A stretch of 64,000 nucleotides of DNA from Acidimicrobiaceae bacterium (GTDB lineage: Bacteria > Actinomycetota > Acidimicrobiia > Acidimicrobiales > Ilumatobacteraceae), in contig JAHEDX010000007.1 in NCBI GenBank assembly GCA_024641005.1, positions 1 to 64,000 of the forward strand, read 5' to 3'. Within the stretch, counting starts at the first letter, position 1. Every line of letters starts with the position of its first letter. Shown here piece after piece: positions 1 through 64,000 of this stretch. The translations under genes were made by a program, and so were the position numbers. A model generated the notes under the pieces. The model was not told the DNA's origin. It saw only the letters and a program-made list of their open reading frames with translations, and made no database searches.

Positions 1-53
1 CAGGTAATGTACGCGATACCAGATCGGCCGTCGGCCGCCAGAGGGGGAACAAC

Positions 54-1073
54 ATGAAGAAACGACTCGTAGCACTCGCCGTGCTCGCCGCACTCGGCGT
101 CGCGGCCTGCGGAGGCGACGATGACGCAGCCTCGACCGACGACACCGTCGCACCGATCGCGGACACCACCGCGCCGTCCGATGGTGGCCAAGGGGTCGAC
201 TCGTCCAAGCCGACCATCACGCTGATCGTGAATCCGTGGTCGGCGTCGCGCCTCAACGCCGAGGTCGCCAAGAACATCATCGAGAACAATCTCGGTTACC
301 CAGTGGAGATCACCGAGGTCAACGAGAACGACGCGATGTTCACCGGCATGGCCGACGGCACACTCGACGCGGTCCTCGAGATCTGGCCGTCCGGCATCAC
401 CGATGCCGAGAACGCCTACTTCGATGCCGGTACCGTGACGCATCTCGGTGAGCTCGGCGCGGTGGGTCGGATCGGTTGGTTCGTCCCCAGCTACGTGATC
501 GACGCTCACCCCGAGCTGGCGACCTGGGAGGGTTACACCACGCCCGAGTCGGCGGCGCTGTTCGCCACCGCCGAGTCGGGTGATCTCGGTCGATTCCTCG
601 CGACCGACCCGTCGTACTCGCAGTTCGACGAGCAGATCATCGCCAACCTCGACATGCCGTTCGAGGTTCAGTACTCGGGTTCCGAACCGGCGACGATCGC
701 CGAACTCGATGCTCGGGTCGCGGCTGACGAACCGATCGTCATGTACTGGTGGACACCCACCGCGGCCGTCGCCAAGTACGACCTGGTGAAGGTCGAGCTG
801 CCCCCGGTCACCGACGAGTGCACTGCGTCGGCAGCGGCAGAGGACGGCGGGTACGACTGTGACTATCCGGAGGACGTGCTGATCAAGGCGGCCTCGGCCA
901 AGCTCGCGGAGAAGGCGCCGGACGTCTTGGCCTTCCTGCAGGCCTTCACGATCACGACCGATGACCAGCTCGAGATGCTGCCGGCGTTCGAGATCGACGG
1001 CGACGACCCGGCGGCCGTGGCCGCCGACTGGGTTGCCGCACACCAGGACGTGTGGCAGGCCTGGCTCGGCTGA
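54..1073 (+). CDS. ABC transporter substrate-binding lipoprotein, glycine betaine/proline (OpuAC) type
   Basis: Lipobox (LGVAACGGDD) followed by acidic/Thr linker; OpuAC-like body (NPWSASRLNAEVAKNIIENNLGYPVE...DGTLDAVLEIWPSG); start preceded by GAGGGGGAACAAC. Confidence 0.88.
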   Translation: MKKRLVALAVLAALGVAACGGDDDAASTDDTVAPIADTTAPSDGGQGVDSSKPTITLIVNPWSASRLNAEVAKNIIENNLGYPVEITEVNENDAMFTGMADGTLDAVLEIWPSGITDAENAYFDAGTVTHLGELGAVGRIGWFVPSYVIDAHPELATWEGYTTPESAALFATAESGDLGRFLATDPSYSQFDEQIIANLDMPFEVQYSGSEPATIAELDARVAADEPIVMYWWTPTAAVAKYDLVKVELPPVTDECTASAAAEDGGYDCDYPEDVLIKAASAKLAEKAPDVLAFLQAFTITTDDQLEMLPAFEIDGDDPAAVAADWVAAHQDVWQAWLG

Positions 1074-1091
1074 CGACCCGCTGATTCCGTG

Positions 1092-1119
1092 CGATGGGAC
1101 CGCTTCGGCGGTCCCATCG
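1092..1119 (+). terminator. Strong hairpin with UUCG tetraloop downstream of the betaine SBP gene
   Basis: cgatgggaccgc-ttcg-gcggtcccatcg: perfect 12-bp stem with c(UUCG)g loop 19 bp after the stop codon; no clear U-tract. Confidence 0.7.
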
Positions 1120-1170
1120 TCGCGTCTGGCGATCTGTCGGGTGGTGGCGGGGCGTTCTAGTGTTCGGCCC

Positions 1171-2136
1171 GTGGATCGGCGAGCGAGAGCGCGGGTGGTC
1201 GTTGCCGGTGTGCTGGCGACGGCGATCGCTGGGTGCAGTGGATCGGGTGATCCTTCCGACACCTTGCCCTTGGCGGAGCCCATCGCGACGGTGGACGACA
1301 CGGGGCCGACGGACGACCTCGCTCCGAGTCAGATCACCGCTCACACGGTGCAGCCGCCCGCTACCCCCGGCCCGTGCGAGTTGGGCGATCTCGAGTTCTG
1401 GACCGCGCAGGTGCTGGTCGGTGCGGGCTACGCCGACGCGGTGATCAGGGTGCGCAACATCGGTGATGTCTGGTGCGAGGCCGACGTCAGCGGATCACCA
1501 CAGATCGATCCGGCGATCGAGCCCGATGTGTGGCTCGACCCGGGTGGGTGGGCGGATCTGGTGGTCGGGCAGTCTGGCCGCGAGTGCTACTCCCCGGAGA
1601 TCGTGCGGCTCGCCGAGATCGACGTACACGGTGAGGACGTCGTGATCCCGACCTCGGCGGTCGCGATGTGCGGGTGGCAGCTGACGGCGTTCTATCCCAA
1701 CGAAGTCGCCGAACGCCCGTGTGACCAGCTCGAGGTCGTCGACACCGAGAACTTCATGCTGGTGCGCAACGTCTCGCCGGCCTCCTGCGTGCTCGGCGAG
1801 CTGACCGGGGTCGACGGCGACGGTGCCACGACCAGGCCTCGCACCGACTTCGACGTGCCGGCGATCGTCGACCTCGCCCCGGGGGATGTGGTCGGCTTCG
1901 TCCGCGTGACCGATTCGGTCGACGACTGCGTCGCAGGTGCATCACCGGGGACCTTGACGTTCGATGTCGCCGGTGCGGTGCCGGTCGACGAGTTGGGGTG
2001 CGGGGCGATCTACGAACTCGGTGCCGGCCGCCCCTGGTACGGCGACCCGGCCGGGCCGCTCGCTTCACTTGTCGGCGAACCTGTCGACGTCGACGCGGCG
2101 CTGGCGCAACTCGATCCGTTCGCTGCGTTGACTTAG
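1171..2136 (+). CDS. Secreted lipoprotein of unknown function
   Basis: In-frame GTG start gives VDRRARARVVVAGVLATAIAGCSGSGD (lipobox); TAGTGT -10-like element 7 nt upstream; the longer ORF start at 961 overlaps the upstream gene. Confidence 0.65.
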   Translation: MDRRARARVVVAGVLATAIAGCSGSGDPSDTLPLAEPIATVDDTGPTDDLAPSQITAHTVQPPATPGPCELGDLEFWTAQVLVGAGYADAVIRVRNIGDVWCEADVSGSPQIDPAIEPDVWLDPGGWADLVVGQSGRECYSPEIVRLAEIDVHGEDVVIPTSAVAMCGWQLTAFYPNEVAERPCDQLEVVDTENFMLVRNVSPASCVLGELTGVDGDGATTRPRTDFDVPAIVDLAPGDVVGFVRVTDSVDDCVAGASPGTLTFDVAGAVPVDELGCGAIYELGAGRPWYGDPAGPLASLVGEPVDVDAALAQLDPFAALT

Positions 2137-2145
2137 CGTGTTCGC

Positions 2146-2514
2146 ATGAGCTGGGTCGAGCGCCTCGTCGAAGATCGGCTGGCGAATGCGGCTGCTCGCG
2201 GCGAGCTCGACACGCCGACGTTGAAGGGCAAGCCACTCGATCTCGACCAGCCCCGCGGCGATGGTTGGTGGGCCGAGCAGTTCGTGAGGCGTGAGCTCAG
2301 CCATGACCGGCGCAAGGTCGCAGCGACCGAGGCATCCAAGGCGCGCGCCCGGTTCTGGCGCGCCGAATCGATGGACGAGCTTCGAGTCCTCGTTCGCGAG
2401 GCCAATCGAGCGATCGCTCTGGCGAACATCAATCTCGTCGAGGACGACCGTCTCGAGACCTTTGCTCCGTCCGACATCGAGCAACGTTGGTGCGAGTTGC
2501 ACCCTGACCGCTGA
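2146..2514 (+). CDS. DUF1992 (DnaJ-homologue subfamily C member 28-like) domain protein
   Basis: VERLVEDRLANAAARGELDTPTLKGKPLDLD pattern typical of DUF1992; leaderless promoter TAGCGT-N6-ATG. Confidence 0.75.
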   Translation: MSWVERLVEDRLANAAARGELDTPTLKGKPLDLDQPRGDGWWAEQFVRRELSHDRRKVAATEASKARARFWRAESMDELRVLVREANRAIALANINLVEDDRLETFAPSDIEQRWCELHPDR

Positions 2515-2538
2515 TCGGGGCCGCTTCGTCAGGGCGGG

Positions 2539-5160
2539 TCAGGTGTCGCGACGCATCGGCAGCCTGGTATGCCAGACACCGGTCGCCTCGCGGATCGCCG
2601 CCGCGACGGCCGGAGCCGTGGGGACCAACCCGATCTCGCCGACTCCCTTGATGCCATAGGGCGAACGGGGCTGGGGCACCTCGACGATGCGCACCTCGAT
2701 CTCCGGCACGTCCTTGGCCCGCAGGATGCCGAGCGACCGCAACGTCATGTTCGTCGGGAAGCCCGTCTCGGGGTCGGTGGGGAAATCCTCGGTGAGGGCG
2801 TAGCCAAGGCCCATGTGCACGCTGCCCTCCACCTGGCCTTCGACGAGCATCGGGTTCACCGCCTTGCCCACATCGTGGACCGCGATCACCTTCTCGATCG
2901 CGCCGGTCTCGCGGTCGGCGATCGCCAGCTGCGCTGCGTAGCTGAAGCAGGAGTGGATCGTGGGGTTGGTCACGTCCGGGTCGCCCAGCTTCTGGGTCCA
3001 GTCGACGATGTACTCGGCGGTGTGGTCGACGTCGGGCGCGCAATCGGCTGCGAGTGCGGCCCGACACGCCAGTTGCACCGACCCGGCTGTCATCAGGGTG
3101 CCTCGCGACCCCGTGGTCTGTCCGAAGCCGAGCTCGTGCGTGGTGTCGACGATCACGTCGATGCGGTCGGGGTCGATGCCGAGCTCTTGGGCTGCCACCT
3201 GCAGCGCAACGGTGTGGACACCCTGGCCCATCTCGGTGAAGCCGTGTCGAACCTCGACCCGATCGGTGTCGCTGCGGAACCGGATCAACGCACCGCAGAC
3301 TTCACGGAAGCCGTTGCCGAGGCCCGAGTTCTTGAGGCCGAGCCCGAGACCGATCGCCTTACCGGCGGCGCGGGCCTCGTCGTAGGCACCCTTGATCTCG
3401 TCGAGCACAGCCTCGGCCCCACCGGCACCGTCGTCCATGATCTGGCCCGGCCCCCACTCGTCGCCGGGACGGATCACGTTGCGTTTGCGGATCTCCCAGC
3501 CCGAGATACCGACCTGTTCGGCGAGTCGATCGAGCACACCCTCCATCGCGAACTGTGCCTGGTTGGCGCCGAACCCGCGGAATGCCCCGCAGACGAGGTT
3601 GTTGGTGCGAACTGCGGTGGCCTCGATATCGATCGCGTCCCACCGGTACGGGCCACAGGCATGGCCGGCGGCCCGTTCGAGCACCTTCATGCCGACGCTG
3701 GCATACGCACCCGAGTCACCGATGGCGCGCACCTTGAGCGCGGTGAGGCGCCCCTCCGAGTCGCAACCCGCCGCGTAGTCGAGCGTGATCGGATGCCGCT
3801 TGGCATGGATCCGAAAACTCTCCTCGCGCGACAACGTGCATTTGACAGGCCGTCCGAGCAGCCAGGCGGCCAGGGACGCATGGGCCTGGTTGCTCATGTC
3901 CTCCTTGCCGCCGAACGCACCGCCGTTCGAGACCAGCTCGACGGTCACCCGTGACGTGTCGATCGCCAACATTGCGGCGATGTCGTCGCGGTCGTCCCAG
4001 ACACCCTGACCGCCCGAGTACACCAGCATCGTGCGTTCGGCGCCATCGTCGGACGGCACCGCCAGGGTCGATTCGGGCTCGAGGAATGCGTGTTCGATGC
4101 GTTGTGTCGTGAAGGTCTCACGAACGGTGAATGCAGCTGCGTCGAGGAGGCCGTCGACGTCGTCGCCACGCTGATAGGCGCTCACCGACAGCGTGTTCGA
4201 GTCGGTTCCCCACACCGACAGCGGACTGTCGGGCCGGAGCGCCGCAACGGGATCGGTGTTGGGGGTGTGGACGGCATACCCGACCTCGACCAGCTCGGCC
4301 GCCGCTCGGGCCTGCTCGCGCGTCTCTGCGACGACGACGGTCAGCACATCGCCCGGGCACGAGGTCGTGCCTCCGACGGGGATCATGACCGGCCAGTCCT
4401 TGTAGATGATGCCGACGCGCAGTGCTCCGGCGATGTCGGCCGCGGTGAACGCAGCCACCACGCCGTCGGCCTGTTCGGCAACGGTGGTGTCGATCGAGGT
4501 GATGTCGGCGCGGGCGTGATCGGTGAGCCTCAGGGCCGCGTGCAACATGCCGGGCACCCGGATGTCGTCGACGTACCCGCGATCGCCGAGCGTGAGCTCG
4601 GCGGCTTCGTACTTGGCGCCGCTGCCGCCGACCTGATTCGACAATGCCGGGGCGCAAGTGGTCCCCTGGGCGACCGCCTCGATCGCGTCGAGGATCTTCA
4701 CGTACCCGGTGCAACGGCAGAGGTGGGCCCCGAGATGAGGCGCCATGCCCTGCCGGGTGAGCGACGCGCCCTTCTTGTCGATCTGGGCTTTCGCTCGCAT
4801 GACGATGCCGGGGATGCAAAAGCCGCATTGCAGACCGCCACAAGCCGCGAACGCGTCGGCAAACGCCTGTCGTTCGTTCTGGTCGACGCCCTCGAGGGTG
4901 ATGATCTCGCTGCCGTCGATCTTCTCGAGTGGCTGCTGGCACGACACCACCGCCTTGCCGTCGATCAGCACCGTGCAGCACCCGCATTGGCCCGATGGCG
5001 AGCATCCGTCCTTGGGAGAGGTGACGTCGAGCTCCTCGCGCAGGGCCGCGAGCAGGTGCGGATGCGGGCGACGAACCACGACCGGCTGCCCGTTCAGCGT
5101 GAACGAGGCGGTCGGTGCCGACGTGTCGGATACGGCGTCGGTCTCGTCCAGGGGATCCAT
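2539..5160 (-). CDS. Xanthine dehydrogenase/aldehyde oxidoreductase family molybdoenzyme; [2Fe-2S] domains fused to Mo-binding domain, no FAD domain
   Basis: Two FeS Cys motifs (CSPSGQCGCCTVLIDGKAVVSC; CGGLQCGFCIPGIVMRAKA...HLCRCTGYVKI), then Mo-domain motifs (EMGQGVHTVALQVAAQELG, GVGEIGLVPTAPAVAAAI). The 5802 ORF start runs through the HNH gene; MDPLDET at 5160 is preferred. Confidence 0.85.
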   Translation of the reverse strand: MDPLDETDAVSDTSAPTASFTLNGQPVVVRRPHPHLLAALREELDVTSPKDGCSPSGQCGCCTVLIDGKAVVSCQQPLEKIDGSEIITLEGVDQNERQAFADAFAACGGLQCGFCIPGIVMRAKAQIDKKGASLTRQGMAPHLGAHLCRCTGYVKILDAIEAVAQGTTCAPALSNQVGGSGAKYEAAELTLGDRGYVDDIRVPGMLHAALRLTDHARADITSIDTTVAEQADGVVAAFTAADIAGALRVGIIYKDWPVMIPVGGTTSCPGDVLTVVVAETREQARAAAELVEVGYAVHTPNTDPVAALRPDSPLSVWGTDSNTLSVSAYQRGDDVDGLLDAAAFTVRETFTTQRIEHAFLEPESTLAVPSDDGAERTMLVYSGGQGVWDDRDDIAAMLAIDTSRVTVELVSNGGAFGGKEDMSNQAHASLAAWLLGRPVKCTLSREESFRIHAKRHPITLDYAAGCDSEGRLTALKVRAIGDSGAYASVGMKVLERAAGHACGPYRWDAIDIEATAVRTNNLVCGAFRGFGANQAQFAMEGVLDRLAEQVGISGWEIRKRNVIRPGDEWGPGQIMDDGAGGAEAVLDEIKGAYDEARAAGKAIGLGLGLKNSGLGNGFREVCGALIRFRSDTDRVEVRHGFTEMGQGVHTVALQVAAQELGIDPDRIDVIVDTTHELGFGQTTGSRGTLMTAGSVQLACRAALAADCAPDVDHTAEYIVDWTQKLGDPDVTNPTIHSCFSYAAQLAIADRETGAIEKVIAVHDVGKAVNPMLVEGQVEGSVHMGLGYALTEDFPTDPETGFPTNMTLRSLGILRAKDVPEIEVRIVEVPQPRSPYGIKGVGEIGLVPTAPAVAAAIREATGVWHTRLPMRRDT

Positions 5161-5161
5161 G

Positions 5162-5178
5162 TTTGACAGTTTGTCAAA
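5162..5178. promoter_or_regulatory. Perfect 7-bp inverted repeat TTTGACA-GTT-TGTCAAA adjacent to the molybdoenzyme start
   Basis: Directly readable palindrome ending 2 bp from the ATG. Confidence 0.55.
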
Positions 5179-5300
5179 GAATGACGGTGGAAGCACCTCG
5201 GCGCGTCGTGCGAGGGACCGGCGGATCTCAGCGAGCGGATCGGGCGCGCTCGTGACATTAGCTCGGGCGCTCGGCGGCACCGCTCGACGGAGCGGGGTTG

Positions 5301-6590
5301 TCAGGGGGCGCGGTCGGAGGGGTCGTGGTGGTCGGGGGGTCGATGGGTGCGGGCTTGATGTTGTTGGCGTCTGAGTTCGTTGGGGTGGATCCAGCCGAGG
5401 CCGATCCAGTGGTAGTCGAGGGGTCCGCCGTATGGGGGCCGATACCGGGTCGCCGGTTGGGGTGGTGGTTGGGTCGGGATGGTGGGTGTGCCGTTGGGTT
5501 GGATGACGCGACCGGTGTGGTCGGTGAAGATCAGGCCATTGGGTTGGTCGGCGTTGCCGGTGATGCCGAGCATGTTCTGGTGGTGGAGGCGGTGGTGCCG
5601 CGTGCAGAGTGCGACGAGATTCGAGGTGTCGGTGGTGCCGCCGTTGGTCCAGTGGATGATGTGGTGGATCTCGATGATGCGGTGGTTGGTGCAGCCGGGG
5701 ACTCGGCAGCCGCGGTCGCGTCGTTGCACGGCGCGGCGGGTGCGGTCGGGGACGATGCGTTGGGTTCGGCCGATCGAGAACGGGGTGCCGTCGCGTTGCC
5801 ACACCGGTTGCACGACCCCGTCGCAGAGCAGCCGGTCTCGCAGTGCCATCGGGATCTGCCAGCCGTCGGTGGTGGTGGTTGCACCGTTGGTGACGTCGTA
5901 GTGGAGCCAGGTGCGGTACCGGTCGCGTCGTGTGTTGGAGGTGACGGCGTCGAGTGAGCGTTCGGACATCTCGACGAGCGCGTCGGCCCAGGTGTTGGTG
6001 TCGCCCTGTTCGAACAGTGCGTCTTTGGCCTGGGTGAGGGCTGCTTCGATGCGTGAACCGGCGGTGAGGTCGAGTTCGCCGTTGATTCGCCAGCGGCCGT
6101 GACCGGTGGCGCCGAACGACAACCGGTCACGCGGTGGTGTCGGTGGTTCGGGTGCGGGTTGGTCGGGGTCGCCGGCGAAGTGTTCGTCGCGAATCATGCG
6201 TCGGAGTTGGGTGACGGTGGCGATCTTGGCGAAGTCGACGATGTCGGCGTCTGCCCACTCCGGCGCCTTCACGGCGACGGCGACTTGTTCGACGGAGAGG
6301 TGTCCGTGGTCGAAGGTGTCGATCAGGGTCGGGAACGAGGAGCGGCGGCCGGCGATGCGGACGATGTCGCGGGCTCGTTCGGGCGAGATGCCGGCTTTCC
6401 AGGCGAGCCATTGCGCGGGGGTGTGAATGCCGGGGCCTTGCCAGTGCTCGTCGGCGAGCACGGTTTCCATGATCGAGACGAGTTCGGCGTTGGCGACGTT
6501 CAAGATGCCGGCGATCTCGCAGATCCGGGCGGCGGGACCGGGTGCCCCGACCGGCTGCTGTTGGATCGTCGATGCCATCCCGTCTGACAT
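5301..6590 (-). CDS. DUF222/13E12-repeat family HNH endonuclease-like protein
   Basis: C-terminal HNH (RDRGCRVPGCTNHRIIEIHHIIHWTNGGTTDTSNLVALCTRHHRLHH); start at 6590 supported by TACGAT-N6-ATG. Confidence 0.85.
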   Translation of the reverse strand: MSDGMASTIQQQPVGAPGPAARICEIAGILNVANAELVSIMETVLADEHWQGPGIHTPAQWLAWKAGISPERARDIVRIAGRRSSFPTLIDTFDHGHLSVEQVAVAVKAPEWADADIVDFAKIATVTQLRRMIRDEHFAGDPDQPAPEPPTPPRDRLSFGATGHGRWRINGELDLTAGSRIEAALTQAKDALFEQGDTNTWADALVEMSERSLDAVTSNTRRDRYRTWLHYDVTNGATTTTDGWQIPMALRDRLLCDGVVQPVWQRDGTPFSIGRTQRIVPDRTRRAVQRRDRGCRVPGCTNHRIIEIHHIIHWTNGGTTDTSNLVALCTRHHRLHHQNMLGITGNADQPNGLIFTDHTGRVIQPNGTPTIPTQPPPQPATRYRPPYGGPLDYHWIGLGWIHPNELRRQQHQARTHRPPDHHDPSDRAP

Positions 6591-6816
6591 ACCGTAATCG
6601 TACATATGTTCGATCCAATTACCACCCCATTCGACAACATCCCTGACGCGTCGCAGCAATCTTCGAACGTGTCAAGCCCATCTCGGTTGACGATCCTCGT
6701 CAGTCGCCGTCGTTGTGCAACAAACTCGCCGACTTCCCCCGGTGTGATGGTGCGAGCTCGCGCCGTGTCAAGATGTAACTCGGGGACACGCTGACAGCAA
6801 CACCGAGGAGGGTGAC

Positions 6817-7095
6817 ATGTCGATGCAACCGGTTGCGCCGGCCAAGGAGGGCAAATCCAAGGGGGGCTTGAGTGGTGGCGCCATCGCCATGTTGTCCGGC
6901 CTCGGACTGCTTGGCGTCTTCATGGTTCAGAACACCAACGATGTCCCGATCAGTTTCCTCTTCTGGGACGTCACCTGGCCGGTGTGGCTCGTGACCCTCG
7001 GATCAGCGGTGCTGGGCGCGGTGGTCTGGTTCGGGGCCGGTGTGTTGCGCCGTCACCGGCGTCGCAAGGAACGGCGGGCCGATCGACGCGACTGA
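6817..7095 (+). CDS. LapA (DUF1049) domain membrane protein
   Basis: MVQNTNDVPISFLFWDVTWPVWLVTLGSAVLGAVVWF followed by basic tail; SD GAGGAGG upstream. Confidence 0.75.
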   Translation: MSMQPVAPAKEGKSKGGLSGGAIAMLSGLGLLGVFMVQNTNDVPISFLFWDVTWPVWLVTLGSAVLGAVVWFGAGVLRRHRRRKERRADRRD

Positions 7096-7120
7096 CCGCG
7101 TCGATCCGTTCTGTCTCGAT

Positions 7121-7174
7121 CCGTTCTGTTCAGCAATCTGCCGCACCGTTCCTGCGAAACGCTGAACAGAACGG
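7121..7174. promoter_or_regulatory. 14-bp perfect inverted repeat (CCGTTCTGTTCAGC ... GCTGAACAGAACGG) plus tandem TCGATCCGTTCTGT
   Basis: Arms 7121-7134 and 7161-7174, 26-nt loop; direct repeats at 7101-7114 and 7116-7129. Confidence 0.6.
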
Positions 7175-7225
7175 GATGACTGGGTGGTTGGTCGGGTGGG
7201 TCCCCGGCGGGCGTACCATTCCCTC

Positions 7226-9439
7226 GTGATCGGTGCGCAGCTACCAGACGACCTCCACGAGCTCGAACAATCGCTCATCGACGCGATCGCATCGCTCACA
7301 GCGGGGGCCGGACCCTCGGCAGAGTCGCACGTGCCCTTGAACGGCATCTTCACCGCTCAGGTCGAGAGCCGCGCGCTCGATCACAGCGCTCGGTGGCTAC
7401 GAGCGCTCGGGCACGGGTACTACACGATCGGTTCGAGCGGACATGAGTCCAATGCCGCCGTCGCCGCCGCGCTGCGCCTCACCGACCCGGCGCTGCTGCA
7501 CTACCGGTCGGGCGGGTTCTACTGCGCCCGAGCGCAGCAGCGACCGGGGCACCAAGCGGTCCGCGACGTGCTGGCGGGCATGTTGGCCTTGACCGAGGAA
7601 CCGATGGCGGGAGGACGCCACAAGGTGTTCGGTCATCACGCCCTCACGGTCATCCCCCAGACGTCCACCATCGCTGCCCAGTTGCCCCGGGCGCTGGGAG
7701 TGGCGTTCTCGATCGGCCGGGCGCGCCGGCTCGGGGTCGAGACCCAATGGCCCCGCGATGCCCTGGCGGTGTGCTCGTTCGGGGACGCCAGTGCCAACCA
7801 CTCGACCGCTCAGGGGGCCATCAACGCCGCCTGTTACTCGGCCCACGGTGGGCTCCCGGTTCCGCTGCTGTTGGTGTGTGAGGACAACGGGCTGGGGATC
7901 AGTGTCCCCACACCGACCGGTTGGATCGAGGCGTCGTTCGCTCACCGGCCGGGGCTCCGATACGAGCAGGTCGACGGAGCCGATCCGCAGGCCGTGTTCG
8001 AGACCACGGCAGAGCTCGCCGAGGAGGTGCGCACGAAGGGCAAGCCGGCCTTCCTGCACCTGCGCACCGTGCGTTTCATGGGCCACGCCGGTACCGATGT
8101 CGAATCCGGCTATCGATCGGCGGCGGCGATCCGCCAAGATCAGGCGCGCGACCCGATTCTCGGGACCGCCAGAGCCCTGGTCGCCGATGGACTCGCCACC
8201 CCCGACGAATTGATCGATCGGTATCTCATGATCCGGGCCGCGGTGCGTTCACTCGCGCTCGAGATGGTCCACGCGCCGACGTTCGACAGTGCCGATGACG
8301 TGCTGCGGTCGCTGTCGCCTCGACGTCCCGACACGGTGGCGGCGATCGCCTCTCGCCCTGCGCCGCCCAACAGCCGGGCGGCTGCGTTCGATGGCACACT
8401 GCCCGAGAACGAGGGTCCGCTCACGCTCGCTGAGACGATCAATCGAGCACTCGTCGACGTGCTCGCCGCCACCCCGAGTTCGATGGTGTTCGGCGAGGAC
8501 GTCGCGGTCAAGGGCGGCGTGTACGGCGTGACCCGCGGGCTGAGGAAGCGCTTCGGCGCAGCTCGGGTGTTCGATTCGCTCCTCGACGAGCAGTCGATCC
8601 TCGGCCTCGCGCTCGGCGCCGGTGTGTCCGGCCTGTTGCCGATCCCCGAGATCCAATACCTCGCATACGTGCACAACGCCGAGGACCAGCTGCGCGGCGA
8701 GGCCGCGAGCCTGTCGTTCTTCTCCAACGGCCAATACCGCAACCCGCTCGTGGTGCGGATCGCCGGCTACGGCTACCAGAAGGGCTTCGGTGGGCACTTC
8801 CACAACGACAACTCCGTGGCCGTGCTCCGAGACATCCCGGGCCTCGTGATCGCCAGCCCGGCGCATCCGTCCGACGCTGCGCCGATGCTGCGCACCTGCG
8901 TGGCGGCCGCGCTCAGCGACGGAACGGTCAGCGTCTTCCTCGAGCCGATCGCGCTCTACCACACCAGGGATCTGCTCGCCGCCGGCGACGGTGTCTGGAC
9001 AGCGCCGTATGCCGGCCCCGAGCGCTGGCGCCACGAACACGTGCCGATCGGCGAGGGTCGATTGGTGCGAGACGGCAGCGACGTCCTGATCGTCACGTGG
9101 GCGAACGGCTTGGCGATGTCGTTGCAGGCGGCGCGTGATCTCGCCGCGGAGGGCATCTCGTGCCGGGTGTTCGATCTGCGTTGGCTGGCCCCACTGCCGA
9201 TCCGCCAGGTGCTCGCCCACGCCGGCGAGGTCGATCGGGTGCTCGTCGTCGACGAGACCCGACACTCCGGCGGCGCCGGCGAGGGCGTCGTCACCGGGCT
9301 GATCGAGGGCGGTTACACCGGGGCCATCGAGCGGGTTGCCGCCCGCGATTCGTTCGTGCCGCTGGGCGAGGCAGCCAATCTCGTGCTCGTCGGCCAGGAT
9401 CAGATCGTCGAAGCCGCACGTCGCCTGTCGGTGAGGTGA
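7226..9439 (+). CDS. Thiamine-diphosphate-dependent 2-oxoacid dehydrogenase E1, fused alpha and beta subunits
   Basis: N-terminal E1alpha (GDASANHSTAQGAINAACYSAHGGLPVPLLLVCEDNGLGIS) and C-terminal E1beta/transketolase-C (VFGEDVAVKGGVYGVTRGLRKRFG...LDEQSILGLALGAG); GTG with TACCAT-N6. Confidence 0.88.
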   Translation: MIGAQLPDDLHELEQSLIDAIASLTAGAGPSAESHVPLNGIFTAQVESRALDHSARWLRALGHGYYTIGSSGHESNAAVAAALRLTDPALLHYRSGGFYCARAQQRPGHQAVRDVLAGMLALTEEPMAGGRHKVFGHHALTVIPQTSTIAAQLPRALGVAFSIGRARRLGVETQWPRDALAVCSFGDASANHSTAQGAINAACYSAHGGLPVPLLLVCEDNGLGISVPTPTGWIEASFAHRPGLRYEQVDGADPQAVFETTAELAEEVRTKGKPAFLHLRTVRFMGHAGTDVESGYRSAAAIRQDQARDPILGTARALVADGLATPDELIDRYLMIRAAVRSLALEMVHAPTFDSADDVLRSLSPRRPDTVAAIASRPAPPNSRAAAFDGTLPENEGPLTLAETINRALVDVLAATPSSMVFGEDVAVKGGVYGVTRGLRKRFGAARVFDSLLDEQSILGLALGAGVSGLLPIPEIQYLAYVHNAEDQLRGEAASLSFFSNGQYRNPLVVRIAGYGYQKGFGGHFHNDNSVAVLRDIPGLVIASPAHPSDAAPMLRTCVAAALSDGTVSVFLEPIALYHTRDLLAAGDGVWTAPYAGPERWRHEHVPIGEGRLVRDGSDVLIVTWANGLAMSLQAARDLAAEGISCRVFDLRWLAPLPIRQVLAHAGEVDRVLVVDETRHSGGAGEGVVTGLIEGGYTGAIERVAARDSFVPLGEAANLVLVGQDQIVEAARRLSVR

Positions 9440-9463
9440 CCTGAAGCTCGCGGCACCTGCGGA

Positions 9464-10255
9464 TCAGCTGTCGGTCGATCGCAGCATCAGTTCGATCTCG
9501 TCGATCGCAGACTGCTGCCGGGTCAGGAGTTCCTTGAGTTCGGCGATCTTGCGGAGAGCATCGTCGGTCGTGGGATCGGATGTACTCGACTGTTCTTGCT
9601 TGGACGGTGACAGGAAGACGTTGGCCAGGTAGCCGGTGAACGTACCGAAGATGCCGATTCCGATGATGATCACCACCGTGGCGAAGAAACGACCGACGTT
9701 CGAGACCGGGTAGTGATCGCCGTAGCCCACCGTCGAGATGGTGACGATCACCCACCACAGCGCATCCGACGCCCTCGTGATGTTGGCATCCCTGACGTTC
9801 TGCTCGATGTGGAGGATCCACAAGCTGCCGAACTCGAGCACGAGCAGACCCATCAGGAGCAGGGAGAGCAGTGCACTTCCGGCGCGGTTCTTCGCGAGAC
9901 TTCGCCCGATCGCCGCGATGCCGTAGGCGCGCAGCAGACGGAACACGCGGATGAGACGGAAGATCCGCAGCACCTTCAGCTGCTGGAACGGGAGGCTGGC
10001 GAACAGATCCGCCCAGCCGTACTGGCGGAAGACGTAGTCGGTCTTCGACTCGGCCGAGAACAGCCGATAGGCGAAGTCGACGAGGAACACGACGCTGAGC
10101 ACAGCGTTCATCGCGTACAAGACCGTGCTCAGGCCGTCGTCGGTCAGTGTGGTGGCGAGCACGAGGTTCGCGATCGACAGAATCGACAGCACGCCCACGA
10201 AGATCTCGTAGCCCGCGCCCTTGAGTTCGCTGGTGTCGCTCGTCGTCTCGGTCAT
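9464..10255 (-). CDS. Voltage-gated potassium channel family protein
   Basis: S4-like RLIRVFRLLRAYG and selectivity filter TISTVGYGDHYP. Confidence 0.9.
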   Translation of the reverse strand: MTETTSDTSELKGAGYEIFVGVLSILSIANLVLATTLTDDGLSTVLYAMNAVLSVVFLVDFAYRLFSAESKTDYVFRQYGWADLFASLPFQQLKVLRIFRLIRVFRLLRAYGIAAIGRSLAKNRAGSALLSLLLMGLLVLEFGSLWILHIEQNVRDANITRASDALWWVIVTISTVGYGDHYPVSNVGRFFATVVIIIGIGIFGTFTGYLANVFLSPSKQEQSSTSDPTTDDALRKIAELKELLTRQQSAIDEIELMLRSTDS

Positions 10256-10412
10256 GCATCGCCCTTTCGGTCGGGGCGAAGAGTAGCTGCGCGACGCGTC
10301 GTCGAGGACCGATGCCGACGCCCGCCGTGCCCGTCGTCGTGGGCCGGGCAGAGCGAGGTTGGCATCGGCGATCGGTCGATCGGTGCGGTGACCGCTGGGG
10401 TACCGTCACGCG

Positions 10413-11171
10413 ATGACCGACCCTGCCGTTTTCGTTTCCGTTGCCGACGACCATGTCGCCACGGTCGAAGTGCGACGCCCGCCGAACAACTTCTTCTCGA
10501 TGGATGTCATCGGTGGGATCGCACAAGCCCTCGAACGTCTCGATGATGACGATCGTTGTCGGGCGATCGTGTTGTGTGCCCAGGGCAAGCACTTCTGTGC
10601 CGGCGCCGACTTCGGCGGTGACCGGTCGTACACGACCGAGGAGCTGTACGCGACCGCGGTTCGAATCTTCCGTTGTCAGACCCCGGTCGTCGCCGCGATC
10701 CAGGGCGCGGCCATCGGCGGTGGGCTCGGACTCGCGCTGGCAGCAGACTTTCGGATCGCGTCGCCGGAGGCGCGATTCAGCGCGAACTTCGCGCGACTCG
10801 GGTTTCATCAGGGCTTCGGTCTCAGCGTCACGTTGCCGCGGCTCGTCGGCGAGCAGGTCGCAGCCGAGTTGCTCTACACCGGGCGTCGGGTCGACGGGGT
10901 CGAGGGCCATGCGCTCGGCCTCGCCGACCGCCTGGTGCCGCTCGACCGGCTACAGGCGACAGCGCATGCGTTCGCGCTCGAGATCGCCCGTTCCGCGCCG
11001 CTTGCCGTTCGCTCGATCCGGGCCACGCTGCGCGGTGACCTGGCCGCTCGGGTGGAGGCGGCGACCGCGCACGAACTCATCGAGCAGACACGGTTGCAGG
11101 CAACTGCTGACTTCGCGGAGGGAACCACGGCGATGGCCGAGCGCCGACTCCCCGACTTCGGCGGACGTTGA
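10413..11171 (+). CDS. Enoyl-CoA hydratase/isomerase family protein
   Basis: Crotonase motifs (GKHFCAGADFGG; AAIQGAAIGGGLGLALAADFRIA); leaderless TACCGT-N6-ATG. Confidence 0.9.
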   Translation: MTDPAVFVSVADDHVATVEVRRPPNNFFSMDVIGGIAQALERLDDDDRCRAIVLCAQGKHFCAGADFGGDRSYTTEELYATAVRIFRCQTPVVAAIQGAAIGGGLGLALAADFRIASPEARFSANFARLGFHQGFGLSVTLPRLVGEQVAAELLYTGRRVDGVEGHALGLADRLVPLDRLQATAHAFALEIARSAPLAVRSIRATLRGDLAARVEAATAHELIEQTRLQATADFAEGTTAMAERRLPDFGGR

Positions 11172-11210
11172 CCCCGTCGTCCACATCGACGCCGAGGGTA
11201 GTGGCGCCGG

Positions 11211-11816
11211 TCAGTCGGTCTGGTCGTCGTCGGTCGGCTCGTCGTCGGTCTGGTCGTCGTCGGTCGGGACGTCGTCGTCGGTCGGGACGTCGTCCTGGCT
11301 CGGCTCGTCGTCCTGGCTCGGCTCGTCGGCCAGGAAGTCGGCTGGATCGACATCGTCGAGGAACTGGCGGAACTCGTCGACTTCGGTGTCGATCGCCTCT
11401 GCGTCGATCTCGACGGGAGGGAGTGCGCCGACCTCGTCGAGGACGTGTTCGCTCACGAACACGGGAGCATGGAGCCGCACGGCGAGTGCGATCGCGTCCG
11501 ACGGGCGGGTGTCGATGCGGCGCTCACCGATCGGGCCGCTGAGCGTCAGGTTGGCGATGAACGTGCCGTCTCGGAGATCGGTCACCTCGACTGCGTCGAG
11601 GTGACCCTCGAAACTCTCGACCAGGGCGGCCATGAGGTCGTGGGCCATCGGTCGTGGCGCGAAACGGCCGCTCGCGGCGATCGCGATCGAAGCGGCGGCC
11701 TCGCCGCCCACGGCGATCGACAGGAGCCGATGCGGCGTGTCGTGCTCTCGCAACACCAGGACGGACGCGCCCGTATCGGCCTCGACCTGGATCGCGACGA
11801 GATCGACCAACAACAT
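11211..11816 (-). CDS. Bifunctional nuclease family (DUF151) protein with acidic repeat C-terminus
   Basis: DUF151 core (RRIDTRPSDAIALAVRLHAPVFVSEHVLDEVG) and tail DEPSQDDEPSQDDVPTDDDVPTDDDQTDDEPTDDDQTD; leaderless TATCAT-N6-ATG. Confidence 0.85.
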   Translation of the reverse strand: MLLVDLVAIQVEADTGASVLVLREHDTPHRLLSIAVGGEAAASIAIAASGRFAPRPMAHDLMAALVESFEGHLDAVEVTDLRDGTFIANLTLSGPIGERRIDTRPSDAIALAVRLHAPVFVSEHVLDEVGALPPVEIDAEAIDTEVDEFRQFLDDVDPADFLADEPSQDDEPSQDDVPTDDDVPTDDDQTDDEPTDDDQTD

Positions 11817-11844
11817 GAAATCATGATACTGGTCGTATCAGCAT

Positions 11845-13125
11845 TTATGAGCGTTGTTCGAGCACTTTGACCGGGATCGAACGGGGGCCTCGGACCTGGC
11901 CGCCGGCCCACGTGACCAGGGCGGGGTCGACGAGTTCGAACTCGGGGATACGGCCCAGCCACTCCTCCACGGCGACGCGCAGCTCCATGCGGGCGAGGTT
12001 CGAACCAGCGCACCGGTGGATGCCGGCGCCGAACGCCAGGTGGCGATTCTGCTGGCGATCGAGGATCACCTGATCGGCGTCGGGGAACACCTCCGGGTCG
12101 CGATTGGCGGCCGGGAAGTTCATCAGGATCCGTTCGCCCGCCTTCATCGGGCAGCCCTCGTACTCCTGGTCCTCGACCAGCCGTCGAGCCATCGTGACGG
12201 GCGCGTACGCCCGCAGCAGTTCTTCGATCGCGGTCGGCATCAGATCGGGTTCGGACACGAGGCGTCGGCGATCCTCGGGATGAGTGGCGAGGTGCCACAT
12301 CGTCGAACCGATCGACGACCAGGTGGTGTCGACGCCGGCGATCAGGAGGAGCGCGCACATGCCCATCACCACGGGCAGGCCGACCGGTTCGCCATCGTGT
12401 TCCGACTGGAGCAGTTCGGTGATGAAATCATCCTGGGGTTCGGCCTGGCGTTCGGCGATCGCGCCCTGCAGGTACTGGACGATGCCCACGACCCCTCTGG
12501 TGCGGCGCTCGGCGTCGTGAGCGAACTCGAGCACGTCGCGAACCCACTCGGTGAACGTACCCGACATGTCGTCGGGCACGCCCAGGATGTGGCCGATCAC
12601 CCGCACAGGGATCTGTTGCGCGTACTCGGCCGCGGCATCTCCCGATCCACGAGCGATCACATCGTCGACCAGGCGGTGGCAGAGTTCACGAGTGAACACC
12701 TCGTACTCCGCGACGCGGGCAGGGCTCATCGTCGGCAGGATCAGCCGTCGTGTCCACGTGTGCAAGGGCGGGTCGGCACTGATCGGCGGCACCCCGGCAG
12801 CGAGCAGGGGGCCTTGCCCGACGCCCGGGTTGGGCCCGCCGACCGCTGCCGGGTCGATGAACAGCGGCACCACGCTGATGCCGTTGCCCGACGGGAACTT
12901 CTCGGTGTCGTGGGCCATCGCGTAGACGTCCGAGTACCGAGTCGGCAACCACGAGCCGCCCCACCGGTCGGTGTGGGCCATCGGGCAGGTCTCGCGTAGC
13001 TCGTCCCAGATGCCGTAGGGGTCGGCGACGTACTGCGGGTCGAAGATGTCGTAGTCGCTGGCCCAATCGAGCACCGGCGCCGTGATCGGTGCCCCGTGTT
13101 CGTCGTGCAGGTCGTTGCTGCTCAT
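11845..13125 (-). CDS. Cytochrome P450
   Basis: ExxR region; I-helix LLIAGVDTTWSSIG; heme loop LAFGAGIHRCAGSNLARMEL; start refined to MSSNDLHDEHG. Confidence 0.92.
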   Translation of the reverse strand: MSSNDLHDEHGAPITAPVLDWASDYDIFDPQYVADPYGIWDELRETCPMAHTDRWGGSWLPTRYSDVYAMAHDTEKFPSGNGISVVPLFIDPAAVGGPNPGVGQGPLLAAGVPPISADPPLHTWTRRLILPTMSPARVAEYEVFTRELCHRLVDDVIARGSGDAAAEYAQQIPVRVIGHILGVPDDMSGTFTEWVRDVLEFAHDAERRTRGVVGIVQYLQGAIAERQAEPQDDFITELLQSEHDGEPVGLPVVMGMCALLLIAGVDTTWSSIGSTMWHLATHPEDRRRLVSEPDLMPTAIEELLRAYAPVTMARRLVEDQEYEGCPMKAGERILMNFPAANRDPEVFPDADQVILDRQQNRHLAFGAGIHRCAGSNLARMELRVAVEEWLGRIPEFELVDPALVTWAGGQVRGPRSIPVKVLEQRS

Positions 13126-13326
13126 GGCGTCAATCTCCGGGTCGAGGGTCGCGATCATCCTGACATCCGGCTGCGCCCTCACGCTCATCAGCGGCGGTGA
13201 CTTCCGACCGATCGCGGCCGCCAACGGTGATCGCCGATGGAACGCCTCGAGAGGTGCAAAGGACAGCGAGGTCGGGCAGACTCGCTGCTCGGGCTGTCGG
13301 AGCCCCAGAATCGGAGGAGCAGTGAG

Positions 13327-14631
13327 ATGAGTCGCCAGATCGAGTCGGTTGCCGTTCTCGGATGCGGAACGATGGGGTCGGGGATCGCCGCCGCCAGCGC
13401 CGCAGCAGGTTGTCGGGTGTTGATGCTCGACATGTCCGCCGAGGCGGTCGAACACGGGCTGCAGGCCGTCGCCGAAGCCGATCGTCATCTGGTCGTCGCC
13501 GGAACGTTCGACGCCGACCTGGCCAAGGTCTCCGAGTACGACTGGATCTGCGAGGCAATCGTCGAGGATCTCGCTACGAAGCAGCAGCTGTTCGCTCGGG
13601 TCGAACCGCACCGCAAGGAGGGTTCGGTCATCAGCTCGAACACCTCGGGTATCCCGCTCCGCGACATCGCGGCCGGCATGCCCGACCGCTTCCGCTCCGA
13701 CGTCGCCATCACCCACTTCTTCAACCCGGTGCAGGTGATGAAGCTGTTCGAACTGGTTCCTGGCGAGCAGACCACACCCGACGTGATCGAGGCGTTCGCG
13801 TCGTTCGGCGCCGAACAGCTGGGCAAGGGTGTGGTGCACGCCAAGGACACCGTGAACTTCATCGGCAACCGGATCGGTTGCTACTTCATGCTCAGCGGTC
13901 TACACCTGGCGAAGCCGTTCCTGGCCGACGGGATGACACAGGAGACCGTCAATGCCGTGCTCGGCAGACCGGTCGGGCTCCCCCCGACCGGTCTGTACGG
14001 GCTGATCGACCTCATCGGTCTCGACGTGATGGACCTCGTCGGCAAGAACCTCGCCGTCAACCTGCCCGAGGGTGACACCGGACGTCGGTTCACGGCGTTC
14101 CCCGATGCCGAGCAGCGCATGCTCGAGCGGGGTCAGCTCGGGCGCAAATCGCGCTCGCTCGGTGGATTCGGTCGCGTGCAGAAGCTCGACGACGGCACCA
14201 AGAAATCCGAGACCTTCGATCTGGTCAGCGAGCAGTGGCGCGACTCCGTCGAACCCGACCTCGACGGGGTGCCGACCGAACTCGGGTCGGTGCTGTTCGA
14301 CGACTCGGCGCGCGGGCAGCTCGCATGGCAGATCTTCGGTGGCACGTTGCGATACGCGGCCGGGTTGGTGCCCGAGATCGCCGACGACGTCGTCAATATC
14401 GACAACGCGATCCGTTGGGGGTTCAACTGGGCCCTCGGACCGTTCGAGATGATCGACGCGATCGGCGCCGACCGGATGATCGCCAAGATCCGTGCCGAGG
14501 GCGCCGAACTCCCCGCGATGTTGCAGGTGCTCGTCGACGCGGGTAGCTCGACGTTCTACCGCGACGGCGCAACGGGCGCCCGCGAGTACCTCGGCAGCGA
14601 CGGGGACTGGCACCCCGCCACCGCCTACTGA
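13327..14631 (+). CDS. 3-hydroxyacyl-CoA dehydrogenase
   Basis: Rossmann GCGTMGSGIAAASAAAG; ISSNTSGIPLRDIAAGMPDRFRSDVAITHFFNPVQVMKLFELV. Confidence 0.9.
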   Translation: MSRQIESVAVLGCGTMGSGIAAASAAAGCRVLMLDMSAEAVEHGLQAVAEADRHLVVAGTFDADLAKVSEYDWICEAIVEDLATKQQLFARVEPHRKEGSVISSNTSGIPLRDIAAGMPDRFRSDVAITHFFNPVQVMKLFELVPGEQTTPDVIEAFASFGAEQLGKGVVHAKDTVNFIGNRIGCYFMLSGLHLAKPFLADGMTQETVNAVLGRPVGLPPTGLYGLIDLIGLDVMDLVGKNLAVNLPEGDTGRRFTAFPDAEQRMLERGQLGRKSRSLGGFGRVQKLDDGTKKSETFDLVSEQWRDSVEPDLDGVPTELGSVLFDDSARGQLAWQIFGGTLRYAAGLVPEIADDVVNIDNAIRWGFNWALGPFEMIDAIGADRMIAKIRAEGAELPAMLQVLVDAGSSTFYRDGATGAREYLGSDGDWHPATAY

Positions 14632-14634
14632 CCG

Positions 14635-15444
14635 TCACTTCTGGTGTGAGACACCTGTGACGGTGGTGAGGATCGCTCGTTTGACGGCGCGAGGGTTCTC
14701 GGTCATCACGTAATGGCCGGTGTTCTCCAGTTCGACGATCATCGGTGAGTCGAGTGCGGCGGCGAGTGCCCTGCCGCTCTTGGGAGGCGTCATCTTGTCG
14801 CCGAGCCCGATCACCACGGTGGCCGGGCAGGTGGCCGTGGCCGCTGCCGCCTCGGCCCCCGTGTAGCCCATGCAGGCACGGAAGTCGCAGGCCAACGCAC
14901 CTGGACGGCTGTTCTCGACCAGTGCCCGGGCGCCGCCGAGCATCCAGAGTCCCGGGGTCGGGTTGAGGCCGACGTGCGCTGGTCTGGCGTGCGCCCATGC
15001 GGCCATCAACGCTGCTGCCGCCGGCAGGTCGTGCTCGGCAGCGGCGAGCAGATCAGGGTGGACGGGCATCGCAGTGGCGGTGGCGCACAGCGTGATCGAG
15101 AGGGTGATCCCAGGGTGGCGGCTCGCCAGCTCGAGGGCGATGAACGTGCCCATCGAGTGGCCGACCACGTGCACCGAATCGAAGCCGGCAGCTTCGACGA
15201 ACCTGGCTACCCAGTCGGCCATCGCCTCGATGGTCGGGAGCGGGTCACCCTCGCTGTGACCGTGGCCCGGCAGATCGACCGCGACGGCGCGGAAGCCCCG
15301 GTAGGCGAGGTAGCGGGTCTGCAGCTGCCACACCGTGGAGTCGTTCCCGGCCCCGTGGATCAGCAACACGACGGGGTCGTCACCGGTGAGCTCGGCGCCA
15401 CCGGTCGAGGCATGTGCACGTCGTCCGTCGACGGAGACCATCAT
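14635..15444 (-). CDS. Alpha/beta hydrolase
   Basis: HGAGNDSTVW oxyanion region and GHSMG nucleophile elbow. Confidence 0.85.
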   Translation of the reverse strand: MMVSVDGRRAHASTGGAELTGDDPVVLLIHGAGNDSTVWQLQTRYLAYRGFRAVAVDLPGHGHSEGDPLPTIEAMADWVARFVEAAGFDSVHVVGHSMGTFIALELASRHPGITLSITLCATATAMPVHPDLLAAAEHDLPAAAALMAAWAHARPAHVGLNPTPGLWMLGGARALVENSRPGALACDFRACMGYTGAEAAAATATCPATVVIGLGDKMTPPKSGRALAAALDSPMIVELENTGHYVMTENPRAVKRAILTTVTGVSHQK

Positions 15445-16733
15445 CGCTGGCTCGCTTTCAGTGCACGTGAGAGGTCGTCGATGATGTCGTCGGGGTCCTC
15501 CAGACCGACCGACAGTCGGATCAGGTCCTCACCGATGCCGGACGCCTCGAGCTGGTCGGACGTGAGCTGGCCATGCGTCGTCGAGCCCGGGTGGATCACG
15601 AGTGTCTTGGCATCACCGACATTGGCGAGGTGCGAGGCGAGCTGCACCGCCTCGATGAACTTGCGGCCGGCGGCTCGCCCGCCCTTGACGCCGAAGCTGA
15701 GGATCGCTCCGGCCCCCTTCGGGTACAGACGCTTGGCGAGTTCGTGATCCGGATGCGACGGCACCCGTGGATGTTTCACCCAGCTCACGGCGTCGTTCGT
15801 CTGCAGCATCTCGAGTACACGGTCGGTGTTGTCGATGTGGCGGGCCATCCGCAAGGGCAGCGTCTCGATGCCCTGGAGCAGCGCGAACGCGTTGTGTGGG
15901 CTCATGCATGCACCGAAGTCGCGCAACCCTTCGGCGCGGGCCCGCATCCCGAGCGCGGACGGGCCGAACTCCTCTGCGAACACCACGCCGTGATAGCCGG
16001 CGTACGGTTCGGTCATCGTCGGGAACTTGTCGCTCGCCATCCAGTCGAACCGCCCGCCATCGACGACGACCCCGCCGAGCGCGGTGCCGTGGCCGCCGAG
16101 GAACTTGGTGATCGAGTGGGTCACGATGTCGGCGCCGTGCTCGATCGGACGGAAGAGGTACGGCGTCGAGAACGTCGAGTCGACCATCAAGGGGAGGCCG
16201 TTCGCGTGGGCAACCCCGGCGACCGCTTCGACGTCCATCACCTCGATGCCAGGGTTTCCGAGCGTCTCGCCGTAGAACAGCTTGGTGTTCGGTTGGATCG
16301 CGGCCTCGAACGCGCTGGGGTCGCGCGGGTCGACGAAGGTCGTGGTGATCCCGAACCTCGGCAGGGTGAGACGCATCATGTTGTACGAACCGCCGTACAG
16401 GTTCTTGGAGGCGACGATGTGATCGCCGGCGCTGAGCAGCGACGCTACGGCCAGGTGCAGCGCGGCGGTGCCGCTCGCGGTGCACACGGCGCCGACCCCG
16501 CCTTCCAGCGCCGCCATCCGTTCCTCGAGCACGGCGACCGTGGGGTTGGAGATCCGGCTGTAGATATGGCCGGGTGCCTCCAGGTTGAACAGTGCAGCCG
16601 CCTCGTCGGTGTCGGGGAACGAGTACGACGTCGTGAAGTAGATGGGTACGGCCCGCGCTCCGGTGGTGGGATCGGGCCGTTGTCCGGCGTGCAGACTGAG
16701 CGTGTCGAATCGCAGGAAGTCGGGTTCCACCAT
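15441..16733 (-). CDS. metY: O-acetylhomoserine sulfhydrylase / Cys-Met metabolism PLP enzyme
   Basis: TLSLHAGQRPDPTTGARAVPIYFTTSYSF; PLP Lys motif HSITKFLGGHGTALGG; leaderless TAATCT-N6-ATG; 4-bp overlap with downstream hydrolase. Confidence 0.88.
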   Translation of the reverse strand: MVEPDFLRFDTLSLHAGQRPDPTTGARAVPIYFTTSYSFPDTDEAAALFNLEAPGHIYSRISNPTVAVLEERMAALEGGVGAVCTASGTAALHLAVASLLSAGDHIVASKNLYGGSYNMMRLTLPRFGITTTFVDPRDPSAFEAAIQPNTKLFYGETLGNPGIEVMDVEAVAGVAHANGLPLMVDSTFSTPYLFRPIEHGADIVTHSITKFLGGHGTALGGVVVDGGRFDWMASDKFPTMTEPYAGYHGVVFAEEFGPSALGMRARAEGLRDFGACMSPHNAFALLQGIETLPLRMARHIDNTDRVLEMLQTNDAVSWVKHPRVPSHPDHELAKRLYPKGAGAILSFGVKGGRAAGRKFIEAVQLASHLANVGDAKTLVIHPGSTTHGQLTSDQLEASGIGEDLIRLSVGLEDPDDIIDDLSRALKASQR

Positions 16734-16838
16734 GAGGCGAGATTACCGACAGGTGGCCGTGCCGAACACACGTGCCGGACGCGGCGACCGGGGAGTGCCG
16801 TCAGGGCGTGAACGGTGTCCCGTCGGTGGCCGGCCGCG

Positions 16839-17789
16839 TCAGGCCGAGGTCTGGCGGAGTACGGCGAGGCGTGCGGCGACGCCTGCATCGGCGAGTCGGT
16901 CGTGTGCGGATGTGAGCGCCGCCTGTGTGGTCGCCGCCCGGCGCCGAGCGTCCATCGGGTTGCGACCCATCGCGACGACATCGCCCGATGTCGGCTGGAA
17001 CGTGAGCACCTCGGTGCCAGAGTCGCGAAGGCGGCGCACCTCCCGGGCGAGTTGACGGGCGTGCACCGATCGGCCGCTGACCAGGGAGGTTCGTCGCGCT
17101 GCACCGGTCGTCGACATCGGCGAGACGATCACCACGAGGTCGAGCCCGGCACCGGCGAGCAGGTCTGCATTGGTGGGGGAGTGAACACCTCCGTCGACGT
17201 ATCGCCGGCCGTCACGGACGACCGGGGCGAACACGCCGGGGATGGACGACGATGCCTGGACGGCGACCCCGATCGGCACGTCGTGTTCGTCGCGGCCGAA
17301 CACGACCCGATCACCACGGTCGAGGTCGACGGCGCAGACCCACAGCGGGCTGGCGGGCCAGGAGCGGCCGGCGTACATCGCGCTGATCCGTTCGCCGATC
17401 ACGTCGGCCGAGATCGTTCCACTGGGCAACAAACCTGCCAGCGCTTTGGCAGGGTGGAAGCCGGAGCGCACGACCAGTCCCGGAGACGACGGGAGTGGGG
17501 CCCGCGAACCTGGGCGGGGCCGCAGATCGATGGCAGGTGGGGCTCCGGTGTGTCCGACGAGCGCTGTCGCCTCCGCGGAGATTGCTTGGCCGAGGCTGCG
17601 CGGTGCGAGGTCGAGCGGTGGGAATCCGGCCCGCAGTGTCGCGCCGACCCCGGAACCCGCTGAGGTGCCAACGATCAGGTCGGCATCGCGCGCGTCGAAC
17701 CCCTCCTCGGCCAGCGCCGTCAGGACCCCTGCGTGATACGCGGCCCCGACGATGCCCCCGGCCCCGAGCACGACCCCGATCGTTGGCAC
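16839..17789 (-). CDS. Patatin-like phospholipase family protein
   Basis: GAGGIVGAAYHAGVL, GTSAGS nucleophile motif, DGGVHSPTN; GTG start with CATACT-N6. Confidence 0.85.
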   Translation of the reverse strand: MPTIGVVLGAGGIVGAAYHAGVLTALAEEGFDARDADLIVGTSAGSGVGATLRAGFPPLDLAPRSLGQAISAEATALVGHTGAPPAIDLRPRPGSRAPLPSSPGLVVRSGFHPAKALAGLLPSGTISADVIGERISAMYAGRSWPASPLWVCAVDLDRGDRVVFGRDEHDVPIGVAVQASSSIPGVFAPVVRDGRRYVDGGVHSPTNADLLAGAGLDLVVIVSPMSTTGAARRTSLVSGRSVHARQLAREVRRLRDSGTEVLTFQPTSGDVVAMGRNPMDARRRAATTQAALTSAHDRLADAGVAARLAVLRQTSA

Positions 17790-17854
17790 CCGTCGAGTAT
17801 GCCAGCGCTACCCGCCCGGTTCGACGGCGACGGCCCCGTCGCCTCCCGCTGTGA

Positions 17855-18688
17855 TCAGGGCCCGAGGCGCCGGGTTACGTAGGCCATGGCCCGATCGGGC
17901 AGGAAGCGTTCGAGGACGCCTGCCGCCTTGGCGTCGCGACCGACGAGATAGCGATAGCGAGGTCGCTTGCGGGTCAAGGCACGCTCGACGACGGCGGCGA
18001 CGTCGTCCGCGGGCACGCCGGCGCGCTCTTGGCTGTCGAGCCCGCGGCGGATCTCGTCGATGGCGTCGGCATACAACTCGTGCGCCTCAGTCGGCAGTCG
18101 CTGCTCGAGCTCGTCGGCCAACGTGCGACCCTTGTCCCAGATAGGGGTGCGCACCGCGCCGGGCTCGACGACCGAGACGGCGATCTCCCACGGGGACAAC
18201 TCCTCGCGGAGGGATTCGGCGATCGCCTCGATCGCGTGCTTCGACGCGCCGTAGGGACCCACCAATGGTGTCGACACCCGGCCCGAGATGGAACCGATGA
18301 ACACCACACGCCCGTGAGCTCGCCGCAACCGTGGGATCAGGGCCTTGGTCACCCCGACCTGGCCGAGCACATTGACCTCGAAATGGTCGCGCCAGTCGTC
18401 GAGCGGCAGGAACTCGATCGGGCCACCGCTCACGATGCCGGCGTTGTTGACGAGACCGTCGAGCGCGGTGACACCGAGATCGTCGAGGCGGGCGAGGAGC
18501 GCATCGATGTGGTCCTGGTCGGTGATGTCGAGCATCACGGGAACGATCGAGGCGTGCAGGCCGACGAGTCGTTCACCGTCTGCTTCGCGGCGAACTCCGG
18601 CGATGACCCGATGGCCTGAGCGGGCGAGCCGTAGGGTGCACGCCTCACCGATGCCGGTCGACGAACCCGTGATCACGAAGGTGGACAT
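17855..18688 (-). CDS. Short-chain dehydrogenase/reductase
   Basis: TGSSTGIG cofactor motif and YGASKHA active site; start refined to 18688 with TACTGT-N6-ATG. Confidence 0.9.
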   Translation of the reverse strand: MSTFVITGSSTGIGEACTLRLARSGHRVIAGVRREADGERLVGLHASIVPVMLDITDQDHIDALLARLDDLGVTALDGLVNNAGIVSGGPIEFLPLDDWRDHFEVNVLGQVGVTKALIPRLRRAHGRVVFIGSISGRVSTPLVGPYGASKHAIEAIAESLREELSPWEIAVSVVEPGAVRTPIWDKGRTLADELEQRLPTEAHELYADAIDEIRRGLDSQERAGVPADDVAAVVERALTRKRPRYRYLVGRDAKAAGVLERFLPDRAMAYVTRRLGP

Positions 18689-18737
18689 GGACAGACAGTA
18701 CGCACGAACGCGGAGCGTGCTGGGCGCGCTGCGAGGG

Positions 18738-19175
18738 TCAGGCGCCGATCGTGTTCGCGATGAGTACGTCGCAGGGCGCCTGCTTGAGCACATCGCCGGC
18801 GATCGACCCCAGCACTCGGGCGACGCCCTGAACCCGGCGATTTCCGACGACGATCGTGCGAGCCCCGAGTTCGACGGCCTCCTCGCACATCGCTGTGGCG
18901 GGGGCGCTGTAGCTGACCTTGGTGGTGATCTGGTCGTGAGGAAGCTCTCGAGCCAAGTCCTCGAGGAACGTCTGAGCTTCGGCCTTCGGGTTGACGAACC
19001 ACTGGTCGCCGCCGCTGCCGACGACCTGTTGGCTCGGTTTGCGGGCGATGCAGAACACGATGTGCAGATTGGCGCCGTAGGCGGCGGCGAGCTCGGCGGC
19101 CTTTTCGGCGGCCCGACGGGCGGTGTCGGACTTGTCGACTCCGACGATGATGTCGTTCACACTCGTGCTCCCCAT
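18738..19175 (-). CDS. Universal stress protein (UspA family)
   Basis: IIVGVDKSDTARRAAEKAAELA; GNRRVQGVARVLGSIAGDVLKQAPCDVLI. Confidence 0.88.
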   Translation of the reverse strand: MGSTSVNDIIVGVDKSDTARRAAEKAAELAAAYGANLHIVFCIARKPSQQVVGSGGDQWFVNPKAEAQTFLEDLARELPHDQITTKVSYSAPATAMCEEAVELGARTIVVGNRRVQGVARVLGSIAGDVLKQAPCDVLIANTIGA

Positions 19176-19238
19176 CTCGTGGACCGAACCGGCGTAGCCA
19201 TGACCGGAGTGACTATCACACTGTGTACCCGGCTGCGA

Positions 19239-19949
19239 TCAGTGCTGTTCGAACCAGCGGCGGAGCAGCGCCGTGATCACGTCGGGTTGCTCGACGGTCG
19301 TCATGTGTCCGGCGCCCTCGATGATCTCGAGCCGTGAATTGGGGATGAGGCTCGCGATCTGCTCGTGTTGTTCGACCGGGCTCCACTCGTCGTTGCGGCC
19401 GACGACGACGAGCGTCGGCACGGTGATCGTCGGGAGCAGTGCGGTTGCATCAGGCCGTTCGACCAGGGCGCGGATCTGACGCGCATGCTGATCGGGCGAC
19501 GCCCGCATCACCATGTCGTGCAGCGATCCCATCAGAGCCAGGTCGGCGTGCCGTGAGGGATCGACCATCGGCGGCAGCCAGGCGGCGGCCAGCTCGCTCA
19601 TCCCGCTGTTCGACGACACGTCCACCAGGACCTGTCGGCTCTCCACCTCGCCCGGCGCCACTCCGTGCACGCCGGTGTCGAGGAGCACGAGCGACCGAAT
19701 GCGATCGGGAGCGAGTCGCCACGCCTCGAGCGCGACCCGGCCTCCCATCGAGTGGCCGACCATGTGCACGTTCCCCTGCGCGAGCGTCAGTGCCGCATGG
19801 GCCATCTCGGTGAGGTCGTCGTGTTCCGAGAAGTCGGCGATGACGAAATCGGTGACATCGCGGAGTGCATCTGCCTGCGACCGCCAGACCAGCTCGTCGC
19901 AGAGCAGCCCGGGCAGCGCGACCACCGGCGCTCGCAGCCGGTTGGTCAT
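19239..19949 (-). CDS. Alpha/beta hydrolase
   Basis: GHSMGGRVALEAW nucleophile elbow; C-terminal GAGHMTTVEQPD. Confidence 0.85.
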   Translation of the reverse strand: MTNRLRAPVVALPGLLCDELVWRSQADALRDVTDFVIADFSEHDDLTEMAHAALTLAQGNVHMVGHSMGGRVALEAWRLAPDRIRSLVLLDTGVHGVAPGEVESRQVLVDVSSNSGMSELAAAWLPPMVDPSRHADLALMGSLHDMVMRASPDQHARQIRALVERPDATALLPTITVPTLVVVGRNDEWSPVEQHEQIASLIPNSRLEIIEGAGHMTTVEQPDVITALLRRWFEQH

Positions 19950-19956
19950 GTGTGGG

Positions 19957-21063
19957 TCAGTTCCACACCTGATCGGCGACGTCGACGACGAGGCGCAGCT
20001 TGGCCCACTGGTCGTCTTCGGTGATCTCGTTGCCGTGGACGGTGCTGGAGAATCCGCACTGCGGGCTCAGACACATCTGGTCGAGATCGACGTACTCGGC
20101 TGCTTCGAGGATCCGTGCCCGGAGCAGAGCCGTGTCCTCGAGTTGAGCGGTCTTCGACGTGACGATGCCGAGCACCAGTGTCTTGTCGTCGGGAAAGAAG
20201 CGCAGCGGAGCGAAGTCGCCGGAGCGTTCGTCGTCGTACTCGAGGAAGTAGGCGTCGACGTTGACCTCGTTGAACAACACTTCGGCGACCGCTTCGTAAC
20301 CTCCGCTCGCGAAGTGGGTGCTGCGGAAGTTGCCGCGGCACAGATGGATGCCCACGGTCAGGTCGTCCGGTCGCCCGTCGATCGCACTGTTGATCAGCGC
20401 CGCGTAGGTGCGCGGCAGCGCATCCGGGTCGTCGCCGCGATCGACAGCTCCCTGACGCATCACCGGATCGCACAGGTACGCGAGGTTGGTGTCGTCGAGT
20501 TGGAGGTACCGGCACCCGGCGTCGTAGAGCGCTGAGATCTCATCGCGGTAGCACTGGGCGAGGTCCTCGAAGAACACGTCGAGATCGGGATACGACTCGA
20601 TGTCGATGCCCCCGCGCCCGCCACGGAAGTGGACCATCGTCGGGGACGGGATCGCGACCTTCGGCGTCTGGCTGGTGTGCCCGGCGACGAAGCGGTAGTC
20701 GTCGACCTGGATCGGGTTGCGGTGCCGGAGCTTGCCGGTGACCGAGATCTTCGGGGGCGTCATGTGCACGGTCTCTTGCGAGCCGGAGCTGGACGCGATC
20801 GCTCCGCTGACCGTGACACCGTCGAGCTGTTCGAGGAAGTCGAGGTGGAACCATGCGCGCCGGAACTCGCCGTCGGTGATGCTCTTGATCCCGGTCGCCT
20901 CGAGCTTCGGGATCATCGCTGCGATCGCGTCGTCTTCGATGGAGCGCAGCTCCGCTCTGTCGATCTCGCCGCGTGCCTGACGTGCCCGGGCGTCGTGGAT
21001 CGCTGCCGGACGCAACAGGCTTCCGACGTGATCGGCACGGAACGGGGGCGCGATGTTGGGCAT
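19957..21063 (-). CDS. Cobalamin-independent methionine synthase (MetE) C-terminal-like protein
   Basis: RADHVGSLLRP...SITDGEFRRAWFHLDF; IHLCRGNFRS; CLSPQCGFSST. Start at MPNIAPPFRADHVG (21063). Confidence 0.85.
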   Translation of the reverse strand: MPNIAPPFRADHVGSLLRPAAIHDARARQARGEIDRAELRSIEDDAIAAMIPKLEATGIKSITDGEFRRAWFHLDFLEQLDGVTVSGAIASSSGSQETVHMTPPKISVTGKLRHRNPIQVDDYRFVAGHTSQTPKVAIPSPTMVHFRGGRGGIDIESYPDLDVFFEDLAQCYRDEISALYDAGCRYLQLDDTNLAYLCDPVMRQGAVDRGDDPDALPRTYAALINSAIDGRPDDLTVGIHLCRGNFRSTHFASGGYEAVAEVLFNEVNVDAYFLEYDDERSGDFAPLRFFPDDKTLVLGIVTSKTAQLEDTALLRARILEAAEYVDLDQMCLSPQCGFSSTVHGNEITEDDQWAKLRLVVDVADQVWN

Positions 21064-21085
21064 GGAGCGATCCAACCAGGTCACC

Positions 21086-21099
21086 GACAATATTGTCAA
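21086..21099. promoter_or_regulatory. Candidate GntR operator GACAATATTGTC(AA)
   Basis: Perfect 12-bp palindrome 23 bp upstream of the MetE-like start; shares 13-mer TTGACAATATTGT with the ligA upstream region. Confidence 0.6.
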
Positions 21100-21216
21100 A
21101 ACAGTCATTCCGAGAGGCATCGATCGGAGTGCCCACGGCATTCGTCCTGTCGACTCGGTCGGACGTGGGGATTTCGGTGACGCCTCGAACTCCCGCCGGC
21201 CGGCAATTGCGCACAG

Positions 21217-21230
21217 GATTGTGGACAATC
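21217..21230. promoter_or_regulatory. Candidate GntR operator GATTGT-GG-ACAATC
   Basis: Perfect 6-bp inverted repeat with 2-nt spacer upstream of the SBP gene; matches ATTGTnnACAAT at 27888. Confidence 0.5.
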
Positions 21231-21303
21231 GGGGTGAGCGTGACTACTGTCCCTACCGTGCGACCTGGACCGGTTGTGCATCCATCTCACACGGGGGACC
21301 GAC

Positions 21304-22413
21304 ATGACGAATCACCGACGGGGAAAGACGCTGCGTCTCGGCGCACTGCTCTTCACCTTCACCTTGGCAGCCGCCGCCTGCGGCGGCGACGACGACACCA
21401 CCGCTGACACCACCGCTGCCCCGGCAGCGACCGACGCACCGGCGGCGACCGACGCACCTGCTGCGACCGACGCGCCGACGCCCACCGATGCACCGGTGGC
21501 GACCGATGCGCCGACGGCGACTACTGCGCCGGCCGAGCCCGCAGGGCCGCCCGAGAAGGCCGAGCTGAAGCTCGGCATCATTCCGATCGCGGATGTCGCT
21601 CCTGTCTTCATCGGCATCGAGCAGGGCTTCTTCGCCGCCGAGGGTCTGACCGTGACGACCGAGTTCGCTCAGGGCGGCGCAGCAGCCATCCCGGCGGTCA
21701 TCTCGGGTGACATCGACTTCGCGTTCGGCGCCTACCCGTCGTTCTTCTCGGCGGTGCAAGAGGGCCTGCCCCTCCTCATCGCGACCGAGGCGAACCGTGC
21801 CGCGCCACTGTTCGGTGGGCTGTACTCGATGCCCGACTCCGGGATCACGACGCCGGCCGACATGGCAGGCAAGACGATCGCCGTCAACACGCTCAACAAC
21901 CTCGTGCAGCTCGCCGTCGAGGTGCAGCTCCAGGACGCCGGTCTGACACTCGACGATGTGACCCTGGTCGAGATCCCGTTCCCTGACATGGTGGCCACCC
22001 TCGAGCGCGGCGACGTCGATGTGATCTCCGTCGTCGAACCATTCGGCACGATCGCCAAGAACAGCTTGGGTGCGGTGCTCGTCACCGACATGTTCGCCGG
22101 CCGGATCGAGGACTTCCCGGTCGCCGGCTTCTATGTGACCGAGTCGTTCGCGGCCGACAATCCGAACACCGTGGCGGCGTTCAACCGTGCATTCGCTGCA
22201 GCCGTTGAGTACGCCAACACGGTCGACGATGCGGTGCCGCAGATCCTGCCGACCTACATCTCGACCGCCACGGTCGAGAGCGCCCGCACGCTCAACTACC
22301 CGCTGTTCGTCTCGGGTCTCGACACCGACGTCGTCCAGGTGGTACCGGACTTCATGGCCGACGCCGGGCTGCTCGACGCAACGATCGACGTGACGTCGGT
22401 CATCGTCAAGTGA
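21304..22413 (+). CDS. ABC transporter substrate-binding lipoprotein, NMT1/THI5 (NitT/TauT) family
   Basis: Lipobox LAAAACGGDDD; Thr/Ala/Asp/Pro repeat linker; ELKLGIIPIADVAPVFIGIEQGFFAAEGLTV. Confidence 0.88.
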   Translation: MTNHRRGKTLRLGALLFTFTLAAAACGGDDDTTADTTAAPAATDAPAATDAPAATDAPTPTDAPVATDAPTATTAPAEPAGPPEKAELKLGIIPIADVAPVFIGIEQGFFAAEGLTVTTEFAQGGAAAIPAVISGDIDFAFGAYPSFFSAVQEGLPLLIATEANRAAPLFGGLYSMPDSGITTPADMAGKTIAVNTLNNLVQLAVEVQLQDAGLTLDDVTLVEIPFPDMVATLERGDVDVISVVEPFGTIAKNSLGAVLVTDMFAGRIEDFPVAGFYVTESFAADNPNTVAAFNRAFAAAVEYANTVDDAVPQILPTYISTATVESARTLNYPLFVSGLDTDVVQVVPDFMADAGLLDATIDVTSVIVK

Positions 22414-22472
22414 CGTTGGCGCAGCGACCATGACATCCCGGTCAGCAAATCACGGTTGATCGAATCAAGCTG

Positions 22473-23267
22473 ATGGCATCGGCATCCCGATCGCGCCGCG
22501 TCCCCGTGAAATGGGTGCGCGGCGCGATCGGCGCCGGTGTCTTGTTCGTTGCGTTGGAGGTGCTGACGAGAGCCGAACTCGTCACTGCCGAATATCTTCC
22601 GCCGGCGTCGTCGATCCTGCGCGAGGTGTTCAGCCTGCTGACGACGCGGGCGTTTCTCAGGGATCTCTGGGTGACGATCCAAGCGTGCCTGATCGGGCTG
22701 GCGATCGCCACACTCGTCGCCGTGCCGCTCGGTTTGGTGCTCGGGCTGGGTCGCACTGCGTACAAGGCGACGATCGTCGTGATCGAGTTCCTGCGACCGA
22801 TCCCGTCGGTGGCGTTGATCCCCTTGGCGATCCTCATCTACGGACGCGGCACCGACATGAAGGTGGCGTTGGTCGTGTTCGCGTGCCTCTGGCCGATCCT
22901 GTTCAACACGATCTACGGCATGCACTCGGTCGACCCGGTGGCAGCCGACACGGCGCGGGTGTTCGGGCTCGGCCGCATCCGGATCGGTACCCGCGTCTAC
23001 TTGCGCAGTGCCTCGCCGTTCATCTTCACCGGTTTCAAGATCGCGACGTCGATAGCGGTGATCCTCGCGGTGAGCGCCGAACTGATAGCGGGCGGCTCCG
23101 AAGGCATCGGCATCGTGATGCTCGAGGAGGCCTCGGTCGGCAATCAGAAGACCGTGTACGCAGTCACCATCGTGACCGGCCTGATCGGTCTCGTGTTGCT
23201 GGGAGCGCTCGGCGCTGTCGAACGCCGCATGTTCGCGTGGGCCCAAGCCGAACGGGCAGTGGCATGA
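22473..23267 (+). CDS. ABC transporter permease (NitT/TauT type)
   Basis: EFLRPIPSVALIPLAILIYGRGTDMKVALVVFACLWPILFNTIYG. Confidence 0.9.
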   Translation: MASASRSRRVPVKWVRGAIGAGVLFVALEVLTRAELVTAEYLPPASSILREVFSLLTTRAFLRDLWVTIQACLIGLAIATLVAVPLGLVLGLGRTAYKATIVVIEFLRPIPSVALIPLAILIYGRGTDMKVALVVFACLWPILFNTIYGMHSVDPVAADTARVFGLGRIRIGTRVYLRSASPFIFTGFKIATSIAVILAVSAELIAGGSEGIGIVMLEEASVGNQKTVYAVTIVTGLIGLVLLGALGAVERRMFAWAQAERAVA

Positions 23268-24043
23268 CGATCTCGCCTCGACTCATCCGCCATGCCAAGG
23301 ATCTCGGCCTGCAGATCATCGTCGTCGCAGCGGTGCTGGCGGTCTGGAAACTCGGCACCGAGTGGGCCGACTCGCTCTATTTCCCCTCACCCAACAAGGT
23401 GTTCGCCGAGGTGTGGAACGGCTGGATCTTGGACTGGTCGAACACCTGGGAGGACAACCTCCAGCCGAGCCTCATGCGGCTGCTGTCGGGGTTCTTCCTG
23501 GCATCGTTCTTCGCGATCACCACCGGCATCGCGATCGGCAGGTCCCGCACGCTGGGTGACTATGTCGAACCCATCATCCACTTCGTTCGTTCGATCCCGC
23601 CGCCGGCGCTGTTGCCCCTGTTCCTCGTGTTGCTGGGCATCGATGACACGATGAAGATCGTGCTGATCGCCACCGGAGTGTTCCCACCGATCCTGTTGAA
23701 CACGATCGACGGCGTCCGGTCGATCGATCCCCTCTACCTCGATACGGCAACGGCCTACCGCATCTCTCGGTCGCGGCGGCTGACCCACGTGATCCTGCCC
23801 TCGGCCGGTCCCAAGATCTTCGCCGGCCTGCGGATCTCGCTGTCGATCGCCGTGATCCTGATGGTGATCTCCGAGCTGATCGCCGCAACGAATGGCGTCG
23901 GTTTCCGGATCCTGCAGGCGCAACGCCAGTTCAAGATGGTCGACCTGTGGGCGGGCCTGGTGGTACTCGGCACGATGGGGGCGTTCCTCAACGGCGTCCT
24001 GTCCCTCGTCGAACGCCGAGTTCTGAGATGGAGACGAGCATGA
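23264..24043 (+). CDS. ABC transporter permease (NitT/TauT type)
   Basis: FVRSIPPPALLPLFLVLLGIDDTMKIVLIATGVFPPILLNTIDGV; ATGA overlap with upstream permease. Confidence 0.9.
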   Translation: MTISPRLIRHAKDLGLQIIVVAAVLAVWKLGTEWADSLYFPSPNKVFAEVWNGWILDWSNTWEDNLQPSLMRLLSGFFLASFFAITTGIAIGRSRTLGDYVEPIIHFVRSIPPPALLPLFLVLLGIDDTMKIVLIATGVFPPILLNTIDGVRSIDPLYLDTATAYRISRSRRLTHVILPSAGPKIFAGLRISLSIAVILMVISELIAATNGVGFRILQAQRQFKMVDLWAGLVVLGTMGAFLNGVLSLVERRVLRWRRA

Positions 24044-24894
24044 GTATTGAACCGATGCACGAAGAATCCGTTGACGACTCCGGCGCTGAAGCGTCCGGTT
24101 CGCTAGCGGCGACCGATCTGCACCACGTATACGGACGAGGGACGTCGGAGGAGCACCACGCTCTCGGTGGCATCACGTTCAGCATGAACAAGGGTGAGTT
24201 CGTCGCGATCGTGGGCCCGTCTGGATGCGGCAAGACCACGCTCTTGCGCTGCCTGTCGGGCCTCATGGCGCCCACGTCTGGCTCGGTGATGCTCGAAGGT
24301 GTGCCGGTCGAGTCGGTGCCGAAGGACCTCACGCTGGTCTTCCAGGACTACCGCCGGTCGCTGTACCCGTGGTTGCGGGTCGACGCGAACGTCGAGTTCC
24401 CCCTCAAGAACAGCGGGATCGGCAAGGCCGAGCGGACCGAGCGGGTCCGTCAGGCGCTCGAGGACGTCGGATTGAGCGGGCACGCCAGCAAGTACCCGGG
24501 CCAGTTGTCCGGCGGCATGCAGCAGCGGGTATCGATCGCCCGGGCGCTCGCGTACCGACCGCACCTGCTGCTGATGGACGAGCCGTTCGCGTCGGTCGAC
24601 GCCCAGACGCGTGCGTCGCTCGAAGACGTGCTGCTCGAGGTGTGGGCCCGCCGCCGCAAGACGGTGCTGTTCGTCACCCACGACATCGACGAGAGCGTGT
24701 ACCTCGCCGACCGGGTCGTCGTGCTGTCGAACGCGCCGTCACACGTGATGGCCGAGATCGTCGTCGACATCCCGCGCCCACGCGACCAGATCGAGACGAA
24801 GGCGACCCCGGAGTTCGTCGAACTCCGTGCCGAGGTGGCACGACTCATCCGTGACGCCGGGACGGGTGCCGGCAAACCTGCCGGAGACTCATGA
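24040..24894 (+). CDS. ABC transporter ATP-binding protein (NitT/TauT type)
   Basis: Walker A GPSGCGKTT, signature LSGGMQQRV, Walker B LLLMDEPF. Confidence 0.92.
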   Translation: MSIEPMHEESVDDSGAEASGSLAATDLHHVYGRGTSEEHHALGGITFSMNKGEFVAIVGPSGCGKTTLLRCLSGLMAPTSGSVMLEGVPVESVPKDLTLVFQDYRRSLYPWLRVDANVEFPLKNSGIGKAERTERVRQALEDVGLSGHASKYPGQLSGGMQQRVSIARALAYRPHLLLMDEPFASVDAQTRASLEDVLLEVWARRRKTVLFVTHDIDESVYLADRVVVLSNAPSHVMAEIVVDIPRPRDQIETKATPEFVELRAEVARLIRDAGTGAGKPAGDS

Positions 24895-26651
24895 CCGGAT
24901 CTTCGATCGACGGCCGAGGCGGCGACCCCGAGTCGCGTGCGGCCCCGGGCATCACGGCCGGAGGAGCCGTCTTCGAGCGGCTGACCCGACTGGGTGTCGA
25001 CATCGTCTTCGTCAACTCCGGTACGGACTTCCCGCCGGTGATCGAAGGGCTCGCCGAGGCCGACGCTCATGAGGTCGACGTGCCACGCGCGATCATCGTG
25101 CCGCACGAGCACGCCGCGATGGGGATGGCTCATGGTTACTACTTCGCCACGGGCCGACCGCAGGCGGTGATGCTGCACACCAACGTCGGCCTCTCCAACG
25201 GGGCAACAGGTGCGATCAACGCGGCCACCGACCACGTGCCGATGCTGTTGATGTCCGGCCGCACCCCCACCGTCGAAGCCGACCGGTTCGGCGCACGCAC
25301 CGTGCCGATCGGCTGGGGGCAGGAGATGCGCGATCAGACGGCGCTCGTGCGTGAGGCGTGCAAGTGGGATTACGAGTTGCGGTTCCCCGAACAGGTTCCC
25401 CAGCTCCTCGATCGGGCCCACGCGATCGCCAATTCGACGCCGAAGGGCCCGGTGTACCTGAGCCTGCCGCGCGAGGTGCTCTGCGAACCGTGCCCCGTCG
25501 AAGCGTCGGCGTCGCCCCCGGCGATGGCGGCCGCTGAGATCACTGCGCCACCCGAGCTGCTGCAACAGGCCGCGGCCCTGCTGGCCGGTGCACAGCGGCC
25601 GGTGATCTTCGCCCAGCGCGGAGCCGGGAGCCTGGCGGGGTTCGAGGCACTGGCGCGGCTCGCAGACGACTGGTCGATCCCGGTGTGCCAGTACTGGGCG
25701 GTCGCGACCGCGATCTCGGCTGTACATCCGATGTACGTGGGTCAAGACCCCGAGCCGTGGATCTCGGAGGCCGACGTCGTGCTCGTCGTCGACAGCCTCG
25801 CCCCGTGGTCGCCTGACATGCATCGGCTCGCACCGGGTTGTCGTGTGATCCAGCTCGGCCCGAACCCGCTCTACGACCGGTTCCCGGTGCGAAACTTTCG
25901 GTCGGACCTCTCGATCACCAGCGAGGTCGGCCCGGGCCTCGTCGGGCTCGAGCTCGCACTGAACGAAATCGGCGACCGCGCCGTGGCGGTCGATCGAGCC
26001 GCGATGGTCGACCGTCGAGAACGCGTCGACGTCCACAACGGGCACCGCCGAGATCGCCTGGCCGGACTCGCCGACGACGGTGACGACCGACCCATGACGA
26101 AGGAGTGGGTCGCCCACCGTGTCGGACAGGCGATCCGCGGCCGCGCCGCCACGGTGATCTCCGAGCTGGGGTGCCCGCTCGACGCACTCGAGCTCACCGA
26201 ACACGACTCGTGGCGCCAGGAACCTCACTCGGGTGGGCTGGGCTGGGGACTGCCCTGCGCGATGGGCATCAAGCTCGCCGATCCGGATCGGCTCGTCGTC
26301 GCCACGATGGGGGACGGGTCGTACATGTTCGCCAACCCGGTCGCCTGTCATCAGGTGGCAGAGGCGAACGACATCGCGGTGCTCACGATCGTGCTGAACA
26401 ACGGCGGTTACGGAGCGGTACGCAACTCGGTGCTGGGCATGTACCCGTCCGGTTATGCATCCAAGGGCGACGAGGTGCCGCTCACCGGGTTGTCACCGAG
26501 CCCCGATTTCGCCAAGGTGGCCGAAGCGAGCCGCGCCCATGCAGAAACGGTCGTGCACGGTCGCGATCTCGTAGCCGCGATCGACCGCGCGATCCGAGTG
26601 GTCACCGTCGAACGGCGCCAGGCCCTGCTCGATGTCCGCATCGTCGACTGA
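24891..26651 (+). CDS. Thiamine-diphosphate-dependent enzyme (acetolactate synthase/2-oxoacid decarboxylase-like)
   Basis: VFVNSGTDFPPVIEGL...VPHEHAAMGMAHGYYFATGRPQAV; ThDP motif GDGSYMFANPVACHQVAEANDIAVLTIVLNN. Confidence 0.85.
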   Translation: MTGSSIDGRGGDPESRAAPGITAGGAVFERLTRLGVDIVFVNSGTDFPPVIEGLAEADAHEVDVPRAIIVPHEHAAMGMAHGYYFATGRPQAVMLHTNVGLSNGATGAINAATDHVPMLLMSGRTPTVEADRFGARTVPIGWGQEMRDQTALVREACKWDYELRFPEQVPQLLDRAHAIANSTPKGPVYLSLPREVLCEPCPVEASASPPAMAAAEITAPPELLQQAAALLAGAQRPVIFAQRGAGSLAGFEALARLADDWSIPVCQYWAVATAISAVHPMYVGQDPEPWISEADVVLVVDSLAPWSPDMHRLAPGCRVIQLGPNPLYDRFPVRNFRSDLSITSEVGPGLVGLELALNEIGDRAVAVDRAAMVDRRERVDVHNGHRRDRLAGLADDGDDRPMTKEWVAHRVGQAIRGRAATVISELGCPLDALELTEHDSWRQEPHSGGLGWGLPCAMGIKLADPDRLVVATMGDGSYMFANPVACHQVAEANDIAVLTIVLNNGGYGAVRNSVLGMYPSGYASKGDEVPLTGLSPSPDFAKVAEASRAHAETVVHGRDLVAAIDRAIRVVTVERRQALLDVRIVD

Positions 26652-27876
26652 CGCCCGAGGCCGCTGGGCGGCGATCTCCCCGCAGAGCGAGCGCGGTCTG
26701 ATCGCGTTCCTGGCTGCGTTGAGCGGCTTGAGCGCGCTCGGTATCGATGTGCTCCTGCCCGGCCTGGGCAGTATCCGGTCGGCGTACGGTTTGGCGCCGG
26801 ACTCGACGCGCGTCTCTCTCGTCATCACGACCTACCTGTTCGGGCTGGGTGTCGGACAGGTTCTGTACGGCCCACTCGCCGATCGGTTCGGACGAAAGCC
26901 GGCATTGTTCGTCGGGCTCACGATGTATGCCGCCGGGGCGATCGGCTGCGCACTGTCGCCGAGCCTCGGAGTGATGTTCGCCTTCCGATCCTTGATGGGC
27001 CTCGGTGCTGCGTCCCCGCGCGCCATGAGCCTCACCATCGCACGCGACCGTTTCAGCGGCGACGCGATGACGCGGGTCGTCTCGCTGGTGATGCTCTTCT
27101 TCCAGCTGTCACCGGCTGTCGCCCCGTTGATCGGAGAGTCGTTGCTGACCGTCGGATCGTGGCACACGATCTTCGCCTTCGCTGCGGGAATGGCAGTGCT
27201 CACCGTGCTCTGGACGACGCGGTTCGATGAAACGCTCACCCCGGAGCGTCGGCTTCCGCTCACCTTTTCGCGCACCGCCCGCAGCGCGCGGGCAGTCATC
27301 GGTTCGAGATGGGCGCTGGGTCACGGCCTGGTGCTGATGTTCGAGTTCACCGCGTTCTATGTCTACCTCAGTTCATCCGAGCTGGTCTTCGACGACGTGT
27401 TCGGGCGCGGCGGCCAGTTCGCGGTGTTCTTCGCGGCGGGTGCGTTGCTGCAGGCGGCGTCGAATCTCATGGCGTCCAGGGTCGCCCCGGTCATCGGGAC
27501 CGCTCGACTGATGTCGTTCGTGGTCACGTCGTATGTCGGAACCGGCATGGTGTTCCTGGCGATCACCATGGCCGCCGACGGACACCCGAACTTCTGGTTG
27601 TGGTTGGCGTTGCTCTGGGTGCTCAACTCGCTGCACGCTCTGGTGCTGAGCATGGCGAACAGTCAGGCGATGCAGCCGTTGGCGGCCTTCGCCGGAACGG
27701 GGTCCGGCGTGATCGGCACGATGTCCATGATGGGCGGGGCGATCATGGCGTCGTTCGTTGCAGCCACGATCGAGGGATCGGCGACGCCGATGGCGGCTGC
27801 CTACTGCGGGTTCGGGTTGCTGGCCGGGCTCAGTCTCTGGTGGGCGCGCGGGGGAAGTGCGGCCCCGATCAGCTGA
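26632..27876 (+). CDS. MFS transporter, Bcr/CflA-like
   Basis: GQVLYGPLADRFGRKPALFVGL motif A; 12-TM pattern. Confidence 0.88.
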   Translation: MSASSTDARGRWAAISPQSERGLIAFLAALSGLSALGIDVLLPGLGSIRSAYGLAPDSTRVSLVITTYLFGLGVGQVLYGPLADRFGRKPALFVGLTMYAAGAIGCALSPSLGVMFAFRSLMGLGAASPRAMSLTIARDRFSGDAMTRVVSLVMLFFQLSPAVAPLIGESLLTVGSWHTIFAFAAGMAVLTVLWTTRFDETLTPERRLPLTFSRTARSARAVIGSRWALGHGLVLMFEFTAFYVYLSSSELVFDDVFGRGGQFAVFFAAGALLQAASNLMASRVAPVIGTARLMSFVVTSYVGTGMVFLAITMAADGHPNFWLWLALLWVLNSLHALVLSMANSQAMQPLAAFAGTGSGVIGTMSMMGGAIMASFVAATIEGSATPMAAAYCGFGLLAGLSLWWARGGSAAPIS

Positions 27877-27887
27877 CCCGGTCGCTC

Positions 27888-27909
27888 ATTGTTGACAATA
27901 TTGTTGACC
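27888..27909. promoter_or_regulatory. Candidate GntR operator cluster ATTGTTGACAAT/ATTGTTGACC
   Basis: ATTGT-TG-ACAAT (27888-27899) with second partial site; 13-mer TTGACAATATTGT shared with 21087-21099. Confidence 0.6.
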
Positions 27910-27999
27910 AAAACTACGCTGCCTTCGGCACTCAAGGGGGCGGGGAGCCGGTCGTCGCCCGGCGGGTTCCGCGGTGCACCACCCACACGAGGAGGCGTC

Positions 28000-29270
<1,271 letters not shown>

Positions 29271-29271
29271 C

Positions 29272-30240
29272 ATGACCATCAAGGTGGCGTTGGCCGGCGG
29301 GGGCGCGTTCGGCGCCAAGCACATGGACGCGATGAAGCTCATCGACGGCGTCGAAGTCGTCGCCATCGTCGGGCGCGAACTCGACCGGACGCGCTCGTTC
29401 GCCGACGATTACGGCGTCGAGCACGCGACGATCGACTTGGCCGACGTGCTCGCCATGGCAGACGTCGACGCCGTGGTGCTCGCGACGCCGACCCAACTGC
29501 ACGCCGAGCAGGCGATCGCCACGCTGCGGGCCGGCAAGCACGTGCAGGTCGAGATCCCGCTCTGTGACGCACTTGCCGACGGCGAAGCGGTGCTCGATGC
29601 CCATCGCGGCACCGACCTCGTGGCGATGGTGGGGCACACACGCCGTTTCAACCCGAGTCATCAATGGGTGCACCGGCGAGTCGTCGCCGGCGACTTGACG
29701 ATCCAGCAGATGGACGTCCAGACCTATTTCTTCCGGCGGACGAACACCAACGCGTTGGGACAACCGCGGAGTTGGACCGATCACCTGCTGTGGCACCACG
29801 CGGCGCACACCGTCGACCTGTTCCAGTATCAGACGGGCAGCCCCGTCGTCTCGGCCCACGCGGTGCAGGGCCCGATGCATCCGGAACTCGGGATCGCCAT
29901 GGACATGTCGATCCAGCTCAAGACACAGAGCGAGGCGATCTGCACGTTGTCGTTGTCGTTCAACAACGACGGACCGTTCGGGACCACGTTCCGGTATATC
30001 GGCGACACCGGTACCTACCTGGCGAAGTACGACGATCTCGAGACTGGCCGCGGTGAACAGATCGACGTCACCACCGTCGATGTGTCGACCAACGGCATCG
30101 AGCTGCAGGACCGGGAGTTCTTCGCGGCGATCGCCGAAGGCCGCGAACCGAACGCGAGCGTCGCCCAGGTGCTGCCCTGCTATCGCGTGCTGCATCAACT
30201 CGAGCGGCAACTCGAAGGGTCCTCAGATGGCACGGACTGA
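29272..30240 (+). CDS. ligC: Gfo/Idh/MocA oxidoreductase, 4-carboxy-2-hydroxymuconate-6-semialdehyde dehydrogenase-like (LigC)
   Basis: ALAGGGAFGAKHMDAMKLIDGVEVVAIVGRE; VGHTRRFNPSHQWVH; adjacency to ligAB. Confidence 0.87.
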   Translation: MTIKVALAGGGAFGAKHMDAMKLIDGVEVVAIVGRELDRTRSFADDYGVEHATIDLADVLAMADVDAVVLATPTQLHAEQAIATLRAGKHVQVEIPLCDALADGEAVLDAHRGTDLVAMVGHTRRFNPSHQWVHRRVVAGDLTIQQMDVQTYFFRRTNTNALGQPRSWTDHLLWHHAAHTVDLFQYQTGSPVVSAHAVQGPMHPELGIAMDMSIQLKTQSEAICTLSLSFNNDGPFGTTFRYIGDTGTYLAKYDDLETGRGEQIDVTTVDVSTNGIELQDREFFAAIAEGREPNASVAQVLPCYRVLHQLERQLEGSSDGTD

Positions 30241-30862
30241 ATCGATCGTCAACGAGCTGCGCAACGACATCGTGGCCGGTGTGTTCCCGGCCGGTGACCG
30301 TTTGATCGAGTTGCAGTTGTGCGAGCGGTACGCCTCCGGGCGAGCTGTCGCGCGGGCAGCGCTGGTGCAGCTCGAGTCCGAAGGGCTCGTCGTTCGACAA
30401 CCGAACCGCGGCGCGACCGTGAGGCGCATCTCGGTGTCCGAAGCGATCGAGATCACCGAGGCACGATCGGCGCTCGAACGATTGATCGCCGCCAGAGCAG
30501 CCCGCAACGCCACCGAGATCGACCGCGACGAACTGCGGGGCATCGTGGCCGACATGCGGATCTCCGTTGCGAACGGTGATGCTGCGAGGTACTCGACGCT
30601 GAACCGGACCCTGCACGGACGACTCTGCGAGATCGGCCATCACGAGATCGCCACCGACCTCGTCCACAATCTCCGCAACCGGGCGGTGTCCCACCAGTAC
30701 CGGCTCGCGATGATGCCCGGTCGCCCGAACGAGTCGCTCGAACAACATGCCGCCATCGTCGACGCCGTCGTCGCCGGTGACGAGGCGGCCGCGGCCGACG
30801 CGATGGAAGCCCATCTCGGTTCGGTGCTCAGCGTGTTGAGTCGTTGGGGCGACGCTCACTGA
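30227..30862 (+). CDS. GntR family transcriptional regulator (FCD domain)
   Basis: wHTH (LCERYASGRAVARAALVQLESEGLVVRQPNRGATVRRIS) and FCD-like C-terminus (RTLHGRLCEIGHHEI...QHAAIVDAVVAGDEAAAADAMEAHL). Confidence 0.88.
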   Translation: MARTESIVNELRNDIVAGVFPAGDRLIELQLCERYASGRAVARAALVQLESEGLVVRQPNRGATVRRISVSEAIEITEARSALERLIAARAARNATEIDRDELRGIVADMRISVANGDAARYSTLNRTLHGRLCEIGHHEIATDLVHNLRNRAVSHQYRLAMMPGRPNESLEQHAAIVDAVVAGDEAAAADAMEAHLGSVLSVLSRWGDAH

Positions 30863-30866
30863 CCGC

Positions 30867-30881
30867 ACCCGCGTCGCGGGT
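30867..30881. terminator. Hairpin ACCCGC-GTC-GCGGGT between convergent GntR and rhodanese genes
   Basis: Perfect 6-bp GC stem with 3-nt loop immediately after the stop codon. Confidence 0.45.
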
Positions 30882-30907
30882 CACCGCCGTGGCGCCGCGG
30901 CGAACGC

Positions 30908-32536
30908 TCAGCCGAACGTGGGAAAGGTGACGGTCGGGTCCCGGTCGAGCTGGTCGACCAGGGCGATCTCCCACGTGAGGTAGTCCTGCATGTGCTGTGC
31001 GACCACCTCGTCGTCGTGGTCGTACGGCTTGTACCAGACATCGTCGGCTTCGGTGGTCGGCCGCGTGAAGCCTGCTTCCATGTCGTGGCCGGCGTGCCGC
31101 CAGCCTTTCGTGCCACCGGCCAACGCCATCACCTCGGCGTCGGGCCAATGTTGCAGCGCGTCGACGACGGCGAGCTTGGCGAGCTGTCCATCAGTGGACG
31201 TGAGCACCAGCGTCGCCACCTCACCGATCAGCGCTCTCGCGTCGGCGAGGCGGCTGCGCACACCCCACCACGCCCCCGGGATGTGCCCCTTCTTGCGGTA
31301 CTTCAGACTGGTACCGATATCGATCACTGCGATCGAGCCGGAGTCGCCGGTCAGGCGTGCGGCCAACTCGGACACCTTGATGAGGGGAGTCGGGATGGTG
31401 AGAGCCGGTCCGACCGAACGCCGGGCAGGGACGCCGACATCGAGCGGTCGCCCGGCGAGGGCCGCGTCCAACACCACGACGTCGTCCCACCCCATCTGAC
31501 GCAGCCACGAGGCGGTCATGGTGGCGCGCACGCCGTTGTCGTCGACCAGCACCAGGCGCGCGTTGCGAGTTGCCACGTATTCGTCGGTCGCCTGCACCAG
31601 CTGCCCTCCGGGCGCACTGCTGCTTCCCGAAAGGTGGCCGGCGGCGTATTCGTCGGGTGTGCGTACGTCGAGCAGGTAGGTCGTGCGAGCCGGGTCGGCC
31701 TCCCAACCCGCGAGCTGGTCGTGGTCGATCCGTTCGACACCGAACCGGCGTGCCACCTGGCCGACCGCGGCTTCAGCCCACGCTCGGCTGCTCGCGGAGG
31801 GTTCGGGTGCGTGGGTCTCCCGCCCTCGATCGACCTGGAAGCCGGCGAGTTCCCAGCCCATCGTGCCGTTCTCGAGGGCGACGACCCGGTTCTCGAGCCC
31901 GGCGTTGATGAGCGACTGGCTCCCGATGATGCTGCGGGTCCTCCCGGCACAGTTGACCACCACGAGGGTGGCGGGATCGCTGACCAACTCCTTGACCCGG
32001 TGCACCAGCTCGGCACCGGGGCAATCGGTGCCGGTCGGGATGCTCATGTTGCGAAACTCCTGGAGCGGCCGCGAGTCGAGGATCACCATGTCGGCGCCAC
32101 TCCCCAGCAGGGCCTCGAGCTCGCCGGCGGGTATGTGCGGTGTGGCGTAGGTGCGCTCGACGTACTCGCCGAATGCCTTCGACGGCACGTTCACGCCCGC
32201 GTACAACTCGCCCCCGTTTGCCGCCCAAGCAGCGGTGCCCCCGTCGAGTACCACCCCATTCGACCAACCCAGTTGGGCGGCCCGGGCCGCAGCCTCGACG
32301 GCAAGCCCCGACGAGCCGTCGTCGCACCATACGATTCGGGTGTCGTGACGCGGCACCAAGGGCGGCAGCAGCAGTTCGAGCTGGGAGAGCGGGACGCAGG
32401 TGGCGTGGAAGAGGTGGGAGTGGAAGTACACGCCTTGTTCGCGTGCGTCGAGCACGGCGAGTTCACCGCCGTCGACCAGCCAACCGGTCAACGTGGTCGC
32501 GTCGACCGTGGCCGATACCGCGTGGACGGGTGTCAT
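30908..32536 (-). CDS. Multi-domain rhodanese (four rhodanese-like domains)
   Basis: Four rhodanese units; Cys loops WCDDGSSG and NCAGRTRS in the first two, Cys absent in VDDNGVR and TSTDGQ; ATGA overlap with upstream CDO-like gene. Confidence 0.85.
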   Translation of the reverse strand: MTPVHAVSATVDATTLTGWLVDGGELAVLDAREQGVYFHSHLFHATCVPLSQLELLLPPLVPRHDTRIVWCDDGSSGLAVEAAARAAQLGWSNGVVLDGGTAAWAANGGELYAGVNVPSKAFGEYVERTYATPHIPAGELEALLGSGADMVILDSRPLQEFRNMSIPTGTDCPGAELVHRVKELVSDPATLVVVNCAGRTRSIIGSQSLINAGLENRVVALENGTMGWELAGFQVDRGRETHAPEPSASSRAWAEAAVGQVARRFGVERIDHDQLAGWEADPARTTYLLDVRTPDEYAAGHLSGSSSAPGGQLVQATDEYVATRNARLVLVDDNGVRATMTASWLRQMGWDDVVVLDAALAGRPLDVGVPARRSVGPALTIPTPLIKVSELAARLTGDSGSIAVIDIGTSLKYRKKGHIPGAWWGVRSRLADARALIGEVATLVLTSTDGQLAKLAVVDALQHWPDAEVMALAGGTKGWRHAGHDMEAGFTRPTTEADDVWYKPYDHDDEVVAQHMQDYLTWEIALVDQLDRDPTVTFPTFG

Positions 32537-33135
32537 CAGCAGCGCAGGCCGGCGCGAGCTTCCCGGATTCCACTGATGCTCGAGAACAGCTTCCATTCGC
32601 CATCTGTGGAGCTGTAGTACTCGCGTCGATCGAGCCGCTCGAGTGCCAGCCCGTAGCAGTGGAAGTTGAGGGCAGGGCCGTCGATATGGATCGAGTGGAG
32701 ATCGTCGGGCAGCATCGCCACCCCGGTCCCGGCCTCGACGAGGTGTTGGTGCGACTCGGCGACGCCGTCGTCGGTGCGGTCGTAGAACTTGTTCAGTTCA
32801 GCGCCGGCATGCCCGACGACGACTGCCCACGTGGTGTGGTTGTGGGGTGGCGTCTCGACGTGTCCACGGCTCGCCTGTGCGTACAACGCAAACCGATCGT
32901 CGGCATCCTGCGCCAGCCGATACATGAAGCTCGTCTGCGAGTCGTCGGGCGCGGGTGCAGGGAAGTCGTCGAGTGGGAACAGCTCGCGCCGGCCGCTCAG
33001 CTCGATCAGCCGATCCCGGATCGCCATCACGCCGGTGCGGGTGACGCCGAGGTCGGCTTCGATCCGCCGGATGTCGCCCATGGCCGTCTCGACGGCTTCG
33101 GTTCGTGCAGTGCTGACCCCGTCGGTGCTCATCAT
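32536..33135 (-). CDS. Cysteine dioxygenase-like (thiol dioxygenase) cupin
   Basis: ETPPHNHTTWAVVVGHAGAELNKFYDR cupin metal motif and DDLHSIHIDGPALNFHCYG. Confidence 0.82.
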   Translation of the reverse strand: MMSTDGVSTARTEAVETAMGDIRRIEADLGVTRTGVMAIRDRLIELSGRRELFPLDDFPAPAPDDSQTSFMYRLAQDADDRFALYAQASRGHVETPPHNHTTWAVVVGHAGAELNKFYDRTDDGVAESHQHLVEAGTGVAMLPDDLHSIHIDGPALNFHCYGLALERLDRREYYSSTDGEWKLFSSISGIREARAGLRC

Positions 33136-33169
33136 CGAAGGCTAGTGCACCGCCGAATCGGCGCCCGCG

Positions 33170-33685
33170 TCAGCTCCAGCGGTCGTATCGCACGAGCTCG
33201 TCGAGCGATACCCGTTGGCGCTTGAGGGGGCTGTCGGGGTGGTTCGCGACCGGGTGGCCGAGCGTGATGACCATCGGCATCTCCCAGTCGTCGGGCAATC
33301 CGACAGCAGCTCGCGCCGCGTCCGCGTGGCCGAGCGTGACCGGACAGCTGCCGATGCCTTCGGCGTGCGCAGCGAGCATCATGTTCTGTGCTTGGCGGCC
33401 GATGTCGAACATGCGCAATTCATGGGCCGGCGAGGCGAAGCCGACCACCACGGCCGAGGTGCCGATCCACCCCGCGAAGTCGCCCGCCGCGGCGAGTGCA
33501 TCCTGCGTTGCCTGATCGGTCACGACGATCAGCCGATTCGACTCGGCGTTCTTGGCGCTGCCCGCCATGCGCCCTGCCTGCAGGATGCGATGCATCACGT
33601 CGTCGGCGATGGCCTGTTCGGTGTAGACCCGCAGGTCTCGCTTGTCGACGATTGCCTCGTACGGGGTCATGCACCAGTGTCTCAT
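33170..33685 (-). CDS. Nitroreductase family protein
   Basis: KRDLRVYTEQAIADDVMHRILQAGRMAGSAKNAE; MLAAHAEGIGSCPVTLGHADAARAAVGLPDDWEMPMVITLGHP. Start uncertain (33670 possible). Confidence 0.85.
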   Translation of the reverse strand: MRHWCMTPYEAIVDKRDLRVYTEQAIADDVMHRILQAGRMAGSAKNAESNRLIVVTDQATQDALAAAGDFAGWIGTSAVVVGFASPAHELRMFDIGRQAQNMMLAAHAEGIGSCPVTLGHADAARAAVGLPDDWEMPMVITLGHPVANHPDSPLKRQRVSLDELVRYDRWS

Positions 33686-33812
33686 GGGTGTTCGCTCCGA
33701 GCTGAATCGTGTGTTATCGGACCGGTTGCCCGGATGAGCCGGGCAGCCGGAGTTGGGTTAAGGTCCGAGTCGCGGCTCAGTCGAACCGCCCACCACGTAA
33801 GGGGAGACGAAC

Positions 33813-35516
33813 GTGACAGATCAACGGAAATTGTGGGTTCCGCCGACGCTCGGGCGACGACAGCTGATCGTTGGCGCCGGCGCTGTAGGCGCCGCCGGTT
33901 TGTTGGCCGCGTGCGGCGGTGACGACGACACGGCGAGCGTGAACACGACGGCGCCCTCCGGAACGACGGCTGCCACCGAGCCTCCCGGCACGACCGCGCC
34001 AGGTGCCCCGGCCACGACCGCCCCAGGGGTCACCGAGACGACGGTTCCCGCCGGAGGCATCAAGTCGGGCGGAACCCTGCGCGTCGGTGTGGTCGGCAGC
34101 ACCAACGACTTGATGGACGCCCAATACATCGTGGCTCGAGCCGACCAGGCCCGTTTGATCACCGGTTGGGAGCCGATCTCCAACTACGACGACAACTTCA
34201 ACATCGCCTACAACAACAGCCTCGCCGAAGAGATCGAGGCCGTCGCTCCCGACCAGTACGTCGTCCGTCTGAAGCAAGGCGTCGAGTTCCACAACGGCAA
34301 GACGGTCGGAGCCGACGACCTGATCTATTCGTTCAACCGTCTGATCGACCCCGAGCTCGGTATCGCACCCAACCTGACTCAGTTCATCGACGCCAACAGC
34401 TTCACCAAGCTCGACGACCGCACGGTTCAGATCGACCTCCTCAAGCCCAGTGTCGCGTTCCTCTACGGCATGGCCGACTACGGCGCCACGATCGTGCCGG
34501 TCGACTACGCCAGGTTCGCCGGCGACCCGGCCACGCAGATCGGCACCGGTGCGTTCAAGCTCAAGAGCTTCACGCCGGGTTCCGAGAGCGTGCACACGCG
34601 CTTCGAGAACTACTGGGGAGAGTCGTACCTCGACGAGGTGCAGATCATCGACTTCGCCGATCAGTCGGCGCTGGTCAACGCGCTCTCCTCGGGCGACATC
34701 GATGTCGCGATCGACGTTCCCTACGCTCAGGCCGGCTCGATCGAGTCGAGCGGCGAACTGACCCTCCTCGAATCGCAGGCCGGGAACTGGCAGACGATCA
34801 CGATGCGCGTCGACATGGCGCCGTTCGACGATGTGCGTGTCCGCCAGGCGATGCGTCTGATCTCGAACCGCGAGGAGATGGTGCAGCGTGTGCTGTCGGG
34901 TCACGGGCGCGTCGGCAACGACATGTACGGCGTGCTCGACGGTTCGTACCCGAAGGACTTCCCGCAGCGCGAGCAGGACATCGAAGCGGCCAAAGCGCTC
35001 CTCAAGGATGCCGGCCAGGAGAACCTCGAGATCGAGCTGTTCGCCCCCGACGACACCGCCGGCCTCCCCGAGTACGCCACGGCGTTCGCCGAGCAGGCCA
35101 AGGCGGCCGGTATCAATGTCACCGCGACCGTGCTCGACGGCGGCACCTACTGGGGTGACCAATACACCCAGCGAGTGTTCGCCACCAGCTACTGGAGCAC
35201 CCGGCCGTATCTCAACCAGGTAGGTGCCGGCTCATTGCCGACCGCGACCTACCCCGAGACACACTGGCCGCCGGCCGGTTCCAACTTCGTCGAGCTGTAC
35301 GACCAGGCGATCGCCGAGGTCGACACCGACAAGCGCAACGAGCTGATCCGCGAGATGCAACGTCAGGAATACGAGGAGGGTGGCAACATCATCTCGTACT
35401 TCCAGAACCTGATCGACGGCCACGCGACCTACGTCAAGGGCGCTGTCGCGAGGCCGAACCTGATCAACTTCGACCACTTCGGTCGAGGCTGGAAGAACAT
35501 CTGGCTCGACCTGTGA
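33813..35516 (+). CDS. ABC transporter substrate-binding protein, peptide/dipeptide (family 5), twin-Arg/lipobox signal
   Basis: GRRQLIVGAGAVGAAGLLAACGGDDD; YVVRLKQGVEFHNGKTVGADDLIYSFNRLIDPE. Confidence 0.92.
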   Translation: MTDQRKLWVPPTLGRRQLIVGAGAVGAAGLLAACGGDDDTASVNTTAPSGTTAATEPPGTTAPGAPATTAPGVTETTVPAGGIKSGGTLRVGVVGSTNDLMDAQYIVARADQARLITGWEPISNYDDNFNIAYNNSLAEEIEAVAPDQYVVRLKQGVEFHNGKTVGADDLIYSFNRLIDPELGIAPNLTQFIDANSFTKLDDRTVQIDLLKPSVAFLYGMADYGATIVPVDYARFAGDPATQIGTGAFKLKSFTPGSESVHTRFENYWGESYLDEVQIIDFADQSALVNALSSGDIDVAIDVPYAQAGSIESSGELTLLESQAGNWQTITMRVDMAPFDDVRVRQAMRLISNREEMVQRVLSGHGRVGNDMYGVLDGSYPKDFPQREQDIEAAKALLKDAGQENLEIELFAPDDTAGLPEYATAFAEQAKAAGINVTATVLDGGTYWGDQYTQRVFATSYWSTRPYLNQVGAGSLPTATYPETHWPPAGSNFVELYDQAIAEVDTDKRNELIREMQRQEYEEGGNIISYFQNLIDGHATYVKGAVARPNLINFDHFGRGWKNIWLDL

Positions 35517-35525
35517 CCTGATGGG

Positions 35526-35554
35526 CCGGGGCGCGGACTCCGTCCGCGCCCCGG
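35526..35554 (+). terminator. Intercistronic 13-bp perfect hairpin between SBP and permease genes
   Basis: CCGGGGCGCGGAC-TCC-GTCCGCGCCCCGG followed by TT. Confidence 0.7.
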
Positions 35555-35575
35555 TTCCAACGTCGCGCTCGTTGC

Positions 35576-36532
35576 ATGGGCATCTTCAAACTCATCATCC
35601 GGCGATTGCTGCTCGGCGTCGCGACGCTCTTCGTGGTGTCGATCGCCGTATTCCTCTTGACGAACGTGCTGGGCGATCCGGTCAAGCGGATGCTGGGACG
35701 CGGGGCCCTGCCCGACGTGGTCACTGCCCGACGTGCCGAGCTCAACCTCGACGAACCGATCGTCAATCGCTATTTCACTTGGCTGAAGGGCTTGCTCACA
35801 GGTGAACCAGGAGTGTCGTACACGAACGGCACGCCTGTGTGGGAACTCTTGAGCGACCGCGTCAAGAACTCGCTGTTCTTGATGGCGTTGTCGTCGGCGA
35901 TCTCGATCCCGTTGTCGCTGTTCATCGGCGGGTACACCGCCCTGCGACGGGACGGTTGGGCGGACCGTGTCATGTCGAATCAGCTGTTGGTCCTTGCTGC
36001 GATGCCCGAGTTCGTCGTGGGCGCCTTCCTGACGGTGATCTTTGCCACCAACATCTGGCACATCGTTCCAGCCGTGAGCAGGATCAGACCCGGCGAGTCG
36101 CCATGGTCCGACCTGGACGGCATGATCCTGCCCGTGGCGACGCTCGTTCTGGCCGTGACGCCGCATGTCGGCCGCACTATGCGCGCCGCGATGATCGAGG
36201 TACTCGAGAGCGACTATGTCGAGATGGCCCGCCTCAAGGGGTTGCCGGAACGATCCGTGTTGTGGCGTCATGCGTTCCCGAACGCGCTCGGCCCGACCTT
36301 GCAGGTGATAGCGCTCAACATCGCCTATCTGGCCGGCGGGGTCGTGATCGTCGAATCACTGTTCAATTTCCGTGGACTCGGCATCGCGCTGCGAGACGCG
36401 ATCCCCGAAGCGAACGCGCCGGTTGTCCAGTTCATCGCGATGTTCATCGCGACCATCTACGTGATCAGCAACCTGATGGCTGACCTGTTCACCATCATCG
36501 TCACCCCTCGATTGCGAACGAGGCTCCAGTGA
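35576..36532 (+). CDS. ABC transporter permease (DppB-like)
   Basis: Multi-TM; EMARLKGLPERSVLWRHAFPNALGPTLQVIALNIAYLAGGVVIVESLFNFRGLG. Confidence 0.92.
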   Translation: MGIFKLIIRRLLLGVATLFVVSIAVFLLTNVLGDPVKRMLGRGALPDVVTARRAELNLDEPIVNRYFTWLKGLLTGEPGVSYTNGTPVWELLSDRVKNSLFLMALSSAISIPLSLFIGGYTALRRDGWADRVMSNQLLVLAAMPEFVVGAFLTVIFATNIWHIVPAVSRIRPGESPWSDLDGMILPVATLVLAVTPHVGRTMRAAMIEVLESDYVEMARLKGLPERSVLWRHAFPNALGPTLQVIALNIAYLAGGVVIVESLFNFRGLGIALRDAIPEANAPVVQFIAMFIATIYVISNLMADLFTIIVTPRLRTRLQ

Positions 36533-37440
36533 CGTACCCGGTGACCGTCCCTGTCGACGACACGATCGACGAGACGCTCGACAGCGCCGTCGCGACGTCC
36601 CAGCCCGGGTTGATGAGGTCGGCATGGGGACTGTGGCGCACGCGGATCGGTGTCGCCCTCGTGGTATTGCTGGTCGGCATCGCGATCGTCGGCCCCTGGG
36701 TCGCGCCGTACGGGGCGTCCGAATTCGTCGGGACGGCCAACATGCGCGACGTGCCGGGCACCTGGTTGGGCACCGACTACTTCGGGCAGGACGTGTGGTC
36801 ACGCTTCCTCCACGGCGGCCGGTCCATTCTCTTCCTGGCAACCGTGTCGACCCTGATCGGCTTCCTGTTCGGCAGCGCGATCGGCCTTATCGCCGCCTAC
36901 AACCGTGGCCGTATCGACGACGTCTTGATGCGATTCATGGACGTCATCCTGGCCTTTCCGCAGTTGTTGCTCGCGCTGGTGGCGCTCACGACGGTCGGCC
37001 CGAAGCCCTGGCTGATCATCTCGATCGTGGGGTTCACGACGATCCCTCGCATCGCCCGTATCACACGCGGTGCAGCGGTGCCGGTGGTCGAACGGGATTT
37101 CGTCGCAGCCGCGGAGGCGTTGGGTGAATCCAGATTCCGTATCATCACCCGCGAGTTGCTGCCGAACGTGATCGGCCCGCTGCTCGTCGAGGCCAATCTT
37201 CGGCTCACGTATGCGATCGGTATCATCGCCGGCCTCGGATTTCTCGGTTTCGCCACCGAGCGGAACGCTGCCGACTGGGGTCTCATGGTGCAGGAGAACC
37301 GCGTCGCGCTGTCGGTGCAACCGTGGGGAACGGTGCTACCGGCGATCGCGATCGCCTTGCTGACCGTGGGCACCGGATTGATCAGCGATGGGCTCTCGCG
37401 CACCGTGGCCGGGATCGATCGTGGGAGGCCGGATTCGTGA
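36529..37440 (+). CDS. ABC transporter permease (DppC-like)
   Basis: GTDYFGQDVWSRFLHGGRSIL; EALGESRFRIITRELLPNVIGPLLVEANLRL. Confidence 0.92.
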   Translation: MTYPVTVPVDDTIDETLDSAVATSQPGLMRSAWGLWRTRIGVALVVLLVGIAIVGPWVAPYGASEFVGTANMRDVPGTWLGTDYFGQDVWSRFLHGGRSILFLATVSTLIGFLFGSAIGLIAAYNRGRIDDVLMRFMDVILAFPQLLLALVALTTVGPKPWLIISIVGFTTIPRIARITRGAAVPVVERDFVAAAEALGESRFRIITRELLPNVIGPLLVEANLRLTYAIGIIAGLGFLGFATERNAADWGLMVQENRVALSVQPWGTVLPAIAIALLTVGTGLISDGLSRTVAGIDRGRPDS

Positions 37441-39239
37441 GCGAGCAGACGGTTGCTCTCACCATCAAGGACCTGCGGCTCGATGTCGCTCAGACCGGGC
37501 ATGACATCGTCGACGAGATCACGCTCAACATCGAACGCGGCAAGGTGCTGGGGTTGGTGGGTGAATCGGGCTCGGGCAAGACCACCGTCGGGCTGGCGGT
37601 GCTCGGCCATGCCCGCAAGGGCGTCGCGATCTCCGCCGGTTCGATCACCATCGAGGGTTCCAACGTCCTGGCACTCGACCGCAAGCGCCTCCGCCAGGCC
37701 CGCGGTCGACTCGTCAGCTACGTGCCGCAGGATCCGGGCACCGCGCTGAACCCGGCGCTGCGAATCGGTGGTCAAGTGCTCGAAGTTCTCGAGACGCACG
37801 GATTCGGCGCTGATGCCGCCGAGCGGCAGGCGCGTGTCACCGAGGTGTTCGAGGAGGTCAAGCTGCCGAGCGCCGCTTCGTTCCTGCGTCGCTACCCGCA
37901 CCAGCTCTCGGGTGGCCAGCAGCAACGGGTCGGTCTCGCGATGGCGTTTGCGGCGCGCCCCGCGGTGATCGTGCTCGACGAGCCCACGACCGGCCTCGAT
38001 GTCACCACCCAGGCCCATGTGCTCGAGACGATCCGTAACCTCGCGCAGCAGCACGGTGTGGCCGCGCTCTACGTCACACACGATCTCGCTGTGGTGGCGA
38101 CGCTGGCCGACGAGGTCGCAGTGATGTATGCGGGTCGTATCGTCGAGCTCGCCGCCACCGCCGACGTCTTCGCCAAGCCCGCACATCCGTACACGCGCTA
38201 CCTGGTTGCTGCCGCGCCCGAGATGGGCAGCGACCGCCAGCTGGTCGGGCTCGGTGGCCGGGCACCTTCGCCCGGGCAGCGGCCGAAAGGATGTGCGTTC
38301 GCGGTTCGCTGCGAGTTGGCCACCGACGAGTGCCGGGCCGAGTTCCCGGCGGTCACGAACGTCAACCCCAACGGATCGCACGAGGTGCGCTGCTTCCACG
38401 CCTTCGGGGTGCCCGAGCGCACGGTGCCACGGGCTACGGCATCCATCACGAGCTCGGGCACCGACGATGCCGCTCTGGCCCTGCGGAACGTCACTGCCTC
38501 GTACACCGGCGTCGCGGTCGTCCACGACGTGTCGTTCGACATCGCCCGTGGGGAATGTGTCGCACTCGTGGGCGAATCGGGATCGGGCAAGAGCACGTTG
38601 TCACGCTCGATCGGCGGCCTGCACCGCGAGTGGCAGGGCGAGATCTCACTCGACGGTGAGTCGCTCGCCCGGTCCTCACGAGACCGGCCCGTGCAGCAGC
38701 GTCTTGCGATCCAATATGTCTTCCAGAATCCGTACAGCTCGTTGCACCCCCGTCGACCCATCGCCGAGTCGATCGGGAGGCCACTCGCGATCGCAGGCGT
38801 CGACAAGCGCGAGATCAGGCGCGAGGTCGACCGCATGCTCGAACGGGTGTCGCTCAGCGCCTCGTACGGGAGCCATTTCCCCGACCAGCTGTCGGGAGGC
38901 GAGCGCCAACGGGTCGCGATCGCACGAGCGCTGGTCAGCAAGCCCAAGGTGTTGATCTGTGACGAGGTCACGTCTGCGCTCGACGTCCTCGTGCAGGCGG
39001 CGACCATCGAGCTGCTCGTCGACCTGCAGAACGAACTCGGTCTGGCGATGCTGTTCGTCACGCACAACCTGCCGCTCGTGCGATCGATCGCACAGCGTGT
39101 CGCCGTGATGTCCGACGGGGCGATCGTCGAGTTGGGTACCGCTGAGGACACGCTGTCGAACCCGCAGCAGGACTACACCCAACGGCTCCTCATCGATACC
39201 CCACGGATTCCCGACTTCGAGTCGGGGCAGCCGGCCTGA
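37437..39239 (+). CDS. Dipeptide/oligopeptide ABC transporter ATP-binding protein, fused DppD-DppF
   Basis: Two ATPase domains: GESGSGKTT/LSGGQQQRV and GESGSGKST/LSGGERQRV; GTG start overlaps the dppC stop. Confidence 0.92.
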   Translation: MSEQTVALTIKDLRLDVAQTGHDIVDEITLNIERGKVLGLVGESGSGKTTVGLAVLGHARKGVAISAGSITIEGSNVLALDRKRLRQARGRLVSYVPQDPGTALNPALRIGGQVLEVLETHGFGADAAERQARVTEVFEEVKLPSAASFLRRYPHQLSGGQQQRVGLAMAFAARPAVIVLDEPTTGLDVTTQAHVLETIRNLAQQHGVAALYVTHDLAVVATLADEVAVMYAGRIVELAATADVFAKPAHPYTRYLVAAAPEMGSDRQLVGLGGRAPSPGQRPKGCAFAVRCELATDECRAEFPAVTNVNPNGSHEVRCFHAFGVPERTVPRATASITSSGTDDAALALRNVTASYTGVAVVHDVSFDIARGECVALVGESGSGKSTLSRSIGGLHREWQGEISLDGESLARSSRDRPVQQRLAIQYVFQNPYSSLHPRRPIAESIGRPLAIAGVDKREIRREVDRMLERVSLSASYGSHFPDQLSGGERQRVAIARALVSKPKVLICDEVTSALDVLVQAATIELLVDLQNELGLAMLFVTHNLPLVRSIAQRVAVMSDGAIVELGTAEDTLSNPQQDYTQRLLIDTPRIPDFESGQPA

Positions 39240-39273
39240 CGGGTAACGGGCCTTCGCGTCCTAGTCTGCGACC

Positions 39274-40491
39274 GTGACCACCCCAGGGACCCACGAAGCG
39301 GTTGGGCGCGAGCGCGCCTGGCTCGTGATCGTGCTGGTGATGGCATCGGCGTGTGTGGCACAGGCATTCGGCCGGTTCACCTGGGGGGTCGTACTTCCGG
39401 GCGCCCGCGACGACCTACTCGACGGTTCCAACACCCTGGCGGGCTTCTTCGGCACTCTGAACGTGACGGCCTACCTGCTGGGCACGCTCGCGGTGTCGTG
39501 GGCGGCGTCGAAAGTCACCCTCGTCGGACTGGTCCGGCTCGGCCTCTCTGTCTCGACCACGGCACTCGGGCTGGCATCGATCGCTCCCAACGGACCGGTG
39601 CTCGGGATCGCGTTGTTCATGATGGGTCTCGGCGGCGCCGTGATCTGGATCCCGGGGCCGGCCATCGCAGCGCGGGTCCTGCCCCCGCATCGGGCCGGTA
39701 TGGCCGTTGGCATGGTCGGTTCGGGGATCGGCATCGGCATCGTGTTCGCCGGGCAGACGGCAGCATTCCTCGACCGGCGAAGCGACGCGGTGGATCTCTG
39801 GCAGACGCTGTACCGGATCGAGTTCTCCATTGCCCTCGTCGTGTTGGCCGGCGCGTTCGTATTGCTGCGATCACGCGGCGATCGACCTTCGCTCGCCGGC
39901 GGCTTCGGCGGCTTCGGGGCGTTGCGCACGGTCCGCGGCTGGATCCCGGTGACGGCGGCCTACGCAGCGTTCGGGTTCGCCTACATCCTCGTGTTGGGTT
40001 TCCTCGTCGCACGCCTGGAGGACGACTCGGGCTTCTCGTCCGCGCAGGCGACAGCGATGTTCTCGATCATGGGCGCATCGACGGCCGTGGGCGGGATGAT
40101 GCTGGGGCCGCTGTCGGACCGCATCGGACGCCGCATCACGCTCGTGTCCGCGTTCACGATCTTCGGGCTGTCCGCGTTGCTCGTGTTGACGGGACGCCAA
40201 CCATGGGTAGCGATCGCCTCGGTCGGGATCGGGCTGATGTTCTCGGGTATGCCGGCGCTGATCATCGCCCACATCGTCGACAACACCGACGTGAACACCT
40301 ATGGCCCGGCGTTCAGCGCGGCGACGTTGGCATTCGGTGTGACCCAGATGGTCTCGCCACAGATCGGCGGCGCCTTGGCCGACGCGTTCGGCTCGTTCAC
40401 CTGGGTGTTCGTGCTGTCGGCGACGGTCTCACTGCTCGGAGCGCTGTTCTCGAGCCGCCTGCCCGACGTCGTGCACGAACCCTCGAGCTGA
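39274..40491 (+). CDS. MFS transporter
   Basis: 12-TM pattern; GPLSDRIGRRITLVSAF; leaderless TAGTCT-N6-GTG. Confidence 0.88.
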   Translation: MTTPGTHEAVGRERAWLVIVLVMASACVAQAFGRFTWGVVLPGARDDLLDGSNTLAGFFGTLNVTAYLLGTLAVSWAASKVTLVGLVRLGLSVSTTALGLASIAPNGPVLGIALFMMGLGGAVIWIPGPAIAARVLPPHRAGMAVGMVGSGIGIGIVFAGQTAAFLDRRSDAVDLWQTLYRIEFSIALVVLAGAFVLLRSRGDRPSLAGGFGGFGALRTVRGWIPVTAAYAAFGFAYILVLGFLVARLEDDSGFSSAQATAMFSIMGASTAVGGMMLGPLSDRIGRRITLVSAFTIFGLSALLVLTGRQPWVAIASVGIGLMFSGMPALIIAHIVDNTDVNTYGPAFSAATLAFGVTQMVSPQIGGALADAFGSFTWVFVLSATVSLLGALFSSRLPDVVHEPSS

Positions 40492-40538
40492 CCCGGGGGC
40501 CGGGAAGGGCACGGGGAGTCGAGCCGACGCCCGGCCCG

Positions 40539-41168
40539 TCATGAGGACGACTCGTCGCCGGTGTCGCCCGACCGCAGCAGCCGGTGCAGCGACCTCACCC
40601 ACGCTCGCCGTGCTTGCTGGTGCGTCCGGCCGAGATGCCGGCACATCAGATCCCATGATTCGAACGAGGTCAGGGCGCTGATGGTGGCTGTGGTGTCGTC
40701 GCGAACCGCAGGCGACAGGGGAGCGAGCTCGCGGTCGAAGTGATGTCGGATCTGGTCGGCTCGCGTTGCATGCACCAGATGGACCATCTCGCTCACCTCG
40801 CTGACTTCGTTGGCCCGCATCCTGACCAAGCGACACATCGGCTCGGTGGTCTCGTACAGCCCGGCTCGCGCCGCCACGAAGTTCTGGATCCTCAGGTCGA
40901 GCGTTCCTTCGCCGACGTCGACGATGTCGAACAGGTGGGCATAGCGGTCGAAGTAGATGTCGGTGGTCTCGCGTCGAAGATCGTCGAGCGTTTCGAAATA
41001 GCGGAAGAGGGATGCGATCGAGACACCTGCCCGTTCGGCGATCTGATCGGCCGTCGGTGGAATGTTCCCTTCGAAGACGAGGTCGATCATCGCCTCGCTG
41101 ACCGCGACACGTCCGCGCTCGCGGCGCGCACGTCGGCCATCGATGTGTGACTCGTTCTCGACCGTCAT
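40539..41168 (-). CDS. TetR family transcriptional regulator
   Basis: N-terminal HTH (TADQIAERAGVSIASLFRYFETLDDLRRET); SD GGGAGGAGG before ATG at 41168. Confidence 0.88.
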   Translation of the reverse strand: MTVENESHIDGRRARRERGRVAVSEAMIDLVFEGNIPPTADQIAERAGVSIASLFRYFETLDDLRRETTDIYFDRYAHLFDIVDVGEGTLDLRIQNFVAARAGLYETTEPMCRLVRMRANEVSEVSEMVHLVHATRADQIRHHFDRELAPLSPAVRDDTTATISALTSFESWDLMCRHLGRTHQQARRAWVRSLHRLLRSGDTGDESSS

Positions 41169-41194
41169 CTGGCCTCCTCCCGGGCGCGTTCCCA

Positions 41195-41206
41195 ACTATT
41201 GATAGT
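41195..41206. promoter_or_regulatory. Candidate TetR operator ACTAT-TG-ATAGT
   Basis: 5-bp perfect inverted repeat in the divergent TetR/sulfatase intergenic region. Confidence 0.45.
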
Positions 41207-41283
41207 AGCACTCGCATCAGTTATGGTCGCTTCATGTGCCCGGCAACATCCTCCCGATGGGGCCGGTACGTCACGGGGGCGTC

Positions 41284-43560
41284 ATGACACGAGCATCTCG
41301 ATTCGAAGGCACCATCGGCCGTACGATCGCCGACTCGCAGGCCTGGTACGACGAGCCGCCGCACCCCGGCGAGGATGCGCCGAACATCGTGTTGGTGCTG
41401 CTCGACGACACGGGCTTCGCCCAGTTCGGTTGCTACGGGTCCGACATCGACACGCCCAACGTCGATGCGCTGGCCGCCAACGGCCTGCAGTTCACGAACT
41501 TCCACGTCACGCCCCTGTGCTCGCCCACCCGCGCGTCGCTCTTGACCGGCCGATCACAACACGCCGTCGGCATGCGGGCCGTGTCGAACTTCCGAACCGG
41601 ATTCCCCAACCAGCTCGGCCACATCACCAACCACGCAGCCACCGTCGCCGAGGTGCTCCGCGAAACCGGCTACGCCACGTTCTGTGCAGGCAAATGGCAC
41701 CTGGCCCCGATGGAGCAGTGCTCGGCAGCCGGCCCCTTCGACCAATGGCCGCTCGCTCGTGGCTTCGACCGGTTCTATGGCTTCCTCGAAGGCGAGACCG
41801 ACCAGTTCCACCCCGAGCTCGTCTGCGACAACCATCCGATCGAGCCACCGGCCGAGCCCGAGGACGGCTACCACCTGTCGGAAGACCTGATCGACCGACT
41901 GCTCGAGATGGTGTCCGACTCCAAGGGTGTGCGGCCGGATCGTCCGTTCTTCGCCTACCTGCCGTTCGGCGCGACCCACGCCCCGCACCAGGCGCCCGCC
42001 GCGTACCTCGAGAAGTACCGCGGCAGGTACGACGAGGGGTGGGACGTGGTGCGCGAGCGCTGGTACCGGCGCCAGATCGATCTGGGGGTCATCCCCGAGG
42101 GCACCCAGCTCGCCCCCCGCAACCCGGGCGTCGATGCCTGGGAGACCCTGCCCGAGAATCAGCAGCGTCTGGCATGTCGCCTGCAGGAGGCGTTCGCGGC
42201 ATTCCTCGACCACACCGACGACCAGATCGGCCGCCTCGTCGACGGGCTTCGTGAGATGGGTCAGTTCGACAACACGGTCTTCATCGTGCTGGCCGACAAC
42301 GGCGCGTCCCAGGAGGGTGGACCGTTCGGGGTGATGCACGAGATGAAGTTCTTCAACGGCATCTTCGAGACCCCCGACGAAGCGATCGGCAAGATCGACC
42401 AGATCGGTGGCCCCCACAGCCACACCAACTATCCGTGGGGTTGGGCTCAGTGCGGCAACTCACCGTTCAAGTGGTACAAGCAGAACACCCACGAGGGCGG
42501 GGTGCACGTGCCGATGATCGTGCACGCACCCGAATACATCTCCCACGACCAGGCCGGCACGAAGCGCGATCAGTTCGTCAATGTTGCCGACATCGTTCCG
42601 ACCGTCTACGAACTCGTCGGCGTCACCCCACCCGCTGTCTACCGCGGCGTCGAGCAGCTCCCGGTCACCGGCCGCTCGTTCGCGCCAGTACTCACCGATC
42701 CGGCCGCTCCGGCGACCAACACGTTGCAGTACTTCGAGATGGGAGGCAGCCGAGCGCTGGTTGCGGGCTCCGGTTCGTCGCTGTGGAAAGCGGTCTGCAA
42801 GCACGCCCAGGGCGCCGACTACGACACCGAGCAGTGGGAGCTGTACCACCTCACCGACGACTGGTCCGAGTGTGACGATCTCGCCGAGGCTCGTCCCGAC
42901 AAGCTTGCCGAGTTGATCGATCTGTGGTGGCAGGAGGCCGATCGCCACGGCGTGCTGCCACTCGACGACCGCATGTTCGAGCTGTTCGGCAGCCGCTTCC
43001 GGGCGAACTCGCCTCATCCACCCGACCGGCGATACGTCTACCGGCCCCCGATGTCGCCGATGCCGGGCCAGGCCTCCGCCGCAATCGGCGGCCGTAGCTT
43101 CGACCTCACCGCAACCGTCACCCGCCAGTCGGGACAGGACGGTGTGTTGTTCGCCACCGGTACTCGGAACTCAGGCATCTCGGTGTTCGTGCAGAACGAT
43201 CGGTTGGTCATCGACTACAACGCGTTCGACGAGCACACGATCCTCGAGTCGACCGTCGAGGTTCCCGCGGGACGGTCGGCTCTCGTCGCGAAACTCAGAC
43301 GCGGCGACGGGCGTTCGGGCAGCATGGAGCTCGAAGTGAACGGCCTGCCGGCGGGCTCGGCAGAGTTGCCCTTGTTCATGCGCATGATGTCATCGGTCGG
43401 GCCGAGCGTCGGATACGACCACGGTTCGCCCGTGTCCAATCGCTACGAGGCGCCGTTCCCGTTCGCCGGGAAGCTCCACGAGGTCGAGATCCAGCTCCTC
43501 TCCAAGCGAGAACTCGACGCCATCGCGGCCGAGGCGGCCGCCGAAATGAGCCGGCAATGA
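41284..43560 (+). CDS. Arylsulfatase (type I, formylglycine-dependent)
   Basis: [63 protein letters not shown] with CSPTR signature (Cys codon 41518-41520). Alternative start 41236. Confidence 0.92.
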
Positions 43561-44459
43561 GTCTCGCGGTCACACTGCTCGGCACCGGCAGCCCGATGCC
43601 CCATCCCGACCGCGCCGGACCGGCCACGCTGATCTCGGCAGGCTCCGGGCCCGACGCCGAGCACTATCTCGTCGACGCCGGCCGCGGCGTGTTGATGCGA
43701 CTGGCCGCTGCCGGGCTCGGCGCGGCGAATCTCACCGCGGTGCTGATCACCCATCTGCACAGCGATCACATCACCGATCTCAACGACGTGATCACGACCC
43801 GCTGGGTGATGACGCTGCCCCCCACGACCCCGACGCCGCTCACCATCGTCGGCCCGATCGGAACCCGCATGGTGGTCGAGCACATCCTCGCCTCGCTCGC
43901 ACCCGACATCGCCTACCGCATCGCCCACCACGAGGATCTCGAACAACCGCCTCTGGTCGACGTGATCGAGGTCGTCGAGGGTCCGATCGACCTGCCGGGC
44001 AAGGTGACGATCCGATCCGCCCCGACCGACCACAAACCCGTCGAACCCAGCGTCGGGTTCCGGTTCGACCACACCGATGAAGACGGCGCCGCCTCGGCGG
44101 TCGTGGCCGGAGACACCGTGCCGTGCGCCGGTCTCGACGACCTCTGCGCCGGTGCCGGTGCCCTGGTACACAGCGTGATCCGCAAAGACATCATCGCCAA
44201 GATCCCGTTGCAGCGGATGCAGGACACCCTCGACTACCACTCCTCGCCGGAAGAAGCTGCCGACACAGCCCAGCGGGCCGGCATCGGCACGCTGATCCTC
44301 ACCCACTACGTTCCGCCGATCCCCACCGGCACCGTCGGCGACGACTGGCGTGCTCTGGCCGCCGGCCATTTCACCGGAACGATCGAGCTCGGCGACGACC
44401 TTCATCGCATCGACCTTCCCGGCGTCGACGCCGGACTCACCCTCGACGCAGGAGACTGA
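43557..44459 (+). CDS. MBL-fold metallohydrolase (RNase Z/arylsulfatase-like)
   Basis: [13 protein letters not shown] metal motif; [21 protein letters not shown] overlap with the sulfatase. Confidence 0.87.
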
Positions 44460-44462
44460 CCC

Positions 44463-45365
44463 ATGCACACCCTCGGCACATCAGACGCCGCCGACTGGCT
44501 CGATATCGCCCGCCGCTGCGGATTCGAGTCGCACCGTCTCGTGGGCTGGATCTACTGGGACCCCACCGCCATCGCCAACTATGCCGCGCTCGGCGTACCC
44601 GACGGAACCGGCTACTACATCGCCACGCGCGCCGCACCGCTCGCCGCCGGCGGCGACGCAGCAGTGATCGCGGCGTTCGGTTCGATCCATGCCGACTTCA
44701 TCCGCTTCTCGCTCGGTCTGTGCAGGACGCACACGACGTTCGAAGCAGCGGCCGCGGCACGCGATGCTGCCGTGGTGACGGGGCTGCACTCCTTCGTTCC
44801 GGAGGTCACCGAAGGCTTGGCCGACCTCGGCGAGGCGTTGTGGGCCGTCGCGGACGCGTTGTCGCCCGCCGGTCGCGTACTGTTCGCGACCCATCGCGAC
44901 TGGCCGCGCCCGGACGACCCGCTGCTGTCCGCCTGGCTGGCCGTCAACTGCATCCGCGAGTGGCGCGGCGACACCCATTGGGCGATCCAGATCGCCGAGG
45001 GTTTGTCGATGACCGCTGCGGGAGTACTCGACGGCGCGTGGCGCCACTATGCCGACGACTGGTTGCCCCGCAGTCGTGGCGCCGACGATGCTGCTCTCGA
45101 CGCCGCGATCGACGAGCTCACCGAACGCGGCCTGGCGACCGACGGCGCCGTGAACGCTGCAGGTATCGCCTATCGGCAGTCACTCGAGGATCGTCTCGAC
45201 ACGTTCGCGGCAGAACCATGGCGTCGACTCGGCTCTGATCTGTGCACGCGCTTGCTGCAGCTGCTCGAGCCCGCCACCGAGGCGCTGCTCACGCGTGTCG
45301 ACGTCACGGCCGGCCCCAAATGGATGCCCGCGGGTCGGCGGCGCACCACTGGTGGCACGACGTGA
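44463..45365 (+). CDS. SCO6745-family protein (unknown function)
   Basis: FGSIHADFIRFSLGLCRTHTTFEAAAAARDAAV...AWLAVNCIREWRGDTHWAIQIAEGLS resembles the SCO6745/SalK-like family. Confidence 0.6.
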   Translation: MHTLGTSDAADWLDIARRCGFESHRLVGWIYWDPTAIANYAALGVPDGTGYYIATRAAPLAAGGDAAVIAAFGSIHADFIRFSLGLCRTHTTFEAAAAARDAAVVTGLHSFVPEVTEGLADLGEALWAVADALSPAGRVLFATHRDWPRPDDPLLSAWLAVNCIREWRGDTHWAIQIAEGLSMTAAGVLDGAWRHYADDWLPRSRGADDAALDAAIDELTERGLATDGAVNAAGIAYRQSLEDRLDTFAAEPWRRLGSDLCTRLLQLLEPATEALLTRVDVTAGPKWMPAGRRRTTGGTT

Positions 45366-45814
45366 GTGCGACGAGCACACGGCGCGAGCTTGCCGCCGAG
45401 CCCTCATTGGTCTGGGCGGTGCTTGCCGGGTTCGATCGCATCGCCGACTGGGCGCCCAATGTCGACCATTCGTGCTCGCTCTCGTCGCAATCAGATGGGG
45501 TCGGTGCCATCCGCCGTGTGCAGGTGGGTCGGATGGCGTTGGTCGAGACGGTCACGGCTTGGGAGCCGGGTGCCCAGCTGGCGTACCGGGTCGACGGTCT
45601 GCCCGCCCGGCTCGGCACGATCTCGAACGCGTGGCACCTCGCGCCGTCCGCTGGTGGCGGGTCGACGGTCATCGTCACCTCAACTGTCGACACCGGACCA
45701 CGCCCGCCCCAACAGGCGATCGGGCGCCTGATCGCCCGCAAGCTCGCCTCGTCCTCCGAGGTGATGCTCGACGGACTCGCCGATCACCTCGACCGCGCGG
45801 TGGCACCGTCATGA
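45362..45814 (+). CDS. SRPBCC family (polyketide cyclase/START-like) protein
   Basis: EPSLVWAVLAGFDRIADWAPNVDHSCSL; GTGA overlap with upstream stop. Confidence 0.75.
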   Translation: MSATSTRRELAAEPSLVWAVLAGFDRIADWAPNVDHSCSLSSQSDGVGAIRRVQVGRMALVETVTAWEPGAQLAYRVDGLPARLGTISNAWHLAPSAGGGSTVIVTSTVDTGPRPPQQAIGRLIARKLASSSEVMLDGLADHLDRAVAPS

Positions 45815-48474
45815 CAGCATCTGCTGCCGACGTCTCGGGCATCGACCGCCCCGACATCGTCGTGATCCTCACCGACCAAGAGCGAGCGATCCCGCCGTAC
45901 GAGAACGACGAACTGGCGAGATGGCGTCACGACACGTTGACGGGTCGCCGCTGGTTCGACGAGCACGGCGTCAGCTTCGGCCACCACTACACGGGATCGC
46001 TCGCTTGCGTACCCAGCCGACCGACGCTGCTGACCGGCCAGTTCCCCGATGTGCATGGTGTCACACAGACGAACGGGCTCGGCAAGGCCGCAGACGACTC
46101 GCGCATGCGATGGCTGCGCGAGGGCGAGGTGCCCACGATCGGGCACTGGTTCCGCCTCGGCGGCTACGACACGCACTACGACGGCAAATGGCACGTCTCG
46201 CACGCCGATCTGATCGATCCCGTGACCGGGATGCCGCTGGCAACCAACGACGACGACGGCGTCGTCGACCCGGCCGCCGTGCAGGCCTATCTCGACGCCG
46301 ACCCACTGGACGCGTTCGGTTTCTCCGGCTGGGTCGGGCCCGAACCTCATGGGGCGGGCTTGGCGAATGCAGGCGTGCGCCGTGACCATCTGATCGCCGC
46401 TCGCGTGGTGGCATGGCTCGAGGACCGCTACTCACGACGACGCGCCCGCGACACGGCGGCGGCGCGGCCGTTCCTGCTGGTCGCCAGCTTCGTCAACCCC
46501 CATGACATCGTGTTGTTCCCCGCCTGGGCCCGTCGCGGGAACCCGATCGATCCGTCACCGATCGATCCGCCGCACGTGCCGCCCGCCTCCACGGCCGGCG
46601 AGGATCTCCGTACCAAACCTGCCGCTCAGATCGCGTACCGGGCCGCGTACGGCTCGGGCTACGGCCCGGCCCGGATGGTCGATCGGCTCTACGAGAAGAA
46701 CGGGCAGGCGTACCGGGACCTGTACTACCGATTGCACGCGGAGGTCGACGGTCCCCTCGATCGTGTGCGCCGGGCGGTCACCGAGAACGGCTCGACGAAC
46801 GCCGTGCTGGTCCGCTCGTCCGACCACGGCGATCTGCTCGGCGCCCACGGTGGTCTGCACCAGAAATGGTTCAACCTGTACGACGAGGCTGCTCGCGTGC
46901 CCTTCGTGATCGCACGAATCGGCGCCGTGGGTACGACGCCGACGGTCGTCTCCGACATGCCGACGTCGCACGTCGACCTGCTTCCCACACTGCTGGCGGC
47001 GGCCGGCATCGACCGAGAGGCCGTCGCCGGCGAGTTGCGCACTTCGTTCAGCGAATGCCATCCGCTGCCGGGTCGCAACCTGTTGCCGATCGTCGACGAT
47101 CAGTCGAGCGGCGATCTCGATCGCGCCGTCTACATGATCACCAGGGACAACATGCTCGAGGGCGACACCGCAGCATCGGGGTTGGCACAACGGCTCGGCC
47201 GTGCCGAGCATCCACCGGCTCCGCTTCGGATCCAGGTGCCGGCCCATGTCGGCGCCAACTTCGAGGCGATCGTGGCCCGTGTCGCTGCCGATCGTGGTGG
47301 TCACGACCATCTGTGGAAACTGGTTCGTACGTTCGACGACCCGATGACGTGGACCGAACCGGGGGTGAGACACCTGGCTGCTGACGGTCGGGGCGGACCC
47401 GTCTACCGGACCGAATCACTCCCGGACCAGTGGGAGCTGTACGACCTCACGGTCGACCCGGCCGAGGCCTGCAATCTGGCACACGAGCTCGGTGCCCCCG
47501 TCGTGTTCGATCACCTGTGCGGTCGCCTCGCCGACGAGCGCCGTGACTCCGTCCCCCGACGCAACCAACCATGGCCCTATGCGCCACTGGTCAGAAAGGC
47601 CCGCATGAAGAAGCCGCCGCCCCCTGCCCGCCTCGCCCGCAATCTGCTGCAGCGCGTCGGTATGCACCCCGACGACACCGAGCCGGTCCGGATCGGTGTC
47701 GATCTCTCCGGCCGTCGCGCGCTGGTGGTCGCCACCAACCACGGCACCCTCGACATCGGCAAGGCGACCGGTGTGTTCGCCAGCGAGATGACCGTGCCGT
47801 ACTACGCCTTCCTCGACGCCGGGATGTCCGTCGACGTCGCCAGCCCGAAGGGTGGCGTGATCCCGGTCGATCCCCAGTCGCTCAAGGCGGTGTTGCGCAC
47901 CCGGGACGACGATCGGTTCCTCGCCGACGACGAGTTCCGCGCGAAGGTCACCGATTCGTTGTCGATCGGCGACCTCGACATGAACGATTACGACATCGTG
48001 TTCCTCGCCGGCGGGTGGGGGGCAGCTTTTGATTTCGGCCTCTCCGAGGCGCTGGCCGCCAAGGTCACCGAAGCCAACGCGGCGGGCAAGGTGCTGGGTG
48101 GTGTGTGCCACGGTCCCCTCGGGTTGTGCAACGCCAAGGCGGCCGATGGCCGACCACTGGTCGAGGGCCGGCGGGTCACGGGCGTCTCCGACAAGCAGGT
48201 GCGCGAGCTGGGCATCGGGTCCACGCCCCAGCATCCCGAGACCGAACTTCGACGTATGGGCGCCGAGTACGAATCGGTCACGAAGTTCAGGGACCCGTTC
48301 GCGAACCACTGGGTCGTCGACGGCAACCTCGTCACTGGGCAGAACCAGAACGCCGGCCCGATGGTGGCGCGCGAGATGCTGCAACTCGTCGCGGCATCAC
48401 TCAGCGAGACCGATCGGCAACCACCCGACGAGGAGGCACCGAGCCGGCAATCAGGGGAGTACACCAATGGCTGA
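45811..48474 (+). CDS. Sulfatase fused to a C-terminal DJ-1/PfpI domain
   Basis: N-terminal sulfatase (DIVVILTDQE...HHYTGSLACVPSRPTLLTGQFPDVHGV; CVPSR); C-terminal DJ-1/PfpI (RALVVATNHG...DYDIVFLAGGWGAAFDF...GKVLGGVCHGPLGLCNAK) with Cys codon 48106-48108 in the nucleophile elbow. Confidence 0.87.
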   Translation: MTASAADVSGIDRPDIVVILTDQERAIPPYENDELARWRHDTLTGRRWFDEHGVSFGHHYTGSLACVPSRPTLLTGQFPDVHGVTQTNGLGKAADDSRMRWLREGEVPTIGHWFRLGGYDTHYDGKWHVSHADLIDPVTGMPLATNDDDGVVDPAAVQAYLDADPLDAFGFSGWVGPEPHGAGLANAGVRRDHLIAARVVAWLEDRYSRRRARDTAAARPFLLVASFVNPHDIVLFPAWARRGNPIDPSPIDPPHVPPASTAGEDLRTKPAAQIAYRAAYGSGYGPARMVDRLYEKNGQAYRDLYYRLHAEVDGPLDRVRRAVTENGSTNAVLVRSSDHGDLLGAHGGLHQKWFNLYDEAARVPFVIARIGAVGTTPTVVSDMPTSHVDLLPTLLAAAGIDREAVAGELRTSFSECHPLPGRNLLPIVDDQSSGDLDRAVYMITRDNMLEGDTAASGLAQRLGRAEHPPAPLRIQVPAHVGANFEAIVARVAADRGGHDHLWKLVRTFDDPMTWTEPGVRHLAADGRGGPVYRTESLPDQWELYDLTVDPAEACNLAHELGAPVVFDHLCGRLADERRDSVPRRNQPWPYAPLVRKARMKKPPPPARLARNLLQRVGMHPDDTEPVRIGVDLSGRRALVVATNHGTLDIGKATGVFASEMTVPYYAFLDAGMSVDVASPKGGVIPVDPQSLKAVLRTRDDDRFLADDEFRAKVTDSLSIGDLDMNDYDIVFLAGGWGAAFDFGLSEALAAKVTEANAAGKVLGGVCHGPLGLCNAKAADGRPLVEGRRVTGVSDKQVRELGIGSTPQHPETELRRMGAEYESVTKFRDPFANHWVVDGNLVTGQNQNAGPMVAREMLQLVAASLSETDRQPPDEEAPSRQSGEYTNG

Positions 48475-49282
48475 CGCACCGCGTTATGGAGAGATCGACC
48501 GCGCCTATGGCATGAGGCTGGCGACGACACCACCCGACGAGGACGGTCCGATCTGGATGGTCAACTTGATGAAGTACCGCGACAGGGCTGACTACGCGGA
48601 TGGTCGAGAGAGCTCGATCAGTGGCCGGGAGGCCGACGACATCTACGCGCCGGTCGACGTGCTCGCGAAGATCGGTGCCGAGGTCGTGTTCGTCGCCGAC
48701 GTCGATCAGCAGTTGCTCGGCGACGCTCCCGTCTGGGACCGGGTGGCGATCGTGAAGTACGCCACCCGGCGTTCGTTCATCGAGATGCAGAGCCGCCCCG
48801 ATTTCCAGGACAAGCACGCCCACAAGGAAGCCGGCATGCAGGCCACCATCGTCAGTGGATGTCTGCCGATTCCTCCCCCGCAGGGCGAGCCTGTCGACTG
48901 GGCCGACGTAGCGCACCCGCCCACGGTCGAAGATGGCCCCGTCGTGGTGATCCACGTGCTGAAGTTCGACGAGGCCTCGTCGAACGGCGTGACACCCGAC
49001 GAGATGGAGGCCTACCAGAACGCTGCGGCCGCAGTCGCCGTGCCACATGGCGTTCGGATCAACGGCTGGTTCTCCGTCGATGGAACGATCCTCGGCGACG
49101 GGCGATCGTGGGACCAGATCCGGTTCAACGAGTTCCCCAGCAAGGCAGCGTTCATGGCCGTGGTCACCGACCCGGCACGACTCGAAGCCCAGAAGGGCCA
49201 CCGGGAAGTGGCGATCGCCGACACCTACACGATGATCCTGCGGGCATCGATCAACCGAATCGCCGACTCGATATCGAGCTGA
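48467..49282 (+). CDS. DUF1330-like domain protein
   Basis: IWMVNLMKYRDRADYADG...VAIVKYATRRSFIEMQSRPDFQDKHAHKEAGM; overlaps fusion gene by 8 bp. Confidence 0.75.
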   Translation: MADAPRYGEIDRAYGMRLATTPPDEDGPIWMVNLMKYRDRADYADGRESSISGREADDIYAPVDVLAKIGAEVVFVADVDQQLLGDAPVWDRVAIVKYATRRSFIEMQSRPDFQDKHAHKEAGMQATIVSGCLPIPPPQGEPVDWADVAHPPTVEDGPVVVIHVLKFDEASSNGVTPDEMEAYQNAAAAVAVPHGVRINGWFSVDGTILGDGRSWDQIRFNEFPSKAAFMAVVTDPARLEAQKGHREVAIADTYTMILRASINRIADSISS

Positions 49283-49325
49283 GCGCAGCGCACCCGACAT
49301 CGAGGGCGGGCCGCTCGCAAGTCGG

Positions 49326-50144
49326 TCAGTCGGCGAGCGTGCCGGCGTAGACCTGCCACGCCAGAGCGCTCTTGGCGACGAGGCTGAGCACGATGTACAC
49401 CTTCTCGCCATAGAGGTAGTCGGCGAACCTGCCGCGGCGCCGGTACTGCAGCCACTGGTTGAGGCCGAAACAGTTGAACAGCACGAACAGCGACACGAAG
49501 ATGCCGTAGACGAACCCGGGCACGCCGTCGCCCTCGCGCTGGGCAGTGATCAGCGCGAGGGTGATCGTGATCCACGGCACGATGCCCGCCAGGCAACCGA
49601 ACACGAATGGCCACCAGTTGACGTGTGCACCTTGTCGGTTGACCTGCTCCATCATCAGGCCGAACAGGATCATGGTGGCGTTGACGGCGAACAGGCCGAT
49701 CAGGGCATAGATGTTCGTGATGCCGGGCAGCATCGCGATCAACACGATCATCAACGATGCGCTGATCGAGAACTCGATCCAGCGGGCGTAGTTGATTCCT
49801 CGCCTCAGGTTGGCCTCGTACCAGCCGACGATGCGCGGTGTCGCCATGAGGAGGTGATCGGCGGCCGCCAGGAACAGGAACAGTGCGATCACGGCCGAGA
49901 AGCGCAGGTCGAAGAACACCTTGTCGATCGTGAGCGGGGTGCCAGGGGGACCATCTTGCACCTGCGCCTGAACCGGGATCGAGAATCCGTTGCTGAGCAT
50001 CAGGACCAGGACTGCCTGCACCAGATGGGTGACGCCGACGCCGATGTTCCAGCGGCGCAGTGACCTGAGCCGTTCGTCTTGGGAAGTGATCTCGGCACGC
50101 TCGTCGGACGAGGTAGGCCGGTCGGGGGCGATGACATCTTTCAT
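49326..50144 (-). CDS. Heliorhodopsin
   Basis: Seven-TM protein; RRWNIGVGVTHLVQAVLVLMLS N-terminus, WIEFSISASLMIVLIAML, final helix VYIVLSLVAKSALAWQVYAGTL with putative Schiff-base Lys (codon 49371-49373, K258). Confidence 0.9.
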   Translation of the reverse strand: MKDVIAPDRPTSSDERAEITSQDERLRSLRRWNIGVGVTHLVQAVLVLMLSNGFSIPVQAQVQDGPPGTPLTIDKVFFDLRFSAVIALFLFLAAADHLLMATPRIVGWYEANLRRGINYARWIEFSISASLMIVLIAMLPGITNIYALIGLFAVNATMILFGLMMEQVNRQGAHVNWWPFVFGCLAGIVPWITITLALITAQREGDGVPGFVYGIFVSLFVLFNCFGLNQWLQYRRRGRFADYLYGEKVYIVLSLVAKSALAWQVYAGTLAD

Positions 50145-50173
50145 GACGGATCCTCGAGTTCGGTGGGTGCGTT

Positions 50174-50190
50174 CGAACACCACGTGTTCG
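50174..50190. promoter_or_regulatory. 17-bp palindrome CGAACAC-CAC-GTGTTCG upstream of heliorhodopsin
   Basis: Perfect 7-bp arms, 3-nt spacer, about 30 bp before the start codon. Confidence 0.55.
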
Positions 50191-50232
50191 TTGCCGGCGC
50201 GGCGACGGTGCGCCGGGCTCGGTGTTGTCGCA

Positions 50233-50769
50233 TCAGTTCGGACGACCGACAGCGGTCGGGGTCGGCTGGCCCAGCATCGAGCGCAGCATCCAAGCGGTCT
50301 TCTCGTGGACCTGTAGACGTTGCGTCAGCAGGTCGGCCGTCGACTCGTCATGGGCGGCCCCGACGGTGCCGAAGATGGATCGGATCGTGCGAGTGATGGC
50401 TTCGTGGCCGCTCACGAGGTCGGCGATCATCTCCTCGGCATCGGGAACACCTTCGGCCTCGGCGATGACGGTCAGCTGGGCGAACTGGGCGTAACTACCG
50501 GGGGCGAAGACGCCGAGCGAGCGGATCCTCTCTGCCAGCAGGTCAGCTGCCGCCCACATCTCGTTGTATTGCGTCTCGAACATCAGGTGGAGCGTGTTGA
50601 ACATCGGACCGGTGACGTTCCAGTGATAGTTGTGCGTCTTGAGGTACAGGGTGTAGGTGTCGGCCAACACCCTGCTCACGCCGTCTGCGATGGCGAGGCG
50701 ATCGTGCTCGGCGATGCCGATGTCGATCGTGGGAACGTCGGCGGCGGGGAAGTCGATGATCGAACTCAT
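50233..50769 (-). CDS. dps: Dps/ferritin-like DNA-protection protein
   Basis: [52 protein letters not shown] Dps ferroxidase signature. Confidence 0.93.
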
Positions 50770-50778
50770 GATGAACCT

Positions 50779-50804
50779 CTCTGGTGCGGACCTCTGGTGC
50801 GGAC
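50779..50804. repeat. Tandem 13-bp duplication CTCTGGTGCGGAC x2 in the dps 5' leader
   Basis: Directly readable; duplicates the CAGAGG Shine-Dalgarno-like segment on the minus strand. Confidence 0.75.
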
Positions 50805-50877
50805 CATTTGTTCAACATCATTTAGCATCTATTATTCCGCTTCCCGACAGCAAGGCAACTGGCCCAGCGCTACTCGG

Positions 50878-51657
50878 TCAGCGCTCGCAGCTGCGGGCAA
50901 GCGCGACCAGCTCGGCCAGCGTGTGCCCGGCTCCACCGACGATCGTCGGGGTGCCGGCCGCCCGCAGCGCTACGGCCGTTCGTTCGGCGAGTGGCCCCAT
51001 TGCTGCGGTGGTGACGGTGAGGACGGCGAGCGACGCGGCGTTCTCGTCGCAGCACCGGATGATCTCCTCGGAGGGCAGGTCCGATCCCAGATGGTGCACG
51101 TGCCAGTTGTCGGCTCTGAGGGCGACGGCGGCCATCGTCGTGGGCAGCGTGTGGCGGTCGCCGGCGACGGCCACGACGACAGCGGTGCCTCGGCGTCGTC
51201 CGCGCGGGTTGATCGCCAGGTCGCCCAGTAGGCGTTCCACGATTCCTGCCGCGCGATGCTCGACCCGGATGGTGAGGTCTCCGGTTTCCCAACCCAGCCC
51301 GATTCGATGCAGCGGTGGCACGAGCACCTGCTGCATGAGATCGATCACGGGTGCGCCCTCGTCGGCCAGTCGACGGGCGATCTTCGCGGCGGCCGTCTCG
51401 TCACCTGCGACGAGGGCCTCGTACATGTTCTCGGCCGCGTGTTCGAGGCGTGACGACCGCGGTTTCGGGGGCGCCTTGGGCGCATGGCGTTCGCGGTCGA
51501 GCGCGACGATCTCCTCGTGGCTGACGAGATAGCGGCCACCGACCATCTCGGCGCCGAGCCGACCGCTGCGCACCCAGCGATACGCCGTCTGGTAATGCAC
51601 CCCCAACTCGCCGGCCGCCGTTTGGAGATCGAGCCTGGCGAGCGACGGTGCGTCCAT
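50878..51657 (-). CDS. MerR-type HTH + B12-binding transcriptional regulator (CarH/LitR-like photoreceptor)
   Basis: HTH (LQTAAGELGVHYQTAYRWVRSGRLGAEMVGGRYLVS); W-x9-EH (WETGDLTIRVEH); B12 domain VAGDRHTLPTTMAAVALRADNWHVHHLGSDLP; leaderless TATGGT-N6-ATG. Confidence 0.87.
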   Translation of the reverse strand: MDAPSLARLDLQTAAGELGVHYQTAYRWVRSGRLGAEMVGGRYLVSHEEIVALDRERHAPKAPPKPRSSRLEHAAENMYEALVAGDETAAAKIARRLADEGAPVIDLMQQVLVPPLHRIGLGWETGDLTIRVEHRAAGIVERLLGDLAINPRGRRRGTAVVVAVAGDRHTLPTTMAAVALRADNWHVHHLGSDLPSEEIIRCCDENAASLAVLTVTTAAMGPLAERTAVALRAAGTPTIVGGAGHTLAELVALARSCER

Positions 51658-51680
51658 ATGCCGACCATAGACCCAACTCG

Positions 51681-51692
51681 GTGTTTGAACAC
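51681..51692. promoter_or_regulatory. Palindrome GTGTT-TG-AACAC near the -35 region of the carH-like promoter
   Basis: Perfect 5-bp arms in the divergent intergenic region. Confidence 0.5.
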
Positions 51693-51730
51693 TAACTCAG
51701 ACTAAAACTGGCTAAGTCACACTAATGTGG
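51691..51730 (+). promoter_or_regulatory. Four tandem 10-bp direct repeats (R)CTAA: ACTAACTCAG/ACTAAAACTG/GCTAAGTCAC/ACTAATGTGG
   Basis: CTAA starts at 51692, 51702, 51712 and 51722, exact 10-bp period; overlaps the predicted -35/-10 of the + strand operon (TAATGT at 51724). Confidence 0.7.
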
Positions 51731-51786
51731 TGGATGGATCGTGGGCGCCGAGGCCTCCGGTCGACCGAACTCGAGAAGGGTCAACC

Positions 51787-53052
51787 ATGACATCGACTGC
51801 ACCGACGGGCACGAGGGAACTGCCGCCCGAGGCAGACGTCGTGGTCGTCGGCGCCGGGCTGGCAGGTTTGGCGGCGGCGCGAGCCCTGCATCGTGCCGGT
51901 CGGCACGCTGTCGTGGTCGAGGCATCCGATGGCGTCGGCGGTCGCGTCCGGACCGATGTCGTCGACGGGTTCCGACTCGACCGTGGGTTTCAGGTTCTCC
52001 TCACCGCGTATCCCGAGCTGCGCAGCCAGTTCGACCTCGAGGCGCTCGACCTGCGCCGCTTCGAGCCGGGCGCTCTGGTGTGGAACGGTTCCTCGAACGA
52101 TCTCGTCGGCGATCCGGTCCGTCGGCCGAGCACCCTGCTGAGGACCGGGCTGGCACCCATCGGCTCGGTGGCCGACAAGCTGCGGATCCTGCGCCAGCGG
52201 GTCCGACTCCATCGCGCCGCCGCCCCTGATCTCCTGCGTCAGCGCGACGTCAGTACCTTGACAGCGCTTCACGAGCAGGGATTCAGCGATCGCGTGATCG
52301 AGCGGTTCTTTCGTCCGCTCGTCGGTGGCATCCAGCTCGACCCTTCCCTGCAGACGAGCCGACGCATGTTCGATGTGATCCTGCGCAGCCTGATCGATGG
52401 CGACGTCGCTGTGCCGGCGAGAGGGATGGGTGCGATCCCGGCTCAACTGGCCGGGCACCTTCCGCCGGGCATGATCCATCTCAACACCGAGGTCGTCGGC
52501 GTCACACCCGGTGAGGTGGCGCTGTCGGGAGGTCGACGGATCAGCGCTCAGAGTGTCGTGGTCGCCGTCGAGGGCCCGCGTGCGGCGTCACTGCTCGGCC
52601 TGGCGCCGGTCGATTCGAACCCGGCCTCGTGTGTGTGGTTCGCCGCGGGACAAGCCCCGATCCCCGATCGCTACATCGTGCTCGACGGCACGGGTGTGGG
52701 TCCTGCGCTCAACACCTCGGTGATGAGCAATGTCGCGCCGGAGTATGCCCCGACGGGTTCTGCACTGATCGTTGCGGCGTGCCCCGGAGTGAACGATCCC
52801 CACATCGAACCGGTCGTGCGAACGCAGCTCCGTGCGATGTGGGGGCCCGTCGTGGACACGTGGCGTCACCTTCGAACCGACGCGATCGCCCACGGCCAAC
52901 CACGCCAGCACCCTCCGTTCTCGCCGAAGCAGCGGATCGCCCTCGGCGACGGCTTGTTCGTGTGCGGTGACCACCGTGACACAGCGTCGATCCAGGGCGC
53001 ACTGTTCTCTGGTCGGCGGTGTGGCGAAGCCGTCGCCTCGTGGTTGACCTGA
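51787..53052 (+). CDS. NAD(P)/FAD-dependent oxidoreductase (amine oxidase/phytoene desaturase-like)
   Basis: DVVVVGAGLAGLAAARALHRAGRHAVVVEASDGVGGRVRTDVVDGFRLDRGFQVLLTAYPE; C-terminal GDGLFVCGDHRDTASIQGALFSGRRCGEAV. Confidence 0.9.
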   Translation: MTSTAPTGTRELPPEADVVVVGAGLAGLAAARALHRAGRHAVVVEASDGVGGRVRTDVVDGFRLDRGFQVLLTAYPELRSQFDLEALDLRRFEPGALVWNGSSNDLVGDPVRRPSTLLRTGLAPIGSVADKLRILRQRVRLHRAAAPDLLRQRDVSTLTALHEQGFSDRVIERFFRPLVGGIQLDPSLQTSRRMFDVILRSLIDGDVAVPARGMGAIPAQLAGHLPPGMIHLNTEVVGVTPGEVALSGGRRISAQSVVVAVEGPRAASLLGLAPVDSNPASCVWFAAGQAPIPDRYIVLDGTGVGPALNTSVMSNVAPEYAPTGSALIVAACPGVNDPHIEPVVRTQLRAMWGPVVDTWRHLRTDAIAHGQPRQHPPFSPKQRIALGDGLFVCGDHRDTASIQGALFSGRRCGEAVASWLT

Positions 53053-53058
53053 ACGGGC

Positions 53059-53883
53059 GTGGCCACGATGGCGACCACTTTCCCACCCCTCGGCCTCGTC
53101 GAATCGCTCGAGCCCGTCACCCCCGATCCACCGGTCTGGTCGCGCCGTCCGGTGCTTCGACAGCACTGGTCGCAGCTCGCGTATTTTCATTGGCGCTACC
53201 GCCCCGACGTCGTGCAGCGGCTCCTGCCCGACGGCGTGCGGGTCGACACATTCGACGGGTCGGCGTGGGTCGGTCTGATCCCGTTCGAGATGCGTGATGT
53301 TCGGATCGGCCCGACACCGGCCATGCCCTGGCTGGGAAGCTTCATCGAGACCAATGTGCGCACCTACGTGTTCGATGCGGCGGGCCGTCGAGCGGTGTGG
53401 TTCTTCTCGCTCGACGTCCCGCGTTCGGCGATCGTCGGTGTCGCCAGATCCGTGTTCTCGCTCCCGTATCGTTGGGCGGCCGCCGAGCACGTCGTCGAGC
53501 GCGACTGGCATCGCTACCGCACGACCAGGCGTTGGCCCCGCGTCTCGTCGCCGTACGCCGACATGAGCTTCTGCGTCGGTGACCCCATCGCCGACGAGGA
53601 CGTCAGCGATCTCGATCATTTCCTGAGTGCCCGTTGGGCCCTGGTCACAGCTCGGCGACACCAGCTGCTGTACGGCAGGGTCGATCATCCGCGTTGGCCG
53701 CTGCATCATGTCGAACGGGTGAGCATCGAGCAGAACCTGATCCAGGCTGCCGGCCTCCCGGCACCCAGCGGAGCGCCGCACGCGCTGTACTCGCCCGGGG
53801 TCGATGTTCGCGTCGCCTGGTTCGAGAACGTGGTTGCCACAACTGGCGCTGAACCGACGCTGCCCTCAGAGTTGGGCCGATGA
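53059..53883 (+). CDS. DUF2071 (YqjF-like) protein
   Basis: LRQHWSQLAYFHWRYRPDVVQRLLPDGVRVDTFDGSAWVGLIPFEM...NVRTYV. Confidence 0.82.
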   Translation: MATMATTFPPLGLVESLEPVTPDPPVWSRRPVLRQHWSQLAYFHWRYRPDVVQRLLPDGVRVDTFDGSAWVGLIPFEMRDVRIGPTPAMPWLGSFIETNVRTYVFDAAGRRAVWFFSLDVPRSAIVGVARSVFSLPYRWAAAEHVVERDWHRYRTTRRWPRVSSPYADMSFCVGDPIADEDVSDLDHFLSARWALVTARRHQLLYGRVDHPRWPLHHVERVSIEQNLIQAAGLPAPSGAPHALYSPGVDVRVAWFENVVATTGAEPTLPSELGR

Positions 53884-54308
53884 TGACTGTTCTGGTCGTC
53901 GGGGCCGCGGCGACATGGGCGATGGTCGGCCTGATCTGGATCGTGCAGGTGGTGCACTACCCGATGCTGGCCGAGTTCTCGGCGCTGTCCCCGGTGAACG
54001 CAGCGGTCGATCATCAGCGCCGAATCAGCTGGGTCGTCGGTCCACTCATGGCAGCGGAAGGAGTGACGGCACTGGCGCTGCTGGTCGAGCGCCCGGAGAC
54101 CATGGGGCCGGTAAGCGCTTGGGGTGCGGCGTCGCTGCTGGGTGTCGCGCTGGCCTCGACCCTGCTCGTGCAGGTGCCGCTTCACAGCCGGTTGGCGAAG
54201 GCTCATGACGCCAACGTCGCCCGCAGACTGATCTCGACGAACTGGGTGCGCACGATCGCTTGGACGGCGCGAGGCATGCTGCTGGCAGCAGTGCTGGCGA
54301 CCGGGTGA
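53880..54308 (+). CDS. Integral membrane protein, unknown function
   Basis: Four predicted TM segments; ATGA overlap with the DUF2071 gene. Confidence 0.7.
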   Translation: MMTVLVVGAAATWAMVGLIWIVQVVHYPMLAEFSALSPVNAAVDHQRRISWVVGPLMAAEGVTALALLVERPETMGPVSAWGAASLLGVALASTLLVQVPLHSRLAKAHDANVARRLISTNWVRTIAWTARGMLLAAVLATG

Positions 54309-54321
54309 TTGGAGGAGCGGC

Positions 54322-54384
54322 ATGGACGAATTCGTGATGCGCCGCACGGCGATCGTGGAATATCCCCGGTCTCTTTGGGGATAG
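54322..54384 (+). CDS. Putative 20-aa leader peptide / small ORF (MDEFVMRRTAIVEYPRSLWG)
   Basis: ATG 6 nt after SD GGAGGAG; TAG 7 nt before the SRPBCC ATG; not in the ORF track (under 60 aa). Confidence 0.45.
   Translation: MDEFVMRRTAIVEYPRSLWG
54361..54383 (+). promoter_or_regulatory. Hairpin TATCCCC-N9-GGGGATA preceding the SRPBCC start
   Basis: Perfect 7-bp stem; 3' arm ends 8 nt before ATG 54392 and holds the only purine-rich SD-like sequence. Confidence 0.45.
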
Positions 54385-54391
54385 ATCCAAC

Positions 54392-54847
54392 ATGGCCCGC
54401 TACCTCATGCACATCCGAACACCGCTCTCTCCGACCGACGCGTTCGCCTACATGGCGGATCTCTCGAACTTCGCCGAGTGGGATCCGGGGGTCGATCACG
54501 TCGAACAGGTGGAGGGCGAAGGCGCCGGGCCCGGCGCTGCCTACGACGTAGCGGTCAAGGCTCTCGGGCGTTCGATCACGCTTCGCTACGACACCGTCGC
54601 CTACGAGCCCCCGTCCACGGTCGTGGCGTTCGCCGAGAGCAGCGTGCTCACCTCACATGACACGATCACCGTGCAAGCCGACGGATCGGGATCGGTCGTG
54701 ACCTATGACGCAGTACTGAAACTGAAAGGTCCACTCGGTCTCGCCGACCCCCTGCTCGGTCGGAGCTTCAAGCAGATCGGCGATCGCGCTGGGGCGGGAC
54801 TGGTGACAGCCCTCGATGGAGAGCGCGTCACGGAGCCGGCATCATGA
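54392..54847 (+). CDS. SRPBCC family protein
   Basis: PLSPTDAFAYMADLSNFAEWDPGVDHVEQV...VTYDAVLKLKGPLGLADPLLGRSF. Confidence 0.85.
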   Translation: MARYLMHIRTPLSPTDAFAYMADLSNFAEWDPGVDHVEQVEGEGAGPGAAYDVAVKALGRSITLRYDTVAYEPPSTVVAFAESSVLTSHDTITVQADGSGSVVTYDAVLKLKGPLGLADPLLGRSFKQIGDRAGAGLVTALDGERVTEPAS

Positions 54848-55857
54848 CCGCTCGCACCATCGCTGACGCTCTGATCGAGGCACCGATCGTGACGAGCTTC
54901 ACCAAGTTCGGCTACGAGGCCCGCAAACGTCTGGCCGGCTGGTCAGCCCTCGACGGCTACGACCTCACCGATCACGTCATCGTGGTCACTGGCGCGACGT
55001 CCGGTCTCGGATACGCCGCCGCGAGACAGTTCGCGAAGTGTGGCGCCACGCTGGTGCTCGTCGGACGCAACGCGGATCGCAACAAGGAGGTCGTCGCAGA
55101 ACTGGTCGCGTCGACCGGGAACCCGTCGATCACCCAGGTGGCCGCCGACATGGGCGACCTTCGCCAGGTCAGACAGCTCGCCGAGCGCGTGCTGGCCGAC
55201 CACGATCGGCTCGATGTCCTGATCCACAATGCAGGCGCGCTGTCACCCGAGCGGCATGAAGCCCCCGATGGCACCGAGGCCACGGTCGCCAGCCAGGTGG
55301 TCGGACCCTTCCTGCTGACCACGTTGCTGCTCGATCGACTTGCCGAGTCTGCGCCGTCCCGGGTGCTCACCATGTCGTCGGGAGGTATGTACGCGGCGGG
55401 GCTGACAGTCTCGCAACTGCAGATGCCCCCCGAGACGTACAACGGCACCGAGCAGTACGCACGGGCCAAGCGGGCTCAGGTCACCTTGAACGAGATGTGG
55501 GCCGATCGCTTCGGTCACCTCGGAATCCAGTTCCACTCGATGCATCCGGGCTGGGCTGACACGCCAGGCGTCGACGCCTCGCTGCCCACGTTCTCCAAGG
55601 TGATGGGACCGCTGCTTCGCACGCCCGACCAGGGAGCCGACACGCTGGTCTGGCTGGCGGCCGACGACGAACCGCTCGGGTCGAATGGAGCTTTCTGGCT
55701 CGATCGCCGAACGCGCTCGATCCACAAGCTGCCGACGACCAAGCGCACCGACACCGCCGAACGTCGCGGGCAGCTGTGGGACTGGGTGACCGGGGCTGCC
55801 GGGTGTGGAGTGCCAGATCTGGAACCGTCGGCTCGATCCGCGGGGAGCAGCTCATGA
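54844..55857 (+). CDS. Short-chain dehydrogenase/reductase
   Basis: VVTGATSGLGYAAARQFAKCGATLVLVGRN, LIHNAG; ATGA overlap with upstream gene. Confidence 0.9.
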   Translation: MTARTIADALIEAPIVTSFTKFGYEARKRLAGWSALDGYDLTDHVIVVTGATSGLGYAAARQFAKCGATLVLVGRNADRNKEVVAELVASTGNPSITQVAADMGDLRQVRQLAERVLADHDRLDVLIHNAGALSPERHEAPDGTEATVASQVVGPFLLTTLLLDRLAESAPSRVLTMSSGGMYAAGLTVSQLQMPPETYNGTEQYARAKRAQVTLNEMWADRFGHLGIQFHSMHPGWADTPGVDASLPTFSKVMGPLLRTPDQGADTLVWLAADDEPLGSNGAFWLDRRTRSIHKLPTTKRTDTAERRGQLWDWVTGAAGCGVPDLEPSARSAGSSS

Positions 55858-56321
55858 GCGCGACCCGGCGCGCCGTGGTGGTCAGCACCGTCATCGGGCG
55901 CAGCCCCGCCGAGGTGTGGGCCGACGTGCGCGACATCGACTCCCACGTCAACTGGATGCAGGATGCCGAGGCGATCCGCTTTGTCACCGAGCAGCGAGAA
56001 GGCGCCGGCACCCGCTTCGAGTGCGACACCAAGATCGGCCCGTTCTCGCTGACTGACATCATGGAGATCACCTCGTGGGAGGACGAGCACCGGATGGGCG
56101 TGCGCCATGTCGGTCTCGTCGAGGGCACCGGCGAATTCATCCTGACCGCCGTCGAACCCGGCTGCACCGAGTTCCGGTGGGAGGAGGACCTCCTGTTCCC
56201 GTGGTTCCTTGGCGGCCCCGTCGGCGCGTTCTGCGCCCGGCCGGTGTTGCGTTTCGTCTGGAAGCGCAACCTCGCCCGCCTCAAGGCCCGCATCGAACAC
56301 CCGGTCCATCCCGACGAATGA
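55854..56321 (+). CDS. SRPBCC family protein
   Basis: VVVSTVIGRSPAEVWADVRDIDSHVNWMQDAEAIRF; overlap with SDR stop. Confidence 0.83.
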   Translation: MSATRRAVVVSTVIGRSPAEVWADVRDIDSHVNWMQDAEAIRFVTEQREGAGTRFECDTKIGPFSLTDIMEITSWEDEHRMGVRHVGLVEGTGEFILTAVEPGCTEFRWEEDLLFPWFLGGPVGAFCARPVLRFVWKRNLARLKARIEHPVHPDE

Positions 56322-56334
56322 GCAGCAGCGACGG

Positions 56335-56841
56335 ATGAACTCCTGGAAGGCCCCCGTGCCCGACCCGGTGGCCCCCGGGCAGGAGTCGGTCTGGGACTAC
56401 CCCCGTCCGCCGCGCCTCGAACGGTCGACCCGGCGCGTGCGGGTCGAGCTCGCTGGCTCGATCATCGCCGACAGCGAGCGGGCGTTGCGAGTACTCGAGA
56501 CCTCGCACCCTCCGACCTATTACGTACACCCCGACGATGTGGTGTGGGATCTGGTCGAGCCGGCAGCTGCGCGCGATTCGTGGTGTGAGTGGAAGGGCCA
56601 AGCGTCCTATTGGAACGTCCATGCCGGGCACGTGCGGGTCGAGTCGGGGGCATGGTCGTACGACCACCCGTCCCAGGGGTTCGCTGAGCTCGCCGGCCAC
56701 GTTGCGTTCTACCCGGCGCAGTTCACCTGTCGCCTCGACGACGAACCGGTCGCGCCACAGCCGGGAGGGTTCTACGGCGGTTGGGTCACACGGGATCTGG
56801 CAGGACCGTTCAAGGGCGGCCCCGGCACGCTCGGCTGGTGA
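56335..56841 (+). CDS. DUF427 domain protein
   Basis: VRVELAGSIIADSERALRVLETSHPPTYYVHPDDVVWDLVEP...CEWKGQASYWNV...AWSYDHPSQGFAELAGHVAFYP. Confidence 0.88.
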   Translation: MNSWKAPVPDPVAPGQESVWDYPRPPRLERSTRRVRVELAGSIIADSERALRVLETSHPPTYYVHPDDVVWDLVEPAAARDSWCEWKGQASYWNVHAGHVRVESGAWSYDHPSQGFAELAGHVAFYPAQFTCRLDDEPVAPQPGGFYGGWVTRDLAGPFKGGPGTLGW

Positions 56842-56902
56842 CGCATCGCCCGACATCTCCGGTGGCATCGACGCCGGGTCACCGGGACCGGCCCGGCGAT
56901 GG

Positions 56903-57736
56903 TCAGATCTCGGGCGCGATGGCGTCGCCGGGCAGCGGGCCCTCGGGATACAGCGCCGACTGAAAACGCCTCATGCCCGCCAACCAGCGGTCGCGATCGA
57001 CGGCCTTGCGCTCGACATAGGTGGCGACCTCGGGGTGCGGGAGCACGAGGAAGCGTTCGTTGCGGATCGCGTCGAGACAGAGTTCGGCGACATCGCCTGC
57101 CTCGACGACACCGTCGCCGCTCGCGACACCACCCTCGAAGCCATCGGCTCCGTCGACGTTGTCGGGACTGTTCTTGATGATGTTGGTGCGGACCGCCTGG
57201 GGGCACAACACCGAGACCCGTATCCCTTGATGATGATGTGAGATCGACAACCACTCACCCAGCGAGATCGCCGCCGCCTTCGTGATCGAATACGACATCG
57301 AGCCGATCTGGCTGAGCAAGCCTGCGGCCGATGCGGTGTTGAGGAGATACCCCTCGCCCTGGGCGATCATCGACGGCAGCACCGCTCGGGCGGCGTAGAT
57401 GTGCGACATGCAGTGCACCTCCCACATGCGCTGGATCGATTCGTTTGGATCCTCCAGGCCGGCGGAGGTCACATATCCGGCGTTCGACACGAACAACCCG
57501 ATCGGCCCGTGCGCATCCTCGGTCACCTCGACGAGGCGTCGGATCGCATCCTCGTCCCTGACATCGATCGCCACGGCCGTGCCGCCGATCTCGCTCGCGA
57601 CCCGGTCGGCCTCGGGCCCGTCGAGGTCGGCGACCACCACATGGCGTGCCCCGGCCGCGTGAGCGGCTCGGGCGATCGCCTCACCGATACCCGAACCGGC
57701 TCCGGTGACGACGACGACCTTGTTGTCCAGTTCCAT
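56903..57736 (-). CDS. Short-chain dehydrogenase/reductase
   Basis: VVVTGAGSGIGEAIARAAHAAGA, SMSYSITKAAAISLGEW; leaderless TAGCTT-N6-ATG. Confidence 0.9.
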   Translation of the reverse strand: MELDNKVVVVTGAGSGIGEAIARAAHAAGARHVVVADLDGPEADRVASEIGGTAVAIDVRDEDAIRRLVEVTEDAHGPIGLFVSNAGYVTSAGLEDPNESIQRMWEVHCMSHIYAARAVLPSMIAQGEGYLLNTASAAGLLSQIGSMSYSITKAAAISLGEWLSISHHHQGIRVSVLCPQAVRTNIIKNSPDNVDGADGFEGGVASGDGVVEAGDVAELCLDAIRNERFLVLPHPEVATYVERKAVDRDRWLAGMRRFQSALYPEGPLPGDAIAPEI

Positions 57737-57862
57737 ATCCGCAAGCTAGGCGGCAGACGCGAACTGCCACGATCCAAGCGGGGCCGGTTCACCGCCGCGG
57801 CGACGAGGTCAGCCTGCGGCCGGACCTCTTCGATTGCCCGGCGCGCATGCTCTCCGCTGGTG

Positions 57863-59539
57863 TCAGTTGCCGGCGAGCAAGGTGTCGCGCAGGTCGCGTT
57901 TGAGGATCTTGCCCGAAGCATTCCGGGGAAGCTGCTCGGTCACGATCGTCACGCTGGTGGGCACCTTGAACTTCGCGAGGCGTTCGCCGACGAATTGCTG
58001 AAGCTCGCCGGCGTCGAGGGTGGCGCCACTCTTGACCATCACGTGGCATGCCAGCTCCTCTCCCAGGCGTTCGTCGGGGATGCCGTAGACCGCTGCCTCG
58101 TAGACCGCAGGATGCTCGTAGATCGCAGCTTCGACCTCGGCGCAGTAGATGTTCTCGCCGCCGCGCAGCACCATGTCCTTGGCCCGATCGCTGACGTAGA
58201 CGAACCCGTCCTCGTCGATGCGCCCGATGTCGCCTGAACGAAGCCAGCCGTCGACGATGGTGTCGGCGGTCGCTTCAGGGCGGTTCCAGTAGCCACGGAT
58301 CAACATCGGGCCGCGAAACCAGATCTCGCCGGTTTCGCCTTGGGGCAGTTCGGTACCATCCGGATCGGTGACGCGCAGATCCATGATCGGGACCGCACGG
58401 CCGGTCGACGTGGGGTGGGCGATGAAGTCGTCGCCGGCGTTTTGCGGGCCGTAGGCATTGGTCTCGGTCATGCCATATCCCAGACCGGGCCGCCCGTTCG
58501 AGAAGTTGTCGTCGATGCGCTTCACCAGCTCGGGCGGCATCGGTGCCCCACCGCCGCCTACCGAACGCAGGCTCGACGTGTCGCGCTCGGCAAACGTGCT
58601 CGCCTCGAGCAGATCCCAGCTCATGGTCGGGACGCCGACGAAATTCGTCACCCGCTCCCGTTCGATCAGCTCGAGCGCTCGGTCGGGGTCCCAGCGATGC
58701 GTCATGACGAGCTTCGCTCCGCTCAGGAACGACCCGAGCATCACGGGCACCAGCCCGGTGACATGGAACAGCGGGACACACAACATGAAGGCCGTCTGAG
58801 GTTGCTCCGAACCGGTGGGTGCTGGCTCGCGGAGGCCGCTCACCGCGGCCCGGGCGGCGAAACTCATCAGCGCGCTCAACAGGGCTCGATGCGTGGAGAC
58901 GGCGCCCTTCGGATGCCCGGTGGTGCCCGACGTGTACAGGATCGTCACGTCGTCGTCGGGGTCGATGTCGATGGCGGGCATCGTCGTGCCGTCGTCGAGG
59001 ATGTCCTCCAGACGGGTCGTTGCGCCCGCGGCATCCGGTGACGTCCGCGCCACCACGATCCTGGCGGAGATGTCTCCATTTGCCGCGTGCTGCATGCGCG
59101 CCAGCCGTTCTTCGTCGGCCAGCACGACCTTTGCTCCCGAATCGGTGAGCGCATAGACGATCTCGTCGGTCACCCACCACGCGTTGAGCGGCACGGCGAC
59201 GGCGCCGATCGATGTGATCGCTGCGAAGGCTGCGATCCACTCGGGGTAGTTGCGCATGGCGATCGCCACCCGGTCACCCTTGACGATCCCGAGGTCGTGC
59301 ACCAGTGCGTGGCCGATCTGCCCGGCGAGGCCCAGCACTCGCGGCATCGACCAGCGCTCGTCCTCGTACACGATGAAGTCGTCCTCGCGGGCGCCTGCGA
59401 GCTGGAACAGTGTGCGGATGTTCGGTGGCGTGCCGGTGAACACCTTGGTCGGCACACCGAGCACGTCGGTCTCGGTGATCTCGAACATGGTTCCCGGGGA
59501 ACAGACGGCGTCGCATGCTTCGCGAAAGGTCATCGGCAT
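57863..59539 (-). CDS. Class I adenylate-forming acyl-CoA synthetase/ligase
   Basis: VTILYTSGTTGHPKGAVSTH; LGYGMTETNAYG; GWLRSGDIGRIDEDGFVYVSDRAKDMVLRGGENIY; start refined to MPMTFREA. Confidence 0.92.
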   Translation of the reverse strand: MPMTFREACDAVCSPGTMFEITETDVLGVPTKVFTGTPPNIRTLFQLAGAREDDFIVYEDERWSMPRVLGLAGQIGHALVHDLGIVKGDRVAIAMRNYPEWIAAFAAITSIGAVAVPLNAWWVTDEIVYALTDSGAKVVLADEERLARMQHAANGDISARIVVARTSPDAAGATTRLEDILDDGTTMPAIDIDPDDDVTILYTSGTTGHPKGAVSTHRALLSALMSFAARAAVSGLREPAPTGSEQPQTAFMLCVPLFHVTGLVPVMLGSFLSGAKLVMTHRWDPDRALELIERERVTNFVGVPTMSWDLLEASTFAERDTSSLRSVGGGGAPMPPELVKRIDDNFSNGRPGLGYGMTETNAYGPQNAGDDFIAHPTSTGRAVPIMDLRVTDPDGTELPQGETGEIWFRGPMLIRGYWNRPEATADTIVDGWLRSGDIGRIDEDGFVYVSDRAKDMVLRGGENIYCAEVEAAIYEHPAVYEAAVYGIPDERLGEELACHVMVKSGATLDAGELQQFVGERLAKFKVPTSVTIVTEQLPRNASGKILKRDLRDTLLAGN

Positions 59540-59619
59540 AGTCCTGGTTTGTAGCAGCGAAGGATTGCGGATGCTCCATCCGCTCATCATGAGTTGGTCG
59601 AACCGTCAGGTCACGGAGG

Positions 59620-59693
59620 CGGTGCCGAACCGACGCAAAGTCGTTTGGCGACCAACGGTGTACGTGGGCCGACTTTGCGTCGCTTGGTGACCG
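59620..59693. repeat. Dispersed palindromic repeat, copy A
   Basis: 74 bp; perfect 13-bp inverted repeat CGACGCAAAGTCG (59631-59643)/CGACTTTGCGTCG (59670-59682); about 85% identical to copy B. Confidence 0.8.
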
Positions 59694-59714
59694 GGATCAA
59701 CGACCGGCCCGGCC

Positions 59715-61430
59715 TCAGGCCAGTGTGAGGAAGCGGTTCACGACGGATTCGGCGAGCTCGAGTGCTTCGCCGTGGGCGGTGACCGCCGGGATGAACTCGT
59801 CGCGATCGAGGCCCTTCAACACGAGGTCTTCGACCGCTGTCACCGTGGCGGTGCGAGGGATGTCGCGCAGCAGGGCGATCTCTCCGAAGCCCTCACCCGC
59901 GCCCAGTTCATTGAGCAACTCACCGTTGCGCGTCACCGTGACACGGCCCCGCTCGATGATCCAGTACCGGTCGCCGCGGTCGCCCTCGCGGAACACCACG
60001 GTTCCGGCCGGAACCGTCATCGACGACAACGAACTGGCGAGTCGCTCCAGCGTCGGCTGTGACAGCGGCGACAGCATCGGCACACCGCGCAACAGTCGCA
60101 GGCCTGGCGGTGCCAGCACCGTCGTGTCGACTTTGTGGAGCCGCGGGACCGCGGTCAGCACGAACACCGAGACGGCGGTCCCGATCACCGCCAACCCTGT
60201 CCGCAATCCGACCGTCTTGATCAGGATCGGCATCGCCAGCGCCCCCAGCGCCATACCGGCGATCACGAGACTCTCCAGAGCACCGAACACGCGAGCCATG
60301 ACCTTCTCGTCGGTCACGCGCTGGACGATCGTGTACGCATTGATGTCGACGATCGAGTTGGCGATTCCGATCAGCACCATCGCCGCCATCGTCGCTGCGA
60401 GCGTCGGCCAGGCGACGATCAGCAACAATGGCGCCGACCAGAGCACGACGCCCAACCCGAAATCGGTGGCGATCCGCTCCCGTGGGGCGAGCGCCATCGC
60501 GATGAAACCCCCACACAGTCCCCCGACACCGAGCACCGCGTTGACGAGGCCCAGGGTCGATTCGCCTCGCGCGAGCAACTCGAACACGATCGTCACCTCG
60601 AACACCAGCGATGCCCCCGCAATGACCGTCTGGGCGACGTACAGCCCCGCCACCAGGCGAAGGTTTCGGTTGGCCATGATCGCCCTGAAACCAGCGCTCA
60701 CTTCGGAGAGGAACGCGCCTCGGCCGCTGGGCTCGGTCGACTTCGTGTCGGAATCCACCGCCGCGGTCGAATCGTCACCGGGTGTCGCGGTGGCAGCATC
60801 GTCGACCGCCTTGGCGCCCGTCCCGATCCGGATCAGCATTGCCGCGGACCACACGAAGGTGGCGGCGTTGAACGCGTACACCACTGCGACGTCTGCCACG
60901 GCCAGCAGCACGCCGCCGATCGCAGGCCCGGCGAAGAAGCCGATGCTCTCGATCGTGGATGCGGCGACGTTGGCCCCCGTGAGTTCTTTCGGGTCCTTGG
61001 CGAGCGCCGGCAGCAGCGCCGCCTGGGCGGGTCGGAACATGGTGCCCACCATCGACGTCAGCAGGGCCATGGCGTACACCCCGATCGCGGGGCCGTCGGA
61101 GGCGACGAAGATCGCCCCGACGATGACGAGCACGACTCTCATGAGATCGGAGGCGACCATCACTCGCTTCTTCGGATACCGATCAGCGAAGGTGGAGGTG
61201 ACCGGTGCGGTGATGGCGAGTGTCACGAACCGTACGACGCCGAACACGCCGACCGCGGTGGCGCCGCCCTGCTGGTATGCCCACACCGAGACGGCGATTC
61301 CGTACGCCCAGTCGCCGATCACCGATCCGGCGAGTGCGAGGTTGATCCGTCGCAGGTCGGCATTGCGAAACACGTTCGAGAACGCGCCGCCGGCCTCGCG
61401 GATCTGCTGCTTGACCAGCCCCATAGCCAC
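59715..61430 (-). CDS. MFS transporter fused to C-terminal cyclic-nucleotide-binding domain
   Basis: MFS core with TFADRYPKKRVMVASDLMRV; C-terminal cNMP domain VPAGTVVFREGDRGDRYWIIERGRVTVTRNGELLNELGAGEGFGEIALLRDIPRTATVTA. Confidence 0.9.
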   Translation of the reverse strand: MAMGLVKQQIREAGGAFSNVFRNADLRRINLALAGSVIGDWAYGIAVSVWAYQQGGATAVGVFGVVRFVTLAITAPVTSTFADRYPKKRVMVASDLMRVVLVIVGAIFVASDGPAIGVYAMALLTSMVGTMFRPAQAALLPALAKDPKELTGANVAASTIESIGFFAGPAIGGVLLAVADVAVVYAFNAATFVWSAAMLIRIGTGAKAVDDAATATPGDDSTAAVDSDTKSTEPSGRGAFLSEVSAGFRAIMANRNLRLVAGLYVAQTVIAGASLVFEVTIVFELLARGESTLGLVNAVLGVGGLCGGFIAMALAPRERIATDFGLGVVLWSAPLLLIVAWPTLAATMAAMVLIGIANSIVDINAYTIVQRVTDEKVMARVFGALESLVIAGMALGALAMPILIKTVGLRTGLAVIGTAVSVFVLTAVPRLHKVDTTVLAPPGLRLLRGVPMLSPLSQPTLERLASSLSSMTVPAGTVVFREGDRGDRYWIIERGRVTVTRNGELLNELGAGEGFGEIALLRDIPRTATVTAVEDLVLKGLDRDEFIPAVTAHGEALELAESVVNRFLTLA

Positions 61431-61640
61431 CCCTCCGGGAACCCCCAGCGCCCCGCTGACCGAGGCGACGGCGGAACACTAGCGATCCCGGAGGTTCGAG
61501 AGGAGATCGGACCTGAATGGGAACTCGAGCGCCGGTCGTCCCGCCTCGGAGCGGGCTGTTCGATGATCTCGAACGTGCTCGTCGGATGGTGCTGCGAAGG
61601 GCAGTGTCGGCGGTGCGCAACCGTCGACAGTGGTCTGCGG

Positions 61641-62369
61641 TCAGCCGAACAGGTTGCGTGCGAACAGGTCGTGCATGCGCTCCCAGTGTCGCTCCGAGGC
61701 GTCCTTGTCGTAGAGCGCGCCGCGTTCGCGGAAGGTGTATCCGTGCTCGGTGCCCGGATACCACTCGACTCTGCCTGTACAGCTCGATGCCCGAAGTGCT
61801 TGGTCGAAGGCATCGATCATCTCGGGTGGTGCGTAGGTGTCGACCTCTGCGGCGCCGACGTAGATCTCGGCGTGTGCGGACGCGAGCTGGAGGTGGGGGG
61901 AGTCGTCGGCATCGCTGAAGAGACGCACCCCGTGGAACGAGGCTGCCGCACGGATGCGGTCGGGGATCCCGCCCGCGGCGTAGATCGCAAAGGGTCCGCT
62001 CATGCAATATCCGACCACGCCGACCGAGCCCGCATGCGCGGCGGTGTCGGCGTCTGCGTGGGCGATGAGGGCTCGCATGTCGTCGGTGACCTTTTGGTTG
62101 GTGAGGCGACCCATCAGCTCGAACATGCGCTCTCGGTCGCCGCTTTCGAACACGTTGAACTCGGTCACGTCGCGGTAGTACAGGTGCGGCGCCATGACGT
62201 AGTAACCGGCGGTGGCGAGCCGCCGGGACATGTCGCGGATCTCCTCGCGCATGCCGGGCGCATCCATCAAGAACAACACCACCGGATGAGGCCCGTTCTC
62301 CTCGGGGTGCACGACGAAGGTGTTCATCTCACCGTCGCTGGTGCTGATGTCGACAAAGCGTTCGATCAT
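61641..62369 (-). CDS. Dienelactone hydrolase family protein
   Basis: PVVLFLMDAPGMREEIRDMSRRLATAGYYVMAPHLYYRD; GVVGYCMSGPFA nucleophile Cys motif. Confidence 0.9.
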   Translation of the reverse strand: MIERFVDISTSDGEMNTFVVHPEENGPHPVVLFLMDAPGMREEIRDMSRRLATAGYYVMAPHLYYRDVTEFNVFESGDRERMFELMGRLTNQKVTDDMRALIAHADADTAAHAGSVGVVGYCMSGPFAIYAAGGIPDRIRAAASFHGVRLFSDADDSPHLQLASAHAEIYVGAAEVDTYAPPEMIDAFDQALRASSCTGRVEWYPGTEHGYTFRERGALYDKDASERHWERMHDLFARNLFG

Positions 62370-62431
62370 CCTGCGAGTCTGACATCTGGCTCAGGTCGCG
62401 CTGGCACCCGCCACGGTGAGCTGAGCGGCGT

Positions 62432-62505
62432 CGGTGCCGAATCCACGCAGAGTCGTCTGGCGACCGACGGTGTACGCGAATCGACTTTGCGTCGTTTGGC
62501 GACCG
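62432..62505. repeat. Dispersed palindromic repeat, copy B
   Basis: 74 bp aligned without gaps to 59620-59693 with about 11 differences. Confidence 0.8.
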
Positions 62506-62522
62506 TGGGCCGGTCAGCGAGG

Positions 62523-64000
62523 TCAGTTCGAGTAGTTGCTGAGCTTGCCGCCCTCGGCGGCGAGCCGCTCGAGCAGCGGTGACAGCTCCCAATGGCGGCC
62601 GCCGAGAGCGCTGTAGCCCTTGATCTTCTCGACGATCTCCGTGAGCCCGACCGAATCGGCCCAGTGCATCGGGCCTCCGCGGTACACGGGCCACCCATAG
62701 CCATTGACCCACACCACGTCGACATCGCTGCCGCGGATGGCGATGCCCTCTTCGAGGATCTTGGCACCCTCGTTCACCATCGGATACAGGCAGCGCTCGA
62801 GCACCTCCTGATCGGAGACCTCGCGTTGCTCGATGCCTTTGCCGGTGGCGAAGTCCTTGATGATCTGTTCGACCTCGGGATCGGGGGTGGCCGCTCGGGT
62901 CTCGGAGTCGTAGGTGTAGTAGCCCCGACCGTTCTTCTGCCCGCGACGTCCGCTCTCGCACATCAGATCGCGCAGCGTCTCGCCCTTCGAGTTCTCGGCC
63001 TTCCAGCCGATGTCGAGGCCGGCGAGATCGCTCATCGCGAACGGTCCCATCGGGAAGCCGAAGTCGAAGAGCACGCGGTCGACCTGTGCCGGGGTGGCGC
63101 CTTCCAGGATGATCCGGTCAGCTTCGATGCGACGCATGAACAGCATCCGGTTGCCGACGAAGCCGTGGCACACGCCGACGAGCGCAGCGATCTTGCCGAT
63201 TCGCTTACCGATCGACATCGCCGTGGCGACGGTGGTGTCGCTCGACTTGTCGCCACGCACCACCTCGAGGAGTTTCATGACGTTGGCCGGCGAGAAGAAG
63301 TGCATACCGATCACGCTCTCCGGGCGCGAGGTGACCGATGCGATCTCGTTGACGTCGAGCGCCGACGTGTTGGAGGCCATGATCGCCCCGGGCTTGCAGA
63401 TCTGATCGAGCTCTCGGAAGATCGTCTTCTTCAGCTCCATGTCCTCGAACACGGCCTCGATCACGATGTCGCAGTCGGCGAAGTCGGCCTTGTCGGTCGA
63501 GCCGGTGATCATCGCCATGCGCTGCTCGACCATCTCGGGCGTGATCGAACGGGACCGCTCGTAGTTCTTGCGCACCACAGCGAGCCCGCGGTCGAGCGCC
63601 TCCTGGTCGCGCTCGACGATCGTCACGGGAATCCCGACGTTGGCGAAGTTCATCGCGATGCCACCGCCCATCGTGCCGGCGCCCAACACCCCGCACTTCT
63701 GGATGTCGACCAATGGGGTGTCCTTGTCGATGCCCGGCACCTTGTTGGCGGCCCGCTCGGCGAAGAAGTAATAGCGTTGGGCCTGGGACTGCGGGCCGGT
63801 CATCAGCTCCAAGAACAGCTTGCGTTCGACCTTCAGGCCTTCCTCGAACGAGAGGTTGGCGGCCGCTTCGACGCATTGCACGTTGTACTCGGGTGCCAGG
63901 AATCCTCGGGTCTTGCGGGCGATCGACTTGCGGAACTTGGCGAACAGCTCGGTGTCACCCTTGGCGGCCTCGACCTTGTCGTTGCGATCGCGGACCCTGA
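62523..64000 (-). CDS. 3-hydroxyacyl-CoA dehydrogenase/enoyl-CoA hydratase (FadB/FadJ-like), 5' end beyond window
   Basis: KCGVLGAGTMGGGIAMNFANVGIPVTIVERD; ASNTSALDVNEIASVTSRPESVIGMHFFSPANVMKLLEVV; the frame stays open to the window edge. Confidence 0.92.
   Translation of the reverse strand, partial: RVRDRNDKVEAAKGDTELFAKFRKSIARKTRGFLAPEYNVQCVEAAANLSFEEGLKVERKLFLELMTGPQSQAQRYYFFAERAANKVPGIDKDTPLVDIQKCGVLGAGTMGGGIAMNFANVGIPVTIVERDQEALDRGLAVVRKNYERSRSITPEMVEQRMAMITGSTDKADFADCDIVIEAVFEDMELKKTIFRELDQICKPGAIMASNTSALDVNEIASVTSRPESVIGMHFFSPANVMKLLEVVRGDKSSDTTVATAMSIGKRIGKIAALVGVCHGFVGNRMLFMRRIEADRIILEGATPAQVDRVLFDFGFPMGPFAMSDLAGLDIGWKAENSKGETLRDLMCESGRRGQKNGRGYYTYDSETRAATPDPEVEQIIKDFATGKGIEQREVSDQEVLERCLYPMVNEGAKILEEGIAIRGSDVDVVWVNGYGWPVYRGGPMHWADSVGLTEIVEKIKGYSALGGRHWELSPLLERLAAEGGKLSNYSN

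What the first reader, a model, noticed from the sequence alone, without database searches (positions are those of the whole stretch)
49326..51657. Heliorhodopsin - Dps - B12 photoreceptor (CarH/LitR-like) gene block
Three co-directional genes encode a retinal protein, a DNA-protecting mini-ferritin and a MerR/B12 regulator with the W-x9-EH light-sensor signature. Heliorhodopsin function is unresolved. Its linkage to dps and a chemically distinct photoreceptor suggests a light/oxidative-stress circuit in which dps and heliorhodopsin expression may be B12-light-controlled.
Basis: partly seen in the sequence, partly recalled or inferred. Interest (0 to 1): 0.87.

Follow-up and report, generated by a model that had tools for sequence, protein, structure and literature searches.

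The report
B12 light switch controlling dps–heliorhodopsin
In this aquatic actinobacterium a predicted vitamin-B12 light sensor sits beside genes for an iron-storing DNA-protection protein and a mysterious retinal protein (heliorhodopsin), and the sequence to which the sensor should bind lies exactly on their likely shared promoter, which gives a direct way to test what heliorhodopsin is for.

Summary
The three genes are real: heliorhodopsin (HeR; start is ATG 50144, not 50183), Dps, and a LitR/CarH-like AdoB12 photoreceptor with all four published light-sensing motifs. The exact trio is not conserved: of over 80 relatives' HeR loci none is next to dps, and HeR adjoins this LitR family in only two other loci.

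The regulatory idea nevertheless gains strong sequence support. LitR promoters of relatives share an operator of TTNAGY-type direct repeats every 10 bp. A matrix trained on other genomes finds two places in the 64 kb: the litR/oxidase promoter and the dps promoter (17.7 bits; next site 7.5). The dps promoter also matches, at 26.8 bits (next unrelated 4.6), the promoter of a LitR-controlled small-membrane-protein operon that sits in this position in the nearest relatives and is absent here. So dps–HeR appears to have taken over a LitR promoter. HeR has no visible promoter of its own and should be co-transcribed.

More generally, this LitR clade pairs with type-1 rhodopsins in 18 loci, 17 with an operator, and in one distant genome HeR is divergent from litR with the operator between them. 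No experiment exists; the draft genome shows no retinal-forming oxygenase.

The parts
49326..50144 (-). heliorhodopsin gene (start revised to ATG 50144)
   Evidence: PF18761 E=7.9e-98; NF038020 above cut-off; Schiff-base Lys and counterion Glu aligned with 48C12
50145..50232 (-). dps-HeR intergenic gap, 88 bp, with a CGAACAC-N3-GTGTTCG palindrome (50174-50190); no terminator or promoter detected
   Evidence: folding no better than shuffles, z=-0.22
50233..50769 (-). dps (mini-ferritin) gene
   Evidence: PF00210 E=7.3e-29; 8ff9 E=1.6e-67
50831..50858 (-). predicted dps promoter: -35 TTGCCT (50858-50853), 16 bp, -10 AATAAT (50836-50831)
   Evidence: only promoter-like site in 49200-52000
50811..50844 (+). 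LitR operator, three 10-bp direct repeats (TTCAACATCA TTTAGCATCT ATTATTCCGC), overlapping the dps -10 and expected start of transcription
   Evidence: 17.7 bits with a matrix from other genomes' litR promoters, next best elsewhere 7.5; genome-wide pattern; 26.8 bits with matrix of small-membrane-protein promoters; simulations
50878..51657 (-). litR: HTH_17/BldC-like DNA-binding domain + AdoB12-binding domains, photoreceptor-regulator
51683..51726 (-). LitR operator of the divergent litR/oxidase promoter: four 10-bp direct repeats (ATTAG.. CTTAG.. TTTAG.. GTTAG..)
   Evidence: 23.9 and 22.1 bits; best hit of model R1 in the whole genome
51787..53052 (+). divergent FAD amine-oxidase-like gene (weak HpnE/CrtI-type relative), second predicted target
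   Evidence: PF01593 E=2e-42; NCBIfam HpnE below cut-off; 85% identical orthologue in the same position in G020
53059..53883 (+). DUF2071 gene directly downstream of the oxidase, probably same transcript
   Evidence: PF09844 E=7e-66; DUF2071 also next to litR in L172, L174, L177

Best explanation
The block is a light-responsive regulon run by a LitR/CarH-like B12 photoreceptor. In the dark, AdoB12-loaded LitR is expected to form an oligomer that binds 10-bp direct repeats overlapping the -10/start region of the dps promoter and the divergent litR/oxidase promoter, and to repress both. UV, blue or green light would break the Co-C bond, LitR would let go, and a dps-HeR transcript, litR itself and the FAD oxidase would be made. 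Dps would then take iron out of Fenton chemistry while HeR is placed in the membrane as a fast, reversible light sensor or regulator. dps-HeR seems to have replaced a small membrane-protein operon that LitR controls from this same position in the nearest relatives. Shown by sequence: genes, signature residues, operator repeats, their place on the dps promoter, their recurrence in relatives. Inferred: repression in the dark, release by light, dps-HeR co-transcription, HeR output.
For: Operator matrix trained on 13 litR promoters of other genomes: only two places in the 64-kb window, litR/oxidase (23.9) and dps (17.7), next 7.5. 0 of 60 simulated 64-kb sequences reach 17.7; p=2.5e-4 for the local gap. 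Whole genome: the direct-repeat pattern hits 4 sites in 4.14 Mb, 3 of them these two promoters; control pattern 2. This pattern was written after seeing the sites, so it is a weaker test. Out-of-sample litR loci carry the operator too (14 of 22 test loci in the clade at 13 bits or more). A matrix of nine small-membrane-protein promoters without window data scores dps 26.8, next unrelated 4.6. That operon sits at this place in L031/L153 and L151 and is absent from G000. In L110 it is followed by dps and preceded by the oxidase; in L050 it is convergent with dps. Only one promoter-like site, overlapped by the operator, and no terminator. All light-signature residues invariant; fold matches CarH and photocobilins. 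LitR-rhodopsin pairing in 18 loci. HeR next to the same LitR family in L169 and L204, the latter with an operator between.
Against: No expression or binding data. HeR-dps adjacency is seen only in this genome, and no other HeR upstream region tested in relatives carries the operator. Orthologous dps promoters in relatives lack it. The dps site has three repeats of which the outer two are imperfect, and it scores below most litR sites. In L169 the tandem HeR-litR pair has no operator upstream. No Blh or RPE65-type retinal-forming enzyme was found in this 94%-complete draft, so HeR may depend on outside retinal.
Confidence: 0.62

Rival explanations
1. LitR controls dps (and litR/oxidase), but HeR is transcribed separately from its own promoter in the 88-bp gap and is only a passenger next to the regulon.
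For: HeR in relatives sits in varied surroundings without the operator, and the gap holds a perfect 7-bp palindrome that could be an operator or processing site.
Against: No promoter-like or terminator-like site in the gap; same strand, 88 bp; HeR adjoins litR in two further loci, one with an operator in the shared promoter region.
Confidence: 0.2
2. The dps operator is an inherited relic: the promoter came with a lost small membrane-protein operon, and the present LitR no longer controls dps-HeR in a meaningful way.
For: The promoter is nearly the small-membrane-protein promoter, and the operon itself is gone from this genome; outer repeats are imperfect.
Against: The repeats keep exact 10-bp register and the central unit is perfect; the LitR recognition region is invariant; a relic in a non-coding gap would be expected to decay.
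Confidence: 0.12
3. The regulator senses B12 status, redox or another signal rather than light, as some B12-independent or effector-type relatives of CarH do.
For: CarA acts without B12 (PMC8156234) and a class II LitR serves as effector of another photoreceptor (PMC9758184 abstract); the protein scores far below the CarH equivalog cut-off (50 versus 400).
Against: All residues that define light-responsive B12 domains are present and invariant (PMC11796333); nearest solved structures are photocobilins and CarH; the clade's main partners are light-driven rhodopsins.
Confidence: 0.15
4. Ordinary chance neighbourhood: the operator serves only litR and the oxidase, and dps and HeR merely lie nearby.
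For: The exact trio occurs in no other genome examined.
Against: An independent matrix places the second-best site of the whole window on the dps promoter.
Confidence: 0.06

Closest known systems
CarH (Thermus thermophilus, Bacillus megaterium) and LitR (Streptomyces) B12 photoreceptors
   Same: AdoB12-binding helical bundle plus Rossmann domain with Wx9EH and lower-ligand His; tandem direct-repeat operators overlapping promoters; fold matches 5c8d/5c8e/5c8f (PMC8156234)
   Different: DNA-binding domain is HTH_17/BldC-like; operator period is 10 bp with TTNAGY core instead of 11-bp nAnnTnnACAn; targets are dps-HeR or rhodopsins rather than carotenoid genes; far below the CarH equivalog score
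BldC family regulators
   Same: MerR-like winged helix without coiled coil that binds head-to-tail AT-rich direct repeats of variable number, up to four (PMC5859096)
   Different: BldC has no B12 or other sensor domain, and its repeat unit is about 9 bp (AATTXXXX(C))
HeR operons with a 'MerR family transcriptional regulator' (one of ten HeR neighbour groups)
   Same: HeR in one operon with a MerR-type regulator (PMC11109279)
   Different: The passages found there do not describe these regulators as B12 photoreceptors, show no operator, and the text does not mention dps; whether that MerR group contains LitR could not be checked (supplements not readable here)
HeRs linked to oxidative-stress genes (catalase, peroxidase, thioredoxin)
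   Same: Proposed role of HeR in light-induced oxidative stress defence (PMC8612252)
   Different: dps is not mentioned there, and no B12 regulator or promoter element linked the genes
Photocobilins (8j2w, 8j2y)
   Same: Closest solved B12 light-sensing domains by sequence profile, E=2.5e-31
   Different: By established knowledge they carry a bilin-binding domain and lack this DNA-binding domain

Membership tests
CarH/LitR B12 photoreceptor-regulators | N-terminal MerR-type winged-helix DNA-binding domain | tested here: inconclusive
   HTH_17/excisionase-type domain (PF12728, TIGR01764), no canonical MerR hit; model aligns with full-length CarH
CarH/LitR B12 photoreceptor-regulators | C-terminal B12-binding_2 and B12-binding domains | tested here: met
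   PF02607 41.9 bits (cut-off 23) and PF02310 36.1 bits (cut-off 32.1)
CarH/LitR B12 photoreceptor-regulators | Light signature GxxW, EH, GxxH, GxxxP (W131, E141, H142, H177 of TtCarH) | tested here: met
   G120xxW123, E133H134, G166xxH169, G191xxxP195, invariant in 13 orthologues; signature from PMC11796333
CarH/LitR B12 photoreceptor-regulators | NCBIfam CarH equivalog score | tested here: not met
   50 bits against a cut-off of 400; filed as LitR/CarH-like, not as CarH itself
CarH/LitR B12 photoreceptor-regulators | Tandem direct-repeat operator at target promoters | tested here: met
   10-bp repeats at litR promoters and the dps promoter; period differs from the 11 bp of CarH; binding itself not tested
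CarH/LitR B12 photoreceptor-regulators | AdoB12-dependent oligomer that dissociates in light | not testable with these tools
   needs purified protein
Heliorhodopsin | Family profile above curated cut-off; Schiff-base Lys and counterion Glu | tested here: met
Heliorhodopsin | Retinal binding and inverted topology | not testable with these tools
   inferred from homology only; no retinal-forming oxygenase of PF15461 or PF03055 found in the draft
Dps | Ferritin-like Dps fold with ferroxidase motif (HWN...LHxxFE...DxxAE) | tested here: met
   PF00210 above cut-off; aligns over 153 residues with the solved stress protein 8ff9; motif read in the sequence; NCBIfam Dps equivalogs matched only below their cut-offs

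The most novel reading that the evidence does not exclude
A distinct branch of B12 photoreceptors with BldC-like DNA-binding domains and 10-bp direct-repeat operators serves as the dedicated light switch for retinal proteins in Actinomycetota: proton-pumping (DTE) and possibly sodium-pumping (NDQ) type-1 rhodopsins in many members, and heliorhodopsin, with dps, in this genome. Cells would thus use one chemically different photoreceptor to decide when to build another, and HeR would be a light-induced part of a photo-oxidative stress regulon.
Probability: 0.55. Interest if true: 0.82.

Novelty: new variant of a known kind. Interest (0 to 1): 0.73.

Why it matters
HeR function is an open question, and known gene neighbours differ from lineage to lineage. 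Here a named operator, on a named promoter, under a photoreceptor whose chemistry is understood, predicts when HeR should be made and with what partner. The wider result, a B12 photoreceptor clade with its operator beside type-1 rhodopsin genes in 17 loci of Acidimicrobiia and Nocardioidaceae, would link two unrelated light-sensing chemistries in one regulatory chain and gives a compact, testable regulon.

Tried and rejected
Conserved HeR-dps-LitR cassette: rejected; only this genome among the 149 relatives searched. HeR promoters of relatives under the same operator: no site above background in the HeR loci scanned. dps promoters of relatives under the operator: none. Hidden terminator between dps and HeR: no terminator-like site, folding not better than shuffles. 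LexA/SOS-box reading of the CGAACAC-N3-GTGTTCG palindrome: spacing (7 between CGAAC and GTTCG) does not fit the CGAAC-N4-GTTCG form known to me; not pursued. Whole-genome search with the 36-column sequence model R1 lacked power (litR site E=0.67, dps site not reported), so matrices and an explicit pattern were used. Fourth genome-wide pattern hit (C123:1660) scores 11 bits, is GC-rich and was judged chance. Retinal synthesis: Blh and RPE65 families absent from the draft. The first Pfam call failed on a wrong frame.

Full report
What is there. The window lies in a 4.14-Mb draft genome (94% complete), contig C11. Its family includes Ilumatobacter (contig lengths of G057 and G007 equal those of Ilumatobacter records), so the source is very probably an Ilumatobacteraceae actinobacterium. 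On the minus strand, in transcription order: litR (50878-51657), dps (50233-50769), HeR (49326-50144). Divergent on the plus strand: a FAD amine-oxidase-like gene (51787-53052) and a DUF2071 gene. HeR and Dps are secure family members, with the HeR retinal lysine and counterion glutamate conserved. The regulator has an HTH_17/BldC-like DNA-binding domain and two B12-binding domains; a structure model (pLDDT 91) finds CarH and photocobilins as nearest solved folds. Every element of the published light-sensing signature (GxxW, EH, GxxH, GxxxP; PMC11796333) is present and invariant in 13 orthologues.

Is the trio conserved? No. Of 149 relatives HeR occurs in 81, a dps like this one (60% identity or more) in about 20 and a close LitR in about 15, but positions coincide only in this genome for dps-HeR, and in G141 for HeR-litR. 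tblastn over the HeR loci gave the same result. The window HeR groups with that of a same-genus genome (G007, 74% identical) and two of other families (98% support), whereas the other HeRs of the genus are of other branches; in G007 it lies among other genes. So the neighbourhood is recent.

The operator. Reading the litR promoters of orthologues side by side shows direct repeats with a TTNAGY core every 10 bp, three to five copies. A matrix trained on 13 such promoters from other genomes was run over the window: it returned the litR/oxidase promoter (23.9 and 22.1 bits) and the dps promoter (17.7), with nothing else above 7.5 apart from overlapping registers of these sites. Simulated 64-kb sequences never reached 17.7 (0 of 60); within the litR-dps gap, with its own composition, p is 2.5e-4. 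In the whole genome the pattern TYA-N7-TYAGY-N5-TYA hits four sites, three of them these two promoters, against two for the reversed control; the pattern was written with these sites in view and counts for less. litR loci not used in training carry the operator as well (14 of 22 in the clade at 13 bits or more). The dps site overlaps the only promoter-like sequence of the block, -10 AATAAT at 50836-50831, where binding should block transcription, as in CarH (PMC8156234).

Where the dps promoter came from. In the nearest LitR relatives (L031/L153 and L151) the gene after litR is an uncharacterised membrane protein of 70-80 residues, with its own operator and usually followed by a second small one. 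The same operon with operator recurs away from litR in G007, G009, G034, G072 and G147. A matrix built from nine of these promoters, with no window sequence, scores the window's dps promoter 26.8 bits; the next unrelated window site scores 4.6. The small gene is absent from this genome. In G112 the order is oxidase, small1, small2, dps, and in G007 the pair is convergent with dps. The simplest reading is that dps, already a neighbour of this module, came under the LitR promoter when the small genes were lost, and that HeR follows in the same transcript.

What this LitR branch does elsewhere. In 18 of 77 LitR rows a type-1 rhodopsin gene lies beside litR (divergent in all but L151), and in 17 an operator of 12 bits or more is present. 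Three rhodopsins read in full carry a DTE motif (proton-pump type) and that of L179 an NDQ motif (sodium-pump type by established knowledge). A Blh-type retinal-forming gene lies near several of them. The rows with rhodopsin cluster in the clade that holds the window's LitR (34 rows, 97% support). HeR takes the rhodopsin's place in three separate loci: here, in L169 (tandem HeR-litR, gap about 54 bp, no operator seen) and in L204 (divergent, operator of 15 bits between). With about one HeR per genome, a rough estimate of mine gives about 0.04 such close adjacencies by chance in 77 loci; two were found besides the window.

How it most likely works. By analogy with CarH, dark AdoB12-LitR represses; light releases dps-HeR, litR and the oxidase. 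Dps removes iron and peroxide; HeR adds a fast membrane light sensor. Not shown: light response, co-transcription, retinal supply (this genome has no type-1 rhodopsin, Blh or RPE65 match), and what HeR acts on. Literature searches found HeR-MerR operons as a named group (PMC11109279) and HeR near other oxidative-stress genes (PMC8612252), but no report of a LitR operator at HeR, dps or rhodopsin genes in the held library.

Verdict. Observation confirmed; interpretation partly supported and sharpened.

Noticed in passing
L031:5798-6040 -, L050:6927-7136 -, L151:5867-6064 +, L230:3093-3302 +: A pair of uncharacterised small membrane proteins (no Pfam or NCBIfam hit for the first) forms a recurrent LitR-controlled operon with a conserved GGAATAAATA..ACTAAA..ATGTTGAA promoter; absent from the window's genome.
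   Followed up: partly
L179:4038-4790 -: A rhodopsin with an NDQ motif (sodium-pump type) is divergent from a LitR gene with five overlapping operator registers (up to 34 bits).
   Followed up: partly
L166 and L167 (Aeromicrobium sp., Nocardioides sp. Soil774): The LitR-operator-rhodopsin arrangement is also found in Nocardioidaceae, outside Acidimicrobiia, which suggests transfer or old origin.
   Followed up: partly
window 45811-48474 +: One ORF of 887 aa joins a sulfatase domain (PF00884) with a DJ-1/PfpI domain (PF01965), an unusual fusion.
   Followed up: no
window 50174-50190: Perfect palindrome CGAACAC-N3-GTGTTCG between dps and HeR; possible binding site of another regulator.
   Followed up: partly
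window 54392-54847 +: SRPBCC-type protein weakly matching the Rv0910 toxin family (below cut-off) in the gene string after the oxidase and DUF2071.
   Followed up: no
L104 (G033:C4): A second, very divergent HeR in a genome that already has one (long branch in the HeR tree).
   Followed up: no
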